64,000 nucleotides of DNA, from positions 3,038,001 through 3,102,000 of the forward strand of contig NC_087074.1 of the NCBI RefSeq assembly GCF_026151205.1. The letters are read 5' to 3'. How positions within the stretch are numbered: the first letter of the stretch is position 1; every line of letters begins with the position of its first letter. The notes below the pieces were generated by a model, which had not been told where the DNA came from, did no database searches, and was given only the letters and a program-made list of their open reading frames with translations. The DNA is from Bolinopsis microptera (lineage: Eukaryota > Ctenophora > Tentaculata > Lobata > Bolinopsidae). This document shows positions 1-64,000 of the stretch, piece after piece. Made by a program: the position numbers and the translations under genes.

Positions 1-301
1 AAACTACTGCCGTACCGTCCTCCGCTGTACCGTCCTCCGCCGGACTGTACACCGCCGCAGTGACTTCCGCCGCTGCGTCCTATACCCTAAACGACTTGTG
101 CTGTGTGAGTTTTAATACTTTCAACACTACTATATAACAAATAATTTGAGATTATGTGACTGATTAAATGCTGAAGATAAAAGAAATATATTCATTTTGC
201 TAAGATTATGTTTGCGTTTCATTGCTCAACAGCTGTTCGAAGGATCAAATTTAAGATGTGCTGTGTAATGAATGTGTTAAGTTAATACATCTGGTATAAC
301 G

Positions 302-804
302 TTAAATAAAATTGATCTGGAGGTCAGCTGATGTAAAAACGGTCACGTGACTCATCCAGCTCCACAAAACAACCTCATATAGAGCTGTGGAGAACTGGTC
401 ACATGGTTTCACGGAACAAGGCACAGCATCTGTTTGTTTAGCGGAGTCGTTTGATTGATACATGGTGTAGTTTGCTTCAACTTCAGCCGCTGCCAACCTC
501 CAGACAGGACGTTTGTAAATAGGGGTCTTCTTGACACGTGTTCTTTTCTTCTCTGGTGCTGAACTTCTGTTACCGGTATCAACAGTGGCAAGTGGATTTG
601 TAGCAGCATTGCTGGTAGAAGGTTGATCACGGGAAGTAGCTCAGTAAGGATAATCGGTGAGCTGGAGCCAGGGTCTGGCGAATCAGGCACTGATGCTGGT
701 CTGTTCTCGGGTAAATTAATAACAACAACAAGGTTATCTTCATCTGCGTCAGCTGCTCGCGGCTGTTTACCCTTCCTTACTTTTTTGTGTTTAACCCTCC
801 GCAT
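302..804 (-). CDS. Uncharacterised Ser/Lys/Arg-rich reading frame, frame change inside
   Basis: I do not recognise this protein. On the minus strand an ATG at 804 opens a frame with a very basic start (MRRVKHKKVRKGKQ), then an acidic and Pro/Ser-rich stretch. From about 650 downward the more protein-like sequence continues in a second frame, Ser/Thr-rich and then basic (EKKRTRVKKTPIYKRPVW), to a stop near 302. The two frames could be two exons or one frame with a one-base indel; I see no convincing splice pair. Composition resembles the disordered N-terminus of a nuclear or transposon protein. A chance ORF remains possible. Confidence 0.3.
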
Positions 805-825
805 ACCTACGTTATTTTAATAACA

Positions 826-2580
826 ATATAATTTACAACAATGTATATCGACAAGATTTGACAAGATTTGAATCATCAATTAATTGATTTCATGGGACCT
901 TACCCTTTCTTACTCCGTTTATAACATGGATTGTTGAAGGTGCATCTTCAAATTCAAATGGTGACGGCACAGCGCAATTATACTTCCTACGAAGTTACAC
1001 CCTCCTCCCCTATAATCGTTCTGACCTATAATCGAATGATAATTCGATGAAACTATCCATTTCTTGGGACCTAGGCCGGGACAAAATCACCACCTCCTGT
1101 GTTTGGGGTATTATTTAGGGTAAGGTAACTTTAATTGGTTTTAATTAATTTCCTGAGTTTGACAGCTAAATAAATTTTGCACTATCGAATTGGAAATCGA
1201 TAGAATTGAGGATAGCTCGAGTATGAATGCATTTGGTCTATTGATTGTGAAGTTATATTGTGCTAAAGTCGTCAGAGGGCACAAATGCCACTCACTGTTC
1301 CAAATACTTAACTGTTAAAAAGGGCATGGTAACTGCAAGATTCTGTGATCAGTATTCACTGAAAGTGATCAGATCGTCATTACCCAACATGCTCCGCACC
1401 ACGTTATGAGGCTCATTCACATTGTTGCATGCTAGTGAATATAGTTCCTGATGAGTTAATTTCGTTTCCTTTCTGTTGATACCTTGTTATTACTGCTTAT
1501 AGGTTTGTTAACTACATTACTGCAACCTCCAGATAGGATATAGAATTATACAGCTCAACTCTGGTAAATTTACTGCGCCTTAGTAATCGGTTTAGAGCTG
1601 CAGATCTCTTTACTTTCTTTACTCTCTTTATAAAAATCAACTTATAAGGACACAAATTCCATAAATTGATATGGCCATGGCAGAATTCACAAAAAACTGC
1701 TAGTATTCACGAGTCTTCTGTGTTTTATTTGCGATCTCCATAATTCCAGATTTCTGCTGTATTTACTCATACTTACACTTATTTTAGTAACAAGAATTGC
1801 GCCCGTTGTTTCGTTTTATTTTGGCGGACGCTAGATTTCCATTTCACATTTACTATAAATTTAAGTATAAGCTCCAATCAGCTCACTTCAATCTTCATGA
1901 TAATAATATTGATAAATTATGCATCAAATACGGGAAACACTTGAAATTCAGTTCAATTGCCGTAGAACTTAACTTGTATCTGTAATTCAAGAAATTATAC
2001 TATCAGCAAAGGTAAACTACACTCGTGTACACATCAATACACTACGCGTGCCACGTACAAATTGGGCGTATTACCTAATAGTAATATTTTACATTACATG
2101 CATCATATACATGAAAACACAGTCGCGCCGCGCATTCATAGATCAAAGGCTATCTATACATCACATCTCCGCAAGCAATCCTCGCGCGCGCGCAACTTTT
2201 TCGTTGCATGGTAACTAACGAAAGGACTGACGACATATTTAAACCCACCTATCTCGTTCTCCAAAATCCACGTTTTTCTGCCAAAACCTCCATTCGTAAC
2301 CTTTCACTATTGCCTTTTTTCAAAAGGGTGAAAAGGAAAAAATGACTGATTGAATCCATAATCATATTGATATTAACTGATTCCTTTTTCATAAATAGGC
2401 TCAGCGTGTGAAAATGCGTTAAAATGCGTTACACATAATTTACGTTATTTGTGTTAGTATAGTGTATACTACAGTAAAACCCAAATTAACCGCGGGTTTG
2501 GGGAAGTAATTTAAGTCCTTTGTTTGGTTAAGAGACACTGGCAGCGGTCCACTTTACCCGTGAATATGGGTTTTGGTCAA
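826..2580. other. Intergenic stretch, nothing recognisable
   Basis: AT-rich sequence without a credible ORF or repeat structure. A CpG-rich patch with alternating CG dinucleotides lies near 2190-2205. Confidence 0.5.
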
Positions 2581-2589
2581 ATGACTAAT

Positions 2590-3355
2590 TTAGTTTTCTT
2601 AAAGCATTTTGTTGAATATTTCCGATCATTGATCCTCGATTCCTCAAATATAGAGACACAGCTGTGCCGAAATAAACATTTCGACCCTTGTCCTTCACCA
2701 ACAAAATACTTAATAATAATATGTCCTTACCCGCTGCATCCTTACTTAATATCATTGAATTTACAGTTAATTTTACCAATATTACATTACTACCCCGTCA
2801 CAACACAACAATGTAGATAATATCGAGACGCGGAAATGAAAATTCTAGTTCCAACAAATCACGCCCGGTACACCCCCGCGGTCACCAACAAATCACGCCT
2901 GGTACACCCCCGGTCACAAACAAATCACGCCTGGTACACCCTTCGGTCACTAACAAATCACGCCTGGTACACCCCCGGTCACCAACAAATCACGCCTGGT
3001 ACAACCCCCGGTCACCAACAAATCACGCCTGGTACACCCTCGGTCACCAACAAATCACGACTGGTACACCCCCGGTCACCAACAAATCACCCCCGGTATT
3101 TGCTTTGATTCGCGGCTATCATCGCGTTTTTTATACTCCGTCAGGTTTTGTATACCCCTCGATAATGTTTAATTCGATTGACCACCTCAATAGTTCACAT
3201 TCTTCATTATATTGGATAATGATTAGGAATATAATTAAAGGCTGTCCCCCACCGCTTGTATCTTTGAAGGGGTAAGCGTGTGTTATAATGTGTGACGTGT
3301 GTGTGTGTTCGTGAGTTGCCGAAATTAATTGTGTGTTTCTTTTGTGTATACGAGT
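2590..3355 (+). repeat. Repeat Y, copy A (upstream partner of repeat X)
   Basis: This segment is matched almost throughout by 17355-17845: the same blocks around 'TTTCGACCCTTG', 'ACTACCCCGTCACAACACAA' and 'TTCACATTCTTCATTATATT' occur in the same order and strand. In both places repeat X follows directly. Copy A differs by carrying a minisatellite expansion (2851-3098). The short ORFs across it are not shared between the copies in a protein-like way, so it looks non-coding. Confidence 0.75.
2851..3098 (+). repeat. Minisatellite, about 31-bp unit x 8
   Basis: Eight imperfect units carry the core CAACAAATCACGCCTGGTAC followed by a C-run and GGTCAC. Copy B of repeat Y has a single unit at about 17575-17605, so the array expanded after the copies separated. 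The ORF across it (2836-3108) is only the repeat being open in one frame. Confidence 0.9.
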
Positions 3356-3980
3356 ACCCTTAACTTGATGTTGTTCATCACAATACTTTGTTTGTTCTCA
3401 ATCTGTAATTAGTTGTAAGCAACGTCTGTTCGTTATATTTTAATCTTTATTTGTAGCCAATGATGTACAACATGAATGTTTTTGTAATAGTTATTGCATT
3501 TGTTGCCAGTCTGGCAACCTAACTATTCGATGATTTACAGAAATATGACTGATCTTTAAGCAGCATCACGCAGTTTTATTTAGTATCGCATTCTACCAAC
3601 ATTGGTATACCTACTTTAAATTCGTTTGTATATTTGGAACCTCTCGTTATTAGGGTAGTGTTTTATATCAACAGTGGAATTTAAATAATGCCCTTTGACA
3701 AAACACAAGTTAAAAATTATGCAGGTAGGTAGACAAGTTTTGGTGCCTTCCGCGTCACAAGTTTACTTTATCGGTTCTTCAAGTCATTGATCTCGAGCAA
3801 AATAAATTCGATTGTAATATAAAGCAGATCAAGGTCACCGCAATACATCGAGGACCGGAATTTTTCAAATAACTTCACAACTCAAAAGCTCTTAACTTTC
3901 GTCTGATGATGAAATAGTCACGCGTATTATATAAACCCTAGTGCATATTTGGAGGAGAGCTTACTTATAACTTATGAATA
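3356..3980 (+). repeat. Repeat X, copy A, first part (left of E1)
   Basis: Starts after 'GTGTATACGAGTACCC' and runs to 'CTTATGAATA' at 3980, where element E1 interrupts it. The same text is found at 17846-18565 and 19207-19955. The remaining parts of this copy are 9881-10140 and 15304-15736. Within one unit the core AGCAGCATCRCGCTGTTTTA occurs twice, pointing to an older internal duplication. No ORF is conserved among copies. Confidence 0.8.
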
Positions 3981-5056
3981 CCTTACTCGGGAATATTATA
4001 ACCGGGATAAAGTGGTGGGTTTTGGAAGATTCCGCCATATTTTTCCCGATCAAAAATTTTACCAGTCATAAAAAAACCCGCCGACTCAGATTATGGTGTT
4101 CCAAGGGGGTGGTGATCATCATATTTTACCTGAAGTCTCATATGTGCTAGAGAAGACTTTTGAAGCAGTGGATGGAGGGCTGTAACTTTATTGGCGGTTG
4201 CTACCATAATTTCGTTATAAAAATCACAATTTGGTTATAGAAATCAGATTTCAGGGTGGACCGTGATTCTCACTTCTCTTGCCCATGAATCAGTGAATCG
4301 TAGAGAAGAAAACAATTTATATGTTATAGAAGAAAACGAAAATAATAATAATATATGGACACGTTCATTTGAGTTTGAGGATATTGGTAAACAAAAATAA
4401 TAGCGTTTTTGACGATAGTGGCTTAATTTTGACATCTATTAACCTAGCACGTTCAGAAGTTCTGAACATTAGCCACGTAACCCATACTCCCATATGCACC
4501 GCTCAGAAAGAAAATCTATTGTTGTTAGGCACTATAATGTTTCAAATGTCACATTTTGTGTGACTTAGTTAACTGCAGTTGTCTAATTATCATTCCTTGG
4601 TCTGAAATATAGTAAATTAGGTCAATCTAACAATTATGATACAACATTGGTTAATGGGCACGGATCGAACGGTTACAAGGCAATATTTGGGTAACTTTGT
4701 CACACTCATGATACCATACCTCTATTCGACTATTCTACTGTGAGGTGTCCTAAAAACCCTTTCAACTCATTATTTGATGGTTGCTCTACCAATCATAGCC
4801 CTAAAATATGTTGTTTTGAATAGTTAGCTAATACAGGCACTCGGTTATTGGGAAATGAGGTTAATTCTGTCACAATATATGGAATTTAAAATTTTGGGCG
4901 AATTATTTATATCTGATTTTGGTTTGAAAGGCGGGAAAGTTTTATATGATGACAATGTAGTTGATGCAAGTTAAGATCAGTTGATGTTAACATTGTCACA
5001 AAAAATTATGCGAAATCGTAAATAGATTAAAAACAATGATTATAGAATGAAATAGT

Positions 5057-5248
5057 CTCTTATAATAACTCTTATAATAACTCTTATAATAACTCTTATA
5101 ATAACTCTTATAATAACTCTTATAATAACTCTTATAATAACTCTTATAATAACTCTTATAATAACTCTTATAATAACTCTTATAATAACTCTTATAATAA
5201 CTCTTATAATAACTCTTATAATAACTCTTATAATAACTCTTATAATAA
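5057..5248 (+). repeat. 12-bp satellite (CTCTTATAATAA) x 16
   Basis: Sixteen consecutive units without a mismatch (192 bp). Single units precede the same downstream paragraph near 5516 and 5823, so the array expanded from a pre-existing unit of a larger repeat of about 300 bp. Confidence 0.95.
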
Positions 5249-5880
5249 CTGATGTGACAAAGTAAACATGTCTTGCCCCTATTTTGAAGATCTTTATTCT
5301 ATACCTCTATTAGAATATTGTCCAGAACACCAGAGCTTAAGTTTAACAATTTTAGGTTAAATTTGTCAAAGTCACTAAAAATGTGACAAAATTAACTTTT
5401 CATGCCCCAACAATTTCAAGATAGTGTGTAAAAATTAGCATAGGCTGCTTTATTACCTATATAAATCAATCCAAACTACAAAAAAATATATGTTAATGTG
5501 ATGACGATTACCTAACTCTTATAATAACTGATGTGACAAAGTAAACATGTCTTGCCCCTATTTTGAAGATCTTTAACTCTATTAGAATTCAACATTCTTT
5601 CAGAAACGATTGGAAGAATATTGTCCAGAACATAAGAACTCAATTTTAAAAATTTAGATTTATTTGTCAAAGACATTGAAAATGTGACAAAATTAACTTT
5701 CCCTGCCCCAACAGTATCAAGATAGTGTGTTAAAATTGGCATAGGATTTATTACAGGTATATTAAAGTATTAATTGATCCAAACTACGAAAAATATCTTT
5801 TAATCTGATGACGATTACCTAACTCTTATAATAACTGATGTGACAAAGTAAACATGTATTGCCCCTATTTTGAAGAACTA
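5249..5880 (+). repeat. Tandem paragraphs of about 300 bp in G1
   Basis: The text CTGATGTGACAAAGTAAAC followed by CATGTMTTGCCCCTATTTTG starts at about 5249, 5528 and 5835. Each copy then carries a GTGACAAAATTAAC variant and 'CTTTTAATCTGATGACG'-like text. This is a decayed tandem triplication. Confidence 0.75.
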
Positions 5881-6725
5881 TACCTCTATTAGAATACTAT
5901 GTAACTTTATCATCAAAAAAATGTCGATAAACTAGTTATTTTGCCAGCAAGGAGCTAACTGAGTTATAATAATTTTTTGTGACGAAATTACCCTATTTTT
6001 GACCATGTTGCGGTAGTTTAATTGTGACACTGTTTACATATTACCACCTGATAATGATTTATGTGACTGGTGCATGGTACTAGCAGTGTTGTTTGATCCA
6101 TAGTACGTATAATATAAGGGGTTTAAGCTGGTATATCATTATTTGTTCAATTTCACACATGTTCAGATATCATCAAGATTATGTGACAAAGTAAGCTTGG
6201 TTGTGCCTTCTGTGTTTTAATCCCTTACGACTATATGATATAATAACAATTCCCAGCACTTCCAGGCCATCAAATAAACTTACACTACTCAGCATTGCTT
6301 ATCAGGGTGCCCTAAACATTCATCACATATTTTCTTTAATGTGTGACAGAGTAAACCTGAATGCACCATCTGACGAAAAAAGTCGTCAAATATGTAGGTA
6401 ATGGTCATATGTACCCATCCAATCAACTGGACACTCAAAAATTTGGTCAAAAACGGCAGCAAGGGGTCCATATTTACTCCGTCACATGTTTATAGTGTGA
6501 CAATGTAACCATTTCCGTGCCGGCCGTATTTAAGCGATATCTTATCACTTTATCAGCTGATTAAGATATCGTTATGTGACAAAGTTAGCCTGAAGGATGA
6601 GACGATTATCCTAACCATCAAGGGTTTAAGTAATTTCATAGTGTGACAAAGTCAACTAGACTGTGCCTTTTAATAGGGTCACTTATATTTACCAATATCC
6701 TCAAACTCAAATGAACGTGTCCATA

Positions 6726-7249
6726 TAATAATAATAATTCTATACTGTTACATAATTTAAAAATTATGGCCCCTTATTGTGGGCAGAGTATGTGTCTTTA
6801 TTTAAGTGTCCTGATTTAAAAATCATCTGAGTGACTGCATTGAAATAATTTAAGGAGAGTACCATAAAAACGTTAAAACAAAAGGAGTAACAACTAGAAC
6901 ATACTTATATTAATATCAACATTAGAACAAAATACAGTCACCTAATTCTCTTCTCCTACGGTTGAGTATAGAGGAACCATCTTTGGCGTGTATAAGGGAC
7001 TTAGACCATTACAAATACCCTGCTGTAAGTTTGCAAGGTATGTGGACTAAGTGGGTCGAGAGTACTCGACTTGGAAGTGGGTGTTGAGAATTCTCAACTA
7101 AACTAGAAGATAATGATGTCCAGAAGATGAGGCAGTAGATGGAGTAGTAAAGGAGTAGTAGAGGCTGAAGGGGGAGTGATGTCATAAGGAGATGTAGGAC
7201 ATGAAGGGGGATGGAGGTGAAGGAGCACTAATAAGTATAAGTACCAATT
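6726..7249. other. Right interior of E1, LINE 3' flank, no gene
   Basis: Follows the right end of G1. The part next to the LINE fragment (about 7060-7249) is purine-rich on the plus strand with GGAGTAGTARAGG-like repeats and could be the LINE 3' untranslated region. Nothing else seen. Confidence 0.4.
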
Positions 7250-8389
7250 CTATGATAGTTCATCGATGGCGATCTGTGCTAAAGATCGGAAGGCAGTGAT
7301 GCTGCCATCACTACCATCTCTTAAGATAGACCAGCATGGTTGGTCACTAGTGGAGTGCTCTTGAATGGTTTCTCTGTAGGAACAGCGGTACAGTGGACAA
7401 GAGAAGATTCGATGGTAATTGTTGTCCAACATCTGACAATTCGGACACTGAGGGTCGCAGTTGTTGGCAACCCTTGCCTTGAATGCTGTGAAGGTGATGT
7501 CATGGCCATGCAAGAGAGACATTACTTTAGTGTCTGTGCTCCTGCTTGAGTAGCGAGGAAACAACTTTTTGCTCCTCTCATCGATGTTATCTAGTATCTC
7601 ACCCGGATTTATTCTAGGGTTCAGTAGGAGATGTTTATTCCAAGTGAAGTCCATAAAGCGGGTTATTTCGTCTTTTGAATAGCTGACAACACCGTTGTGG
7701 ACACTAGTCAGAAGGTCTATTCTGCTTCTGTTGAGCTCGTTGGACCCCCTTGTCCACGTTAGGAACTTACGTATCTCATCAATATGGTGCTGATATCGAT
7801 GGGCCTTTGCCTCCTCTAGCTGTAAGATGAGTCCTTGCATAAATGGGTCACTTGTAAGTGCTTTTATTATGAATTTTATAGTGATCATCTTGTAGGATAT
7901 CTCAAGGGGTGGAATTCCAAGCGCGACAGATGTCAAATCTTTGGGAGGATGGTGAGTGGATCCACTTATTTTCAAGAGGACCCTGGCATAGAAGTCTTTG
8001 AAAGTGTCTAGGTTATCTTTTAGCCATATTGGAGCAGCATATAGAAGTTTTGTGAGTACTACTGTTTTGAAGAGCATTTTGAGTGAGCTTGCATTCAGGC
8101 CTCTGTGGCGGGTGGAGTTTTGAGTGATCCTGTACCAGGCAAACCAGCATTGTTTCAATTTAAATTTTGCGTGACTCTTGAACGTAAGTTTGTCGTCTAT
8201 CCTCAGTCCAAGAACAGTTGATTGACATGTATATGTTATGGGTCTACTGCCGATAATGAGTGGTCCAAAGGCTGTGACATCAGGTGCAGATGAGGATGTT
8301 GGTGTGATCATAATACACTCGGTCTTGTTTTTGTCGCAGTTTGGGATAAGTTTCCACTTACTGCACCAGACATGAAGGTACTTGCACAT
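7250..8389 (-). pseudogene. LINE fragment: end of reverse transcriptase and C-terminal zinc knuckle
   Basis: A 379-residue open frame on the minus strand reads like the last part of a Jockey/I-type LINE ORF2. It has a hydrophilic connection region, a block typical after the catalytic domain (TVLGLRIDDKLTF, LFKTVVLTKLLYAAPIW), a long thumb-like region and a Cys-His cluster near the end (CDPQCPNCQMLDNNYHRIFSC). The YxDD catalytic motif lies upstream and is absent, so the copy is 5'-truncated; a stop lies just before the ATG at 8389. The frame is open throughout, suggesting a fairly young insertion. It lies inside E1. Clade assignment is by feel. Confidence 0.75.
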
Positions 8390-8403
8390 ATATTATAATA
8401 TTA

Positions 8404-8727
8404 ATGTCTCTAAAGATTGATCGCTTCTCGTGTGCAGTGTGTAGACTAAAGAAAGAGGGAGTTTTTCCCGTTAAAGTAACTTGTGTCCACATCCCGCTAG
8501 AAGTGAGTAAACTGTGCCACTATTTCATGGTCCACGGTGGATTGATTACTGGAGCAGTTGAAGATGCAAAGCCAAGACGTTCCCCAATACCAAGCGGTGG
8601 GCAGGAAATTAATCTCCGGCTGATCTTCAGAGCAGTAACCCCATTAGCGGACAAAATTAAAGTCTTGTTAAGACAACAATACAACTTCGAATTTGACGGT
8701 CAGCAGCTCAGGGGGATATGCACATGA
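8404..8727 (+). CDS. Hypothetical 107-residue ORF, origin unknown
   Basis: An ATG at 8404 opens a 107-codon frame of ordinary amino-acid composition with a CAVC pair near the start. It lies head to head with the LINE fragment, 14 bp away. I recognise no family. It could be an exon-like scrap of a transposon or a chance ORF; there is no visible promoter, splice context or polyadenylation site. Confidence 0.2.
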   Translation: MSLKIDRFSCAVCRLKKEGVFPVKVTCVHIPLEVSKLCHYFMVHGGLITGAVEDAKPRRSPIPSGGQEINLRLIFRAVTPLADKIKVLLRQQYNFEFDGQQLRGICT

Positions 8728-9770
8728 CTGACATGTTTTAACTGGAGAAAGGGTTCGCACAGTGGTAGTTTTATAAACCACTTTTAATTTATTGACCTAT
8801 TATACCTAGTGGTAGTTTTATAGACCACATTTAATTTATTTACTTATTATACTTAGTATTTATTTTTGGTGACTGTATCACCCAGTTTTAACATTTGATA
8901 ATTGTACAGTTTATTGACGACACATTGACTGAATGTTATTTTATTCTAATTTATATTCTAGATATTTTATTTATTTTTCAACAGACGACAACTTCCTGTT
9001 TTTTCTTCTATATTAGTTACTCATATCTCTTTTACAGACTTTTTTCAAGGACATTGACAGATGATACTCACATTAGGCATTCTTTATTGCATCTAAATTA
9101 TTTCATTTGCATTAGGTTTAGAAATTTATTCTCTGGTTAACAGATTTCAAATGTTTAATTAATTTGTAGTATGACAGTAAGGTATATAAGAAGTTATTTA
9201 ATTTTGCTTGGGCTATTATATTGACTATTGAGGTTTAATGATGATATGGAATTTGAATTCTATATAAATTTACACTATGTGGTTGGGGCATTTTGCATAG
9301 TAAATATGGTTACTACTCCTATATATCATATTATTTGATTGGTATTCGATTTCTGATTATTTCTCTAGGAATATGATTATTATATCTCAATTTGGCTTTA
9401 GGTAGGGTGCCCCGCTAAAAGAACTGGATTCTTCCAGGAAGCATCCCGTGCACAGACCTTGGTCTACATATATATTAAATTATTAACCATTCATTCTGTA
9501 TGTGCACGAAAATTTATTTCAATCAATATCAATAATGATAATGTCGGGGACATTAGCGATAATGAGAATGAGAATACGCTTTAATGAAGATTTGACTTAT
9601 TATTGCTTAGATTTATTTTCCTTTAATTAGACGTGTCTTTTTTTTCTATTTCTGAGTAATATCAATAACTGTAAATTGAAATAACTTCTTTAACAAGTAA
9701 CAAAAACAGAAATTTCGGTTGAAAATTTGTTGACCTCTGAAAAAAAACTTGAAAGGTCGGCCACCGGTAA
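8728..9770. other. AT-rich interior of E1, no gene
   Basis: Two near-identical phrases around GTGGTAGTTTTATARACCAC (about 8762 and 8810) form a short duplication. Otherwise low-complexity AT-rich sequence without credible ORFs. Confidence 0.5.
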
Positions 9771-9880
9771 ATACATGACCGGGATAATTTGGCGGGTTTA
9801 GGGAAAGTCCGCCATATTTTTCCCGGTCATTAATTTTCCCAGTCATAAATTAACCCGCTATAATATTCCCGAGTAAGGTA

Positions 9881-10140
9881 GTCACAAACTGCAGGTAGAC
9901 AGCAGTGACTGATCTTTTAGCAGCATCACGCTGTTTTATTTGTGACAACATTTCTACACGCATAAGGTAGTGTTTTAAATTTATTATGAGGCGGAGAAAT
10001 TTTGTGTCTTTAATTAATTTAAAGAACTGTTGCTTAACTCATTTCTGGATACATTTATTCAAAATACAATAGTTTGATAATAGTTTTGCTACGCTTAGGA
10101 ATATGACGTTCATGTTTAATTATATTTGCCTAGTAAGATT
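9881..10140 (+). repeat. Repeat X, copy A, middle part (between E1 and E2)
   Basis: Matches 18566-18824 and 19956-20216. The last eight bases, GTAAGATT, are the target site of E2 and are duplicated at 15296-15303. Confidence 0.85.
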
Positions 10141-10639
10141 GGCAAGTTTCCATAAACGATATTTTATGATCGGCGCCAATAATCGCTTATTGGGCGCTTT
10201 CTCGGCGCTTTTTTTTAAAAACCGTTTATAATCGATTTTTTTACGATTATAAACGGTTCAAAAAAAATCGCTTATAATCGACTATAATTGATGTCATAAT
10301 TCAAAAAAGCGCTTTTTTAATTTAAAAGCGCTTATAAGCGCTTATAAGCGCTTATGAGCGTCGCTGAGCGATTTGAAAGCGGATTTCCAGTAGGATTGGC
10401 GCCAAAAACCATTTCTAAGCGATTATAAGCGCTTATAATTGGGGTGCAATTTAGCTGTTTCTAAAGCGCAAATAAAGCGCTTATAAGCGCTTTTAAAATT
10501 GAGTCAGGAAAACGCTATATTACATCTTATAACCGCTTATAATCGATTATAAGCGTTTTTTAGAAATCGCTTATTACGGCTAATTCGTCGCTATTTTACC
10601 GCTTTTACCGCTTTTCCTATCATCCATGGCCAGGTGAGC

Positions 10640-11790
10640 AGGAATTAAAAAGCGCTTAGAAGCACTTTTTCGATGCTGCCCCTAACCTGGTCGGAACGGG
10701 GTCGGTAGTGCCCGGAATTTAAAAGCACTTATAAGCGATTTCTCAATTCCCCTTAACCTGGTCGGAACTTGCATGTGCTTTTCTGAGCAACCTGGGGTGC
10801 ACCAGCAGAGTCAGGATTTAAAAGCGCTTATAGGCGCTTATGATCGCTTTTCTACCACTTTTCCTATCACCCATGGCATGGGTTGGCAAGAATTATAAAG
10901 CGCTTATAAGCGTTTTTTCAATGCTGCCCCTTACCTGGTCGGAACGGGGGAGTGCCCGGAATTATAAAGCGCTTATAAGCGATTTCTCAATTCCCCTTAA
11001 CCTGGTCGGAACTGGAGAGTGCCCACTTGCATGTGCTTTTCTGAGCAACCTGGGGTGCACCGGCAGAGTCAGGATTTAAAAGCGCTTATAGGCGCTTATG
11101 ATCGCTTTTCTACCGCTTTTTCTATCACCGCATGGCCTGGTTGGCAAGAATTATAAAGCGCTTATAAGCGTTTTTCAATGCTGCCCCTAACCTGTTCGGA
11201 ACGGGGGTGTGCCCGGAATTAAAAAGCGCTTATAAACGATTTCTCAATTCCCTTCAACCTGGTCGGAACTGGAAAGTGCCCACTTGCAAGTGCTTTTCTG
11301 TGCAACTTGGGGTGCACCGGCAGGGTCAGGATTTAAAAACGCTTATAGGCGCTTATGATTGCTTTTCTACCGCTTTTCCCATCACCCATGGCCTGGTTGG
11401 CAAGAATTATAAAGCGCTTATAAGCGTTTTTTCAATGCTGCCACTAACCTGGTCGCAACGGGGGAGTGCCCGGAATTAAAAGGCGCTTATAAGCACTTTT
11501 TCAATGCTGCCCCTAACCTGGTCGGAACGGGGGAGTGCCCGGAATTAAAAGCGCTTATAAGCGATTTCTCAATTCCCTTCAACCTGGTCGAAACTGGAGA
11601 GTGCCCAGTCGTATGTGCTTTTCTGAGCAACCTGGGGTGCACCGGCAGAGTCAGGATTTAAAAGCGCTTATAGGCGCTTATGATCGCTTATCTACCGCTT
11701 TTCCCATCACCCATGGGATGGTTGGCAGGAATTAGAAAGCGCTTATAAGCGCTTTTTTAATGCTGCCCCTAAGGATTTGAAAAGCGGTTA
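10640..11790 (+). repeat. Left-arm tandem repeats of E2, about 257-bp unit
   Basis: The phrase AATGCTGCCCCTAACCTGGT recurs at about 10671, 10919, 11176, 11433, 11500 and 11757, giving a period near 257 bp with one short partial unit. Each unit holds three or four GCGCTTATAAGCGC-type palindromes. The ORFs in this stretch share repeat-derived words such as 'NSLQPGRNW' and are not genes. Confidence 0.9.
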
Positions 11791-11799
11791 TAAGCGATT

Positions 11800-12625
11800 A
11801 CAATCACTTTTTATTGCTGGTTTTCCTTAAAATTTGGGCGAGCGATTTAGTAGAAGCGGTCCAACTCGGCGCGCGCCCTGGTACAGTAGGTTGTAAACCT
11901 ACAATTGCGAGAAGCATTATTGGATGCGCGGCGCGGCCCAGCTAGTGCGTTGCGCTACAGTACACGAAGGTCAAGAAATAAAATTTGAGGACTTAATTCA
12001 TAATTCGACGCGCCGCGCAAACTTGCATTCTTGCTTCGCTTTGCTTCGCAGAGCAACGATTTGAAAGAAACATAAGCAATTAATTAGGCCAAAAGTAAAT
12101 CACCAGGGGACCCCATCCGGCCCAGTGCAGGTTACTGGGCCGCGCTCAGCCTGTCATTCCGCCTAATTACCAACATTAAAGCCTGGGGTCCTCAGGTAAA
12201 GTGCAGGCTGTGTATTATTAATTATGTTCATAAATAGTAAATAAATAATTATATGGAATATAGATTCGGGAGATTGATAGTCTAAGCGCCGCCTAGCGGC
12301 CTAGTAAGAAGCAAATATGAAATAGTTTAAAAATAGTGAGTACAAAATAGCGCGCTATTCCGGGTCAGTCCATTATATTTATAAACTGTATTTTTTTTTG
12401 GAAAATATATATATAACAATATAATTTACAACATAACAATGTATATTGACCAGATTTACCAAATTTATAAACTGTAATGGACAATATTGAGAAAAGCCTT
12501 AATCATTAATACGATTTTTAAAATTTCTAACTCCTTTATAAATCGACGTGTCATATTGAGGCCCAGATATTGAAAAAATCATTAGTAAAAACTAGCAGTG
12601 TCATATTTTTAATTTATCTATGAAA
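11800..12625. other. Loop (centre) of E2
   Basis: The single-copy spacer between the arms. It contains a GC-rich dispersed unit at about 11855-11960 (shared with 34470-34680, 46500-46545 and 47635-47755), a 68-bp mobile unit at 12132-12199, and AT-rich sequence. No ORF of note, so the loop does not encode a transposase. Confidence 0.6.
12124..12207 (-). mobile_element. Miniature element M, copy 1 (68 bp) with 8-bp duplication
   Basis: The element 12132-12199 starts TTACTGGGCCGCGCTCAGCC and ends CTCAGGTAA, flanked by AGTGCAGG on both sides (12124-12131 and 12200-12207). It is the reverse orientation of the copies at 31215 and 34507. Ends are TTAC...GTAA. Too short to code; it must be moved by something supplied elsewhere. 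Confidence 0.8.
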
Positions 12626-12639
12626 GGCCAAGGTAGAAA

Positions 12640-14520
12640 AGCGATCATAAGCGCGTATAAGCGCTTTTAAATCGTGAATCTGCCGGTGCACCCCAGGTTG
12701 CTCAGAAAAACACTTATAAGTGGGCACTCTCCAGTTCCGACCAGGTTAAGGGCAGCTGCAGCATTGAAAAAGCGCGCTTATAAGCGCTTTCTAATTCCTG
12801 CCAACCAGGCCAAGGGTAATAGGAAAAGCGGTAGAAAAGCGATCATAAGCGCCTATAAGCGCTTTTAAATCCTGATTCTGTCGGTGTCCCCAGGTTGCAC
12901 TTGCACAGAAAAGCACTTATAACTATAAGCGGGCACACTGATTTCCAGTTAAGGGGAATTGAGAAATCGCTTATAAGCGCAGCTAATGAGCGCTTTTCAA
13001 TTCCGGGCACTCCCCCGTTCCGACCAGGTTAGTGGCAGCATTGAAAAAGCGATTATAAGCGCTTTCTAATTCTTGCCAACCAGGCCATGGGTGATAGGAA
13101 AAGCGGTAGAAAAGCAATCATAAGCGCCTATAAGCGCTTTTAAATCCTGACTCTGCCGGTGCAACCCAGGTTGCTCAGAAAAGCACATGCAAGTGGGCAC
13201 TCTCCAGTTCCGACCAGGTTAAGGGGAATTGAGAAATCGCTTATAAGCGCTTTTTAACTCCGGGCACTCCCCCGTTCCGACCAGGTAAGGGGCAGCATTG
13301 AAAAAACGCTTATAAGCGCTTTATAATTCTTGCCAACCCATGCCATGGGTGATGGGAAAAGCGGTAGAAAAGCAATCATAAGCGCCTATAAGCGTTTTTA
13401 AATCCTGACTCTGCCGGTGCACCCCAGGTTGCTCAGAAAAGCACTTGCAATGTGCAAGTGGGCACTCTCCAGTTCCGACCAGGTTGAAGGGAATTGAGAA
13501 ATCGTTTATAAGCGCTTTTTAATTCTTGCCAACCACTGGTTGGCCTGGTTGAACCAGGCCATGGGTGATAGGAAAAGCGGTAGAAAAGCAATCATAAGCG
13601 CCTATAAGCGCTTTTAAATCCTGACTCTGCCGGTGCAACCCAGGTTGCTCAGAAAAGCACATGCAAGTGGGCACTCTCCAGTTCCGACCAGGTTAAGGGG
13701 AATTGAGAAATCGCTTATAAGCGCTTTTTAACTCCGGGCACTCCCCCGTTCCGACCAGGTAAGGGGCAGCATTGAAAAAACGCTTATAAGCGCTTTATAA
13801 TTCTTGCCAACCCATGCCATGGGTGATGGGAAAAGCGGTAGAAAAGCAATCATAAGCGCCTATAAGCGTTTTTAAATCCTGACTCTGCCGGTGCACCCCA
13901 GGTTGCTCAGAAAAGCACTTGCAAGTGGGCACTCTCCAGTTCCGACCAGGTTGAAGGGAATTGAGAAATCGTTTATAAGCGCTTTTTAATTCTTGCCAAC
14001 CAGGCCATGGGTGATAGGAAAAGCGGTAGAAAAGCAATCATAAGCGCCTATAAGCGCTTTTAAATCCTGACTCTGCCGGTGCAACCCAGGTTGCTCAGAA
14101 AAGCACATGCAAGTGGGCACTCTCCAGTTCCGACCAGGTTAAGGGGAATTGAGAAATCGCTTATAAGCGCTTTTTAACTCCGGGCACTCCCCCGTTCCGA
14201 CCAGGTAAGGGGCAGCATTGAAAAAACGCTTATAAGCGCTTTATAATTCTTGCCAACCCATGCCATGGGTGATAGGAAAAGTGGTAGAAAAGCGATCATA
14301 AGCGCCTATAAGCGCTTTTAAATCCTGACTCTGCCGGTGCACCCCAGGTTGCTCAGAAAAGCACATGCAAGTTCCGACCAGGTTAAGGGGAATTGAGAAA
14401 TCCCTTATAAGCGCTTTTAAATTCCGGGCACTACCCCGTTCCGACCAGGTTAGGGGCAGCATCGAAAAAGCGTTTATAAGCGCTTTTTAATTCCTGCTCA
14501 CCTGGCCATGGATGATAGGA
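12640..14520 (-). repeat. Right-arm tandem repeats of E2 with a higher-order period
   Basis: The reverse complement of the left-arm units. Within the arm, blocks starting at about 13161, 13639 and 14079 are near-identical over several hundred bases, giving a higher-order period of about 440-480 bp that the left arm lacks. The two arms therefore amplified separately after the palindrome formed. Confidence 0.85.
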
Positions 14521-14935
14521 AAAGCGGTAAAAGCGGTAAAATAGCGATGAATTAGCCGTAATAAGCGATTTCTAAAAAACCGCTTATAATCGATTATAAG
14601 CGGTTATAAGATGTAATATAGCGTTTTTCTGACTCAATTTTAAAAGCGCTTATAAGCGCTTTATTTGCGCTTTACAAACAGCTAAATTGCACCCCAATTA
14701 TAAGCGCTTATAATCGCTTAGAAATGGTTCAAAAAAGCGCCTACGAATCGCTTATCCGACCAACCGCTTATCCACCCGTTTTTGGCGCCAATCCTACTGG
14801 AAAACCGCTTTCAAATCGCTCAGCGACGCTCATAAGCGCTTATAAGCGCTTATAAGCGCTTTTAAATTTAAAAAAAGCGCTTTTTTGAATTATGACATCA
14901 ATTATAGTCGATTATAAGCGATTTTTTTTGAACCG

Positions 14936-15191
14936 TTTATAATCAGTTATTTAGAATATATATTCGCATTTATCCACACTATATTTACATTACACGTACA
15001 ACGTGATATCGTTATCAGTGCAGTGTGTACAACACCAACTACACCGATCAATTGCCAATCTGCGAAACATTTAATTATTATTATCACTTCGAGATGGCCA
15101 GGCCTACTCTCATGCTGTCTATATGTGATGATTAACTCTGAAAAACTAGGGACAACTGGGGAATGATCCCAGAACCTCGAGATTTATAATC
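14936..15191. mobile_element. 238-bp insertion in the right arm of E2 with 9-bp duplication
   Basis: The right arm departs from the left arm at 14945-15182. TTTATAATC is present on both sides (14936-14944 and 15183-15191), while the left arm carries it once at the matching place. The insert begins AGTTATTTAG and ends AACCTCGAGA, without inverted ends or an A-tail, so its class is unknown. Confidence 0.7.
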
Positions 15192-15303
15192 GTAAAAAAA
15201 TCGATTATAAACGGTTTTAAAAAAAAAGCGCCGAGAAAGCGCCCAATAAGCGATTATTGGCGCCGATCATAAAATATCGTTTATGGAAACTTGCCGTAAG
15301 ATT

Positions 15304-15736
15304 TTATGTTTAAATTAATAATTAATTTTCCTGTTCTACTTTTTAATTCTGTTGGATACAAACTAGGAGCCTACTGGGAGCAGATTAGACATTTGGTCCG
15401 TTGACTGGTCCGGTCTGTTTTCATTGGCAATATCTTGCTCTGCCGAATTTTTTCCTTGAACAATCAGGAGTCATTTTACATCACGTGTAATGTGTATAGT
15501 AGTTTTACATTTGGTTGTAATTAGTGGGCTCTGTTTATATCAGCTGTTGTGAAATGTGCCACGAACTGGATGTTAAGGAATACGGATAGGAACCGACCGG
15601 ATATCCGGCTGAATCCGGATCTGGCCGGATATCTGGCCTAAATATCCGGTTCCGGTTCTGCCTCTGGTCCGGTTTCAAAAAATTTCGCCGGATATTTAAA
15701 TAAAAAATGTATCTTTAAAATCTTGAAATGCATATT
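15304..15736 (+). repeat. Repeat X, copy A, last part, with GGATATCCGG block
   Basis: Continues repeat X after E2. Includes the GGATATCCGG-rich block (about 15593-15660), also seen at 19080-19140 and 20512-20590. The copies vary in number of CCGGATATC words. Confidence 0.8.
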
Positions 15737-16068
15737 TTGCGAGTATCCTTAATTTCATGTTATTCATAACAATATTCAATATGTGATTAGTCATTAGTTG
15801 TAAGCAAAAGAGGAGGAGAATTTATATATTTATATATATGAAACGTCAGTAGTAGACAGTAACCTGCAGGGGACAGTGACTGATCTTTAAGCAGCATCGC
15901 GTGCAGTGTTTTATATCAACAGTGAAATGTTAGTAATGCCCCTTGACAATGATACACGAGTTAAAAGATATGCAGGTATACAAAATGGTAAGTTTAAGTG
16001 CGAGCCAGGTTTGGAAACGTAATTAGACGGGATGACGCGGTGTGAGTTTACTCGAAGTCTATGTCACC
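15737..16068 (+). repeat. Repeat X variant (X'), copy 1
   Basis: Starts like X but shifts after about 60 bp and ends at 'GTTTACTCGAAGTCTAT', where a LINE fragment is joined. The same text ends at about 20891 next to a mariner-type fragment. Confidence 0.75.
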
Positions 16069-16440
16069 ACGGTCTGATCCACTTCCAGTTCGTCCGGCAC
16101 AATTAAGTGTTAGGTTTGCGAAATTGACAATCGTGGTGATGTGTTGGTTGTCGAATATATCATTGACAGACAGGTAATAGTCCTGGAAATATTGCCCTCT
16201 TATTTGGGCAATAGCCGGACACTGCCCTAGAAAACGTGTGAGACAGTCTCCTCTCCGCCGCCGCACAAAGGACAAGCACTCGTGCTTGATTTGCGAATGG
16301 TGTGAAGATGTTTGTTTAAGCTGCAGTGACCCGTAATGAGGTGAACTGCAGTTCTCTAATTTTGTCTGTTGTTGCTGAGTGTAGTCATGGTTAAGGTTTT
16401 TGACGATGTTGACGTGATTGCGGCGGAATGTCAGTTTGGT
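16048..16440 (-). pseudogene. LINE C-terminal fragment (zinc cluster after the RT/RNase H region)
   Basis: Read on the minus strand from about 16440, the words TGHCSLNKHLHTIRK, CPLCGGGEETVSH and GQCPAIAQIRGQYF fall in the order known from the end of I/Jockey-type LINE ORF2 proteins. A stop precedes this block and a frame change falls just before GQCP, so it is dead. The frame runs through the junction into repeat X' and stops there. No upstream reverse transcriptase is visible. Confidence 0.65.
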
Positions 16441-17279
16441 GTGTCAACCATCAGTTGACCATCCTGATTCAGTCTGGTGACTTTATCGTGGATTTAACTT
16501 TTGATATAAGATTATATTATTATGGGATTGGACATTATACGATTTGTTTAAAACGTATAAGTGAAACGAAAAATGTATTTTGATTATTGTTCCTTAAACG
16601 GGTGAGTTTATACTTAATAGTGCAGTACTTGTAAGTAGGCAGAGATTATCACTGGTACGCCCCTGTAGGACTAGTCTGGTTGGCTGCCTTTACACTATGT
16701 GGGACTATGGACAACACATTCCTGTAGAGAAACCTTACCCTTTGTTTATGAGTTTATTCACGGGCTTTATTACTCTTTCCCTAACTGTAATTAGATCGTG
16801 GTAGTGTCGTGGTTCTTCAGATCATTGATTTCGAGCAGAATAAAATCAATTATCAATAATTATATTCTCAAGATGTGTGTTTTCTGTCTGTGTGTGCGTG
16901 TGTAATTTCCGAGCGGCTTAATCAAGAAAACGGTAAGAGTTATGGGGCTGATGTTTTCGGTAAAGTGCCAAAAAAACTCTGGAAAAGTTAAATGATAAAG
17001 GTATTAAATCGGTCGGCGGTTAGTGGTTTAATTGATGGTTTTGTACCAAATATGTGACATAAAATGTCTCACTTTTTCTCCCTCCTCGCTCTCTCTTATT
17101 CCATCACTACATATTATGTACCTAGCGTTGGTAGGTAATTAGGTTAGCTCTGCAAGTGATATTAGGAGGCACTGTTTGCGGTCTGTTTGAACTGTAGAGA
17201 GAGAGTTCATACTTTCATACGACAATGTAATGCATGTTTTCAAATATAAGGCGGGTGTGGTGCGGAGTTAATAAGGTCA
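16441..17279. other. No gene; contains a dispersed repeat
   Basis: About 16870-17060 is found inverted at about 30800-31040 (shared phrases around TTTAATTGATGGTTTTGTAC and AAACGGTAAGAG). No ORF or other signal. Confidence 0.55.
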
Positions 17280-17845
17280 CCGCAATTTATCGAGGACCGT
17301 AATTTTTCAAATAACTCCACAACTCAAAAGAGCTCTTAACTTGATCTTTCCAATCATTGATTCTCGATTCCTCAAATATAGAGACACCGCTGTGCCGGAA
17401 TAAACATTTCGACCCTTGTTCTTCACCAACAAAATACGTGGTATGTCCTTACCCCTTGCATCCTTACCTAATATTATTGAATTTACAGTTAATGTTAACA
17501 ATATTACATTACTACCCCGTCACAACACAACAATGTAGATAATATCGAGACACGGAAATGACAATTCTAGTTCACCAACAAATCACGCCCGGTACACCCC
17601 CGGTACTTGCTTCAATTTGCGGGTACCATCGCGTGTAACAGGTTTTTCATACCCCTCGATCAGTTTCCGGAACATTGTTAACTCGATTGATCACCTTAAT
17701 AATTCACATTCTTCATTATATTGGATAATGATGAGGAATAGGTTGTCCCCCACCGTGTATCTTTGTAGGGGTACCGGTAAGCGCGTGTGTGTGACGTGTG
17801 TGTGTGTGCGCTCGTGAGTTGCCGAATATCATTGTGTGTTTCTTT
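17280..17845 (+). repeat. Repeat Y, copy B
   Basis: Partner of 2590-3355 with one minisatellite unit instead of eight. Leads directly into X copy 2. Confidence 0.75.
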
Positions 17846-19206
17846 TGTGTATACGAGTATCCTAAACGTAATGTTGTTCATCACAATACTTAGGTAGTTT
17901 GTTCTCAATCTGTGGTTAGCTGTAAGCAAAATCTGTTCGTTATATTTTAATCTTTATTTGTAGCTAATGATGTTTTGTAATCTTTATTGCATTTTTTGCC
18001 AGTCTGAAAACCTAACTATTCGATGATCTACAGAAATATAACTAATCTTTAGGCAGCATCGCGCTGTTTTAATTAGTAACGCATTCTACCAACATTGGTA
18101 CCTACTCTAAATTCGTTTGTATATTTGGGACCTCTCGTTATTAGGGCAGTGTTTTATATCAACAGTGGAATTTAAATAATGCCCCTTGACAAAACACGAG
18201 TTTAAAAATATGCAGGTAAAGAAGTTGTGGTGCCGTCACAAGTTTACTCTTTCCCACTGCATTTTTTTAACTATGTTATTTTGCCTAATTAGATCGTGGT
18301 AGCGTCTGGGTGGCTAAATGTAATTTGCACAACAAGTTTCTGCAAAATAATATCGGAAAACTTTGTCGGTCCTTTAAATCATTGATCTCGAGCAGAATGA
18401 ATTCAATTATAATATAAAGCAGATCAAGGTCACCGCAATATATCGAGGACCAGAATTTTTCAAATAACTCCACAACTCGAAAGCTCTTAACTTTCGTCTG
18501 ATGATGAAATTGTCGCGCGTATATAAACCTAAGTACATATTTGGAGGAGAGCTTACATATGAATAGTCACTAACTGCAGGTAGACAGCAGTGACTTATCT
18601 TTTAGCAGCATCACGCTGTTTTATTTGTCACAACATTTCTATACATGCATAAGGTAGTTTTTTAAATTTGTTATCAGGAGAAATGTTGTGTCTTAAATTA
18701 ACTTTAAGAAATCTTGCTTTACTCATTTTCGGACGCATTTATTCAGAATACAATAGTGTAATAATAGTTTGGCCACGCTTATGAATTTGACGTTCATATT
18801 TAATTATATTTACCTTGTAAGATTTCATATTTAAATTAATAATTAATTTTCCTGTTATTTTTTATAATTCTGTCGTTTACAAACTATTAGCCAACTGGGA
18901 GCCGATTAGACATTTGGTCCGTTCACTGATCTGGTATGCTTTCATTGGCAATATCTTGCTCTGCCGAATTTGTTACTTGAACAGTCAGGAGTCTTTTTAA
19001 ATAACGTATGTAGTCGTTTTACATTTGGCTGCAATTAGTGCCACGAACTGGATGTTAAGGAATACGGATAGGAACCGACCGGATATCCGGCTGAATCCGG
19101 ATCTGGCCGGATATGCGGCTTCAATATCCAGTTCCGGTCCGGTTTCAAAAAAATTTGCCGGATATTTCTTCAAAAAATCTATCTTTAAAATCTTGAAATG
19201 CATATT
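17846..19206 (+). repeat. Repeat X, copy 2 (complete, uninterrupted)
   Basis: A unit of about 1.36 kb carrying the empty site of E1 (GAATAGTCAC at 18561) and of E2 (GTAAGATT at 18817-18824). Ends with the GGATATCCGG block. No conserved ORF. It is the best reference for the family here. Confidence 0.85.
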
Positions 19207-20657
19207 TTGCGAGTATTCTTAACTTGTTGTTCATCACAATGCTTAGTTAGTTCTCAATCTGTTATTAGTTCGTTATATCTTATTCTTTGTTTATAGCTAA
19301 TTCTTATTATTCTTTGTTTATAGCTAATATAATGATGTACAACAGGAATGTTTTTGTAATGTTTATTGCATTTTTTGCCAGTCTGGTAACCTAACAGTAA
19401 CTATTCGATGATCTACAGAAATATGACTGATTTTTAAGCAGCATCGCGCTGTTTTATTTAGTAACGCATTCTACCAACATGGGTAGTGGGTACCTACTCT
19501 AAATTCGTTTGTATATTTGGGACCTCTCGTTATTAGGGAAGTGTTTTATATTAACAGTGGAATTTAAATAATGCCCGGCCTTGTTAAAAGATATGCAAAT
19601 AATCAAGTTGTGGTGCTGTCACAGGTTTCCCACTGCATTTTTTAAACTATGTTATTTTGACTAATTAGATCGTGGTAGCGTCTGGGTGGCTCTATGTAAT
19701 TATAAAGTTTCTGCAAAATAATATCGGAAAACTTTGTAGGTTCTTCAAATCATTGATCTTGAGCAGAATAAATTCGATTATTATATAAAGCTGATCAAGG
19801 TCACCGCAGTTTATCGAGGACCGCAATTTTTCAAATAACTCCACAACTCAAAAGCGCTTAACTTTCGTCTGATGATGAAATTGTCACGCGTATTATATTT
19901 ATATACGCGTTTATAAACACAAGTACATATTTGGAGGAGAGCTTACATATGAATAGTCACTAACTGCAGGTAAACAGCAGTGACTTATCTTTTAGCAGCA
20001 TCACGCTGTTTTATTTGTGACAACATTTCTACATGCATAAGGAAGTTTTTTAATTTGTTATCAGGAGAAATGTTGTGTCTTAAATTAACTTTTATTTTTA
20101 AAATCTTGCTTTACTCATTTTTGGATGCATTTATTCTGAATACAATAGTTTAATAATAGTTTGGTCACGCTTATGAATTTGACGTTCATATTTAATTATA
20201 TTAACCTTGTAAGATTTCGTATTTAAATTAATAATTAATTTTCCTGTTATTCTTGTTTAATTCTGTTGGATACAAACTAGGAGCCTACTGGGAGCAGATT
20301 AGACATTTGGTCCGTTCACTGATCCGGTCTGTTTTCATTGGCAATATCTTGCTATATGTCAAATTTTTTCCTTGAACAATCAGGATTCATTTTACATCAC
20401 GTGTGTACTTAGAAGTTGTTTTACATTTGGTTGTAATTAGTGAGCTTTGTTATCAGCTGTTGTGAAATGGGCCACGAACTGGATTTTAAGGAATACTGAT
20501 AGGAACCGACCGGATATCCGGCTGAATCCGGATCTGGCCGGATATCTGGCCGGATATCTGGCCTAAATATCCGGTTCCGGTTCCGGTCCGGTTTCAAAAA
20601 AATTCACCGGATATTTAAATAAAAAATGTATCTTTAAAATCTTGAAATGCATATTTT
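19207..20657 (+). repeat. Repeat X, copy 3 (tandem to copy 2)
   Basis: A unit of about 1.45 kb directly after copy 2, also with both sites empty (19951 and 20209-20216). The GGATATCCGG block is longer than in copy 2. Confidence 0.85.
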
Positions 20658-20891
20658 GCGAGTATCCTTAATTTAATGTTGTTCATAACAATACTCAATA
20701 TGTGATTAGTATTCAGCAGCATCGCGTGCAGTGTTTTATATCAACAGTGAAATTTTAATAATGCCCCTTGACAATACACGAGTTAAAAGATATGCAGGTA
20801 TACAAAATGGTAAGTTTAAGTGCGAGCCAGGTTTGGAAACGTAATTAGACGCGGTGTGAGTTTACTCGAAGTCTATTGTTATATTGTCAAG
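20658..20891 (+). repeat. Repeat X variant (X'), copy 2
   Basis: Nearly the same as 15737-16068 with about 90 bp missing. Ends at the same phrase, CTCGAAGTCTAT, but is joined to a different transposon fragment. Confidence 0.8.
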
Positions 20892-21240
20892 ATATCCACT
20901 GTCTGGCAGGAAGATGAGGAAGAGCACCGTCTTGCTGAAACCAATAGTTACTCTTGAGTAACGTTGTCCATTTACAGTAACAGTCTGCCCATTCTGCTCG
21001 AAGAAGTATGGTCCAAAGAAGCGGTGCGAGCAGATTCCAATCCATATGGTGACCTTTGGAGAATGAAGGGAACGCTGATGTACTTTTGCGGGCCGTTCTG
21101 TCCCCCAGTGTACCGCATTGTGGCTGTTGATGGTTCCATTCAGTTCACAATGGGCCTCGTCAGACCATATGATGAGGTCTTCAAGGAAAGGGTCTGTCTG
21201 GCATTTCTGATCGAACCAGTGGGATCGTATTAGTTATTAC
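20885..21240 (-). pseudogene. Mariner/IS630-type transposase fragment
   Basis: On the minus strand from about 21230 the words DLIIWSDEAHCELNG, HWGTERPAKVHQ, LHSPKVTIWIGI and GPYFFEQNGQTVTVNGQRY match the central DDE domain of the mariner-like group; the first Asp in WSDEAH is a catalytic residue. After RY the frame changes and the second catalytic block (WFQQDGALPH) follows, then a stop. It is cut at both ends: the N-terminal DNA-binding part and the last catalytic acidic residue are absent. Its 3' end is fused to repeat X'. Confidence 0.75.
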
Positions 21241-22865
21241 CACAGATGCTATTCGATCCGTACCACACTAATTCCGAGCTGATCATCATGGCCCCCAAAT
21301 ATCTTGTCCTATATTAATTGGTAATTAGCTAATTTGTAATCATCCAACTAACTGATCATCTGACGTACAATTTGTTTAAATTTCTCCCTGATAAGATTGA
21401 CACCTTCGATTACTCTGCAACCTTATACGATGTTCATAACTAAAGATATTTGACAAACAAGAAAAGTGGCTAATCATAGTGGCCTTTAGACACGTGGAAA
21501 AGTTAGGAAAAGTTAGGAAAAGTTAGGAAAAATTGGTCAGCCATAAAGGCCTAAAGGGCATCTTATGCCAATGGGACTCAAGAACGTCAAAAATCCTAAG
21601 CAAGCTTCTATTGTCTTATTGTGTCGATAGTTCGATTTTTGAGACGGTTCTGTCTGTATTGTATTACTTTTCGCTAGTCTCTAGGAAATCGTTGCCCGCA
21701 ACAAAAATAAGCCTACACAAAGTTTTAATGCCTCAATCAATGCATGAAGTTAAGTGAAATATTTTCCAATTATGACAACTAATTAACCTAGTTATTTAAT
21801 TGTTAGTGATTAATTGGGTTGCAATCCTTCACCTTGACAGTCCTATAATTACCCAATTTTAAATGAACGATATCTCATTTTACAGTATGATGGGAGCGTA
21901 AAGAGAATTTTTCCCGGAATCAGCACAATGAAGGGAACAAGATGCTAGTGGAATTTTAATTATTCATCCGTAGTCTTTATTTTTGTGTCGGTAGAATGAT
22001 TTTTTAAGACGGATCTGTCTGTACTATATATATATATTTGCAGCTCGAAAGTTGAAATTAGGATCGTTTTGTCACAATTACTTCTTGTCTTTTATAATGT
22101 ACCAAAACACCCGTTGTGATGAAGCTAGTATTATTATTTATTCTTTATGGTAGTCATTTTTTATCGCATCAAACAATATCCGTTACAATCAGTTGCGTAA
22201 CGAAGGGCCCCTCTGGGGGGGGGGGGGGGGGTGGGAGGGAAAATCGTCGTTTGAATGTGGGACAATTTTGAAAAACTTAACTGAGGTTCTAGCAAAACTA
22301 CACGTTTTTCTCTAGACAGGCAACGTTACGCCACTGGTTACAACTCACAACCGAAGATACAGCTGATGAAAATGTAACCGATAATGTAACCGATCAAAAT
22401 GGCGCTCGCACGTGATCAAAATGGCGCTTGCACGTGCGCAGGGGCATGACTAAGTCGTGCCAGTTTAGAGTTAGAATTGATATAAGAATCCCTGGGGCAC
22501 GCGGAAAGTTCTGGGGCTGGCCGAAGAGGCCCATATGAGCCGAGAATATACTAGATTTCTAAGTTTCAAAACGACAACAATATTATGAGGTCGATGGTCC
22601 ATTCTTATTCGCAAGAAATGAGGAAGGAATCTGTGTGAAAACGTTTGGGCTCATTACTTAGCCATTTTTCATTTTAGAGACCTGTAACTTTGCAGATGGC
22701 ATACTGTCGTAACTATTCAATCAAGGATTTTGTCGCCAAAATAAGAAAATGTTGATCGTTAAAATCTATTAAATAATTGTAAGCGCGGTCCTCTCTCTCA
22801 ATTTAAATGCAACCTAATGTCTACCACATATTCTTGACGAGTTATCATCCTTAAACATTATAAAT
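21241..22865. other. Intergenic region upstream of the ankyrin-XKR gene
   Basis: No gene. Small features: four units of GAAAAGTTAG (about 21494-21534), a run of 17 G (22215-22231) and a doubled phrase GATCAAAATGGCGCT (about 22397 and 22418). The promoter and 5' untranslated exon of the next gene should lie here, but I cannot place them. Confidence 0.5.
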
Positions 22866-22882
22866 GTATTTTCCTTTCAGAC

Positions 22883-25765
22883 ATGGCAACCATAATCAGT
22901 GACCCGATATGGAGAACTATACAAGAAAAAGTAAATGAAGAAAACTTGACAGAATTGTTGGATGTTTACACTATCAACAACCTGGACTACAATGCTAAAG
23001 GTGGAAATAAAAAGAGTGCAGTACTTCATGAAACAGCAGAACAAGATAAACAAGAGATTGCAGGTTATCTTATAAAACACGGTGCTGATGTGAACACTAA
23101 GAACAGTAATAAGGAAACACCGTTACATGTAGCTGTAATGAATAACAGTGTAGAGGTAGCTGAATTGCTGTTAGAACACGGAGCGGAGATGGACACTAAG
23201 AACAAGTATGGAGAGACCCCGTTATATATAGCTGCAAGTAAGAACAGTGTAGAGGTAGCTAAATTGCTGTTAGAACATGGAGCGGAGGTGGACACTAAGA
23301 ACAGTAATGGGGACACACCGTTAAATGTAGCTGCAAGAATAGAGTTAGCTAAATTGCTGTTAGAACATGGAGCGGAGGTGGACGCTAAGGACCAGTATGG
23401 GGAAACACTGTTACATGATGCTGTACGTGATAACGATGTAGAGTTAGCTAAATTGCTGTTAGAACACGGTGCGGATATCAGTACTACAGCTATAAATAAT
23501 GAGTCAGTTCTTCAGTACATGCAGAAGATATGGTCCAATAATGACTTACAAGATTTATTCCGTGCTTTTCCAAATGGAGGCAAATATTCTAATCCTGCTG
23601 TTATCGTTCAGGAATTAGACATTAAGGACGATTTTGATGATGATGTCAAGAGCATCTTAAGTAATATTCTGAAAGAAGCGATCGACAAATTGCCAGGTAT
23701 TATGGATGACCCTGAGCACAGATTTACGTTTTATGGAGGAGATCTGTATATTCCCCTCGTTAAAGAATTCTTGAAACGGTCAAGCGGGTCAGGCGAGACG
23801 ACTCTTCTACACACCGTATACATTGCTCTTCAAGCAAAAACTCTATGTAATCAGCCCACAAGAGAAATTCTCGAGAGTAGACTCAGCTCCGATATCTATA
23901 AGCAATTTCGGAGAAAAATTAAAAAATTGGCAACTACTAATAACATATTTGAGAAGAGAGAAACAAAAGAACTTACTGTAATTGCACAAAAGATTTACGC
24001 AGAATACATGAAGGATAAAAAAGTTAAGGAATATTGCTGCAAAGCAGTGGGAAAGACGCAAGAGTGTTGCAACGTTAACTGTTCATTTTGCCTGCCAAAT
24101 CCCTCAGGAGTATACCACAGCTGTTCTGCAATAGGAATGATGGGGAGATTCTTATGTCTCCTAGGAATTGTCGTATACATCTTAGACTTGTACACTGATT
24201 TAGTAGTTGGCATTTCAGATTTCAACGGATTTTCTCAAAAGCTAGGGATATTTGAGATTGCTCTGGTATCGCTCACTTTAATTCATGAGAACTTCGGATC
24301 TGCTGACAGTGTATACACAACGGAGAAAGATGTTCTGAGAATAAAGTTTGGGATTTTCGTGTTATCTGCCAAAGAATGGAGCGAATCAAACTTAAACTGG
24401 AGCTGGAATAAGTTTAAAATGTTCTTTTACAGGCTATCTTGGCCTTTCAAGCTACAGGGAAGTTTTCTGAGTAAGCTAAGAGCGATATTCTACAACCTAC
24501 TGACATGTTTCCAATTAAGGCCAGTCGTGGATAGGTTAGTAATATTCCTACACGAACCAATAAGCTTGCGTGAGTATTACAGACGTCAAGCAGAACAGAA
24601 TAGCTTGAAACAGTTTTACTTGATTTTGGAACAATTGCCAGAACTCCTGGTTCAGTTCTATACATTTCAAATAGTGATCAACAACCTTTCCCAAAGAGAT
24701 ATTGAACAGTTTGCCGGTGAATGTTATCACTATTTCGATTATCACCGTATGAATACAAACATCACCAACGACACAAACCTATTTTGTGAAAATCTCCCAC
24801 TATCTGATACAGGATTAGGAACATGTGGCACTGTGTTTCGTATATTCTCAATGGCAATTCCATTTTTCAACATTCCCTCGGGAATTGCTTCTTTGGAAGA
24901 TGGCTTTAGGAAATTGGACCCAATGACATCTCAAATGTCCACTTTTTCAAAGATCATTTTCCAAGCATCCTATACATTGATGATACCAGCCAGGTTGTTC
25001 ATGTTTGCAGCAGTAATGCATGCTTTGTTTATAAAGGAGTATGTGTTTGGGTTCATCATCTTCAGAGTGATAATGGAACTCTTGGTAAACCTTTATAGCC
25101 TCAAGGCGAACTCCACAGGACTTTCCCTTAAAAGTGTTCCAATCTTATGGCGAATGGTCTTGTTTAGTATCAGAGATGTGTTTCTAATATCGATAGCGTT
25201 TCTAAGAAACCCTGACGCTTACTTCTTAAAACCCTCCGACGTTTCTTACAAGTCATTGAGAAAGAGGAAAAATCTAGCTGTCCGTGCAATCCCATTTATC
25301 TGCGAGGGTTTGGTCGCAGCTTTGATCATCGAACAAAGGTATCCGTGCGGTAAGCATTTCAATTATTTCAAATATTTGGGATGGTTTTGTATAATTCCTC
25401 TAGTGCTCTCGGTATCAGCAATGGTCATGGTCTCAGACCTTTTCCATCCATTTAAAGGAAGATCTTCGTCACTAAGAAAAGAAACAAAGAAGCTCCTTCT
25501 CGCTGGTTTCATCAGTATAATGTTCATGGGAGTTGTTGTATGGACCTTCATTGTTAGTCAGAAAAGAGGGTCAGTGGAACTTCTGGTCATGGGTCTGGCA
25601 ATTTTTCTTCATATCGTCCTTGTTGCTGGACTCTGTCTGTTTGTCAAGATGTCCACCAAAGGTAAAGAAAGTAAAAAAAGTAAAGAAAGTAAAAAAACTC
25701 CGTACAAACCTTTAGCTACGTCAACCACATCAGTCGACCACCCTCAGTCGACCACACCAGTCTGA
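22883..25765 (+). CDS. Ankyrin-repeat protein fused to an XK-related-like membrane domain
   Basis: A single 960-codon exon. A splice acceptor (TTTTCCTTTCAG) ends two bases before the ATG, so a 5' untranslated exon lies upstream. Residues about 45-215 hold five or six ankyrin repeats (xTPLHVAVxxxxVEVAELLLEHGAE pattern, one shortened). About 380-405 is Cys-rich. From about 415 there are eight or more hydrophobic segments. Between them, LRPVVDRL (about 545), an REYYRRQAEQ block and LPELLVQFY (about 586) resemble the hallmark region of XK-related proteins, some of which scramble phospholipids in the plasma membrane. The tail is Lys/Ser-rich, then Ser/Thr/Pro. The ankyrin part is solid; the XKR assignment is by motif and membrane layout. 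A scramblase role is inference. Confidence 0.75.
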   Translation: MATIISDPIWRTIQEKVNEENLTELLDVYTINNLDYNAKGGNKKSAVLHETAEQDKQEIAGYLIKHGADVNTKNSNKETPLHVAVMNNSVEVAELLLEHGAEMDTKNKYGETPLYIAASKNSVEVAKLLLEHGAEVDTKNSNGDTPLNVAARIELAKLLLEHGAEVDAKDQYGETLLHDAVRDNDVELAKLLLEHGADISTTAINNESVLQYMQKIWSNNDLQDLFRAFPNGGKYSNPAVIVQELDIKDDFDDDVKSILSNILKEAIDKLPGIMDDPEHRFTFYGGDLYIPLVKEFLKRSSGSGETTLLHTVYIALQAKTLCNQPTREILESRLSSDIYKQFRRKIKKLATTNNIFEKRETKELTVIAQKIYAEYMKDKKVKEYCCKAVGKTQECCNVNCSFCLPNPSGVYHSCSAIGMMGRFLCLLGIVVYILDLYTDLVVGISDFNGFSQKLGIFEIALVSLTLIHENFGSADSVYTTEKDVLRIKFGIFVLSAKEWSESNLNWSWNKFKMFFYRLSWPFKLQGSFLSKLRAIFYNLLTCFQLRPVVDRLVIFLHEPISLREYYRRQAEQNSLKQFYLILEQLPELLVQFYTFQIVINNLSQRDIEQFAGECYHYFDYHRMNTNITNDTNLFCENLPLSDTGLGTCGTVFRIFSMAIPFFNIPSGIASLEDGFRKLDPMTSQMSTFSKIIFQASYTLMIPARLFMFAAVMHALFIKEYVFGFIIFRVIMELLVNLYSLKANSTGLSLKSVPILWRMVLFSIRDVFLISIAFLRNPDAYFLKPSDVSYKSLRKRKNLAVRAIPFICEGLVAALIIEQRYPCGKHFNYFKYLGWFCIIPLVLSVSAMVMVSDLFHPFKGRSSSLRKETKKLLLAGFISIMFMGVVVWTFIVSQKRGSVELLVMGLAIFLHIVLVAGLCLFVKMSTKGKESKKSKESKKTPYKPLATSTTSVDHPQSTTPV

Positions 25766-26159
25766 TGAATTACCTTTTTGTCCATTTAATTCGTCCTCGG
25801 CTTTCCAGAGCCATAAAAACTGTATATTTAAAACTATTTGCTGAGCAAATATCAATTTGTAGACTGTATCAGTCTTCTCAAAGTAATAACAATGAAGCAG
25901 AAATCATTTCATCAGCAAAATTTCCCTCTGTCATTCCGAAATCATCTAAAAGCTTTATTGAGCTGGATTTACGACACAGTTAACTGGTGTACTTCTTAAA
26001 TTCAACCTCGCAACAGCACATGTAAGTAAAATACATATTTCATTACATAATTTTCCTTCTTAAACTTATAAATTTAAAATACAGTGAAACCTCTATAATA
26101 TAGTTATACCGGGCCTGTCGGGGTGGTAGCTACAATTATCAATTGTAGCTATTTGATCT

Positions 26160-27700
26160 AATAAAATAACGCTCACACGGTTTTTTGTACATTTCAGGTC
26201 AAAACTGTGGTGTTCACTTCCAACTTCGGGTTTGTGAGTAGTTTCTTAAAAACAATTTTTTAAATTTCGTATTTGAAGAGAGACAAACTATTTATGATTA
26301 TCAACATGGCCGTAGAGTGGTTTAAAAACAAATTAAAAATTCAAGCGTTTTTAATCCAATCAAAATAACCCGAATAGAATGGGTTGAACGAATCAAACAC
26401 ATTATGTGCTAAAATTGGAAAATATAACAAAACAGGATGCAAACTAATTCAACTACTTTTCTTTATTTTCAGATAGATCTACGACCTACGTGGTATAGCA
26501 AAGTGTTTCCTAAATCCAACATTTTACTGCTCTATTATATAGGTACATGGTTTTTATTCGTCGTTCTATGGTCCAACTCAAAGTGTAATAACAATTACAT
26601 TGTTATAAAGTTATAATTCGCAAGTTGCAAATGTTTCTCGTAAAACTCTTCACTATTTCACATTTTCAAATGTGAAAAGGGTAAAGAAATAACGCTCACA
26701 TGGTTTTTCATAAATTTCAGAACTAAACTGCAAACCGGGCCGGGGTGTCTCCAATCTTTCCAACTGATGTCCGCTCGCTCATACTAGTGCTAACTTTGTC
26801 CTTTAACCTTCTAACTCTACACCAATATACTGTTCAGGTTTGTTGGTAACAGTTTTGAAACAACTTATAGTTTGAATTTAATTGAAATAGAATGGGCTCA
26901 ACAAATCAAACACAATCGGAAAGAATAAAAAATAGGATGTATTTGCAAGCTATCAACGATTTAGACTTTTCTTTATTTTCAGATGGATCTTCATCTACGA
27001 CCTACGTGGTATAGCAAAGTGTCTCCTAAATCCAACATTTTACTGCTCTATTATAAAGGTACATGGTTTTATTCGTCGTTCTATAGTCCAACTCAAAGTG
27101 TAATAAAAATTACATTGTTTATATAAAGTTTAATTCGCAAGTTGCAAATTTTTCTCGTAAAACTCTTCACTATTTTACATGTTCAAATGTGGAAAGGGTA
27201 TAGAAATAACGCTCACATGGTTTTTATAAATTTCAGAAGTAAACTGCAAACCGGGGTGTCTCCAGTCTTTCCAACGGATGTCCAACCTTTCTCCTTTAAC
27301 CTGCTAACTATACACTAATATAATATTCAGGTTTGTTGGTAACAGTTTTGAAACAACTTATAGTTTGAATTTAATTGGAATAGAATTGGCTTAACAAATC
27401 AAATGCATGATGGGCTAAAATTGGAAAGAATAACAAAATAGGATGTATTTGCAAACTATCAACGACTTAGACTTTTTTAATTTTCAGATGGATCTACAAC
27501 GTACGTGGTGAATCAAAGTTTCTCCTAAATCCAACATTTTACTGCTCTATTATAAAGGTACATGATTTTATTCCTCGTTCTATAGTCCAAGTGTAATAAA
27601 AATGACATTGTTATAAAGTTTAATTCACAATTAATGTTGCAAATTTTTCTCGTAAAACTTAAACTCTTCACATTTTCAGATCGATTTTCCTTTATCTAAA
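26160..27700 (+). repeat. Tandem triplication of a block of about 510 bp
   Basis: The phrases AATAACGCTCACAYGGTTTT (26164, 26690, 27205) and TCCAACATTTTACTGCTCTA (about 26515, 27029, 27525) recur with a period of 500-520 bp. Each block ends with an exon-like segment: a TTTTCAG acceptor, 70-76 bases, then AG|GTACATG. It lies 400 bp downstream of the ankyrin-XKR stop. Confidence 0.85.
26473..27557 (+). other. Three tandem exon-like segments (possible duplicated exon)
   Basis: Segments 26473-26542, 26983-27058 and 27488-27557 each sit between a good acceptor and GTACATG. Copies 1 and 2 read open with the shared words RPTWYSKV and PKSNILLLYY; copy 3 has a TGA. They could be alternative last exons or 3' untranslated exons of the upstream gene, or only look like exons. 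No transcript evidence is available. Confidence 0.35.
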
Positions 27701-28124
27701 CAATGTGGAGGGGGAATGCAAAGCCACGAACGTTAAATGATCAAGTCACAAGTGAGATCATAAATTTATAAAATCAACCGCAGATCGGAAATAAAAACTA
27801 TAGAGCTTCTAATTTGTTGGCAAGGATAAATGGACTGTGGGAAATTTTATTTATGAATACTGCTTTATTGCACTGACTTGAAAAAAATAATTTGTAATTT
27901 TATGTTGGTGCAAAATTTTGGATTTAAACATTTGATAACTTTCTCAAAGCCCAAAGGTTTAGTTAATTACTTTAGAAGCTAAAACTTTTTGGGCGAATGA
28001 TATTGTTAAAAAAGTATTTATATGCTTTATTTAAAATATAAATAGCATCACGTGCTGTTCGTGCTGATTTTTGTGAGACATTTCTGTTTTCATATTTTTG
28101 GGAGTTTTGCAACTTAGTTTTAAA
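27701..28124. other. AT-rich, nothing seen
   Basis: No ORF, repeat or hairpin of note. Confidence 0.5.
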
Positions 28125-28128
28125 TTAA

Positions 28129-30204
28129 AGGACCAGTTAACTCAAAAAAAAGTTATCCTCATATTTTGACAGATTGTGACAAATAGCAAACTGAGCAACG
28201 AGTCGAAATTCCTAAATCTCTAACTGCTCTCTAACGCGTGTAATTACCGTTTGTATTATTTTGGCGATGACGTCATAAAGTCCCTTGCGCGCACAGAAGA
28301 GCTCGTGAGACTGTATTTTACAGGTAAAAATGGACATAATACAATGGTTCTCCCCCAAATAACTCGAAAAGTAAGTGTTTTAGGGTACATGTTGCTTCAT
28401 AAGTTGTATATAAACATGGCCATTCTGCACAATTTGCACCCATTCAAAAATCTGTAGGGCCTTCATGGCCCAATTTACAAGATACCCATATTTTTGCATG
28501 ATTTCTGGAACCGGAAATCAGTTTTTCGCCAATAACTGAAAAAGTAAGCACTTTAAGGCATCTGTTTCTTCGTAAGTCATATATAGATATGCTAATTTCG
28601 GTTCTTTTGAACCCTGTCTAAAGACTCTATCACGATCCTATCGAAAATGGGCTCAGCACCACGCCCAAAATGGTTTTTGGCAAATTTCTCGAAAAGTAAG
28701 GATTTTAGGCCATGTGTTGCTCAGTAACTCCTATATAAACATGCATATGCCGCTTCGTTTCAGCCTATTTAGAAGTCTCTACGACCTTCAGAAGCAAAAG
28801 GTCGGTTACGTTATTGGGTCAGTATCGGCGTGGTCAATATGTCTCCAACCGAAAATCGTTTATTCATACTTTTGGGAAGGTCTTTGCAAAATTTCGTGAG
28901 TATACGAAAATTTGCAGGTTCAATTCCATAAATGACTGGACTACACAAGTTTAGAGTTAACTTTAGAGAAACTCATAAATCATTATTATCTAAAATTAAG
29001 CTGTCAGTGTCCATGATCAACCTATGCACTATGACTACAATGTTTTACGTGAAAATTGAAATGTAAAAATCAGGAGTAATATAAAAAGTGTATTTTTAGA
29101 TTAAAGTGCTATCTCATAGTTTAAGAATTGTATAGATTAACGTTTGTCGTTTAGCCATCTAAGAATCGATCGTGCCGTAATACATATGGCCAAAGAATAA
29201 TAGGGTCAAAGAATAATAGGGTCTTGGAAATTCTATAGTTGTTCAGTGGGTCGATTGACTGAACACGTTTGCACTTGGTATTTAAATTTACCTGTAGTTT
29301 ATTTATGGTAAGTACCGATGATCATACAAGTAGGACGATAACTAGGTAAGTCAAATTCAAAACACTCTGCACACTGTACACTCCAATCAGTATTTAGCAG
29401 ACCGGGTATTTTTCAGTTCCCACGGCACCGTTCTGATAGGAGCTACTTCTACTAATGGTCCCATGAGAACGGCCGTAAAATAGCCAGACTTCTTGTCTCC
29501 TGTACTGTCTGGCACGTGTGGATTAAAGTAAGAAATTTCGCTATGCTAAAAATATAATTGCTCTCGGAACTATGTCTTTTAGGACAGCGAACCATTCGAC
29601 TGCTCGCATTCTTCCGAACAACTGTAATATTATATTACAGAGTTACACTCTGATCAGCTATATTTAATATATAGCACATTATTTTGTGTATTAGTTTCAT
29701 GGACTGGGGAAAAATTATCGGTACAGTCTCCCTTCGTTTTAATGAAGCAATGAAAACAATCAAAAATTATCACATATGACATAACTTGTAATAGCAGAAA
29801 CTTTCTAACCGTACATTCACCAGCCACTGTTCAAGAACTTATGTCACTGTTTAAAATCCTGACGTGAGCACTGTACATCCAATCAGCTATTCATATAGTT
29901 AGGGTGATAGCCAAAACTATAAGGATTTTGGAGAACTAGGGAAATAGTCATAACTATAAAATTTGAGTGAGTTACACGTGTTTTATTGACGATGATAAAC
30001 ATTTGTGCATTGTATTACGCTATGCCAGCGCGCACTGAGGGACTTTATGACGTCACGCGGCCACAGCTTATTATTGCAATAACACGCGTTACACGTAAGT
30101 TAGAGAGTTGGTTCTTTCGGCGATACAATTTTTTACCAGTTTGTCACAGCTGATTTAAATCTTAGCCAAATTGGAGACTACAAATTTTTCAGTTAACTGG
30201 TCCT
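28129..30204. mobile_element. F1: 2.1-kb TTAA-flanked inverted-repeat element
   Basis: The ends AGGACCAGTTAACT (28129-28142) and its reverse complement (30191-30204) are directly bordered by TTAA on both sides. TTAA target duplication is known for piggyBac and Kolobok elements. Subterminal sequences are partly inverted too, with TGACGTCA at 28268-28275 and 30048-30055. There is no transposase-like ORF, so it is non-autonomous. Confidence 0.75.
28355..28760 (+). repeat. Three diverged internal repeats in F1
   Basis: The phrase CTCGAAAAGTAAG, then TTTTAGG, GTTGCT and TATATAAACATG, occurs near 28361, 28536 and 28688 (spacing about 175 and 152 bp). Small ORFs here follow the repeat and are not conserved. 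Confidence 0.65.
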
Positions 30205-30208
30205 TTAA

Positions 30209-31087
30209 TTGCAATAATGTTTTGCACTGTTCTACTTTTATTTTCTAACTTATCTCTAACATTTTACTTTTGTCATTATTAGTCAAACCAAAAATGAATT
30301 TACCTCATGAAAAAATGGGTCAGGCACGCATTTTGTATTTAAGACAAATTATCAACAAGTCTTTAACCACATAAATTGACGGATGTTACTGATATTCGTC
30401 TAAATTTCTTCGAAGTAAGTTAACCATTAACGATGGGCAAGGCTTTTACTTATTCGCTCGCCCAAAAAATATCATCAGACACATATCAGACTTTCGTTTT
30501 TATGGTTCATGGTTTTGCACCTGAACAAAACTGTTTTACATAAACCCTAATCTGCAAACCCTAACCATAACCCCAAAGCTATTCATAACCATAACGGCAA
30601 CCTTAACCCGAGCCCTAAACAATAAAATTCGCGTTTATTACTAGCCTGTCAGTGTCACGCGACGAAAACGCCGTGATTTTATTTAATTGGTTAACCTGAT
30701 GCCGCGCCGCAAATCTCTATAAACACAAATTATTCATCGCACGTGCAATAAACTTAATTATTAAGTCCTGAATTGTTACCGAAATTATGCAGCTACATAT
30801 GCCTCTTACCGTTTTCTTGATTAAGCTGCTCAACCCATTTTATGTAACATTTGTGGTACAAAACCATCAATTAAACCACTTACCACCGGCCGATTTAAAA
30901 AAAATTGCTTATGGGCTTCGTCAGAGTTTTGTCGGCACTATGTCTATACCGAAAAATTAGTTACGTAACTCTTACCGTTTTAAAAATATAACCGACCGGA
31001 AATTACACACGCACAGACAGACAGACATACGATCAGAGACACACACATTTAATTTTATGTGATTTAACACAAGCGCGCGCAGGGGAT
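30209..31087. other. No gene; part of a dispersed repeat
   Basis: About 30800-31040 is the inverted match to 16870-17060. The stretch near 30540-30620 is rich in CCCTAA-like words (AACCCTAACC, CCCTAATC), too irregular to be a telomeric array. Confidence 0.5.
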
Positions 31088-31212
31088 CGAGCGTGCTAAA
31101 TCACTCTACAGTCGATTTTATAGAGATAGCCGATAGGGCCCCCGATAGTTGAGACCAACTTGGATCGATGTATTTTCGCACGCTGAATGCTGATTGAGTG
31201 ATTTTGAATCAC
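31088..31212 (+). repeat. Dispersed unit, direct copy at 35028-35140
   Basis: Both copies begin GAGCGTGCTAAATCACTCTA and contain CGATGTATTTT. The copy here received miniature element M at its end; the 35-kb copy has the uninterrupted site (GAATCACCCCCCATGAC). Confidence 0.75.
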
Positions 31213-31299
31213 CCTTACCTGAGGACCCCAGGCTATTATGTTCATTAACATATAGATTTGGCGGAATGACAGGCTGAGCGCGGCCCAGTAAAATCACCC
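31207..31299 (+). mobile_element. Miniature element M, copy 2 (77 bp) with 8-bp duplication
   Basis: 31215-31291 runs from TTACCTGAGGACCCCAGGCT to GCGCGGCCCAGTAA, flanked by AATCACCC (31207-31214 and 31292-31299). The empty counterpart is at about 35133. Confidence 0.85.
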
Positions 31300-31308
31300 C
31301 GGCCCCCA

Positions 31309-31560
31309 TGACATAATGGGTGCACGATAAAAATAAACTTGCTCGGATTTTCAAAATTTTTGTACCATTGTTTTCTAGAGACTGTGAGAATTTTCACAGT
31401 ACCAAATTTGTTATACTTTTTTGGAATGATCAGTGACCTTCGCCTAGGTGCCATATTTGATGTTGCGCGGCTTTTGGAGCAAAATTAGGTGTAAAAGTCG
31501 AGTAATTTGACGAAATTCGTTGATTTTTGTCATATTGTTCTGTCATATCTTCGGTTCCTG
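31309..31560 (+). repeat. Inverted-pair unit P, first copy (inverse at 33770-34005)
   Basis: Contains GTACCATTGTTTTCTAGAGA, ATTTTCACAGTACCAAATTT-like text and CGCCTAGGTGCCATAT, all found reverse-complemented at 33770-34005 with about 15% differences. Confidence 0.75.
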
Positions 31561-31799
31561 AACATGAATATCATGCTGAAAATTTGTCAGAACCTTCCAA
31601 TCATACTTAACTACCTTGATTGACAATGTCAATCCGTCGAGATCGTTGCTCTGCGAAGCAGAGCAACGATCGACGATGTGAAGCAAGAATGCTAGTTCGC
31701 GCGGCGCGTCGAAGCGGCGAAGTCCTCCAATTAACTACCGAACCTAATTTAGTTGGGAGAGATTGGCCTTGATTAAAAGGTCTAAAAATGACAAAATAG

Positions 31800-32035
31800 G
31801 TATAAATTCGTTGATAACTCAAATTCTGACCATCGAAATTGCTCAAACTAAATTAGGTTCAGTAGAACATAATAAGTGTTTACGTAAGCTGACCAAATTT
31901 CAACAAAATTGTTATATGGGAAGTATTATAACTTTTCGATTGTTTCCAAAATAATGTGCTGGCCGAAATAAGAGCTAAAAATCATTCAATGGTCAGCGCG
32001 CGCGTCTTACTGTCTCGATGGCGCACTGCCTACTA
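31800..32035 (+). repeat. Inverted-pair unit Q, first copy (inverse at 34250-34475)
   Basis: Carries CCATTCAATGGTC-like text, GCGCACTGCCTACT and TATATGGGAAGTATTATAAC, returning inverted at 34250-34475; a shorter relative is at about 33405-33490. Order in the window is P-Q-P'-Q', so this is not one simple palindrome. Confidence 0.7.
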
Positions 32036-32042
32036 ATTCACA

Positions 32043-32303
32043 GGGGGAGCTGAAACCAGGTTTTCGATCAAACGCTGCCATGTGTAGTCAAACATCGCCA
32101 ATACAAAAGTTGCTCTCGTCCAATGAAATCGCTGCATTATGTTAGCCAAGCTCCGCATATGAATATATTTAATTCAATTATGCATACTGAATTGCAAAAT
32201 GCAGCGATTTCATTGGACGAGAGCAACTGTTGGCGACGTTTGACTACAAATGGCAGCATTTGATCGAAAACCTGGTTTCAGCCCCCCCCCCCCCCCCCCC
32301 CCC
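32043..32303. mobile_element. Palindromic miniature element, 261 bp, with C22 tract
   Basis: Left arm from GGGGGAGCTGAAACCAGGTT to about 32140 and right arm from about 32196 to 32303 are inverted copies of about 100 bp with few mismatches, around an AT-rich loop. The right end has grown to 22 C. No clear target duplication is visible because of the homopolymer. Confidence 0.7.
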
Positions 32304-33770
32304 TATGCTAAATAAGGGCATACTATTATTCAAAAACATTTCTTATATGATATGTGATATGGAGCAATTTAGATTTACCTAATTGTTTATATTTTAAAAT
32401 ATAATCCAAAATACATAGATCCAAACCTCAAAAATTTAGTAAAAAGCTTGGACTTACTTCCTTCTCAGAAAAATATTGAACAGAGATTTTTCTCAGAAAA
32501 GAAAGTAAGTCCAAGTTTTCTCAGAAAAGGCAGTAAGGATCCATCCAGTATGAAAAATAAGCTCGATTATTTGGCATAAAAATGGTTATATCTAAGTTTA
32601 TGGACGGCTCAAAGCTTTAATTTTTTTGACAAATTAAAATTTGACTAATTATTGATAACTCAACGTGTTTACTTTCGATCGAAGTAAGCGGAGAAAAAAC
32701 CATAAACTGTAAACGCAAAAGTCGCAATATCTCGAAATGGCAAATATGGACTTACTGCCTTTTCTGAGAAAACGGCAGAATGGTCAACAAAGGAGCACTT
32801 GCGCGCCGGGCTACAAAGTAGTGCGGAGTGCCAAGTGCGCGCCGGGCTAGTCCATTAACAATGGAAAATTATTTATTCATTTACTAGATCGAGTAGTCCT
32901 CCGATCCTGTGACTATGTCACAGGAGGACTTCACCTAACCATGTAATGTGCTTTCGCGCCACTGCAAGCGCAAGGGCTTTGGATAGAGCATGAGCAACAA
33001 AAGGACTATAGTGCGTCAACAGATAAAGCTCCTATTCTCCTATATATACTACTAAGTCCGCTCCGAACGATTGACGTGATTATAGATCACTCAAGGTGTC
33101 TAATCACAAAAAATAGTCTAGTGCTCAGTCAGACAGGCTATCGTCAATTCGAATCCCTTAAAATGATTAAGGGGCAACAAAGAAGTAAGCTCTTCACTTC
33201 CGCTATCCGGATATACTCCCAAAACCTGTCACAGTGTCACGCCATAATGCGTGACGGCACACGCATCTGCTTGCACCACGTGACTCGTAGTCTCACCAAT
33301 GAGTTGCTCTAACCATGCAGAGCCCTCTCGCTTGCAGTAGCGCGCGACCGCCGAAGGCGGCAAAAATATATTCTACTTGTGAAACAAGCGCGTCACACAG
33401 TATCAGTATTAGGTAGTGCGCCATCGACAGTGAGCCGCGCGTGCCGACTGTAGGATGGTTTTTTAGCGCTAATTTCGGCCAGCACAATTTTCATCAAAGA
33501 AATAGAGATTAAGTATTCTTCCCGACCTTCGATTGCAACAAAAATTGGTAAGCTTACTCATAGACTTACAAGGAAAGTGTCCGAAAAGTTTAAAGCATAT
33601 CCAACCATCAGACATTATGTTACAGCTAAAAGCAGCGTATTTTACCCCATTTTGATCACTATATCAACTCCGATATCCACCAAATTTTTCGGACAGATGT
33701 GAAAGCCCTATTGGAAGGTTGTCGCCAATTTTCAGAATGATCTCATTCAAGGAACTGAAGAAATATCCAA
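32304..33770. other. Mosaic of short repeats, no gene
   Basis: Includes an inverted pair of TGGACTTACT / AGTAAGTCCA words with TTTTCTCAGAAAA (32448-32540 and 32750-32775) and a perfect stem AGTCCTCC...GGAGGACT (32894-32930). ORFs are short and unconvincing. Confidence 0.5.
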
Positions 33771-34089
33771 ATAATACGACAAAAATCAACGAATTTGGTC
33801 AAATTTGGTCAAATTACGCGACTTTTACAGCTAATTTTGCTCCAAAAGCCGCGCACCATCGAATATGGCACCTAGGCGAAACTCACTGATCTTTCCAAAA
33901 AGGTATGACAAATTAGGTATTGTGAAAATTCTCACAGTCTCTAGAAAACAATGGTACAAAAATTTTTAAAATCCGAGCAAGTTTATTTTTATGGTGCACC
34001 TCCTATCAGTATAGTATGAGTATAGTACGCGTATACACATGGCTATGTGAAACCAATGAGTACTCCACTAGCAGTCACGCTGTGGTCGC

Positions 34090-34205
34090 GAGGACCAACC
34101 AAAGGCTTGTATCACGTTGTGACTCCCACGGTCGTTTCACTATAGTCCCCTTTATCGTCCTGACGATACAGGGGAGCCGCGCACTCGTGCGCGGCGGGTC
34201 ATACA
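34090..34205 (+). repeat. GC-rich hairpin family H, copy 1
   Basis: Contains GCCGCGCACTCGTGCGCGGC, a 9-bp perfect stem with a 2-base loop, between ACGATACAGGGGA and GGGTCATACAACGTATGACA. Copies near 46985-47045 and 47445-47550 preserve the hairpin and flanks. It may encode a small structured RNA or be a transposon end; no evidence decides. Confidence 0.6.
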
Positions 34206-34469
34206 ACGTATGACAACCAAAGGCCTGGCTGTAAGTCAGGTGCAAAAGAGCGGGTACGGCTCATCTCCGACAGTAGGCAGTGCGCCATCGACCGTAAGAC
34301 GCGCGCTGACCATTGAATGGTTTTTTTGCTCGTATTTCGGCCAGCACACTATTTCGGAAACAATCAAAAAGTTATAATACTTCCCATATAACAATTTTGT
34401 TGAAATTTGGTCAGCTTACGTACGCGTAAACACTTATGTTCTACTGAACCTTAATTGACGATGTCAATT

Positions 34470-34680
34470 CATCGCAGCTCGGCGCGGCACAGTAGCGCAT
34501 TTTGCCTTACCTGAGGACCCCAGGCTATTATGTTCATTAACATAATGAATAAAGATTTGGCGGAATGACAGGCTGAGCGCGGCCCAGTAAATTTTGCCGA
34601 TCTAGTCGCTGTGAGAAGCCTCATTAAGTGCGCGGCGCGGCACAGTAACGCATCGCGTTACAATATGATATCCTAAATTA
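34470..34680 (+). repeat. GC-rich dispersed unit S, copy holding element M
   Basis: Two similar halves around GCGCGGCACAGTARCGCAT. Relatives occur at 11855-11960 and 47635-47755. The phrase resembles a tRNA D-arm, but no B-box partner was found. Confidence 0.5.
34499..34598 (+). mobile_element. Miniature element M, copy 3 (84 bp) with 8-bp duplication
   Basis: 34507-34590 runs TTACCTGAGGACCCCAGG to CGGCCCAGTAA, flanked by ATTTTGCC on both sides (34499-34506 and 34591-34598). The related unit at about 47650 carries the unoccupied site GCATTTTGCCGAT. Confidence 0.9.
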
Positions 34681-35162
34681 GATATCTCTAAAAAGCATAT
34701 TACAACACCTGATCCTCAGGACCAAAGTTTCATATAATTATCCCTTCATATTTGACAAAATTGGGATATTTTGATGATCGAGTTTGACTGATGATTTGAC
34801 CATTGTTAATGATCTGGCCCGGCGCGCGCTACTTCGTAGCACTTGCCTTTCGAGAAGAAAGCGGCGCGCGCTACTTCGAAGAAATTTAGACGAGTAACAT
34901 CCGTCAACTGATGATTAGTCTTGAAAGCTAGCTACAAGTACAACATACAAAGTCAAAAGGGTTTCTGGTAACAATCGTAGAATCGGGTTACCCAACATCG
35001 GGTTATTCCGACCCACTCCATACCGAGCGTGCTAAATCACTCTACAGTCGATCTTCGAGATTGTTCTAAAAGGGTCCCCGACAGTTGAAACCAGCTTCAA
35101 TCGATGTATTTTTGGACGCTGATTCCGAATCACCCCCCATGACATAGGGTTAAAATGCTCCC

Positions 35163-36805
35163 CTGACGAGATATTGGCGAAAAACTGTCTTGATCACGTG
35201 ATATGACCGTATAAGGAAGAAAAAAGTGATGTGTTTGTAGCCACGAAATACTTAAGACCTTTGGAAAAAGACTTCTGCCAAGACCTCCTTACAGACACAA
35301 CAGATGCATTAATTTGGCTTGACGAAATCAACTCTAATAAGCCCCAAGTTGAAAAGAAAACATGTAAACCGTTTACTTTTGACTTCAAGGGCCTTTACGA
35401 CTCCCTCAGCCCCTCCCTTGTCATTGAAGCTCTTGAATTTGCCATGGACCAATTAAGACCCGACTGGTCTATGAACTTCAAAGCTTGGCTAATTGACTTG
35501 GTGAACCACAGCCTAAAATCATCTATAGGTTTTTTCGAGAATGCTTGGTACAAACAAATACACGGTGTACCTAGTACCTACTGGAGGTTCTCTATGTGTT
35601 CAACTGGCAAACATCGCTGTGTTTTATGTCCTTAACAAGGAAGTCTACTCAAACCCCACACTAATGGACCAAGTAGCATCTGTTAAGAGATACATTGACG
35701 ACGGATCAGCAGGTCAGTTTACAGGTACTACCAGACAGTTTTCAGCATGGATAAAGAAGGTCAACGAAAACATCGCTCCCGATGGCCTTGAAATAGATGA
35801 ATTCCAAGCAGAAAATACAGCTGAATATGTCAGTTTTCTAGATGTACAGTTTACTTTCGACCATCAAGGAGAGCTTCAAACTGATCTATACGTAAAAGAA
35901 ACAGACTCCAGGTCCTACCTACATTTCAGCAGTAGTCACCCCAATCACATATTCTCAGGAATTGTATACTCCCAGTGTTTACGCCTTAGGAGGATAATCA
36001 ATTCAAAGGAGAGGTTAGAGACCCAGCTTAACATTCTCAAACGGGCGTTTTATGAATCAGGATACCCTAGCAAAATGGTTGTCAACATAGCTAACAAAGT
36101 CCTTGGCATGGAAAGAATGTCAGTCAGGAACAGTACGGTCGAGCCTAATGAACAATCCCCGCTATCAGCCATACCAATCAGAGTCATCTCCAGTTATTGA
36201 AGTGACAATGACTTGGTGAATGTTGTCCAGCAATACGAAGGTCACTTGAGACGAACTCGTAGTTTTAGTGAAAGTGAGAGTCAGCAAGCCACAAACTCCA
36301 CCACAGCACCGAAAGGAAAAAATAAACTGTTTCAGTTTGTGAAGAAAACGGGATCTACGCTTAGATCTCGCCTCGTTACATCTAAACAGCTTGCCTTAGG
36401 TGCTAAACATGGTAAAACTGAACCCTGTCACAGAAGAAACTGCAAGTGTTGTAAAATGATCATGAGTAAGGACTCCATCACATCAAATGGCAAAAAATCA
36501 AATCAGCCCCTGGTTGTTGCAAGACCTATAACATCATCTATCTTGTACAGTGTTCAATTTGTAGGTCCAAATTTTATGAAATCATTGATGGTAGAACATT
36601 TGATATTACTAGTGATGAGTATAGCCTAGGAGTTCACTTGATTGACCACGGTTTAGGAGTACATACAGATTTTAATGAAAGTTTTAGAACTTTTATTTTA
36701 GAGAATTGCAGTCCCAGTACACTTGAAGTGAAAGACAATAACTACATACATTTGCTTAATTCTCTTAGACCTTTTGGCCTTAATACTGTCAATCCCTTTG
36801 GATAA
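35163..36805 (+). pseudogene. Penelope-like retroelement, broken
   Basis: The reverse transcriptase order is visible: FTFDFKGLYDSL (motif A, catalytic Asp), a PTGGSLCVQLANI block (motif B), KRYIDDG (motif C, catalytic Asp pair) and EYVSFLDVQF, then SSSHPNHIFSGIVYSQCLRL, a stretch common in Penelope-like elements. After it come a Cys cluster (CHRRNCKCC) and a tail ending RPFGLN..NPFG. Lesions: a 7-bp duplication near 35575 shifts frame before motif B, an in-frame TGA at 36198, and another frame change near 36580. The 5' part is missing. Whether the C-terminus was a GIY-YIG endonuclease is uncertain. Confidence 0.7.
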
Positions 36806-37149
36806 CCTATATTCCATAAACCTTAATCTGATCTTTTTACCTTTTTCGGATTCTTAATTTTGTAACGGCTTGAGTTTCACTAACCTTTTTAAATTTTTTA
36901 GGTTCAATGTCACTGGAGATGACTACAATCGAAATATATTTGGCAAGAATCTGAATGTTTTCAGTGTTGAAAGTTTAGTTTCTTAAATCCTGGAGTAGTC
37001 ATTCGTGTCCCTGATATTTGGGTTAATTCTAACTCTCCTAGCTTGTAACCTTTTAGCTTGTGTGATGATAAAAGTTGCTCTCTTATCAGTAGAATCGTTT
37101 TATTACACTGAGCTCACCGTGTAGCCTTGTAATACAAGTTAAGTACATC

Positions 37150-38010
37150 ATGGACGATATGGAATTATTAGAACATTTGTCAGCTCGCTCTGTGTATGTG
37201 ACTGAAGCGCATCAGGACTGCCATACTTGGATTACAGAACTTGAAGAAGCCTCAAACTGTGATGAATCAGAGTTCTCAGCAGAACAATTTGAAAAACCAG
37301 GGAAACCGACTAAGAAAGTTATGTCAAAGTTATTGTACAGTGTGTACAGAGATATGAAACAGTTTGTCAGAGAAGCTATCAAAATGGAGTTGAAGAGCTC
37401 TCTTATTCGATCACAAAATTCGGTGATTAAACTGCAGAGTGAACTTCTCGAGGGCAAATCAAAGCAGTTGGAATCTGTTCAGACCACCGTAAAATCTGCC
37501 GTTCAGGAAAGTGTACAAGCTAAGATCAGGTCATACAGTAAAGCTGTTTCAAAGGTCCCGCCGGAAACTGCACTGACAGAACAGAGCTTGAAAAAGGTAG
37601 TCCAAAGTTCTGTATTAAAAGAGGACCGCAGTAAGAATTTGGTCGTGTTTGGTTTAATGGAGACAGATGATGAGAAACTATCCGATAAAATAGACGAACT
37701 GTTTGAACAAATCGAAGTAAAACCACGCTATGAAGCTTTCAGAATTGGAAGGATATCAGCCGACAAGACCAGACCTGTCAAAATATCGGTTACAAATGTC
37801 CACGAGATATTAATATTATTGAAATCGAAGAAACTGAAACTGAGTCAGCACCACAAAACAGTTTTCATTTCTCCGGATCGGTCACCTGAGGAGCAAACCA
37901 AACATCATCTGCTGGTATTGGAAATGAAACAGAAGGCAAAGGACGATTTGAATAGACGCTATTATATCAGAAGTGGTATTATTTGTTGTGAGGACAAGAT
38001 CCTAGACTAA
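37150..38010 (+). CDS. LINE ORF1-like protein, 286 residues, apparently intact
   Basis: An ATG at 37150 starts an intact frame. Residues about 55-150 are charged and heptad-like, suggesting a coiled coil (MKQFVREAIKMELKSSL, QSELLEGKSKQLESVQ). From about 155 (SKNLVVFGLMETDDEKL... AFRIGRISADKTRPVKIS) the layout matches the RNA-binding fold plus C-terminal domain of L1-type ORF1 proteins, which bind LINE RNA as trimers. No reverse transcriptase follows: the stop is succeeded by a short 3' region with a hairpin and a TTTCA tail. The broken Penelope-like RT upstream is another family. Confidence 0.7.
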   Translation: MDDMELLEHLSARSVYVTEAHQDCHTWITELEEASNCDESEFSAEQFEKPGKPTKKVMSKLLYSVYRDMKQFVREAIKMELKSSLIRSQNSVIKLQSELLEGKSKQLESVQTTVKSAVQESVQAKIRSYSKAVSKVPPETALTEQSLKKVVQSSVLKEDRSKNLVVFGLMETDDEKLSDKIDELFEQIEVKPRYEAFRIGRISADKTRPVKISVTNVHEILILLKSKKLKLSQHHKTVFISPDRSPEEQTKHHLLVLEMKQKAKDDLNRRYYIRSGIICCEDKILD

Positions 38011-38180
38011 TTTAAATTATTTACGACATAGTCATATTCATTTTCATGCTAGTCTTTTTCACGCACCCTTTAGGGCCGCCCTGAAATGGTTAGTAGCTGA
38101 CACTTGTGCCGGCTGCTAACCATATGGGCGGGATATAAGCACATTGTTTCATTTCATTTCATTTCATTTCGTCAGCGTCA
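38011..38180 (+). repeat. LINE 3' end: hairpin and (TTTCA)n tail
   Basis: GGTTAGTAGCTGACACTTG followed by TGCCGGCTGCTAACC can fold into a stem (GGTTAG-AGC / GCT-CTAACC). After GGGCGGGATATAAGCACATT comes a (TTTCA) run of four to five units. A 3' hairpin and short simple-repeat tail are common recognition features of CR1/L2-type LINEs. Confidence 0.7.
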
Positions 38181-38339
38181 TGGTGTGCATCGCTTTTTGA
38201 TTTAACGGAGATTACTGAAAGAAAGATTTTAATATGACCATTGAGTCTCTATTGTGTTCCTTTACTATCCATCGATCGGCTGAATTAATTGTTCTCTCCG
38301 AAAGAGCTAGAATTTCAAACAAAGCGAAATGACGTATTC

Positions 38340-39466
38340 GGTTACAAATACCAACAATGTCCACGAGATATTAATATTATTGAAATCGAAGAAACTGAAA
38401 CTGAGTCAGCACCACAAAACAGTTTTTATTTATCCGGATCGGTCACCTGAGGAGCAAACCAAACATCATCTGCTGGTATTGGAAATGAAACAGAAGGCAA
38501 AGGACGATTTGAATAGACGCTATTATATCAGAAGTGGTATTATTTGTTGTGAGGACGAGATCCTAGACTAATTTAAATTATTTACGACATTGTCATATTC
38601 ATTTTCATGCTAGTCTTTTTCACGCACCCTTTAGGGCCGCTCTGACATGGTTAGTAGCTGACACTTGTGCCGGCTGCTAACCATATGGGCGGGATATAAG
38701 CACATTGTTTCATTTCATTTCATTTCATTTCATTTCGTCAGCGTCATGGTGTGCATCGCTTTTTGATTTAACGGAGATTACTGAAAGAAAGATTTTCATA
38801 TGACCATTGAGTCTCGATTGTGTTCCTTTACTATCCATCGATCGGCTGAATTAATTGTTCTCTCCGAAAGAGCTAGAATTTCAAACAAAGCGAAATGACG
38901 TATTCGGTTACAAATACCAACAATGTCCACGAGATATTAATATTATTGAAATCGAAGAAACTGAAACTGAGTCAGCACCACAAAACAGTTTTCATTTATC
39001 CGGATCGGTCACCTGAGGAGCAAACCAAACATCATCTGCTGGTATTGGAAATGAAACAGAAGGCAAAGGACGATTTGAATAGACGCTATTATATCAGAAG
39101 TGGTATTATTTGTTGTGAGGACGAGATCCTAGACTAATTTAAATTATTTACGACATTGTCATATTCATTTTCATGCTAGTCTTTTTCACGCACCCTTTAG
39201 GGCCGCTCTGACATGGTTAGTAGCTGACACTTGTGCCGGCTGCTAACCATATGGGCGGGATATAAGTACATTGTTTCATTTCATTTCATTTCATTTCGTC
39301 AGCGTCATGGTGTGCATCGCTTTTTGATTTAACGGAGATTACTGAAAGAAAGATTTTCATATGACCATTGAGTCTCTATTGTGTTCCTTTACTATCCATC
39401 GATCGGCTGAATTAATTGTTCTCTCCGAAAGAGCAAGAATTTCAAACAAAGCGAAATGACGTATTC
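38340..39466 (+). repeat. Two further tandem copies of the LINE 3' end plus its flank
   Basis: Units 38340-38905 (566 bp) and 38906-39466 (561 bp) each hold the last 72 codons of ORF1, the hairpin, the TTTCA tail and about 170 bp of non-LINE flank ending GCGAAATGACGTATTC. They start at the same internal base (CGGTTACAAAT) with the same six extra bases, so a single event made the first junction and a second duplicated the unit. TTTCA counts differ between units. Confidence 0.9.
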
Positions 39467-39819
39467 TTTGTTTCCCCAGCAAGAAGATGGTGACTATAAA
39501 AGTCAACCCCAATCCCCTGAGTTAGCAGTCGATACTCAGTCAGAAACAGAGTGCTCGAAGTCATTTATTTCTGCACCATTTTTGCACCATCAAGACTATT
39601 CTCTCTTTCTGATATTCAACAAATCGTTTGAAAACGAAGCTTTTGTCAAAAATTATTACAAATATTTATTTGCAAGACACCAATTATAACTGTTGACTGC
39701 TCAGGATGTTAACCATTGAGTGTTTATTGACTGTTATCCTGGCCCAACCGATGTATCTCTGTGCACTTACTGAAAGTACTTCGAGTAGCTTTGGCTGGGA
39801 TCGCTCCAGAACAACAGTA
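39467..39819. other. Flank of the LINE array, nothing seen
   Basis: A 77-codon ORF (39456-39689) begins in the repeated flank and has no recognisable domain. Confidence 0.4.
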
Positions 39820-40583
39820 TCAGGTACGTCCTCCTATCACTCCACTGGGGTCTTTTTGTAAGTACCATTCCAAGAGTGAGTTGTTGTTAGTAGCGGTGTA
39901 TCCTTTAGTAGGGGGCGTGTCGGGGAATTCTTTAAGAAATTTAGCCAGTGACGATTTTAACAGGTCCAAAGTAGAGTTGGAATTTATTTCTTTGGGAAGA
40001 AGATTCCACAGCTGTGCCGTTTTCACTCCAAATAAGTTTTCATAGTGTGTTGCCACAGAGCGCTGTGATTTGTTGTTCAGTGCCGGTACAGTAGCTTTTA
40101 TTCCATGTCGGGGGTTGTTTTTGAATAGCATGCCAATATCATTTGGGGCCAGGCCATTGAGAATTTTCCATGTGTGGATCAAGATGTACCTTTCTCGATG
40201 TCTCTGCAAAGATATTCTATAGCCTCTATGTCCATGGTCTTGGCTGGATTCCAGACGGGGCTGCAATATTTTAGCTTACTCTGCACCACGGTTTTGAAGA
40301 GGGTAAGCATTAGAAATGGTGATCTGTCCTTGAAGACGCTTAGAACCCCGGATGTTGTAAGACTGTAACTGAGCAGATCATTTGTAAATGGCAGATTTCG
40401 TAGCAGAAGCGAATTATTGAGCGTATAGTTGAGGATCTGAAATTTAGCTTCGTTGAGCTGCATATTGTTTCTTCGAGCCCAGACAGTAAAATTGAAGAGG
40501 TCTTCTTGTAGCGATGCTTTGGTGGCCAGGTCCAATATCTTGCCGATGAGTTTGGTGTCATATGCTAACGGTAGGTTTCTCAC
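39820..40583 (-). pseudogene. CR1/L2-type LINE fragment, frameshifted
   Basis: Two overlapping minus-strand frames (40583-40179 and 40266-39820) together read as the end of a reverse transcriptase. It starts where the YADD box should be, but the box reads LAYDTKL, so a catalytic Asp is lost. LFKTVVQSKLKYCSPVW and LWNLLPKEINSN are typical of the thumb and C-terminal region of this group. The frame change lies at about 40200-40250. 5'-truncated. Confidence 0.75.
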
Positions 40584-40599
40584 TTCAAATTTTAACGTT

Positions 40600-41150
40600 T
40601 ATCACCAACTTTTCAAAAGTGCAAAGCTTCTGAGACACGACCGTGGACATTACTTCATTTTTTCAAATTTTTAAGAAAAATTAATGTGACGGATACGACA
40701 AGTTGGGACCCTACTTCCAAAATGTTTATTGTAAAATATATAATCCTGATAAATTGTATGGTATTGGTAGTGGTACTCTTTTGCCTTCAGAAGAGATAGG
40801 TTATAATAGTTATACAATGCTTTTTAATACAACGCGACACCATCTTTACGGAGGTTTTCCCGAAAAAGTATTTGAGCAACAGTTTTGAAACTTTGCAGAG
40901 GTCTAATTTTTGTACCCATGCTTCATTATATGATATTTTGTGAATAGAAATTATCGCATACCCAATCTATGGCCATCTAAAAATCTAGATAGTTTTGTTA
41001 AGTTTTGAGCCTTGTTTCTTTGAATAAGCAAAATCGCACATTATGCAATATCAAACAAACAACTTTGGTTCCCTAGTAAAAGTATAGAGAACTTACTGTC
41101 TTAAACATTTGCCTTTACAATAAACGCGACCTTAACGTGGAATTGCCCAA
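40600..41150. other. Upstream of the GPCR exon; no coding exon identified
   Basis: An open stretch at 40703-40888 lacks an ATG start and has no known domain. The signal-peptide exon of the receptor must lie further left or be too short to spot. Confidence 0.35.
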
Positions 41151-41171
41151 CACTATCATTAAACATTTCAG

Positions 41172-44100
41172 TGTGTCAATCACTTCCAAATTCCAACGAA
41201 GACGACTCTTGGCAGATAGTCGAAGTGGACGGGTTTCTAAGAAACGTGAAATGTGTAAATCTAGAACTTGTCTACAAATGCACGCATTCTGACGATGTTT
41301 ATGATTTGGCTCCATACACGCTAAACGAACTCTTTCCTGTCAATGAGTACAACGGCACATGCTCAAACGACCCCTACTTTTACCAAGCCTGCAAATTGGA
41401 TGTGATCGCTGAGGTTATGAAGGGAGATGAGAAAACAGTTTGCGGGGTCTTTATTTGCTCTGAGATTGTACCCTCATTTATCGGTCACGAGGAGACTCAC
41501 ATAGACAACATATATCAATCTGGGTACGTTTGTGAGGACATCAAGGACTGTTTCAACACTAACATTGCTGAAGAAATTGGGTGTGAAAAAGAAGGGAGTG
41601 AAATGGTGTATCTCCCAAGCGGAAAACAGACCTATGCGTTTGACTTGTGCAATGATAGATGTGACATGCATAGCTGTGAGGATGAGGCTAAGTGTAACGG
41701 ATATCAATACGGAACCTACTGTCATGTACAGCTCTCAAATAATACGAGGAGTGACTATTTAAGACCAATACTTACCTGCAACGCCATCAAGAATTGTCCA
41801 AGTAAGTATGATAGCAACTGTGTAGTCTCTAATGATACGCAATCTTCTTGCATACCGTCTTCAGCATTGGGCAATATACTCAACAAGGTCCTACTTCCAG
41901 ATCACTTCAGATGTGCAACTATGATGCACTTTGAGTCTTACTGTTACAACTTCTTAGACCAGACAAACTGCTCAGATCCTTTAAAAGTCGGACTTTTCTG
42001 TGAGATCGAAGGGCATAATTCGAGCATATCCACACAGAAAATATGCATAGGGGACCCTTTGTGCGATGACCATATTGATACGCATTGCGTCCAAACCTCT
42101 TCAGCGTGTTTCGTGCATAAACACAGCCTGTGTGACTTTAAGGAAGATTGCACAGACAAAAGCGATGAAACGACCTTTCGTTGCAGCAATTCTAGTCTCA
42201 CTGTGGAAACGTGCACACGTAGACTTCTAAAAACAGCGGGAAATCTTCCGATCCGGTTAGCTTGGTTAAAAGACGGTGAAATAGATTGCACAGATGGAAA
42301 GGATGAAGAAAAAGATTGGCCAAGTTGTGGACAAGGACAAACATTTCGATATGTTAGAGACACTACATCCTGTGGAAATGTATACCTCTGTTCATCCGGA
42401 CGTGCGGACTTCATCGAATTCGCACAGCTGTGTGATGGTATAGAGACATGTGGCAATGAACTACAAGTCTGCAAACTGGCTTGTTTGAAAATTGAAATAC
42501 CCTCTTTAATTTCACTGACTTCTCCGGACGGACTGAATAGACATCTTTCATACTGTGTTCGAGGACTTAGCAACATGGAATACCTCAAAGACAAATGTGT
42601 AAGAGATTATTTTTATGCTAATAAAACTCTTGACGTCTTTGGCCAGACTGCCATTCATATCCACATTCCATCAAAAGCCCGAGAGTGTGACAGCCTATTT
42701 GGGGAGAATTACGTTCTGACAAGTTGTAGTAAAAAATGTATTAACTCTTCATGTCCCATACAGAGCTTCGGGAGTCCGGAACAGTGTTCCGAACAATTAA
42801 ATTCCAAGGTCTTTACCATCGCAAACAACAAACACTTAACCTTTCTAAGGAAACGTCGAGCTGCTTATATAATGGATTACTTTGCTTGTAAGAACAATCA
42901 CAAATGTTTGGAATTTAAACAAGTGTGCGACCTAGTGGACGACTGTGGTGACGATTCTGACGAAATCATGTGCACAAACCATTTTCAGTGCACTGACACA
43001 GGCTTCTACATTCCGATTACAAACAAATGCGATGGCACTATTAACTGTTCTGATCTATCAGATGAGTGTAATGAAGATTGCTCGGTTAAAATCCTTAAGA
43101 ACTGGATGCTGGCTGTGTTGTCGTGGACTATGGGGGTGATAGCCATTTCTGCAAATTTTTGGGTCATCGTAAAGAGCATCGTATTTTTCAAAACTTGTAA
43201 CAAATCAATGGTATTTGTGAACAAATGTCTAATCGTAATGATATCATGTGCGGACTTTCTAGTAGGCGTATATCTACTCTTCATCGCTACGTTTGACACT
43301 ATAATCCACAAAGACAACTACTGCTCCCAGCAGAACATTTGGCTCACTAGTACATTTTGCCAGGTACTAGGGGTGTTAAGCTCCATGGGATCACAAATCT
43401 CCTTATTTGCCATGACGGGGCTGAGCATGACTCGAGTTAAAGGAGTTTACTCTGTCATGAAGCCCCAAGGTGATGTTACCTCCAAACTAAAACTTAAGAT
43501 GTTCTTGACAGGGGTCCTTCTTTGCTCAGTAGCTATTTTCATATCGGTATTTCCACTGATTAATAAATTTGAGGACTACTTCGTCAATGGGTTGACGTAC
43601 GACGCTGAGATGAGGATATTCATAGGACGAGTCAACAAGGAGACTCACTTTGCGGGCTTACAAGGCTTCTATGGGAGAATGAAAAACCAGACACTGTCTT
43701 GGCATATGATCAACAAAATGGTGGATGGCATGTTTTCACATGACTATAACTACACAAATATCACTGAAACCAGAAGGAAAGTCACTTTTTATGGAAACGA
43801 TGGAGTGTGTCTCTTCAAATTCTTCGTCAAAAACACGGACCCTCAGAGACATTTTGTCTGGACAATTCTAGGAATAGACCTGCTGTGCTTCTTAATGATA
43901 GCAGTCTGCTACATCTGTATAGGAGTCATAACAACACGTTCATCCCATGCTGTTAACGTCCAAAAAAATGATGCAGCATCCAAAAGGAGGAGGAGAACTA
44001 ATAGAAAGATCGCAATTATCATCTGTACGGATTTTATCTGCTGGGTACCATTCATTGTAATCTGTGTCCTACATTCGTGTGAAGTGCTGGATGCAACATT

Positions 44101-44839
44101 TTTATACTCAATGTTCTCCATTGGTATTTTACCAATAAACTCAATGATTAACCCTCTCCTTTATGATGATACCATCGCCAAATACCTTAAACTCCAAACA
44201 CATAAATCCTTGTTTGTTTCTGGAACATCAATAGTGTGGAACCTCTGTAGGCGTGGGAGAAATAATCTTGTGCACTTCTGCATAGGAAATGTAACTTGCC
44301 CCGCAAATGATCCAGATCCTGTAACAACTGATTTAGTAATAACGGCAGAGCATGCAGTGGAAGAAATAGTTGAAATGAGAAACATTGGCCCCGCAAATGA
44401 TCCTGCAACAACTGATTTAGTAATAACGGCAGAGCATGCAGCGGAAGAAATAGTTGGAATGAGAAACATTGGCCCCGCAAATGATCCTGCACCGACTGAT
44501 TTAGTAAAAACGGCAGAGCATGCAGTGGAAGAAATAGTTGGAATGAGAAACATTGGCCCCGCAAATGATCCTGCACCAATTGATTTAGTAAAAACGGCAG
44601 AGCATACAGCGGAAGAAATAGTTGAAATGAGAAACATTGGCCCCGCAAATGATCCTGCACCGACTGATTTAGTAATAACGGCAGAGCATGCAGTGGAAGA
44701 AATAGTTGGAATGAGAAACATTGGCCCCGCAAATGATCCTGCACCAACTGATTTAGTAAAAACGGCAGAGCATGCAGTGGAAGAAATAGTTGGAATGAGA
44801 AACATTGGCCCCGCAAATGATCCTGCACCAACTGATTAA
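41172..44839 (+). CDS. LDLa-module class A GPCR (LGR/GRL101-like), last exon
   Basis: The exon follows the acceptor AACATTTCAG and needs one base from an upstream exon to complete its first codon, so the start and signal peptide are not in it. Residues about 1-640 are Cys-rich with at least three LDL-receptor class A modules (CDFKEDCTDKSDE, CDLVDDCGDDSDE, CDGTINCSDLSDE) and many N-glycosylation sites. Seven membrane segments follow (about 645-1000): TM3 ends MTRVKGVY in place of DRY, and TM7 carries NPLLY. The cytoplasmic tail is seven 28-residue repeats. Leucine-rich repeats of classic LGRs are not seen. Ligand unknown. Confidence 0.85.
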
Positions 44840-45180
44840 GTAAAAACGGCAGAGCATGCAGCGGAAGAAATAGTTGGAATGAGAAACATTGGCCCCGCAA
44901 ATGATCCTGCACCAACTGATTTAGTAAAAACGGCAGAGCATGCAGTGGAAGAAATAGTTGGAATGAGAAACATTGGCCCCGCAAATGATCCTGCACCAAC
45001 TGATTCAGTAAAAACGGCAGAGCATGCAGTGGAAGAAATAGTTGGAATGAGAAACATTGGCCCCGCAAATGATCCTGCACCAACTGATTAAGTAAAAACG
45101 GCAGAGCATGCAGCGGAAGAAATAAATGGAATGAGAAACATTGGCCCCGCAAATGATCATGCACCAACTGAGATAACGGA
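44293..45180 (+). repeat. Coding 84-bp minisatellite, about 11 units, with stop codons inside
   Basis: Units carry GGCCCCGCAAATGATCCTGC and encode IGPANDPAPTDLVKTAEHAV plus EEIVGMRN. Seven units are in the receptor frame. In unit 7 a TTA codon is TAA (44837-44839), ending the protein. Four further units keep the same frame, one of them with the same TAA. Length is a multiple of three, so unit gain or loss would keep frame. Confidence 0.9.
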
Positions 45181-45189
45181 TTCTTAATA

Positions 45190-46360
45190 ATAGGCACTAT
45201 CTATTTGTAAATAGCTTTTTGTAAATAGCTTTTTGTAAATTAATTCAGGGTTAAATTTCTGAAAGGGCTTTTAATTAAGTTAGTTTCAATAAAAAACTCT
45301 ACTGGAGATTTGGCCTACTTAAGTGTCAACTTAGGTTTAAGTTGATGTAAGAAAGCTATCGTATTATCAGAATTGTGTTTCGAATAGAAAAAAAATTTAC
45401 TCAAAAATAGATGTGGTTCCAAATTACACTATTTTACCCAAAAAATCCTAGTCAGTAAGTAAGTTATATGCCAATTTTGAACTTGGTAGTACCGTACATT
45501 CAATCTGAACGGAAAATGATACTTCTATTTAATTAATTATATAAACGTGTTCGTTTCTCTGTTCTCGCTCGTGTTTGACAAAGTGCTAACAAACATGAAC
45601 TTATATTTATAAGTGTTAAATCGTAACGCTTTAATAATTAATTATATGTGTACATATATTTATCATAATGAGTATCAGTACATGGCTATGGACTATTATA
45701 CTCTATACCATGTTTCTATTTTTGAGTATGGACTATACTATGTTATTATTTTGAATTTTGATTTGATTATTATCAATTATATTATATTATTTGACTTCCC
45801 TTGCCTTCTTTTATTTAATATTACTTTTACCGCTATATTCAAAACCATTTTTTTACAACCATTGTCTTAATCGAATACAAGGTGAACCCACAAATAAACA
45901 ATAACAAATTGGAGCTTATTTACTGCGTATTGCTATTAGTATTACCTTATCGGACCTTATTTGAACGGACATTAATTGAAAGCTGGAGGCCCTAGCGTTC
46001 ATTTTAATGTCCGTCCGTTTATTTTTAAGGTCCGTCCAAATTAAAGTCCATTGATTATTTCATACATTATTTCAATGCAAACTTATTGTCTAAGATAGGA
46101 CAACTTTTTAATTTCAGTTAATTGCAATTTCTATCAGTATCATCCAACTAAACTATTTCATTGGATCAATGAAAAACAAGTTATAATAATACTGTTAATC
46201 TGCCTCCACATCTTTAATTCTATAAGTATATTCGATCTCTTATTGACACACACTGCAACCCTTTTTGATTGCATGCGGCATACAACGTGTAGTAAATCTC
46301 TTACAACTGGTTGTTTATCCAACTCTTAGTTGTACCGGGTAATAAATTATTAAACGCTAT
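45190..46360. other. Intergenic, with a small inverted-repeat unit
   Basis: 45952-46033 is an 82-bp hairpin: GGACCTTATTTGAACGGACA against TGTCCGTCCGTTTATTTTTA and AAGGTCC. It could be a tiny MITE. Otherwise AT-rich sequence without genes. Confidence 0.5.
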
Positions 46361-46369
46361 CAACTGCTT

Positions 46370-46645
46370 TACCTGGGGACCCCAGGCTATCATGACCATG
46401 TTCATAATGATAAACATTCTAGTATCTCTGGTAGAGCAGTTGATTACTGGGCGGTGCTCAGCCTGTCATTCCACCTAATCAGTAATCTCTATTCTATTGT
46501 AGGTTTACAACCTACCAGGACGCGCGCCGAGTTGGACTCGTCGACGGTCCAATATATGGAACAGATGTTTTACGAGTATCACCCGTTAACTATTCTATGA
46601 TTATGAACATAAATATAATAGCCTGAGGTCCCCAGGTAAGGCATA
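46370..46645. mobile_element. Compound of element M-like ends with inserted GC-rich unit
   Basis: An M-type end (TTACCTGGGGACCCCAGGCT, 46374) and a reverse M-type copy opening TTACTGGGCGGTGCTCAGCC (46454) and closing CTGAGGTCCCCAGGTAA (about 46640) are present. The second is split by 46500-46600, which includes GGTTTACAACCTACC and the GCGCGCCGAGTTGGAC unit shared with 11860. An inverted ATCAACTGC / GCAGTTGAT pair surrounds the first end. No clean target duplication here. Confidence 0.5.
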
Positions 46646-46919
46646 GGCTACCTTTGGTGGTTTATGCCAACAACGATACCTTGACCTTTCCGGGGAACCT
46701 TACCGGCTGGGGCCTAACTTCGAAAGTAAAAGAGCTAAAGACTTCCGGTTTTTGCAAAATGTTCGCCTTGTAAAAGTAACGTTACCTTCCCAGTAGTACA
46801 GGAGGAAAATTAGGGACATTGTAAATTTTGAGTTATCCCGAAAATATGATTTTGGGCCAAATAAAAGGTCGCAGTTTTATAACTTTGCAAATTAATGTAG
46901 TTAATGTTATTATGAATTG

Positions 46920-47755
46920 TATCACGTCGTGGCTTCATTGTCATTTCACTATAGAGTTTCTACGATACACTGTATGTAAAGTTAAGTTTCTACGATACAG
47001 GGGAGCCGCGCACTCGTGCGCGGCGGGTAATACAACGTATGACAAGTCATGACTACATGGCTAAACTCAAATTGTAAAACGCGTGCGAGCAGCGAGCTTT
47101 AGCTATTGAAAAATAATCATCTCTAGCAAGCCCGCCAGGCAGTAAGGTCCGGTTTCCTGGGATCGGTTTAACAAAAATAGTTATTTGCTCATAACTAGTT
47201 ATGACGAGCTCGTCAAGAAATTATTTTCATGCTAAGTAATAAGTTTTATTCGAAATCAGCATAAAAAGTAAATTAATATAGCTTATTTTGATACATACGT
47301 TACGTATCACAAATATTCGCGCGCGAAAAGTGGCATGGAACGTATGTCAAAGCTTACTTTCACAATAAAATCTATTATTCATATACCCAAAAACGTGTAA
47401 GCATGTCCACAAACGGTCTAAATCTAATTGCCACTTGTATATAGTATCACGTCGTGACCCCCACGGTCGGTTCACTAGGGTAGAGTTTCTACGATACAGG
47501 GGGAGCCGCGGCACTCGTGCGCGGCGGGTCATATACAACGTATTACAAATCGCCACAGAGTATCACCCGTTAAGAATCGACATTTATGCATTGTGCTATT
47601 ATATTTATTAATTTACGATGTCATATTAATCCTTCCCAGCTCGGCGAGGCCCAGTGGTGCATTTTGCCGATTTATGTGTTATGGAAGTGGTTGCGAGAAG
47701 AATTATTTGATGCGCGGCGCGGCCCAGTAGTGCATCGCGCTACAATTATATTTAC
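46920..47755. repeat. Hairpin family H copies 2 and 3, and unit S copy
   Basis: H copies lie at about 46920-47045 and 47445-47550 (same GCCGCGCACTCGTGCGCGGC hairpin; copy 3 has one extra base). Unit S lies at 47635-47755 with the empty M site. The stretch between is AT-rich. Confidence 0.6.
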
Positions 47756-48720
47756 TGTGCGGCAGTATATTCCACTATATTTTCAATCATTGTGTTTACA
47801 AACAACTGCTGCTCAAAATTCGCAGCTAGGTAATATTATTATATCTTGACATACGTTGCATGCCACTTTTCGCGCCGCTGATATTGGGATACGAAACATG
47901 TATCAAATTATATCATATCAATGCACATTGGTCGATGCCTCGATAAGTAAAATTAAAAGTGGCTTTTCCCGAACGAAGATCAAAAGTTCGGGCGCCGCGC
48001 TTTTCTCAATTTTAATAAAAATCATGAATTATGAATCAAGATCGAGCGCTAGTGTGAAAATTTCCTCAAACTGATTTCGTGAATCAGTGGTGACTTAAAT
48101 AGTTATCCGTCAATTTTTTTAGATAGATTGGCAGTCTGTTGACAGTTTACTACATAGTAGTGTACTGTAAACATCGAACTATATTATTGTGGTGGAATAT
48201 GTGTGGTGAAGCCGAAAGACTGGTGAATAAGCTGGCTAATAAAATGGAATATTACACAGGTCAAAGATATTCAGATGCTATTGGATATATATAAGGAATC
48301 GTCTTCGATCTGAAATCCTTAGAACAACAGTGATTTCCCTCCGGGTAGACAGAGGGGTGAGAAAGAACTTTGTGGATATACCCCGCCAGGTGCGATTGGA
48401 TTTCACCCACTCTTTATAGTTTCATACACTTTGATTTATTGTAAAAGGGCTGTAGGGGTATGAATGCAACCAAGTGATCTCCTTAAAATATAATTTTGTT
48501 TTGACTATGCAAGAACCAGTACTGGCGATTAATATAAAAATTGTCATAGAGAAACTTGACCACAATATTTGACCACACTACCAAAGTACTTAAATTCCCA
48601 TTATTCTTCTACATTTTAATTAATTTGTTTATTTATAGAGCTGGCAACATATTATGATATAGTTCATGTATTAGATAAAGTCACGTGAGTGTGTAGGCCA
48701 AATGTAATGGCCTAACTCAC
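47756..48720. other. No gene seen
   Basis: Mixed sequence; the ORF at 47856-48074 has no recognisable domain. Confidence 0.4.
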
Positions 48721-48732
48721 GAATTTTCGGAT

Positions 48733-49400
48733 ATGCTTTTAAATATTATGTCCGCTTGCTACAAACTTCTCTTGTTTTGGTGCCTCTCAGCTGAGCCACT
48801 GAGATTTAAAAAAGGGAAGTTCAAAATAGCACAGTTTACAGATCTGCATTATGGGGAGGATGAGTTTACACCATGGGGACCAATACAGGACAAGAACTCG
48901 GATCACGTGATGCACTCTGTTCTGACTGCTGAGAGACCTGACTTTGTCCCACAGGTGACAAACTAACCGGAAACAATATCGACTCCAATGCGACCTCATA
49001 CTGGAAGTACGTACTGCCTGCAGCACAATACTCCCTGGGCGCATGTGTTTGGAAATCACGATGATCTGAGCAAGAAGAAGGGAGACAGGCTGACGCTGAT
49101 GAAGTACAATCAAACATTGAACTTATCTTTCTCTGTCATGGGACCTGAATCTCTGTTTGGTGTTTCAAACTACTTCCTGCCGATTTACGGTGAACACTCA
49201 GATAAAGTGGAAGCAGTGATATGTGCTCTGGATAGTGGAGGTGGGGAAATAGATAAGCAGATCTCACCAGAGCAGATCAACTGGCTTGTCATGACCTATC
49301 ACATCAATCAGAAGGTGTATGGTCGAGTACCCAGCATTCTTTAAACATTCCACATCCCACCTCCAGAATTCGAGGTGCTTTTCAACAAGGTTGAATGTAT
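48733..49400 (+). pseudogene. Metallophosphoesterase (DCR2/purple acid phosphatase-like), broken copy
   Basis: The reading begins with [17 protein letters not shown], the first metal-binding Asp-x-His block of calcineurin-like phosphoesterases of the DCR2/PAP29-like type. [18 protein letters not shown] and then TPWAHVFGNHDDLSKK (second metal block, GNHDD) follow, and later a FHIPPPEFEVL block. These lie in different frames: a shift near 48953, another near 49010, and an in-frame TAA at 49342. The expected C-terminal GHDH-type block is missing. There is no introns-versus-exons explanation with good splice sites, so this looks like a dead, perhaps retroposed, fragment. Confidence 0.65.
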
Positions 49401-52280
49401 AGGTTACTTAAAAGTTAAACAACACATTACTGCCTCTTCCCAGTAAAGGATTATATGAAACTATTCTCTCCCTGCCAGACGTCTATGTATGTATGTATGT
49501 ATGTCGACAGAGGGCAGCGCTAGGCCCGCTGTGGTGCCCTCAACCTACTTTTAGATTAGAGGGTCATGTAGGCGACATCCATGTCCAGTGGACAACGCAG
49601 GCCGGTGAGCTGTACACTGGGCACGCGCGCGTAATAATAGAGCTCAAACAGGTAATAAACCCCGCGAGCGTATAGAATCAGGATTTTACAGGATGTGGAC
49701 AGCCGGCCCTGTGACGGTGATGGATGCGTGCAAATCTGAGGGCTTGAGTCGATTGTATTGTGGTGCTAGTGTACGTTCTGATAAGTGAAATAGCCCGAAC
49801 CAGGTAGCTCACCTGCTCCGCATCGCGGGGGGGCCGTTCCAATTTACAGGTGTACATGGGGAGATATGTCGACGCTCGTGAGTGAATGGGAATAGCTGAT
49901 TTGTGCGAAGGTGATGTGTGGGTTATGACGGTGCTGTTACTTTATAAGTATTGAGTTTCACGCTACATAAATATTTATAGTAGCATGGTTAAGATTCATA
50001 GTTCGTAGTATAGTAGTAGTTAAGTCATTTTTCTTTGTTAATGAAGTAAGACGCATGAGTTGATAAATTGTTATCGGGTCTTCTCCGATATATTCAAGGT
50101 TGATGGCGATAATTAAAACAACGAAGAGCTGCAATTGTAGAAAGTGATAATAAATATTTGTAAATGAATCTCGTTTGTTTGTGAATCCTCTTTATCGACA
50201 CTAGGCAGGGTATGATGTTGAGGCGAAGTTCGGGACTGATCTGGTATCATCTTCCTTGAGTTTACTAATCTTGATCAACCTGGAGTTTCAAGTATGTGGA
50301 TTAGTACGTCGCAGTTTATTTTTGCGCAATCTCGGGCGCGCACTAAATTTTCTGTTAGAAAAATGACAGCTATTATGTTGCTACATCCTTGAGTTGAATG
50401 GCGTTCGCGTGTTACGTTTAATGCGGGAAATTTGGAGGACGGATTTTACCGGTTTGAGAAAATGGATTTGATTGTAGTTGTGTTTGGTGGAGCAAGGCGG
50501 TAGGTTCGTTTTTTTAGGGGTGATTAGTGGGAGTGTTCTAACCTGGTGGTGGTGGAGGAACTGCTAATACCGGATGAAGGGGTAACCTGGAGGCAGTGAT
50601 TGGATCTCTACTGGTTCGGAGAGTGGGAGTCCCTTATTTAGGTTGTCTGCTGAATATCTGTGTCAAGTCGTCAATCTGGAATAACTCGGGTTTTAGTAAT
50701 TTATAAGGTGGGCTGTAACATTGCGTTCCAGCCCTGAGAGGGAAAATAAACTGGTAAGAAGATGTGATTATTGGAAAATTGATGCAGATTACATATTTTA
50801 TTGACTGATCATAACAAGGAATAATGTTATGTGGAGTCCAACTTGTAGTTATTCATCTCATGTGATGGTTTAGCGAAGATTTCTGGATCGGAGTAGTATG
50901 ATGCAGATATCAGATTTCGTAGTGCTGATCCATTGTGTTGATGTACTGCTGCTTAAACTGGTTTCCACGTATGTATGTCACAAGGGTAGCCGGGGTACTC
51001 GAATCCTAATTAGATCTCTAGCTTTGTGTTTGCTGTAGAGTGGAGAGTGGATATCCATAGTGCTGTGTACCTGTGTAGGGTTAAAATTCCAAGGTTGCTG
51101 AAATGGTGATGGTGTTAGAGAAAGACGCAAGGTGTAACACACCGTGGTAAGAAAGGCATTATGGTAGCAGAGAATGCATTATGACAGGAGAATGAGCGAA
51201 AGTAATGCAAATGAAAAAAAGGACCGAATTGCTGAGGTGATTGAGTGAGTGAGATGCTGCATTGGTACTGGCTGACTCGCCAGCAACAATGCAAGTCCAA
51301 GAAGAAAGAAGGAGAGACACAGTCCGTTATCTGGGTGCGCCACCACCGACAGTGCTCCCACTTATGTGGGGCTGAGGGTGTTGGCTCCAAGAACCAGCCG
51401 TGAGCAAACAGCGCCTGTCCCCCTCTATGGTTAACTTGAGAGTAACAGGACTATGCCATTCTCCAGGCCAATCCGTTCAGTAACCAGCTGACCCAGCACC
51501 ACCTCTGATGGAAGATGTGGTTCGGATTGGACTTCGCTAGGATTTGTCAGTTTTTCTGTAGACACTAATGCTCCCTCGAGGAAAGACATGAGCCCCGGCG
51601 AAATTGACCAAAAACGTGGCAGGGATTCTCACCCTACTGCCAGGGGTCTATCTTGTTACAACAGGACACTACCACGAAAACGATTATTGTTGTCCAACTA
51701 TAAACAAACTCCTCTGTCAGGGTAGACACCGTATAATACCATAGCAAGAGGTTCTAGGATCATTCAACTGGAGCAAGGAAACTAAAGACATGGATCAGAA
51801 TGGAGAACAAAGACCTCCTGGATATTCTTGTGTTAAAAAGTTAAAATATCAATGAATTAGTTCACCTTGGGTCTTGCTACTAGAGGAAGTTAGGAATTAT
51901 AGGTATTTCCTATTTAAGCCAGAAAGGTAACTTGAAATAATTTTCCCATTTTTGTTTGACAAATTGTTTATACTATTTATTTTTATACTATTTATTCTTA
52001 TAATATTTATTTTTATAATATTTATTTGAAACTATTGGTGTTTCAAACATGATTAAAATAAATTAAGAAAGACTGATTGATTTTTTAGTCATTGAAAAAT
52101 CTACCAAAATATTGATTTTGCAGGTCTTTATTCAATCTTCATTAAAGTCAAACTTATGATTGCTGATTTTATCTAATTACTGTGATGAAATGGTTGACAT
52201 AGTCCTTGCAATTTATGTTAGATTCAGCTATTCAAAGTAATATTATATTGCTAAAGGTTCCTATTTTTAACATTGATACA
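49401..52280. other. Long intergenic region before lipoyl synthase
   Basis: A short GTAT microsatellite (49486-49503) and a few CpG-rich patches. No convincing gene. The promoter and 5' untranslated exon of the next gene probably lie within about 1 kb of its right end. Confidence 0.45.
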
Positions 52281-52310
52281 TTTTTAGCAGGTCTATGTTG
52301 ACACACAAAG

Positions 52311-53363
52311 ATGCTGCACATCCGAAGTTGCTCTCTGCGCATAGGTACCTGGAACTGTTCCTCACGTTACAAGACAACTAAAGTTAAAGAAGGTCCTGGT
52401 CTTGATTACTTTATTACAGCAAGCTTGGATAAGCAGGTCAAAAAGGAGCGCAAACGCTTGCCTCGTTGGCTGCAAACTGCCATTCCTAAGGGCAAGAATT
52501 ACACTAAGCTAAAGACTGATCTGCGGAGTTTAAACCTTACCACTGTATGTGAAGAGGCAAGATGTCCAAATATTGGGGAGTGTTGGGGTGGTGGTGATAC
52601 TAATACTGCTACCGCTACTATAATGTTGATGGGAGATGAATGCACTAGAGGTTGTAGATTTTGTTCAGTAAAAACATCGAAAAACCCAGGTCCCCTTGAT
52701 CCGTTGGAACCGTACAACACTGCAAAAGCAGTGGGCAGTTGGGGTGTTCATTACATTGTACTGACATCAGTTGACAGAGATGACATTTCAGATGGTGGGG
52801 CATCTCACCTAGCTGAATGTGTTAAAGAACTGAAACTTCAAGTTCCAGACCTTCTTGTAGAGGTTTTAGCTCCTGACTTTAGAGGTGACTTAGATGCAGT
52901 TGAACGTTTAGCTTCCTCTGGAATGGATGTTTTTGCACACAATTTGGAGACAGTCAATCGATTGCAAGCGTTTGTGAGAGATCCCAGAGCAAATTATAAG
53001 CAAAGTATGGAGGTGCTGATTAAAGCAAAGGAGTCATCACCTGGCCTCCTCACCAAAACCTCTCTCATGTTGGGTTTAGGAGAAGCTGATGAAGAAATTG
53101 TTGAAACAATGGAAGATCTCAGAAAGAACTCTGTTGATGTTGTCACTTTTGGACAGTACATGCAGCCAACAAAAAGGCATCTCAAGGTCAAAGAATATGT
53201 GACTCCGGAGAAGTTCAAACATTGGGAACAACTGGGGATGGACATGGGCTTTGCTTATGTTGCCAGTGGACCTTTGGTGAGGTCTTCTTATAAAGCAGGG
53301 GAATACTACATCAAAAACATCATTGATAAGCAGAGAGGTATTGTGTCAGATGTTAATGACTGA
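52311..53363 (+). CDS. LIAS: Lipoyl synthase, mitochondrial
   Basis: Radical-SAM enzyme that inserts two sulfurs into octanoyl groups on lipoate-dependent mitochondrial enzymes. 350 residues, close to the usual animal length. Residues 1-35 are basic and Ser/Thr-rich as in a mitochondrial presequence. The auxiliary cluster is C80-x4-C85-x5-C91 ([13 protein letters not shown]) and the radical-SAM cluster C111-x3-C115-x2-C118 (CTRGCRFC). The C-terminal Ser ligand motif RSSYKAGE is at 324-331. An acceptor (TTTTTAGCAG, ending 52290) precedes the ATG by 20 bases, so there is an upstream 5' exon. All coding sequence is in one exon. AATAAA at 53665-53670 can end the transcript. Confidence 0.97.
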
Positions 53364-53664
53364 AATTCAAGTTTATTGGTTCATCGTGTGTAAATTATGA
53401 TGGGTGTGCCCTCTACAGTCTACATGTGCATTCGACCCATCCCGAATCATGCAAGTTCCTAGTTATAATACAGTTAAATACAGTTATGGACTTGTGACAA
53501 TCGCTGAGTGTACACAAATTTTATCATAAGTTTACAGCATTTATGAAATAATGTCTATTTTCAGTGACCTTTTTCAGCAGACTTTTCTTTTCAAATGCTT
53601 TTATCACATAACTTATTAGTACAAATTTGGAAAGTGAAGAGTATTGATATACAAAAGATTCTTG

Positions 53665-53670
53665 AATAAA
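53665..53670 (+). terminator. Polyadenylation signal AATAAA for LIAS
   Basis: Canonical hexamer about 300 bases after the stop, followed by a T-rich stretch. Confidence 0.6.
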
Positions 53671-55420
53671 ATTGGTGATAAAAGGCATTTTATTTTTGTG
53701 TAATATGGAGTTTTTATTGTGCTAAATTTGTGATGTTTTATACAAAGTCCAATAATATATTATACCGGATACAATTTCAATACTTGTTACTTTTATTCGT
53801 CTATATCTTTACTGATCTCCCGTTACTCTAAATTAGACAATATGTGCTTTAGTTCATACAAGTATATATACACATGATTATAACAGCTTCCTCTTGGTGA
53901 AGTTTTATGACACACAATCTGTTATCAAATATATTTCATTTAAGGGCATATATTACATAATATATGTATTATTATATTACATATGTTTTACCCCTTTTTC
54001 TAACAAACAGTCCAGTTTAGGTAACAGTGTAAAAGAAGTACAAGATACCAAAATGATGACAGGTAACTAACTATAACGAAACAAACTGTCTCAACATCAA
54101 AGAATCATTTTAAATTGTACTGTATAATAATTTAACTTTAAAACGCGACATGATTACATGTTCTATGGTTTTAATGTACGTTTGATTTACAGGATATATT
54201 CCTGGATAATCTTAAAGGATGAGGGGACCTTAGAATTTACTTTCAAATATTCGCGTTTAAGTCCTGTGAAAGTGTGTAGAATCAAAAAATACGCCGGACT
54301 GTGAAATCGATAATTCGTGCAATATCACGCCGCGCTCCTATTGGCTGATAGCAATTTTGGGCTGTGACGTCAATTATGTGTAAGACCAACGTGCGTGCGC
54401 GCAAACCCTTCGCTCGTGTCAACATTATGTCCTGTTCTGTTTTACTTACGTCGTGTTACCTTTGGCGTTTGCGAGAGCGGTATCTTTGGTTGCACTGAAT
54501 TAGTCTAAGTTACGAATAATTCTCTTTAATAGTTAAATGTAACTCAGAAAGGCTTTCTTGTAGTTGTAGTAGGTATTTCTATTTATAAATAGCTAAGATA
54601 AGTAGCATCCGCTAACTAAACCACAAACTGCTATTTTGTTTTGACTTGTTTGAAACCCGATATGGACACAATTAAAAATCGGCATATTTCTTTATACAAG
54701 AATAAAGGAATGTATTTTCATATGAAATGTGCGACGAACAATATAAAATCAAGTGTTGCAATCGGCAGAGCACAATCAAATCAAGTGTTGCAATTGGCAG
54801 AGCACAATACATATGAAATAGAAGATATGTTGACCGACCCACTTAATATATGTTTAGCTTTTCCGAAACTTGTTCGTTTAGTGATTTAAATCCGACATAT
54901 TTGCCTGACTTGCTGGGGTACATTCTGCGGATAACTCTCACCACACACTGTGGTAGTCTGAAGCGCCGTCCTTTACCCAGTCCGTTCAGCTCCAGTATTT
55001 GGATGCAATTGGATGTATAAAGACACTCTTTATATTTATAGTGAAAAAGCTTTCAAATGAACAAACTTTTAAGACAGCAAAGCGCCGCAACAGAAGATCT
55101 AAAAATCGATTGAATGTATGATGTAGTAGAATACATTTTACTAGCTGGCCCTTGGCGCCTCTAGTCCTATCTGAGTGCGCACGTGCGGTTTGGCACTGCG
55201 CGTGTACCGGCCTTTAGTTGTACACTCATTTATAATTTACCGTTTTAGTTTGCTGTGACTTGAGTGTAAAGCGTAACGAATGTGGATGTGTTCGTCTGCT
55301 ATGCTTGGTATAATATTGCTTGGTGTAATAGTTGCAAATCTTGCTTACGTTATAAATAGTGTCGGGGGGGTTGCAACGACCATTAATGTCAGTAGATGGA
55401 ATTTTGTCAAAACTGACATT

Positions 55421-55490
55421 GTCATTAATGGTCATTAATGGTCATTAATGGTCATTAATGGTCATTAATGGTCATTAATGGTCATTAATG
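55421..55490 (+). repeat. GTCATTAATG x 7 (left subterminal array)
   Basis: Seven perfect 10-bp units. The last three bases of the inverted terminal repeat belong to the same word family. Confidence 0.95.
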
Positions 55491-55605
55491 GTCATCAAAT
55501 AATTGAAATTCTGAGGAATCAGATAATGAGTCAGATTTCGTCGCACCAGATAGTGAAAGTGAAGACAAGGATCTTCATGACTTAGTTACTATAAAAAACA
55601 AGAAA

Positions 55606-56196
55606 ATGAACAAAAACACCGCTATTACGAAGTTCTGTAATTTTGGTAAGACGATATTTGGAAATAAAAGTCGGAGATCGACATTTTTTGGTACCGGCTG
55701 TTTCGAGGGTTCTGTGACATACCAACCGGGCTGCAAAAATTCTTCTAAGCCCTGTCAACGTCGAACAATTCGAAAGGGCGACTCATTAAGTGCTACCTTT
55801 GTTCCAAAAAAGGCTAAACGTCCCCTTCGTTGCCTCGGTACCATCTTATCAATGAGTGTCTCTGCTTCAAAAAAGGGCAACTGCAGATCTAGACGAATTC
55901 CTGCCGCATCAATTTGTCCCTATCATGATGACAGTGCTCGATTTTGGGTCAAAACTGCTGAAGGCAGAGTATTGAACTGTAAACGAATTGTTCTATCTAA
56001 TCCTAGTAGGATAGGAAAAGATCAGCTTTTTTGTTGTCCGATTCAGACTGATGACGATGTATTTCATGAAGTGCTAAAGTTGAATAAGTTCATCTACTGT
56101 GTAATTACTATATTTTATTTATTTCAAAATTCAAATAAACTTTACATCAATGTATTACAGTTATATTCAATAAAAAGACCACAATATCTCCTGTGA
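55606..56196 (+). CDS. Unknown Cys/Lys-rich ORF of the inner element
   Basis: I recognise no family. An ATG at 55606 gives 196 residues. The frame is open back to about 55510, adding a very acidic stretch (SEESDNESDFVAPDSESED) typical of transposase N-termini, so the real start may be upstream, perhaps across a splice. The body is basic with scattered Cys (CNFG, CFEG, CKNSSKPC, CPYHDD, CKR, CCPIQTDD), suggesting possible metal binding. The last 35 residues are hydrophobic and low quality and probably read through an intron or past the true end. It is the only candidate for a protein encoded by this element. Confidence 0.4.
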   Translation: MNKNTAITKFCNFGKTIFGNKSRRSTFFGTGCFEGSVTYQPGCKNSSKPCQRRTIRKGDSLSATFVPKKAKRPLRCLGTILSMSVSASKKGNCRSRRIPAASICPYHDDSARFWVKTAEGRVLNCKRIVLSNPSRIGKDQLFCCPIQTDDDVFHEVLKLNKFIYCVITIFYLFQNSNKLYINVLQLYSIKRPQYLL

Positions 56197-56647
56197 AGCA
56201 AAAACATGGAAAAAGAGAGCTAGAAAAATATTCATGATACTCAACACTACCAGACTCAGCTGGAGTGAGAAACAAATTGTAAAAACATCAACGTAAAATT
56301 TATTTCGGCTGAACCAAAACACGGTGGTAAGACCATAATAACATTGGTGCCGACCCTACATAAAATCATTAATAAATAATCAAGAGAACAAATTTAAATG
56401 TATACGATACCTTCTTGCTACTACTCCACAAACTTACACGACATAACAACAAAATAACATAATTAAATAATATTATAATAAAACAATCTACAATCTAGCC
56501 ACTCACGTACTGCGTGACGCGCTTGTTTCGGGTTGTTTCATAAAAGAAAAAACGGCGCGTTCTACTGCAGGTGCGAGGGGCAAATTATAGAGAGTATGAC
56601 ATTCATAAAGTAAAATATATATATAATAATATTCCATGATGGGCCAT

Positions 56648-57561
56648 CTAATCAGGCCAGCATACGTCAGAAGACCAGAGAAATTCAGTTAGCTTTGTTT
56701 TGAAAATAGAAATTTTCTCAGTCTGTCTAACATAGGCTGGCAGTGCATTCCACAGAAGCATTGTTCTATAAAAGAAGCTGTTTCTGAAACTATCGCAGTT
56801 TGGTACAATAGAGCAGGTATATGTGCTGGTGTCAAGTCCTTCAATGACTGATGCCGTGCTCCTTGTGTACCTCATTGTTCCAGCTTCAACAACAGTAATA
56901 TATTCAGGTAGAGATATACTTACCAAATCATTTACTATTTTATAGAAGAGCGTAATTGAATTATGGATGAACTTAGATCTAATGGGTAGAATTTTAAGCT
57001 CCTTCTGCTTCTCATAGAATTCAATATCACTATAATGATCAAACTGTTGTCCATTGATCCATTTGATCGCTCTTTTCTGGATTGCCTCAAACTTCGACAT
57101 GTGTGTCGATCGCTGAGGACACCATATAACTGAGCAATGTTCAAAGATTGATCTTACAATGGTAAGGTAGAAAGCCCTCTTTTTGCGTTTATCCATGGTA
57201 AAATGACAGGTTCTCTTTAAGAGCCCAAGCTTTGAGCTTGCTTTAGATATCAATTGATCACAATGTGCACCCCACAGAAATCTGTTGTTCATTATTACAC
57301 CAAGATCTGTATGGGATGCCACATAATCAATTATGACTTCATTAAGATTATACCAATAAATATTAAAAGGAAGATTGTCTAATACATTTCTTTGCAGAGT
57401 TACAGATAACACCTTACACTTTGAAGGGTGAAAAGTCATTTTGTTATCGATTGACCAGGCAAACAACCTGTCTATATCTCCTTGGAGAATATAGTGGTCT
57501 TCAAAGCATTCGATGACCCTCCAAATTTTGGTGTCATCTGCATACAATGCTACATTTGTAT
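56648..57561 (-). pseudogene. CR1/L2-type LINE reverse transcriptase fragment
   Basis: The minus-strand frame starts at the catalytic box (NVALYADDTKIW) and continues about 300 residues. It includes MTFHPSKCKVLSVT, the SHTDLGVIMNN block, IVRSIFEHCSVIWCPQ, FEAIQKRAIKWING and LLWNALPAYVRQ, in the order seen in CR1/L2-type ORF2 C-termini. Everything before YADD is missing; a stop sits seven codons upstream. The frame itself is intact. It lies in the inner element, opposite to the unknown ORF, and adds to its length. Confidence 0.85.
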
Positions 57562-58072
57562 CCTCCTATAATCGACTAGCATAATGATTTGGCTAAAATA
57601 TAAATCTTGATATGATATAAGAACGGGAACGAAGTATTTAATTTTAATACCCGTGTTATTATTATTTTATTATTGATTGTTATTTTACTATTGATACGAT
57701 CTGATACTCCTAAATTGCCATTTGAATTATTATTATTGATAACTATAAGTCACCAACTGTTATCTGGTTTAAATCCCGTGGCCGCAAAATTTGTTCTTCA
57801 TTACATTCGAACTTAATAAATGTAATCCCTAACTCACTCTGGAATCCACTCAAGTGATATTCTGGAAGGTCTGCCTAACCACGGAAGATTATATTCTAAG
57901 TTTTCTCTTTCGAATCTCTAATTGTAAATGTAAAATAATAACATATACTTGTAGTTAGTTAACTTAAGGTAGGGTCTAAGTGATGCAGGCGTCCGTCCAT
58001 TTCGCTCTAAGAAGTGCCGGAAAAAACATGACCATTAATGTCAGTAGATGAAATTTTGACAAAACTGACATT

Positions 58073-58122
58073 GTCATTAATGGTCATTAATGGTCATTAA
58101 TGGTCATTAATGGTCATTAATG
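58073..58122 (+). repeat. GTCATTAATG x 5 (right subterminal array)
   Basis: Same unit and orientation as the left array. Ends directly in the right inverted terminal repeat. Confidence 0.95.
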
Positions 58123-58719
58123 GTCGTTGCAACCCCCCCATAGTGTCACATAGTGAGTTAGAACTTAAAAGCTTGGTGCTTGGTGCTTGTCCAACTGGAA
58201 TGAAGACATGCATTTCATACCTACCCGATCCGTTTTTATTAGGACCGTGTTGTGTTGATATGACATGTTGATATATCAACTGTGGTACGATACAGGGAGT
58301 TGCTAGGTGTTACGTTGGGAGCTATAAATATACATAATTTACATGCCTTTCTGTGTGACTTCAATCTTATTTCAGGTGTATCTCGGCTCATGGTTATCGT
58401 AGGGTGATAATTCTTTTTTCAACCGGTCATAAAAAGTCTCCTCTCCATTGGTTATAGGCTTGTTAGTATTGTAAATTGTTTATGTATTCTTAATTAGTAA
58501 TTTAGTCAGCCCGCACGCTCATTTTACCTGTATTTCTATATGCGCGGATCAGAGCAACTCACATAATTGACGTCACAGGTTCAAATTGTTTTGGCTGGAT
58601 ATCTCGGCGCGCGAATGAAATACGACTTTGCGGATTTCACTAAAGTGGTTTTTACGATTAATGTAATAATATGATTTGCACGAGAAAAAAACTTTTTCTA
58701 AGGTCCCCTCATCCTTTAA

Positions 58720-61700
58720 CATATTATATCAGTAATCATTAAGGGTATTTCCTTATAGCTACGTTGCCTTGTAGGTTTACAGTGTTTTAACGAGACAGTT
58801 AGCACAATGCACTTATCTCTGTTGAATAGTACTGTTAGCAGTTGTGAGATGTGAGCTTTTCTTTTGGTGAATACTTATGTTATACAGGTTATACAAGTTA
58901 TCGTGTATTTCGTTATTTATTCGTTGTTTATTCTTCATATCCCAGCATTTGGTTGATTGTTACGATGGTTGGTAACGTTCCTCGATCAACAATCGTTTTA
59001 ATTATTATTAAATGTTAAATGAATGTCACAGATAATTTTTCTAAGAAGACAATAATTATCTCCACGTTTTAGAGAGATCACCAAGTATTTAGATTAAAAA
59101 CACCCTGTTATCAAGTTAGTCAGCATGAGTATGAACTTTAACGCATTCCGTGACGGTGGTGTTGGAAAGATGGGGGGTAGGTGTCTGTGTTTGTGTCGTG
59201 AGATCTTCTTGAACTTGCCTGAACTTGCCTTGTGCAAACGTAGACTCTTTTCTTTGGGGGCCTCCCATCCACTTGTATATTTATTGTACATCGACTAATG
59301 TAGTGCTATTGGGAAGCCCTTATCCTGTTTTTGAGAAAAGAATGCTTTTCACAAAACTCTTCTTTTAACTGTTTGCAGGGCCGTAAAATGAATTCTTGGG
59401 GACTGGTTAACATTCGTCGGGGTACTAATCAATTGACAGTTGAGAACTCGCGGAAATTTGACAATTCCAGGTTTTTTAAGTGAAGGCCCCCTCTAAGACA
59501 TGACCTCGTTAAGGTTTTACCGGTTTACCCCGTTATTTCACGGCCCTGTCTGCTTGTGCTAGCTTCAGGAATGTTAAATTCTAAAGAAATGTACATTCCT
59601 GAAGCTTTGTTGGGGGTGTAATGTGTGTTCATGTTGTTTATTTATGTTATCTCGAGCTATAACATTGTGAAGCACTTTTTCCTGAAATTAGTTATGATTC
59701 ATCGATAGAATAAGTTCATAAAATTGGAATGGGATTGATGCTAATTATGCAATAAGATAACATGCAGGCTCTGTCCGTATTTGGTTTTCTTACCAGGTCC
59801 GTTATTCCGCATTTTAATCATTATCTGCAGATCCGCATGAATCTTGCACGAAATGAGAAATTATTTTACTGATATGAAAATTTAAATTATGAGATAAGAG
59901 GGTTACCTTTGAGTTACGAATATTTAATCAAATCATTGAGAGCGAATGTTATGAGATTATGAATCATAACGAAGATCTTTGGCCCTGTAAATCAGTTAAT
60001 GGCATTAGTAATCGATTTAACGAAAATACTACTTACTTTTTAAATTAAAAAACAATCCGCGAAACTCCAAACACGCTCGAAACTCCAAAAAAAAAAAACT
60101 TGTCCTCGTTATGATCGCAACACAGCTAATGACTGTGTTCAATGTGTGACGTAGAAACAAATTCCACTTCCTAAGAGAGCCTGGTGAACAGGTTGAAGCG
60201 GCAGGGAGCTCTCACTGTTTATATAATACACGTATCACATTACTCTCTTATTTGATCGTTGTTACCTGCTCGTTGTGTGAGCTGTTCTCTCTTCCTCATA
60301 GCCTAGTATAGCTACTAAAACATGGTCTCTCTTGGAAGTATTACTACGATGAGGGGTGAGTTTAATTTTGTATCAGATGTACTGGTAGTGTACTGGTAGT
60401 GTACTGGTAGTGTACTGGTAGTGTACTGGTAGTGGTGTATGGTTATTGGTTGGTTAATGGTTAAAGTGGTGTCTGTGTGTAGTGTATAGTAGGTAGTGTA
60501 TAGTAGGTAGTGTATAGTGATTAGTGAATAATGAATATTGCACATTCTAGTGCTGAATTTGTCATCAGCACGTAGGTTATAACGTGTATACAGTATAGCT
60601 AAGTGCTTGTTTTATCCTAAGCGTAGATTGTATTATTAGCTGAGTAGATGCTGCATGTTGTCCTATAATTACATAATAATATGGTATATTATGCATGTTG
60701 TCCTATACATATTACATAATAATATGTTATATTATGCATGTTGTCCTATACATATTACATAATAATATGTTATATTATGCACGTTATTCACACTGTTAAC
60801 TGTTTTGGGAGTTCAGCAAACCGAGCAGATTATGAAATTCCACCCCACCACAAAACACACGAACAAGTAATTAGATACCTGGCAGCTGGACAAAACAAGC
60901 TGATGCGCAAAACTAAAGGCTGAATTTCTATGGGAAATTAGAGAAGGCGTTGTGAGCCCGTGTATAAATATAATGCTGTATATAATAAATCTCACTTGCT
61001 ATAACACCTCTGTACATTGCTCAGTGTGCGCTGGAACAGTTGTCTATTCTCTTTATTCTAGTTGATATATGCGTAGTGAGCTGCTCTGTCTGTGTTGTTA
61101 CTCTAGTTCAGCTCTGTGGAGTCTGTGGTAGTATTTCCACAGATCTGTGTGTTAGTATGTACGTGTATCATTCCACCAGTGAGTTTTACTGCTTTCTTTT
61201 TATTTTTTAAGTTTGGGTTGTACTTTATAATGCTTGGGACTGCATGTACTCTGCGTTTTTGGGGGTGTTTGATAAAGTTTAAATACCACATCGACTGGTT
61301 GAAGCTGGACGGTTTATTTTGCCCGGTGAATGGATTTGTTTCTATTACATGAGGCTGAATGTTACAATTGAGAATGCGTATGCCGTATGACATGATTAAG
61401 TGAAAATGTTACTTTCTTTTGTTGGCATGTATAATTTCGTCCTGTTTACCAAGCGGCCGATGTGGTACATTAACTGTACATTATGCTATGTTATTAATTC
61501 AAATATTCAAACCATTTTAACAACTAAACAACAGTTAGAATGGGTTATCCTGCGCACAATATTTGTGTGATTTTCCTTTTTGGTTTTTGTAAATGCTGAA
61601 ATGGCCAAGATTTGACACCATTTAATGTGTTCAGCTTTTCATTCAGCTACGTATACTTATTTGAGCAACTGCTCAAAAGACAAACCTATTACGTTTACCA

Positions 61701-61740
61701 ACTTTGGGGATTTTATGTTTTGTATTAACAGATAATTTTC
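58720..61740. other. Region upstream of beta-adaptin, simple repeats only
   Basis: Short arrays: GTACTGGTAGT-type units (about 60378-60436), GTGTATAGTAGGTA units (about 60480-60520) and three units of about 48 bp around GCATGTTGTCCTATACATAT (about 60650-60785). No credible ORF. The first untranslated exon and promoter of the adaptin gene must be in or near the right part. Confidence 0.5.
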
Positions 61741-61743
61741 CAG

Positions 61744-63958
61744 GCAAGATGTCCGACAGCAAGTATTTTAACACCCAAAAGAAGGGTGAAATATACGAGC
61801 TGAAAGCGGAACTGAACAGTGATAAAAAAGAGAAGAAAAAGGAAGCCGTTAAAAAGGTTTGAATCGTAACTTTTAGATCACAATTGCTTTATTTTTTCTT
61901 CATTTACCATTAGATGATGAGTATTCAATACGTACGTCATATCACTGTAATTTGTAACTGCTTAATATGTTCAGACCATTGTATTTTCAATCGAAAATAA
62001 TGTTCCACTTTGTAACCACTTTTTCCGCGTGACCCCTATAAAACTGCACAAATGAAGCTACCTACCACTAGAGATAAGAGTTTTTATTAACAGGTAATCG
62101 CCAGCATGACAGTTGGTAAGGACGTGAGTGCTTTGTTCACAGATGTGACGATGTGCATGCAGACTGACAACTTGGAGCTGAAGAAGCTGGTGTATCTCTA
62201 CCTCATCAACTACGCTAAAACACAACCGGACCTAGCCATTCTGGCTGTAAACACTTTTGTCAAGGTACAATAATTGTAGTTTTATTACAAGGCTTTGCTA
62301 TTTGCTCGGTAATCAGTGCCAAATGCCATCATCGGTAAGTCTATAATACAGGTGAATTGATAATGACCAAACATTTGTATCTCTCAGGATTGTGAGGACC
62401 CGAACCCCCTGATAAGAGCTCTGGCAGTAAGAACTATGGGATGTATCAGGGTAGAGAAGATAACTGAGTACCTGTGTGAACCACTCAGGAAATGTCTCAA
62501 GGTGAGTGTACCGTACTGTGTACCGTACTGTGTACCGTACTGTACTGTGTACCGTACTGTACCGTACCGTAGGCCGTACCTCCGTACTGTGTACCTTACT
62601 GGCGGGTTACTGCAAACATTTGATTGTGTATTTAAAGAGGGATTACAATATAATCTATTGTAGCTTAACTTCAACTTAATCTCTAAAATCACGACTAAGA
62701 TTTGCAACACCCTAAAATGTCCACACTCCAGGACGAAGATCCTTATGTACGAAAAACCGCAGCAGTGTGTGTCGCCAAGTTGCACGACATCAGCGCCGCG
62801 CGAGTAGAGGACCAAGGGTTCCTGGAGACTCTTGGAGAGCTGCTCTGTGATAGTAACCCAATGGTGGTGGCTAACGCTGTAGCTGCTATCTCTGAAATAC
62901 TCGACACTAATCCTAACGCAGCTAAACAGGTTAGAGTTTGTAGAGTTTCCGACCTGACTCAAGGATTAAGTGGGATGTAAAGTTACTAAACTAGCGATGT
63001 TTGCAAGCATATTTTACTGAAAGTAAATCTATCCCAGGTGAACATAGACACTCCCACAGTGAACAAACTGCTAACAGCACTCAATGAGTGTACTGAGTGG
63101 GGACAAATCTTCATCCTGGACTCTCTCAACAATTACTCTCCTAGAGACGAGAAGGAGTGCATCAGGTGGGTTAGAGTGGGTTAGAGTTGGTTAGAGTTGG
63201 TTAGAGTTTTTTTAGAGTTGGTTAGTGTGGGTTAGAGTAGGTTAGAGTTGGTTAGAGTGGGTTAGAGTTTTTTAGAGTTGGTTAGTGTGGGTTAGAGTAG
63301 GTTAGAGTTGGTTAGAGTGGGTTAGAGTGTGTTAGAGATATATTCAAATGGAAACAAAAACAATTGGTCTGTTTTATGAGTGATCAATTATATTCATGTT
63401 AAATCAGCAGCAGATAACACTTCTCAAACCCCCAGTATTTGCGAGCGTATCACGCCTCGACTTGCGCACGCCAACGCCGCCGTGGTGCTGAGCGCAGTGA
63501 AAGTGCTGATGAAGCTGATGGACCAGATCAATAACACGGAGTTTGTGCAGATGTTACAGAAGAAGTTAGCTCCCCCTCTCGTTACCCTACTTTCTGCTGA
63601 AGCTGAGATTCAGGTAATGTTTAGATCAGCTCACTTATATACCGGCTCTAAATTGGTTTATTTCATTTCTCACTCGCTTGTTTCCTATTACACAGTGCAG
63701 TGCATAGATACACTAACAGTTGATTTGATTCTTTTTTATCTGTCACGTTTACATAATATATTAATTTTATGATTATTACAAAAACCTCTTTTACAGTACG
63801 TTGCTCTGAGAAACATCAACTTGGTCGTCCAAAAGCGTCCAGACATTCTAAAACACGAGATAAAAGCCTTCTTCGTAAAGTATAACGACCCCATCTACGT
63901 GAAGTTGGAGAAACTTGATATCATGATACGACTTGCTGCTCAGACCAACATCGCACAG
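61744..63958 (+). CDS. AP1B1/AP2B1: AP-1/AP-2 complex beta subunit (beta-adaptin), N-terminal part
   Basis: Large subunit of clathrin adaptor complexes at the plasma membrane and trans-Golgi. ATG at 61749, after an acceptor ending 61743. Coding exons: 61749-61856, 62094-62264, 62388-62501, 62732-62929, 63038-63165, 63436-63613, 63797-63958, all with GT/AG borders and matching phase, giving 353 residues before the window ends at a donor. Words such as [60 protein letters not shown] and [20 protein letters not shown] are near-invariant in beta-adaptins. This is the alpha-solenoid trunk; hinge and ear lie outside. Many invertebrates have one gene serving AP-1 and AP-2, so I do not choose. Confidence 0.97.
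62502..62600 (+). repeat. Short GTACTGTGTACC-type repeats in adaptin intron 3
   Basis: Alternating TACCGTACTG and TGTACC words directly after the donor. The antisense ORF over them is an artefact. Confidence 0.8.
63166..63345 (+). repeat. (GTTAGAGTKG)n array in adaptin intron 5
   Basis: About 17 irregular 10-bp units beginning at the donor itself (AG|GTGGGTTAGAG). Confidence 0.85.
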
Positions 63959-64000
63959 GTAAACTGAACATGATAATATCACACTTTCACTATATGTCAG

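What the first reader, a model, noticed from the sequence alone, without database searches (positions are those of the whole stretch)
4356..6723. Element G1 carries about 15 copies of GTGACAAAGTWAAC that switch strand
A 14-base core recurs at 45-160-bp spacing while the sequence between has drifted. Three copies at the left are reversed and twelve at the right are forward. Multiple phased sites between perfect 36-bp inverted ends suggest binding sites for a transposase or host factor, a pattern I do not know from a described family.
Basis: partly seen in the sequence, partly recalled or inferred. Interest (0 to 1): 0.75.

Follow-up and report, generated by a model that had tools for sequence, protein, structure and literature searches.

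The report
Transposon packed with outward-facing binding sites
The window holds one of about 500 copies of a gene-less jumping DNA element whose whole length is dotted with a short, apparently selected sequence pointing mostly toward the nearer end, most likely the docking site of the still unidentified protein that moves it.

Summary
The element is window 4357-6722 (2366 bp, 35-bp perfect terminal inverted repeats, 4-bp ATAT target duplication). It carries 18 motif matches at up to 3 mismatches, 13 forward and 5 reverse; shuffles of its interior give 0.7. About 500 copies exist (494+500 end matches, reversed control 0/0). All 31 complete copies examined hold 13-17 sites with the same polarity: left sites mostly point left, right sites right, one recurrent exception per side. 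In 14 older related loci the core GTGAC is 96% conserved against 82% for spacers (452/470 vs 7708/9393; 0 of 1736 shifts); the four loci fetched after the core was named give 97% vs 82%. The rest of the 14-mer is no better kept than spacers, so the unit is GTGAC with a degenerate tail.

Best reading: a non-autonomous cut-and-paste transposon whose array binds its transposase or a helper protein, as in CACTA or Ac/Ds subterminal repeats. No partner element was found. The AT-rich 4-bp duplication fits Sola2; membership is unproven. New variant of a known kind: sites span the whole element, many about 150 bp apart.

The parts
4357..6722 (.). Element G1, non-autonomous DNA transposon, 2366 bp
   Evidence: inverted repeat pair; DNA search of the genome scored 40 of 1051 candidates and gave 149 matches; longest open frame in this copy 100 codons; length
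4353..4356 (.). Target site duplication, left (ATAT)
   Evidence: 38 of 38 loci with both ends have identical 4-mers on both sides, 26 of them ATAT (47 loci given)
6723..6726 (.). Target site duplication, right (ATAT)
4357..4391 (+). Left terminal inverted repeat, 35 bp, perfect
6688..6722 (-). Right terminal inverted repeat, 35 bp, perfect
4560..4573 (+). Site, 2 mismatches; next to a reversed TGTCACA at 4547; the one left site that points right
   Evidence: same type of site in relatives L074, L080, L081, L082
4690..4703 (-). Site, left half, points to left end
4860..4873 (-). Site, left half, points to left end
4986..4999 (-). Site, left half, points to left end
5057..5250 (+). 12-bp tandem array CTCTTATAATAA, 16.2 copies, at the point where site polarity switches; most of it missing in most of the 40 scored copies
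5254..5267 (+). Site, perfect match, start of right half, in repeated ~300-bp unit
5356..5369 (-). Weak reversed site (TTGAC core, 2 mismatches), head-to-head with 5383; a reversed site with the same letters was counted 28 times over the 31 complete copies
5383..5396 (+). Site, right half, in repeated ~300-bp unit
5533..5546 (+). Site, perfect match, in repeated ~300-bp unit
5684..5697 (+). Site, in repeated ~300-bp unit
5840..5853 (+). Site, perfect match, in repeated ~300-bp unit
5979..5992 (+). Site (3 mismatches here; closer to consensus in relatives)
6024..6037 (+). Site (3 mismatches here; closer to consensus in relatives)
6183..6196 (+). Site, right half
6343..6356 (+). Site, right half
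6472..6485 (-). Weak reversed site (3 mismatches), head-to-head with 6497
6497..6510 (+). Site, right half
6576..6589 (+). Site, right half
6643..6656 (+). Site nearest the right end (its last base lies 66 bp from the end)

Best explanation
G1 is a non-autonomous cut-and-paste DNA transposon. SHOWN: 35-bp perfect inverted ends, a 4-bp AT-rich target duplication, about 500 copies, and no transposase found in the copies examined. Also SHOWN: 13-17 sites per complete copy with the core GTGAC and a degenerate tail, mostly pointing outward from the middle toward each end, the core kept while the spacers drifted. INFERRED: the sites are bound by a DNA-binding domain of the mobilising transposase, or of a helper protein coded by the autonomous partner (a TNPA-like role). 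Several molecules load on each half in one polarity and bring the two ends together for excision and insertion at TATATA-like targets. The unequal numbers (in the window copy 4 sites left; 12 forward plus 2 weak reversed sites right) may mark the two ends as different. The gain of sites by a ~300-bp tandem unit would fit selection for avidity. The partner element was not found.
For: Enrichment: 15 sites vs mean 0.07 in 1000 shuffles. Copy number and ends: 494+500 end matches, control 0/0. The 15-mer TGTGACAAAGTWAAC occurs 413+550 times exactly, control 0/0. Of the 100 places listed, all on C1, 92 lie within 3.4 kb of an exact G1 end; the other 8 (5 loci) were fetched and all proved G1-related. 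Selection: GTGAC identical to G1 in 307/321 cells of ten related loci vs 5070/6192 in spacers, 0 of 1736 circular shifts as extreme; the four loci fetched later 145/149 vs 2638/3201, 1 of 1736. Core identity is close to that of the ends where both are present (L074 68/72, L079 71/72, L080 68/72). Flanks of sites share little (mean z 0.29 and -0.15 over 45 pairs each; 3 of 45 downstream and 0 of 45 upstream pairs above z 3), so the motif is not simply a leftover of recent long repeats. Polarity in 31 complete copies: left of the switch 93 reverse and 29 forward, right 337 forward and 28 reverse. Target duplication 38 of 38. Described precedents.
Against: No transposase or partner element was found, so binding by a transposase is inference. 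The full 14-mer is only slightly more conserved (88 of 2088 shifts; with a wider exclusion zone 124 of 1880 in the first ten, 19 of 1880 in the later four, 44 of 1880 in all fourteen), and positions 6-14 not at all (0.806 vs 0.817). The downstream TGCC seen in G1 is not more conserved (643 of 1720 shifts), and the leading T only weakly (164 of 1672). The core was named after seeing the per-position table; only the later four loci are a fresh test, and one of them (L082) is, by its coordinates, the other half of the element in L078. The 16-site set used left out the two weak reversed sites (5356, whose core is TTGAC, and 6472). Among 40 young copies the private-versus-shared test is not significant (core 9 private, 0 shared; spacer 324 private, 54 shared; Fisher p 0.62). 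The relatives share history and cells are not independent events. One left site and one or two right sites break the polarity.
Confidence: 0.65

Rival explanations
1. The sites bind a host protein (transcription factor, replication or chromatin factor) that the element recruits, for example for expression, replication timing or as an insulator, and not the transposition machinery.
For: The core is short and could be a host site; 8 of 11 right-half gaps are 129-160 bp, near nucleosome length. No element-coded binder is known.
Against: Every one of the 100 listed exact 15-mer places is in or near a G1-type element, so no host-wide use was seen, though 863 of 963 places were not listed. Nearly fixed polarity relative to the transposon ends is more natural for end recognition. 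An element without a gene has little need of a promoter array.
Confidence: 0.18
2. The sites are relics of an old ~150/300-bp tandem repeat with no function, kept alike by homogenisation between units.
For: A ~300-bp unit with two sites is truly duplicated and varies in number (L057 has 21 forward sites in a 3.85-kb copy). Three of 45 downstream flank pairs have some similarity (z 3.2, 3.2, 4.4).
Against: Most flank pairs share nothing beyond the motif; homogenisation would keep long stretches alike, not five or six bases. The core is kept at the same positions in elements ~20% diverged, including left-half sites that lie outside the 300-bp repeat.
Confidence: 0.1
3. The sites serve silencing or element regulation (repressor binding) and not transposition itself.
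For: In Spm/En the protein that binds subterminal repeats also suppresses and regulates the element (PMC2613891 passages), so the two roles can overlap.
Against: No gene to regulate was found in G1 (longest open frame in the window copy 100 codons); repression alone would not select for site retention in a non-autonomous element.
Confidence: 0.06

Closest known systems
CACTA (En/Spm, Tgmt*) subterminal repeats bound by TNPA-like proteins
   Same: Many short sites with an invariant part and a variable part. Unequal numbers at the two ends (Tgmt*: 4 left within 159 bp, 24 right within 732 bp; invariant TTGGCAG plus divergent AATCTTACAG). Described as cis-determinants of transposition (PMC2613891 passages).
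   Different: G1 has GGAC ends (no CACTA), a 4-bp duplication, no detected gene, sites across its whole length with many gaps near 150 bp, and mostly one polarity per half.
Ac/Ds (hAT) AAACGG subterminal hexamers
   Same: Hexamer-scale core repeated at both ends, bound cooperatively by the transposase; shared by non-autonomous copies with little else in common (PMC3260210 passages).
   Different: hAT duplications are 5-8 bp (PMC4482050 passage); in Ac the needed ends are the terminal 200 bp; G1 motif and ends differ.
Galileo (P superfamily) THAP sites in long repetitive TIRs
   Same: Several binding sites, the first about 70 bp from the end, two more inside internal repeats; avidity proposed as the source of specificity (PMC3688188 passages). 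The rightmost G1 site ends 66 bp from the end.
   Different: Three sites found in Galileo-G; its inverted repeat is 1.2 kb long; P-type duplications are 8 bp (recalled).
Sola2 DNA transposons
   Same: 4-bp AT-rich target duplications (ATAT, AAAT, ATTT; AWWT) and short inverted ends (PMC3627910 passages); G1 has ATAT 26, TTAT 4, AAAT 2, ACAT 2 and four others among 38.

Membership tests
Cut-and-paste TIR DNA transposon (class II), non-autonomous | Terminal inverted repeats, fixed-length target duplication, dispersed copies, no transposase | tested here: met
   38 of 38 loci with both ends have identical 4-mers; 494+500 ends; in 31 complete copies the longest open frame is 196 codons (in a 3.0-kb copy), median 68; of ten longer end pairs (3.6-12.5 kb) eight hold nested insertions and two are unit expansions. 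Most of the ~500 copies were not read
Sola2 | 4-bp AT-rich target duplication | tested here: met
   against PMC3627910 passages
Sola2 | Sola2 transposase in the autonomous member | not testable with these tools
   no autonomous partner found; I know of no Sola2 profile in the libraries at hand (recalled, not searched)
CACTA/Chapaev (CMC) | Ends 5'-CAC...GTG-3' | tested here: not met
   ends are GGACAC...GTGTCC; hallmark for Chapaev from PMC4079192 passage
CACTA/Chapaev (CMC) | 2-4 bp target duplication | tested here: met
   4 bp; range from PMC4482050 passage
hAT | 5-8 bp target duplication | tested here: not met
   4 bp; identical 5-mers in 0 of 38; identical 6-mers in 4 of 38, which I put down to AT runs
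P / Galileo | 8-bp duplication (recalled) | tested here: not met
   4 bp
piggyBac / Kolobok / Sola3 | TTAA duplication (recalled); piggyBac ends CC...GG | tested here: not met
   0 of 38 are TTAA; ends GG...CC
PHIS (Harbinger, ISL2EU, Spy, Pangu, Nuwa) | Group-specific duplication: ANT, CWG, TNA, TWA, AT or none (recalled); another paper gives none or 1-4 bp for the whole group (PMC10045372 passage) | tested here: inconclusive
   4-bp duplication, mostly ATAT: fits none of the named groups, but 4 bp is within the range
MuDR (MULE) | Target duplication; 4-10 bp given for MuDR together with IS256 (PMC10045372 passage) | tested here: inconclusive
   4 bp is at the edge of that range; no transposase to compare
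Ginger1 / IS481EU | TGT...ACA ends (IS481EU; Ginger1 recalled) | tested here: not met
   GGAC...GTCC ends
Transposon with a functional subterminal binding-site array | Repeated short core in both halves, conserved above spacers | tested here: met
Transposon with a functional subterminal binding-site array | Protein binding to the core | not testable with these tools
   needs a protein and a binding assay

The most novel reading that the evidence does not exclude
G1 is the non-autonomous arm of an undescribed animal transposon group (GGAC ends, 4-bp TATATA-centred insertion) that recognises its DNA by a whole-element, outward-polarised array of GTGAC sites at nucleosome-scale spacing. The synaptic complex would then be a long protein-DNA filament over both halves and not an end-bound complex.
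Probability: 0.15. Interest if true: 0.6.

Novelty: new variant of a known kind. Interest (0 to 1): 0.36.

Why it matters
It is a natural case in which selection on internal sites of a gene-less transposon can be read from sequence alone: the core stays, the tail and spacers drift. It predicts the footprint of an unknown transposase or helper and gives a handle (GTGAC array, GGAC ends, TATATA target) for finding the partner. The whole-length array with wide spacing raises a testable question: do transposition proteins act along an entire element and not only near its ends.

Tried and rejected
Search for an autonomous partner. Ten long end pairs were fetched: two of ~12.3-12.5 kb, then 8.0, 5.6, 5.0, 4.5, 4.3, 4.0, 3.8 and 3.6 kb. 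The 12-kb pairs and the 5.6, 5.0, 4.3 and 4.0-kb pairs carry reverse-transcriptase-like ORFs (my reading of the translations, no profile search), the 8.0-kb pair a TTAA-flanked insert, the 4.5-kb pair another insert; the 3.8- and 3.6-kb pairs are expansions of the 300-bp unit. Listings show only about 100 places, so most of the ~500 copies were not read. Exclusion patterns for ends with a different interior gave few places: 1, 2, 14 with control 3 and 0, 5; their sensitivity is limited. Six of these places were fetched with about 4.5 kb each and none shows a transposase element: L065 is a 98-bp derivative of the two ends, L067 has a fragment ~76% similar to G1, the rest look like chance matches or remnants. 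One place is a 423-bp short relative. Extra DNA in relatives L072, L073 and L078 shows no mutual similarity and is taken as insertion. One further genome search was left unused.

Motif details dropped. The downstream CC at positions 24-25 (10 of 13 sites in G1) is not conserved in relatives. The whole 14-mer as the unit is not supported; GTGAC plus the T at position 10 is. The young-copy private/shared test was not significant. A first Fisher value for L074 (0.005) used a miscount of 9 right sites; with the correct 8 it is 0.007.

Papers: full-text search for the motif letters gave 90 papers; the ten listed have titles unrelated to transposons (listing only). Searches on 4-bp duplications and site arrays (listings) gave no title that describes this family; Repbase was not available.

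A mistake of mine: the pattern did not exclude G1 as planned, so it only counts ends preceded by T (214+216).

Full report
What was checked. The window is G000:C3:3038001-3102000 of a 264.65-Mb assembly in 232 contigs; that it is an animal genome is my inference from the reading frames (GPCR- and ankyrin-like). The motif GTGACAAAGTWAAC has 18 matches at up to 3 mismatches in 4356-6723 (13 forward, 5 reverse) and 21 in the other 61.6 kb. Against 1000 dinucleotide shuffles of the element interior, 15 matches at up to 2 mismatches compare with a mean of 0.07. With the 12-bp array and part of the repeated ~300-bp stretch removed it is 13 against 0.06.

What the element is. Ends were fixed with the copies: the inverted repeat starts GGACACGTTCATTTGAGTTTGAGG and is 35 bp without mismatch in the window copy. 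In 38 of 38 loci with both ends (47 loci given) the 4 bases outside each end are identical: ATAT 26, TTAT 4, AAAT 2, ACAT 2, and ACAA, ATAC, TTGT and ACTA one each. The base before is T in 31 and the base after is A in 35 of 38, so the target reads T-ATAT-A. A 34-base end pattern has 494 forward and 500 reverse matches at up to 3 mismatches, with none for the reversed control, so there are about 500 copies. The DNA search scored 40 of 1051 candidates; the longer matches are 93-99% identical, and 23 of 38 paired loci are 2.15-2.23 kb long. The window copy is longer because of its 12-bp array. In 31 complete copies the longest open frame is 196 codons (in a 3.0-kb copy), median 68. Of ten longer end pairs, eight carry nested insertions and two are expanded arrays. 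G1 is therefore taken as a non-autonomous TIR transposon.

The array. In 31 complete copies (of 40 used; the other 9 lack a recognised end in the fetched stretch) there are 13-17 sites each at up to 2 mismatches, median 12 forward and 4 reverse. Left of the polarity switch: 93 reverse and 29 forward; right of it: 337 forward and 28 reverse. The left exception is the site at 4560 (29 such forward sites in all). Of the 29 reversed sites beyond position 700, 28 are TTGACAAATTTAAC, the letters of the one at 5356. Both exceptions lie next to a site of the other orientation; 6472 is a further reversed match at 3 mismatches, head-to-head with 6497. Reading the motif 5' to 3', most sites point to the nearer end. 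The orientation split is p = 0.044 for the window copy (3 reverse and 1 forward left, 2 and 12 right; Fisher) and 0.007 for the older element L074 (4 and 1 left, 0 and 8 right; Fisher). Right-half gaps are 129, 150, 151, 156, 139, 45, 159, 160, 154, 79 and 67 bp; left gaps 170 and 126. A ~300-bp unit with two sites is duplicated and expands in some copies (21 forward sites in L057). Outside the motif, flanks of 10 sites share little: mean z 0.29 downstream and -0.15 upstream over 45 pairs each, with 3 downstream pairs above z 3 (4690/4860, 4690/5979, 5979/6497).

Selection test. G1-like elements about 20% diverged were found by similarity, by ends (L060, L067) or, in one case (L071), by an exact motif. 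In the first ten loci, the 14-mer as a whole at 16 sites was only slightly better kept than spacers (780/908 vs 5716/7000, 88 of 2088 circular shifts). The per-position table of that call pointed to GTGAC, which is also invariant among the 13 non-duplicated sites of the set (a set picked by the pattern, with the weak reversed sites 5356 and 6472 left out). GTGAC was 307/321 (0 of 1944 shifts) and positions 6-14 were 473/587, no better than spacers. The core claim was then tested on four loci fetched afterwards: 145/149 against 2638/3201, 1 of 1736 shifts. One of the four, L082, is by its coordinates the left half of the element whose right half is L078, so fourteen loci are thirteen elements. 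All fourteen together (L067 has no aligned site): 452/470 against 7708/9393, 0 of 1736. G and C are the least conserved letters in spacers (0.752 and 0.773), so composition works against this result. At 6024, 6183 and 6497 most relatives that align carry the consensus letter where G1 deviates. The motif-found locus L071 has the lowest core score (33/38), so ascertainment by motif does not drive the result. Limits: the relatives share history, cells are not independent, the leading T and the downstream TGCC are not clearly above spacers, and the young-copy test is not significant.

Mechanism. Shown: a mobile element with preserved ends and a preserved, polarised internal array. Inferred: the array is the binding platform of the protein that moves it. 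The nearest described cases are CACTA (TNPA and relatives; Tgmt* has 4 repeats left and 24 right, an invariant 7-mer and a divergent 10-mer; PMC2613891, passages read), Ac/Ds (cooperative binding to AAACGG; PMC3260210, passages) and Galileo (THAP sites from 70 bp inward in repetitive inverted ends; PMC3688188, passages). G1 works like these. By ends or duplication it does not meet CMC, hAT, P, piggyBac/Kolobok or Ginger/IS481EU; PHIS and MuDR are not excluded by duplication length (PMC10045372, passage). Sola2 is the best fit by duplication (PMC3627910, passages), unproven.

The motif in the genome. TGTGACAAAGTWAAC occurs 413+550 times without mismatch, reversed control 0/0. Of the 100 listed places, all on C1, 92 lie within 3.4 kb of an exact G1 end. 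The other 8 fall in 5 loci that were fetched, and all proved G1-related: L061 and L062 a diverged G1 pair, L069 and L070 G1 copies, L071 an older relative. I saw no sign of use elsewhere in the host, though 863 of the 963 places were not listed.

Verdict. Interest is moderate: the principle is known, but the whole-element, outward-polarised, widely spaced array and the unassigned end/duplication type are unusual. On rechecking, confidence in the best explanation was lowered from 0.66 to 0.65 because one held-out locus is half of an element already used and because 3 of 45 flank pairs show some similarity.

Noticed in passing
window 10322-14865: Large repeat arrays (257-bp and 474-bp periods and others) with TTATAAGCGC-type units and GGGCACTC..CAGTTCCGACCAGG stretches, bracketed by 10-bp repeats of that unit; looks like another big inverted-repeat element.
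   Followed up: no
L052 2128-7917 (G000:C1): 5.8-kb insert in a G1 copy with TTAA at both junctions and GGGGGCA...TGCCCCC ends; one ORF has a weak, below-cutoff match to a 3'-5' exoribonuclease family (Rv2179c-like, E 0.05).
   Followed up: partly
G000:C1:12307988-12315280: Run of G1 ends at about 2.39-kb steps (+,+,+,-), as if G1 copies sit head to tail sharing ends.
   Followed up: no
L065 74-171: A 98-bp derivative that consists of little more than the two G1 inverted repeats.
   Followed up: no
L051 1170-5129 and L078: Long ORFs that look like Penelope-type reverse transcriptase with a GIY-YIG-like part (my reading of the translations, no profile search), inserted in G1-related copies.
   Followed up: no
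window 5057-5250: The 12-bp CTCTTATAATAA array lies where site polarity switches; much of it is missing in most of the 40 scored G1 copies.
   Followed up: partly
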